A DNA stretch of 5,159 nucleotides, from contig DNXU01000630.1 in NCBI GenBank assembly GCA_003505715.1, positions 1-5,159 of the forward strand. Reading direction: 5' to 3'. Below, piece after piece: positions 1 to 5,159 of the stretch. The notes below the pieces were generated by a model, which saw nothing but the letters and a program-made list of their open reading frames with translations, had not been told where the DNA came from and searched no databases. Position numbers and translations under genes: made by a program. Numbering within the stretch: the stretch's first letter is position 1; each line of letters starts with the position of its first letter. The stretch is from Cyanobacteria bacterium UBA8803. Its GTDB lineage: Bacteria; Cyanobacteriota; Cyanobacteriia; Cyanobacteriales; Coleofasciculaceae.

Positions 1-18
1 GTAATACCGGACGTGATA

Positions 19-870
19 TTAGGAGGCGATCGCAAGACTCTGAATTGAATGAATTCGCCTTCCTACTGCTGCTGCTACTGGCTGTAAAGTGCGAACTAAA
101 TCCACCATGGCGTCTAAGGACAGTGCCTGACGCGCATCGGAAACGGATTTTTCCGGTTCTGGGTGGCATTCTATAATTAGTCCATCGGCTCCAGAGGCTA
201 CGGCAGCTTTTGCTAAGGGTGCTACTAATTCCCACTTGCCGACAGCGTGGGAGGGGTCTACAATCACGGGCAAGTGAGTCAGTTGCTTGAGGGCAGCAAC
301 CGCTCCTAAGTCCAATACATTGCGCGTGTAGTTATCGAAACTGCGAATGCCGCGTTCGCAAAGTACCACTTGAGAGTTACCGTGGCTGAGAATGTATTCG
401 GCGGCCATGATGAATTCTTCGATAGTTGCCGCTAGTCCCCGCTTCAGTAGGATTGGCTTGTTGGCTTGACCTAGGGCTTTGAGGAGGTCGAAGTTTTGCA
501 TGTTCCGACTGCCAACCTGTAGCATATCTGCATGGGCAGCAATGGTTTCAATTTGCCCGATGGCCATGACTTCAGTAACGACCGGGATATTGTAGCGCGA
601 TCGCATTTCGGCTAAAATCTGGAGTCCTGCCAGTCCCAATCCTTGGAAGGCATAGGGAGAGCTGCGAGGTTTGTAAACACCGCCTCGCAATGCCTGTACG
701 GGTGCGCGTTGCAGTTGAGTGGCGACGGTTTCCATTTGCGAACGACTCTCCACAGCACAAGGACCGGCAATAATTACTAAGTCTGAACCTCCGAAGGCAA
801 CCCGTTCTGAGAGTTTGACCGTTGTTTGGCAATCGGGTTGAGTAGCTAGGGCAAGTTTGGCATTCAACAT
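19..870 (-). CDS. aroF: 3-deoxy-7-phosphoheptulonate (DAHP) synthase, short class I-beta type
   Basis: The 283-residue product condenses phosphoenolpyruvate and erythrose 4-phosphate to DAHP, the committing step of the cytosolic shikimate pathway to Phe, Tyr and Trp. Visible family motifs are [10 protein letters not shown] (33-42), [17 protein letters not shown] (61-77), QVGSRNMQN (118-126), KPILLKRG (138-145), VDPSHAVGK (204-212) and IIECHPEPE (232-240). Cys38, His208, Glu234 and Asp245 fit the four metal ligands of the class I-beta enzyme, with the same spacing I recall for the Thermotoga enzyme. The protein begins just before the catalytic barrel, so it lacks the roughly 60-residue ferredoxin-like N-terminal domain that carries feedback inhibition in longer relatives. 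The start is ATG at 868-870 with AGGA (881-884) ten bases upstream. The stop is at 19-21, overlapped closely by a HIP1 palindrome. The gene is preceded by the double attenuator leader at 905-1187. The assignment is secure; the absence of allosteric control is inferred from length. Confidence 0.97.
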
Positions 871-904
871 GGCTAATGATTCCTGTTAACGAGAGAGGGG
901 ACAA

Positions 905-938
905 TAAAAAAAACCCGGTTCCTTTAGGGTTCCGGGTT
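905..938 (-). terminator. Attenuator 2 terminator before the DAHP synthase gene
   Basis: On the minus strand AACCCGG (938-932) and CCGGGTT (918-912) form a perfect 7-bp stem. Its 13-base loop may contain two more GC pairs. The stem runs directly into a tract of eight T (913-906). There is no T tract in the plus direction, so it works leftward. It ends 34 bases before the DAHP synthase start, so it can only act as an attenuator for that gene. Its 5' arm is the target of the competing antiterminator formed with the end of leader peptide 2. Confidence 0.9.
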
Positions 939-981
939 GAGGTTGTAGCAACACTTTGGCACGACTTTACCTACCCAGAAC
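929..981 (-). promoter_or_regulatory. Attenuator 2 antiterminator pairing
   Basis: GUUCUGGGU (981-973), covering the last codons and the first stop base of leader peptide 2, is complementary to ACCCGGAAC (937-929). They give nine consecutive pairs with one G-U wobble. The second segment contains six of the seven bases of the terminator 5' arm, so this stem and the terminator exclude each other. A ribosome at the stop codon (973-971) would cover the first segment and let the terminator form. A ribosome stalled upstream leaves it free. The pairing is read from sequence; its use in vivo is inferred. Confidence 0.78.
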
Positions 982-1039
982 TGTCTGTGGGCCAAAAAAA
1001 GTAAAAGCCAAAAAACCAGTTGCTCAGATAGGTAGTCAC
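971..1039 (-). CDS. Aromatic leader peptide 2 (22 residues)
   Basis: This short ORF starts at GTG (1039-1037) and ends at TAG (973-971). Nine of its 22 residues are aromatic: Tyr4, then the core NWFFGFYFFWP at residues 7-17. An AGGAG Shine-Dalgarno (1050-1046) stands six bases before the start. The peptide has no recognisable domain. Its composition, the terminator 33 bases past its stop and the DAHP synthase gene beyond identify it as a sensing leader peptide, like the Phe and Trp leaders of enterobacteria. Shortage of charged tRNA-Phe, tRNA-Tyr or tRNA-Trp would stall the ribosome. Stalls at residues 14-16 (1000-992) best mask the 1:2 hairpin and favour the antiterminator. The ORF is too short for routine gene finders. 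An unrelated tiny membrane protein is the alternative, but it would not explain the complementary structures. Confidence 0.87.
   Translation of the reverse strand: MTTYLSNWFFGFYFFWPTDSSG
974..990 (-). promoter_or_regulatory. Attenuator 2 pause/protector hairpin (1:2)
   Basis: CAGA (987-984) pairs with UCUG (979-976) around a four-base loop. The stem is extended by CC (990-989) with GG (975-974) across one bulged A. This uses most of the segment needed for the antiterminator, so it plays the part of the 1:2 hairpin in classical amino-acid attenuators. Its 5' arm lies in the Pro17-Asp19 codons, directly after the aromatic run, where a ribosome stalled at Phe14, Phe15 or Trp16 would mask it. 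Confidence 0.6.
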
Positions 1040-1045
1040 GATTTG

Positions 1046-1050
1046 CTCCT
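1046..1050 (-). promoter_or_regulatory. Ribosome binding site of leader peptide 2
   Basis: AGGAG on the minus strand lies six bases before the GTG codon at 1039-1037. This is near-ideal spacing, and it selects GTG as the start of the aromatic leader ORF in a region where no ATG is available in that frame. Confidence 0.8.
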
Positions 1051-1065
1051 GAAAATTCTTGCTGT

Positions 1066-1102
1066 AAATAAAACAAAAGACCGCAGCGTTTGCTCTGCGG
1101 TC
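1066..1102 (-). terminator. Attenuator 1 terminator
   Basis: GACCGCAG (1102-1095) and CTGCGGTC (1086-1079) form a perfect 8-bp GC-rich stem with an eight-base loop. It is followed at once by TTTTGTTTTATTT (1078-1066) on the minus strand. The opposite direction has no T tract. It lies 28 bases past the stop of leader peptide 1 and 16 bases before the Shine-Dalgarno of leader peptide 2. A transcript that ends here would contain only the first leader peptide. The four outermost bases of its 5' arm are also used by the antiterminator at 1099-1146. Confidence 0.88.
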
Positions 1103-1146
1103 CACCGGGAGGTTCCATGGGGAACTGAATTCACCTCCGGTGAACC
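1099..1146 (-). promoter_or_regulatory. Attenuator 1 antiterminator stem-loop
   Basis: GGUUCACCGG (1146-1137), the codons near the end of leader peptide 1, pairs with CCGGUGGACC (1108-1099) over ten bases with one U-G wobble. It can be extended inward by about three pairs past a bulged C. Inside sits a smaller hairpin, GUUCC (1125-1121) with GGAAC (1116-1112). The 3' segment takes GACC (1102-1099) from the first arm of the terminator, leaving only GCAG/CUGC for that hairpin. The two structures therefore compete. A ribosome finishing at TGA (1133-1131) would cover the 5' segment and favour termination. Confidence 0.75.
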
Positions 1147-1187
1147 TTCCTAAACCAAAAGTAAAAGTAGTAGTTACTGGCGAACAT
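1131..1187 (-). CDS. Aromatic leader peptide 1 (18 residues)
   Basis: ATG (1187-1185) to TGA (1133-1131) encodes MFASNYYFYFWFRKVHRR. Residues 6-12 are seven aromatic residues in a row, and eight of 18 are aromatic in all. Composition and position mark it as an attenuation leader peptide that senses Tyr, Phe and Trp tRNA charging. It is followed by its own terminator (1066-1102), and its last codons form one arm of the antiterminator. No Shine-Dalgarno is visible before the ATG (preceding bases CCCCAGCT), which is common enough in cyanobacteria but lowers certainty about the start. Stalls at residues 6-10 (1172-1158) would leave the antiterminator arm free, while stalls at residues 11-12 would partly cover it. 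The last codons plus stop read GGAGGTGA, a perfect Shine-Dalgarno-like octamer. Confidence 0.82.
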   Translation of the reverse strand: MFASNYYFYFWFRKVHRR

Positions 1188-1215
1188 AGCTGGGGTACAG
1201 GTGGGAATAGTTAAA

Positions 1216-1244
1216 CAAATATCCTTAATTTCTGACTATAGCAA
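1216..1244 (-). promoter_or_regulatory. Weak candidate promoter for the attenuator leader
   Basis: TTGCTA (1244-1239) and TATTTG (1221-1216) are 17 bases apart on the minus strand and match the -35 and -10 consensus at four and three positions. Initiation would fall near 1209, about 20 bases before leader peptide 1. The match is poor. It is listed because a promoter has to lie upstream of 1187 if both leader peptides are in one transcript, and I see no better one nearby. Confidence 0.25.
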
Positions 1245-1249
1245 GTCAG
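1232..1249. repeat. Short inverted repeat, possible operator
   Basis: CTGACT (1232-1237) and AGTCAG (1244-1249) are a perfect 6-bp inverted repeat with a six-base spacer. It overlaps the -35 of the weak candidate promoter, so it could be a repressor site. No T tract follows on either strand, so it is not a terminator. I do not recognise the motif. Confidence 0.3.
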
Positions 1250-1269
1250 GTAGGGTAAAGTCAATATCA

Positions 1270-1361
1270 GTAGGGGCGGGTTTTGGAAAAAAGTCAATCA
1301 GGGCGAGTCAAGTTACTTTGTCGGCTAATAGTACTATATTGAAACAGCGACTCGCCCCTAC
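1270..1361. repeat. MITE-like inverted-repeat element, copy 1
   Basis: The ends GTAGGGGCG (1270-1278) and CGCCCCTAC (1353-1361) are inverted copies. An inner pair GGGCGAGTC (1301-1309) and GACTCGCCC (1349-1357) forms a perfect 9-bp stem, and the palindrome ATAGTACTAT (1328-1337) lies in the loop. It shares GGGCGGGTTTTG and TCGGCTAA with the element at 5046-5105, in the same order. There is no coding capacity, so any movement would need an enzyme from elsewhere. It lies 29 bases past the SUI1 stop. Read leftward, the 9-bp stem is followed after eight bases by six T, so it might also help end that transcript. Confidence 0.6.
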
Positions 1362-1389
1362 ATTGGATGCTTTGTGATTTGGAACTCCC

Positions 1390-1749
1390 TTAGCCGCCGC
1401 TAATTTTCGCCTTATAACCCAGCTGAGTTAAAATCTGCACCAACTTCTGGGCGTGATCCCCTTGAATTTCCAAGGTATCGTCCTTAACAGTACCGCCGCT
1501 GCCGCATTGGGTTTTGAGCTGTTTGAGCAACTGGGTTAAGGTTTCAGGTTGGCATTGAAAGCCACTAATCACCGTTACTGTTTTGCCCTTCCGTCCCTTT
1601 CGAGACGCTTGAACTCTCAAATTTTGCCTTTCTGGAGGCACCTCCTGAATCGGTCTTTCTACAGCAGAGGGATTGCTATTAGAGCCAAATTCGCTGTAGA
1701 CCACGCGATCGCTGGCGGGATTGGCGCGTTTGGATTTTGAGGAGTCCAT
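1390..1749 (-). CDS. yciH: SUI1/eIF1-family translation factor (YciH-like)
   Basis: The 119-residue product belongs to the SUI1 family, bacterial relatives of eukaryotic initiation factor eIF1 that bind the small ribosomal subunit and influence start-site selection. The first 40 or so residues are polar and probably disordered. The SUI1 domain runs from about 43 to 117. It shows the basic loop RVQASRKGRKGKTVTVISGF (45-64), a helix LTQLLKQLKTQCGSGGT (71-87) and the C-terminal LEIQGDHAQKLVQILTQLGY (93-112), ending KAKISGG. ATG at 1749-1747 is chosen because the frame is open further upstream but offers no ATG, GTG or TTG nearby and runs into the 3' end of the patatin gene. The Shine-Dalgarno is weak. 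The start lies 32 bases after the patatin stop, on the same strand, suggesting cotranscription. The precise role of bacterial SUI1 proteins is poorly settled. Confidence 0.93.
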   Translation of the reverse strand: MDSSKSKRANPASDRVVYSEFGSNSNPSAVERPIQEVPPERQNLRVQASRKGRKGKTVTVISGFQCQPETLTQLLKQLKTQCGSGGTVKDDTLEIQGDHAQKLVQILTQLGYKAKISGG

Positions 1750-1781
1750 CTTTTGACATTCAGCATACGGTCGCTTACATT

Positions 1782-4700
1782 TTAGTATTTTTTCCAGGTA
1801 TACCCTAATAACCAAAAGAGAATTGTAGCAATCAGAGCGATCGCTACTGCTATGGGGGACTCGGAGACGGTAATAACAACGGCGATGCTGGCTGTGAGTA
1901 ATAACAGCACCTGAAGGAGTAAAACTAGGGGTCGTCGGCCAGGAAAATTGGGACTTTGAAAAGCAACGGGGCCTCTTGCTTGCAGCCACCAGTAGAAGAG
2001 TTGTACCGACTTATTGAAAAACTGGTAGGGTAAAAGATTGCGAAGTTTTGAGGCGCGGGGTTCGCCGAGGGTGGAGTTCACAATATCTCGCATTACCAGG
2101 GTAAAGCGGGTGGCGAGATTGGTTAGCACGATGCTGGGAATATCTTTTAGCACCGTCTCTTTCCCTACTCGGTAGCGATCGCGAAAGAACTCCTCTTTTT
2201 CTTGAGGCGATAATGTACCAACAGCGTTTTTGGCTAAGGCGGCGGCAGCTAGAGTGCTGACGCTTTTTTCAAAGTAGCCGGGAACTGGCTTGTAGGTGGG
2301 GGGTTCATCTCCAAGTTTGGCCAGCAGGCGTTCTACGTCAGCGGGGTCAGTTGGCTCAATGCGCTGTCGGTTCCATGCTAGTTGTTCGGCAATCTCATCT
2401 TCAATGACGTTCTGGATATCTGAGGTTAAAATTGAGCGATGTCCTTCTAGGACTAAATCGTTCAAAATAATTTCTAAGGCTGCCTCAGAAATTTGCAAAT
2501 GAGGATCGGCTAACATCCGTAAGTGGGAGTAGATTTTTTGGCGATCGCTCGGTTGGGCATCAGGGAAGCACTCTTGAATCAGTAATTCTAAGTATTCTTC
2601 TTGCGTACATCTGTTTTCCCGAGCTTGCCGTTCCAAGAAACGGGGGAAATTTTTCAGGGAAGTGCGAGTGACTAAGGCTTCAAAAATCCGGTTTAGTCCG
2701 TCTAATCGACCCCACAGCATATCATTAGAACGCCAGGACTTCTTAAAAAATCCGCCAAAAGCCCATAAGGTATCTCCTGCTAATTTCTCAGCGATTGTTT
2801 TCCCCTTTCCCAGCCCCATCTGAGCATCATCGGGACTGATCCGGATGGTATGAATCTGGTCTTTTTCCGAAAGAGAGGTTAAGTATTCAAAGGGGTAAAG
2901 CACGCGATCCAAGTTGGGGAAGCTTTGAAATCGAGTTAAGATATCTTCAGTCTGCTTCAGCCCACTGGCCTGAATCAATTTTTCTGAGGCTTGCTCGACG
3001 TAATATAAGATCGATGCGAATTCTGGGCCGTCGTTTTCTTTGTCAATATCCTGGAATTGCTTTGAAGACCAGATAGATTCTAGGTATGCTGGATCGTACT
3101 CAATCTGGCCAATTTTCTGCTTAAGCTGTTCAAAAATACTAGAAATTTGCTTTTGAGGTAACCATGCACTTTCTATTGATTTAAGGTGTTCGCCATCTAA
3201 CTCTAGAGGTTTGACTTGTAAGGGTAATTGTTTAAAAATGTCGGCGGGTAAGTATTCCAGCTGATTTTGTGCCAACCCTTGAGGGGAGAATTCTGCTAAC
3301 CCATCAGCATCAAAGAAGAAGCGGTGCACTCGGAGGAGGCGATCGTAGATTTGATGGCGTAACTGATTTAAGAGTTCGGGATGGGTAGGAGAGGGAGCGT
3401 ATTCTAGCAAGCTGTAGAATGATTGGCTAACTTGAGGATGGCTCAGGAGAGTATCTAAGGCGGCGCGGATGACCTCTAGTAGCTTAATTTGGCGATTTAG
3501 TTGGTTGACTAATAAGCGGAGCTTTTTATACTCTATGCTATCTGGTTCCTTCTCCAGTAACCCAAACAGCTTTTCAACGATATAAAAATGCTGTCGTAAG
3601 GCATAGTCTACGTCAAGATTGTGCAGCTGTTTGCTAGCCTTGTGTAGAATTGCTTCCTGTTGCTGCCTGTCACCCTCACCTGTGATGCGGTCGATCAGCA
3701 ATTGCGCGGTTTTTTCTAAAATTTCTTGCTTGTTTTGCTCGGAGTCGGTGCCATCGCCGAGATCCATCCGTAAAATGAGAGGCAGGATGCGATCGCGCAA
3801 GCCAATCAGGCGACTGCGCAGGTAAATGTCTTCGTCAATCTTAATCTCATTGGAAACACCACTGGCTGAGGGTTTGACAGCCTCTACATCACTCAGGAGA
3901 GACTTGTAGCGGCGGACTTTTTCATTTCGCTCTTTAATAGACTCCAGATCGTTGCTAATACTTTCATAAATTGGTAGACCGATTAAAGAGTCTTGCAGGA
4001 CTTCCAAGACATTGGGTTTCGGCATCGTATTAAACTTGACGCTGCCAGCAAAGCGATCGGGACTAGGATCGATATAAAATAACTGGCGATTAACCGGACG
4101 GTTGGCGGTGCGGAAATAAATCTCTTTAATGGTATAGCTGAAAGGTCGGTTATCTAACACCCCACCATCTACAAAATGCAAGCGATACCCCTCTTTAGGC
4201 GGTTTTTCTGGTAACTCGCGAGTTTCGAGAGATCCCCACTGGATGAGGCGTTTATCCAACTCATTAGCATCATCTTTGAGGCCAATAGTGACAACCGGAA
4301 AGGCAAGGGGAAAGCAAGAGGTAATCCGGCACAGCTTGGCCAAGGATTGATAAGTCTGTTCGGGAGTGCGAGTGGGATCGGCAGGATCGTCGTTGGGATT
4401 AAAGGGTTCCTTACGGCCTTGACGGTGCTTGATACTAAAAATAGCGCGGTGGTTTTTCACCTCAATGACGCATCCGGTATCGTCGAAAACTTTATAAATA
4501 CGTCCTAAAATATCGGTGCCAGTTACAAATAAATCTAATTCATTCGATTGAGATAGCCACTCCCCCTCTGGTGCGTTCTTAGGATTATCGGCCTTTCTAA
4601 AGGCATTAGCTAGCTCCTGTTGATAATATCCTGCCCCATCTAATAACGACTCAATGGTAGATTCCTTGGGTGAGGGGTGATGCATTAGTTCGCGAATACT

Positions 4701-5009
4701 GCCACTTTCGCGCCAAATTTGGCCGAATTCTTTAAAATCAACTACTTGTGTTGCGGTACTATTCGCTAAGGCGTAGCTCAGGAGTACGCCATTAATCCCG
4801 CCTGCGGAGGTGCCGGAGATAATATCGACGATAATATCGGCATCAGTGAGAGCCTTAATTAGTTTATAGATGCCCCGACCGCGTACAGCATTATAAAATT
4901 CGCGGCAAATCCCATTCATGTAAATGGCGAGAGAGACGCCACCATAAACCACCAGTCCTAGGCGATGTTCGCGACGAAATTCTGGTTTTTTTAGCGTTGG
5001 GGTAGACAT
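1782..5009 (-). CDS. Large patatin-like lipid hydrolase with C-terminal membrane helices
   Basis: The 1075-residue product has an N-terminal patatin domain (about 15-300), a Ser-Asp dyad lipid acyl hydrolase fold. The nucleophile elbow is GTSAGG (66-71, Ser68). The DGG motif is at 281-283 (Asp281), preceded by SCFPLAFPVV (231-240). The oxyanion segment YGGVSLAIYMNG (22-33) resembles the group called patatin-related proteins (TIGR03607/DUF3376 type). Residues 300-1000 are mostly charged and helical, with no domain I can name with certainty. Two hydrophobic segments near 1028-1048 and 1053-1071, followed by WKKY, look like a membrane hairpin anchor, so the enzyme probably sits on a membrane and acts on its lipids. 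ATG at 5009-5007 has GAGGA (5021-5017) seven bases upstream. The reading frame is intact and catalytic residues are present. Substrate and physiological role cannot be told from sequence; the neighbouring SUI1 gene gives no clear hint. Confidence 0.93.
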   Translation of the reverse strand: MSTPTLKKPEFRREHRLGLVVYGGVSLAIYMNGICREFYNAVRGRGIYKLIKALTDADIIVDIISGTSAGGINGVLLSYALANSTATQVVDFKEFGQIWRESGSIRELMHHPSPKESTIESLLDGAGYYQQELANAFRKADNPKNAPEGEWLSQSNELDLFVTGTDILGRIYKVFDDTGCVIEVKNHRAIFSIKHRQGRKEPFNPNDDPADPTRTPEQTYQSLAKLCRITSCFPLAFPVVTIGLKDDANELDKRLIQWGSLETRELPEKPPKEGYRLHFVDGGVLDNRPFSYTIKEIYFRTANRPVNRQLFYIDPSPDRFAGSVKFNTMPKPNVLEVLQDSLIGLPIYESISNDLESIKERNEKVRRYKSLLSDVEAVKPSASGVSNEIKIDEDIYLRSRLIGLRDRILPLILRMDLGDGTDSEQNKQEILEKTAQLLIDRITGEGDRQQQEAILHKASKQLHNLDVDYALRQHFYIVEKLFGLLEKEPDSIEYKKLRLLVNQLNRQIKLLEVIRAALDTLLSHPQVSQSFYSLLEYAPSPTHPELLNQLRHQIYDRLLRVHRFFFDADGLAEFSPQGLAQNQLEYLPADIFKQLPLQVKPLELDGEHLKSIESAWLPQKQISSIFEQLKQKIGQIEYDPAYLESIWSSKQFQDIDKENDGPEFASILYYVEQASEKLIQASGLKQTEDILTRFQSFPNLDRVLYPFEYLTSLSEKDQIHTIRISPDDAQMGLGKGKTIAEKLAGDTLWAFGGFFKKSWRSNDMLWGRLDGLNRIFEALVTRTSLKNFPRFLERQARENRCTQEEYLELLIQECFPDAQPSDRQKIYSHLRMLADPHLQISEAALEIILNDLVLEGHRSILTSDIQNVIEDEIAEQLAWNRQRIEPTDPADVERLLAKLGDEPPTYKPVPGYFEKSVSTLAAAALAKNAVGTLSPQEKEEFFRDRYRVGKETVLKDIPSIVLTNLATRFTLVMRDIVNSTLGEPRASKLRNLLPYQFFNKSVQLFYWWLQARGPVAFQSPNFPGRRPLVLLLQVLLLLTASIAVVITVSESPIAVAIALIATILFWLLGYTWKKY

Positions 5010-5045
5010 GGCGTTTTCCTCGTCTTCATTACAGGAAAATGTTAT

Positions 5046-5124
5046 GGGCGGGTTTTGATACCAGCATTATTGGTTATAGGGCAATCTTATCGGCTAAACC
5101 CGCCCCTACCACATCGCCCCTACC
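5046..5124. repeat. MITE-like inverted-repeat element, copy 2, with a short direct repeat
   Basis: GGGCGGGTTT (5046-5055) and AAACCCGCCC (5096-5105) are a perfect 10-bp inverted repeat about 60 bases across. The element shares GGGCGGGTTTTG and TCGGCTAA with copy 1 at 1270-1361. The right end CGCCCCTACC (5101-5110) is repeated directly at 5115-5124. It lies directly upstream of the patatin gene. On the minus strand it contains TTGCCC (5084-5079) and TATCAA (5060-5055) with an 18-base gap, a possible but weak promoter that would start transcription inside or just past the element. Confidence 0.6.
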
Positions 5125-5136
5125 AGATCGCAATAA

Positions 5137-5159
5137 AGGGATGAAAATCCCTCATCCCT
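5137..5159. repeat. Inverted repeat at the window edge
   Basis: AGGGATGA (5137-5144) and TCATCCCT (5152-5159) are a perfect 8-bp inverted repeat with a seven-base loop. It may continue beyond the window. Without the flanking sequence I cannot tell whether it is a terminator of an upstream gene or part of the adjacent repeat element. Confidence 0.45.

Follow-up and report, generated by a model that had tools for sequence, protein, structure and literature searches.

What are two short open reading frames (ORFs) rich in aromatic codons, each followed by a U-tailed hairpin, doing in series ahead of a single gene for DAHP synthase, which opens the aromatic amino-acid pathway, in a cyanobacterium? 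Leader-peptide attenuation is textbook knowledge for the proteobacteria. We addressed the question for a 5,159-nucleotide stretch of contig DNXU01000630.1 of Cyanobacteria bacterium UBA8803 (hereafter the window) and propose, with a probability that we put at roughly 0.85, that the two ORFs belong to two complete leader-peptide units in series, forming a two-stage transcription attenuator that reads all three aromatic aminoacyl-tRNAs.

Layout of the locus

On the minus strand of the window, a promoter-like site is followed in series by leader ORF 1 (LP1), hairpin 1, leader ORF 2 (LP2), hairpin 2 and the DAHP synthase gene (Table 1). ORF translations put both aromatic ORFs exactly where an earlier, sequence-only reading of this DNA had placed them, and the enzyme named there was identified again by profile matches above cut-off for both TIGR01361 (355.9 bits) and NF006421 (395.7 bits). 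The two U-tailed hairpins in series were likewise recovered, the first by a terminator consensus scan (1103-1078, then TTTTGTTTT) and the second by folding. The extent of the element, previously given as 905-1187, proved too short, as it reaches further, to the promoter-like TTGACT/TATAGT. Read from its GTG start, which has AGGAG 6-7 nt ahead of it, LP2 translates as VTTYLSNWFFGFYFFWPTDSSG. The fold of terminator 2 comprises a 7-bp stem, a 2x2 internal loop and two further pairs (C929/C928 with G921/G922), then eight T.

Table 1. Features of the leader region and the gene behind it, in order along the minus strand of the window
Feature	Positions	Strand	Description	Pairing	Basis
Promoter-like site	1264-1235	-	TTGACT-18-TATAGT, TG before second hexamer (extended -10)		Consensus scan
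LP1, leader ORF 1	1187-1131	-	MFASNYYFYFWFRKVHRR, 18 codons, aromatic block YYFYFWF		
Segment A, unit 1	1146-1137	-	GGTTCACCGG (VHR codons of LP1 and preceding base)	1108-1099	
Segment B, unit 1	1108-1099	-	CCGGTGGACC; final four bases also in terminator 1		
Terminator 1 (predicted)	1102-1070	-	Stem GACCGCAG / CTGCGGTC, U-rich tail	1102-1095 with 1086-1079	
Helix P0, 5' strand	1040-1029	-	At LP2 start	973-960, just past LP2 stop	
LP2, leader ORF 2	1039-971	-	(M)TTYLSNWFFGFYFFWPTDSSG, 22 codons, block WFFGFYFFW		
Segment A, unit 2	982-973	-	AGTTCTGGGT (SSG codons and first stop base)	937-929	
Terminator 2 (predicted)	938-906	-	AACCCGG/CCGGGTT; T run 913-906	938-932 with 918-912	Fold
Segment B, unit 2	937-929	-	ACCCGGAAC, common to antiterminator 2 and terminator 2		
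DAHP synthase gene	870-19	-	Short TIGR01361 / NF006421 type (3-deoxy-7-phosphoheptulonate synthase)		Profile match

The terminator scan was uninformative by itself, since the 6 terminator-like sites that it listed in the window barely exceed the 5.2 expected, and hairpin 2 was absent from its list, probably because two A.A mismatches break the stem. The fold of the whole region was no more stable than that of shuffled sequences (z −0.75), so that the evidence lies in the alternative pairings and not in overall stability. Rfam, with its riboswitches and T-boxes, gave zero matches within 800-1450 at E values up to 5.

The minus-strand neighbours in the window encode a SUI1/YciH-type translation factor (1390-1749; NF005669) and a patatin-like protein of 1075 residues (1782-5009; TIGR03607). 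By eye, stretches resembling CCCGCCCCTAC / GTAGGGGCGGG recur at 1274-1360 and 5045-5115, both intergenic, and are perhaps a dispersed repeat.

Distribution across the class

Comparable loci were chosen by the enzyme alone and gathered in two overlapping sets (L083 and L028, for example, lie on contigs of equal length). One holds the best 80 of 315 scan matches; the other holds 21 relatives' loci whose gene is of the same type and at least 73% identical, from 57 genomes including that of the window, after exclusion of a gene piece without a start (L104, in G011). Enough upstream sequence was present at 76 of the 80 loci, and 74 of these 76 carried both leaders, the remaining two (L071, L080) having LP2 only. 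Both leaders were also found at 19 of the 21 loci, with LP1 only at L103 and LP2 only at L096. With the window included, a leader was present at 98 loci, or 72 after removal of near-duplicates; LP1 was found in 71 of the 72, LP2 likewise in 71, and both in 70.

Covariance models built from the near-relative loci, R1 for LP2 and R2 for LP1, were run on 388 genomes of the class and matched 119 and 140 genomes, respectively. The 113 genomes matched by both span 14 families, and in every one of them LP1 and LP2 stand in that order on one strand, at a median offset of 158. The DAHP synthase gene (E up to 1e-100) was present in 142 of the 388 genomes; both models matched 110 of these and at least one matched 140, which makes the pair a ready RNA family. 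The two gene-bearing genomes missed by the models, G361 and G392, belong to the same genus, and on reading both leader ORFs are present in G392, and in G361 LP2 is clear and LP1 poorer. Among the 246 genomes that lack the gene at this threshold, 6 gave leader-model matches. G167 has a broken gene remnant after LP1, G112, G160 and G304, below the gene threshold, have the gene or a piece of it near a contig edge, in G178 the contig ends at the match, and the match in G341, with no such gene nearby, is probably false.

Stretches were fetched for 140 of the 146 genomes matched by either model, the other six (G000, G008, G020, G023, G046 and G051) being already among the loci. The enzyme gene, or its remnant in G167, lay directly downstream in 138 of the 140, with G341 and G178 as exceptions, and an automatic rule recovered both leader ORFs in 120 of the 138. 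Of the 18 that failed that rule, G167 has the gene remnant, and G185 and G213 have both leaders on reading. The ORF scan sees LP2 alone in G058, G082, G109, G258 and G350, yet R2 matches there, and LP1 alone in G337 and G419, yet R1 matches there. In G366 the contig ends there, G387 and G273 have LP2 only, and five f43 genomes (G066, G099, G112, G133 and G144) have LP1 only by the scan.

Judged by its sequence, the arrangement is old. Chance is rejected as its origin, since two blocks in series stand before the same gene in genome after genome; in the window's own genome, the 12-mer class for FYFW occurred 28 times in 8.07 Mb, against 19 for a reversed control. In that genome (G000) each leader model matches once, and no aromatic-block ORF lies upstream of its second DAHP synthase gene (L002) or of trpE (L313). 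The same held for four of the seven second-type DAHP synthase genes of relatives (L105-L111); L107, L108 and L110 each have one unrelated-looking ORF, 430-1258 nt ahead of the match.

Relatives with a single leader, either LP1 or LP2 (L071, L080, L103 and the f43 loci L174, L175, L207, L212 and L215), form a natural series on what a second stage adds, and their existence means that this stage is dispensable in places. At L172, in G167, LP1 stands directly ahead of a truncated, broken DAHP synthase remnant, and neither the second half of terminator 1 nor LP2 is seen; the element seems to decay once the gene is lost.

The promoter motif accompanies the leaders. In all 70 two-leader loci, TTGAC occurs no more than 130 nt ahead of the LP1 start region (median 74 nt), with TGnTA at the right distance downstream in 69 of them; it also stands upstream of LP1 in 115 of 119 class loci. 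It is rare in the LP1-LP2 spacer (3/70) and between LP2 and the gene (2/70), so one transcript should carry both units. This position of the conserved motif disfavours a transcript start downstream of 971, the contrary case named in the sequence-only reading. A looser two-hexamer score upstream was barely above that of shuffles (8.96 versus 8.26). As for ribosome entry, a Shine-Dalgarno-like four-base motif was found by a loose test in the 35 nt ahead of LP2 in 55 of 71 loci, and such a motif in the 21 nt ahead of the usual LP1 start in 0 of 71.

Competing pairings and ribosome position

We propose that each unit would work with three segments: A, the last codons of the ORF; B, further on; and C, the 3' half of the terminator, with A and C competing for B. 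With aromatic amino acids in ample supply, the leading ribosome would reach the stop codon and bury A, B would pair with C and the polymerase would terminate. When any of the three is short, the ribosome would stall in the aromatic block, and the free A would pair with B immediately upon its synthesis, allowing readthrough. The polymerase would have to clear both stages, so that leak-through would multiply, and a shortage would relieve both.

In unit 1, the final codons of LP1 (GGTTCACCGGG in most loci) pair with CCCGGTGAACC, and AACC of the B strand also forms the base of terminator 1 (AACCGCAG/CTGCGGTT), these four bases being the only overlap between A:B and the terminator. Over 71 rows, 95.8% of the cells of antiterminator 1 (A:B) are paired and 5 of its 11 pairs show compensatory changes, and 0 of 500 shuffles reached either figure. 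These changes alter the LP1 tail from VHR to VRQ, VRP or VRL, which argues that in the tail the RNA, not the peptide, is constrained; pN/pS is 2.54 for the tail versus 0.24 for the aromatic block. A functional small protein was considered for the tail and is unlikely, given that its residues shift to keep the RNA pairing. For terminator 1 taken with the small neighbour hairpin inside segment A, 3 of 15 pairs co-vary, a count that 107 of 500 shuffles reached, although none of the 500 matched its share of paired cells or its covariation score. At one locus (L099, in G051) LP1 stops early, at a TAA right before segment A (WYP, then stop), and A:B is still possible, so that the locus is a natural experiment on the distance that the ribosome has to travel.

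In unit 2, the partner of the SSG codons (AGTTCCGGGT) is ACCCGGAACT, a strand that doubles as the left arm of terminator 2. Paired cells amount to 94.6% for antiterminator 2 and 93.1% for terminator 2 (71 rows), and for both helices the covariation scores and paired cells exceed all 500 shuffles. Both-sided change was confined to 2 of 10 pairs in each, which was equalled by 223 of 500 shuffles for antiterminator 2 and 162 of 500 for terminator 2, and co-varying pairs are few because the sequence hardly varies. At the base of the terminator 2 stem, both-sided change was seen in 22 of 71 rows. A lack of conserved aromatic codons or hairpins in relatives, another contrary case named in the sequence-only reading, was not what we saw: the codons and both hairpins are kept, with compensatory changes that are clear in unit 1 and thinner in unit 2.

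Own A and B segments also paired better than swapped partners in the 120 class loci, both in unit 1 (−21.60 versus −18.13, sd 0.20; 0/200) and in unit 2 (−17.10 versus −15.09, sd 0.16; 0/200), a signal to which shared ancestry can add; the class stretches were found via the near-relative models and are not wholly independent of those relatives.

To place the ribosome in these models, we folded the RNA beyond it with the A site on each codon in turn, taking the edge of the footprint, as a rule of thumb, to lie 12 nt from the first base of the A-site codon. In 71-row means, A:B came to 0.00 for A-site positions from the stop codon itself to five codons ahead of it in unit 1, and to four codons ahead in unit 2. 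Before the 3' half of the terminator is made, A:B was 0.89-0.98 in unit 1 from the Trp codon, eight codons ahead of the stop, upstream, and 0.94-0.95 in unit 2 from the last Trp codon, seven codons ahead of the stop, upstream. The switch codon of LP1 in the class set coincides with the last aromatic codon at 75 of 120 loci and lies at most one codon away at 113; that of LP2 lies within one codon of the last aromatic at 83 of 120, typically one codon downstream, and 99% of block codons fall within the open zone (120 class loci). In the folding models, then, a stall on the aromatic codons frees A and a ribosome at the stop buries it. For full-length window RNA at equilibrium, the terminator wins at every stall position in unit 1 (A:B 0.10-0.52, terminator 0.86-0.92) and is favoured at most stalls in unit 2 (0.61-0.89, with 0.15 at the last Trp). 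The model therefore depends on A:B forming first and then persisting.

A further helix, P0, could close LP2 to later ribosomes or hold segment A of unit 2 back after release. A first test on all 71 rows gave a weak result (14.31 versus 13.88, sd 0.22). Own strands outdid swapped ones in 23 hand-picked non-Nostoc loci (−10.84 versus −8.77; 0/300 as good) and in the 120 class loci (−11.23 versus −8.84; 0/200 as good). A control from the middle of LP2 also slightly beat its swapped partners (−8.04 versus −7.57, sd 0.18; 0/200), so shared ancestry may account for some of the P0 signal. For LP1 a comparable helix was rejected, own partners being no better than swapped ones (22/200 as low).

These comparisons bear on the possibility that one unit only works as an attenuator, the other being a relic or a fixed setter of the basal level. 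Loci with a single leader unit and the two mismatches in terminator 2 of the window would fit such an arrangement, but we consider it unlikely. The mismatched terminator 2 recurs in related genera, which suggests tuning, both aromatic blocks are under similar purifying selection (pN/pS 0.26 for LP2, close to that of LP1), own A:B beats swapped in both units, and the order is kept in all 113 genomes matched by both models.

Codon choice, the signal and known systems

Codon use in the leaders is distinctive. Phe codons UUU and UUC number 402 and 7 in the leader blocks versus 97 and 257 in the downstream genes of the same loci, and in the class set, whose counts overlap in part with those of the near relatives, 826 and 151 over the scanned leader stretches versus 233 and 312 in the genes. 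Tyr codons UAU and UAC number 157 and 155 in the blocks versus 103 and 245 in the genes. The codon itself, and not just the residue, thus seems to be under selection, which would fit a signal carried by decoding speed; alternatively, the UUU bias could reflect a requirement for unpaired, U-rich RNA. Phe, Tyr and Trp are all represented in the scanned stretch in 124 of 128 LP1 and 122 of 129 LP2 of the class set. The presence of codons for all three in each leader of the window supports the earlier proposal of a two-stage attenuator for the three end products, in which charged tRNA would be the signal.

Some ribosomes are stalled by the nascent chain, as in TnaC, an arrest peptide that answers a free amino acid. 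If LP1 and LP2 were arrest peptides of this kind, perhaps also answering a free amino acid, one would understand why LP2 is almost fixed as WFYGFYFWPR in 71 near relatives and why the core FYFW is common to both leaders there; FYGFYFWP, moreover, recalls the artificial arrest motif FXXYXIWPP as given in the available text of its report (PMC11669330). The Trp-Pro-Pro end of that motif is not found, LP2 having WP and then R in most near relatives. Across the class, however, WP occurs in just 23 of 129 LP2 (15 of 118 outside the window's own order) and FYFW in 43 of 129, aromatic density being kept (e.g. NWYYGFFYTTGSGLW and SWQFTFYFFTPPPGR), and the UUU bias points to decoding rather than to the peptide, leaving peptide-driven arrest improbable.

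That the short ORFs act by another route, such as translation control, mRNA decay or Rho access, with U-tailed hairpins that are not terminators, has a parallel in the tandem ORFs of Salmonella mgtCBR, which according to the available text work without intrinsic terminators (PMC3641672), but it is very improbable here, where a G+C-rich stem and U run stand behind each ORF, sharing a strand with the antiterminator and conserved in the alignments, and where the gene start lies past both hairpins.

The two-stage attenuator accordingly is the reading that we prefer. As in classical attenuators, both short ORFs repeat end-product codons (Phe, Tyr and Trp), a predicted U-tailed terminator, conserved among relatives, stands between ORF and gene, and pair conservation and folding models indicate a rival pairing that is exclusive with the terminator and would be governed by the ribosome. 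Going by sequence evidence, the element is real, old and well built, and its function is strongly predicted. We hold it probable, with clearly less assurance than the attenuator itself, that it descends from a class-wide ancestral two-stage sensor of the same signals, with near-exclusive UUU tuning and with P0 closing LP2 to late ribosomes. If so, this would be the first biosynthetic gene known with two same-signal leader attenuators, a built-in repression multiplier. A deeply conserved tandem form at the entry to the shikimate pathway would demonstrate the age of the mechanism in cyanobacteria, would allow the contribution of a second identical sensor to the response range to be tested cleanly, and would give cyanobacterial metabolic engineers a specific control element to study.

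In the literature searched, mostly open-licence, we came across no biosynthetic gene described with two attenuators for the same signal, and in open-licence literature we did not find leader-peptide attenuation described in cyanobacteria. The novelty of the tandem arrangement is lowered by a known precedent. The sequence-only reading had cited no tandem leader-peptide attenuators in a cyanobacterium; in Salmonella mgtCBR, two leader ORFs in series, mgtM and mgtP, are each an attenuator of one transcript that controls a virulence protein and an Mg transporter, and what stands is that, in the available text, they read two different signals, ATP and proline (PMC3641672). By its sequence the locus described here is not of the mgtCBR type, as its two ORFs have codons for one shared set of three amino acids, and a U-tailed hairpin follows each.

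The nearest parallel in gene and signal is the aroR-aroF leader of Corynebacterium glutamicum, reportedly the subject of Neshat et al. in 2014. There an aromatic leader peptide, Phe-Tyr-Phe, also precedes a DAHP synthase gene, and stalling under Phe limitation raises expression, according to the text available (PMC11802643, PMC4046766). That system, as far as the same text goes, has one leader with three aromatics named, in an actinobacterium, whereas here there are two leaders with longer blocks that include Trp, in cyanobacteria. A candidate upstream ORF before Acholeplasma aroF, uORFC-13-1, likewise codes for Phe, in a U run, ahead of a terminator (PMC8632094, available text). As given in that text it is single, predicted only and from another phylum, in contrast to the two units here. 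ErmB induction, with two leader peptides, is reportedly a translational system. The E. coli trpL and pheL leaders (mentioned in PMC11802643) are single attenuators of four-segment design. They share with the present units the placing of end-product control codons before a terminator with a rival pairing, but here the units are two, and in the model three segments would suffice in each, with A inside the 3' end of the ORF.
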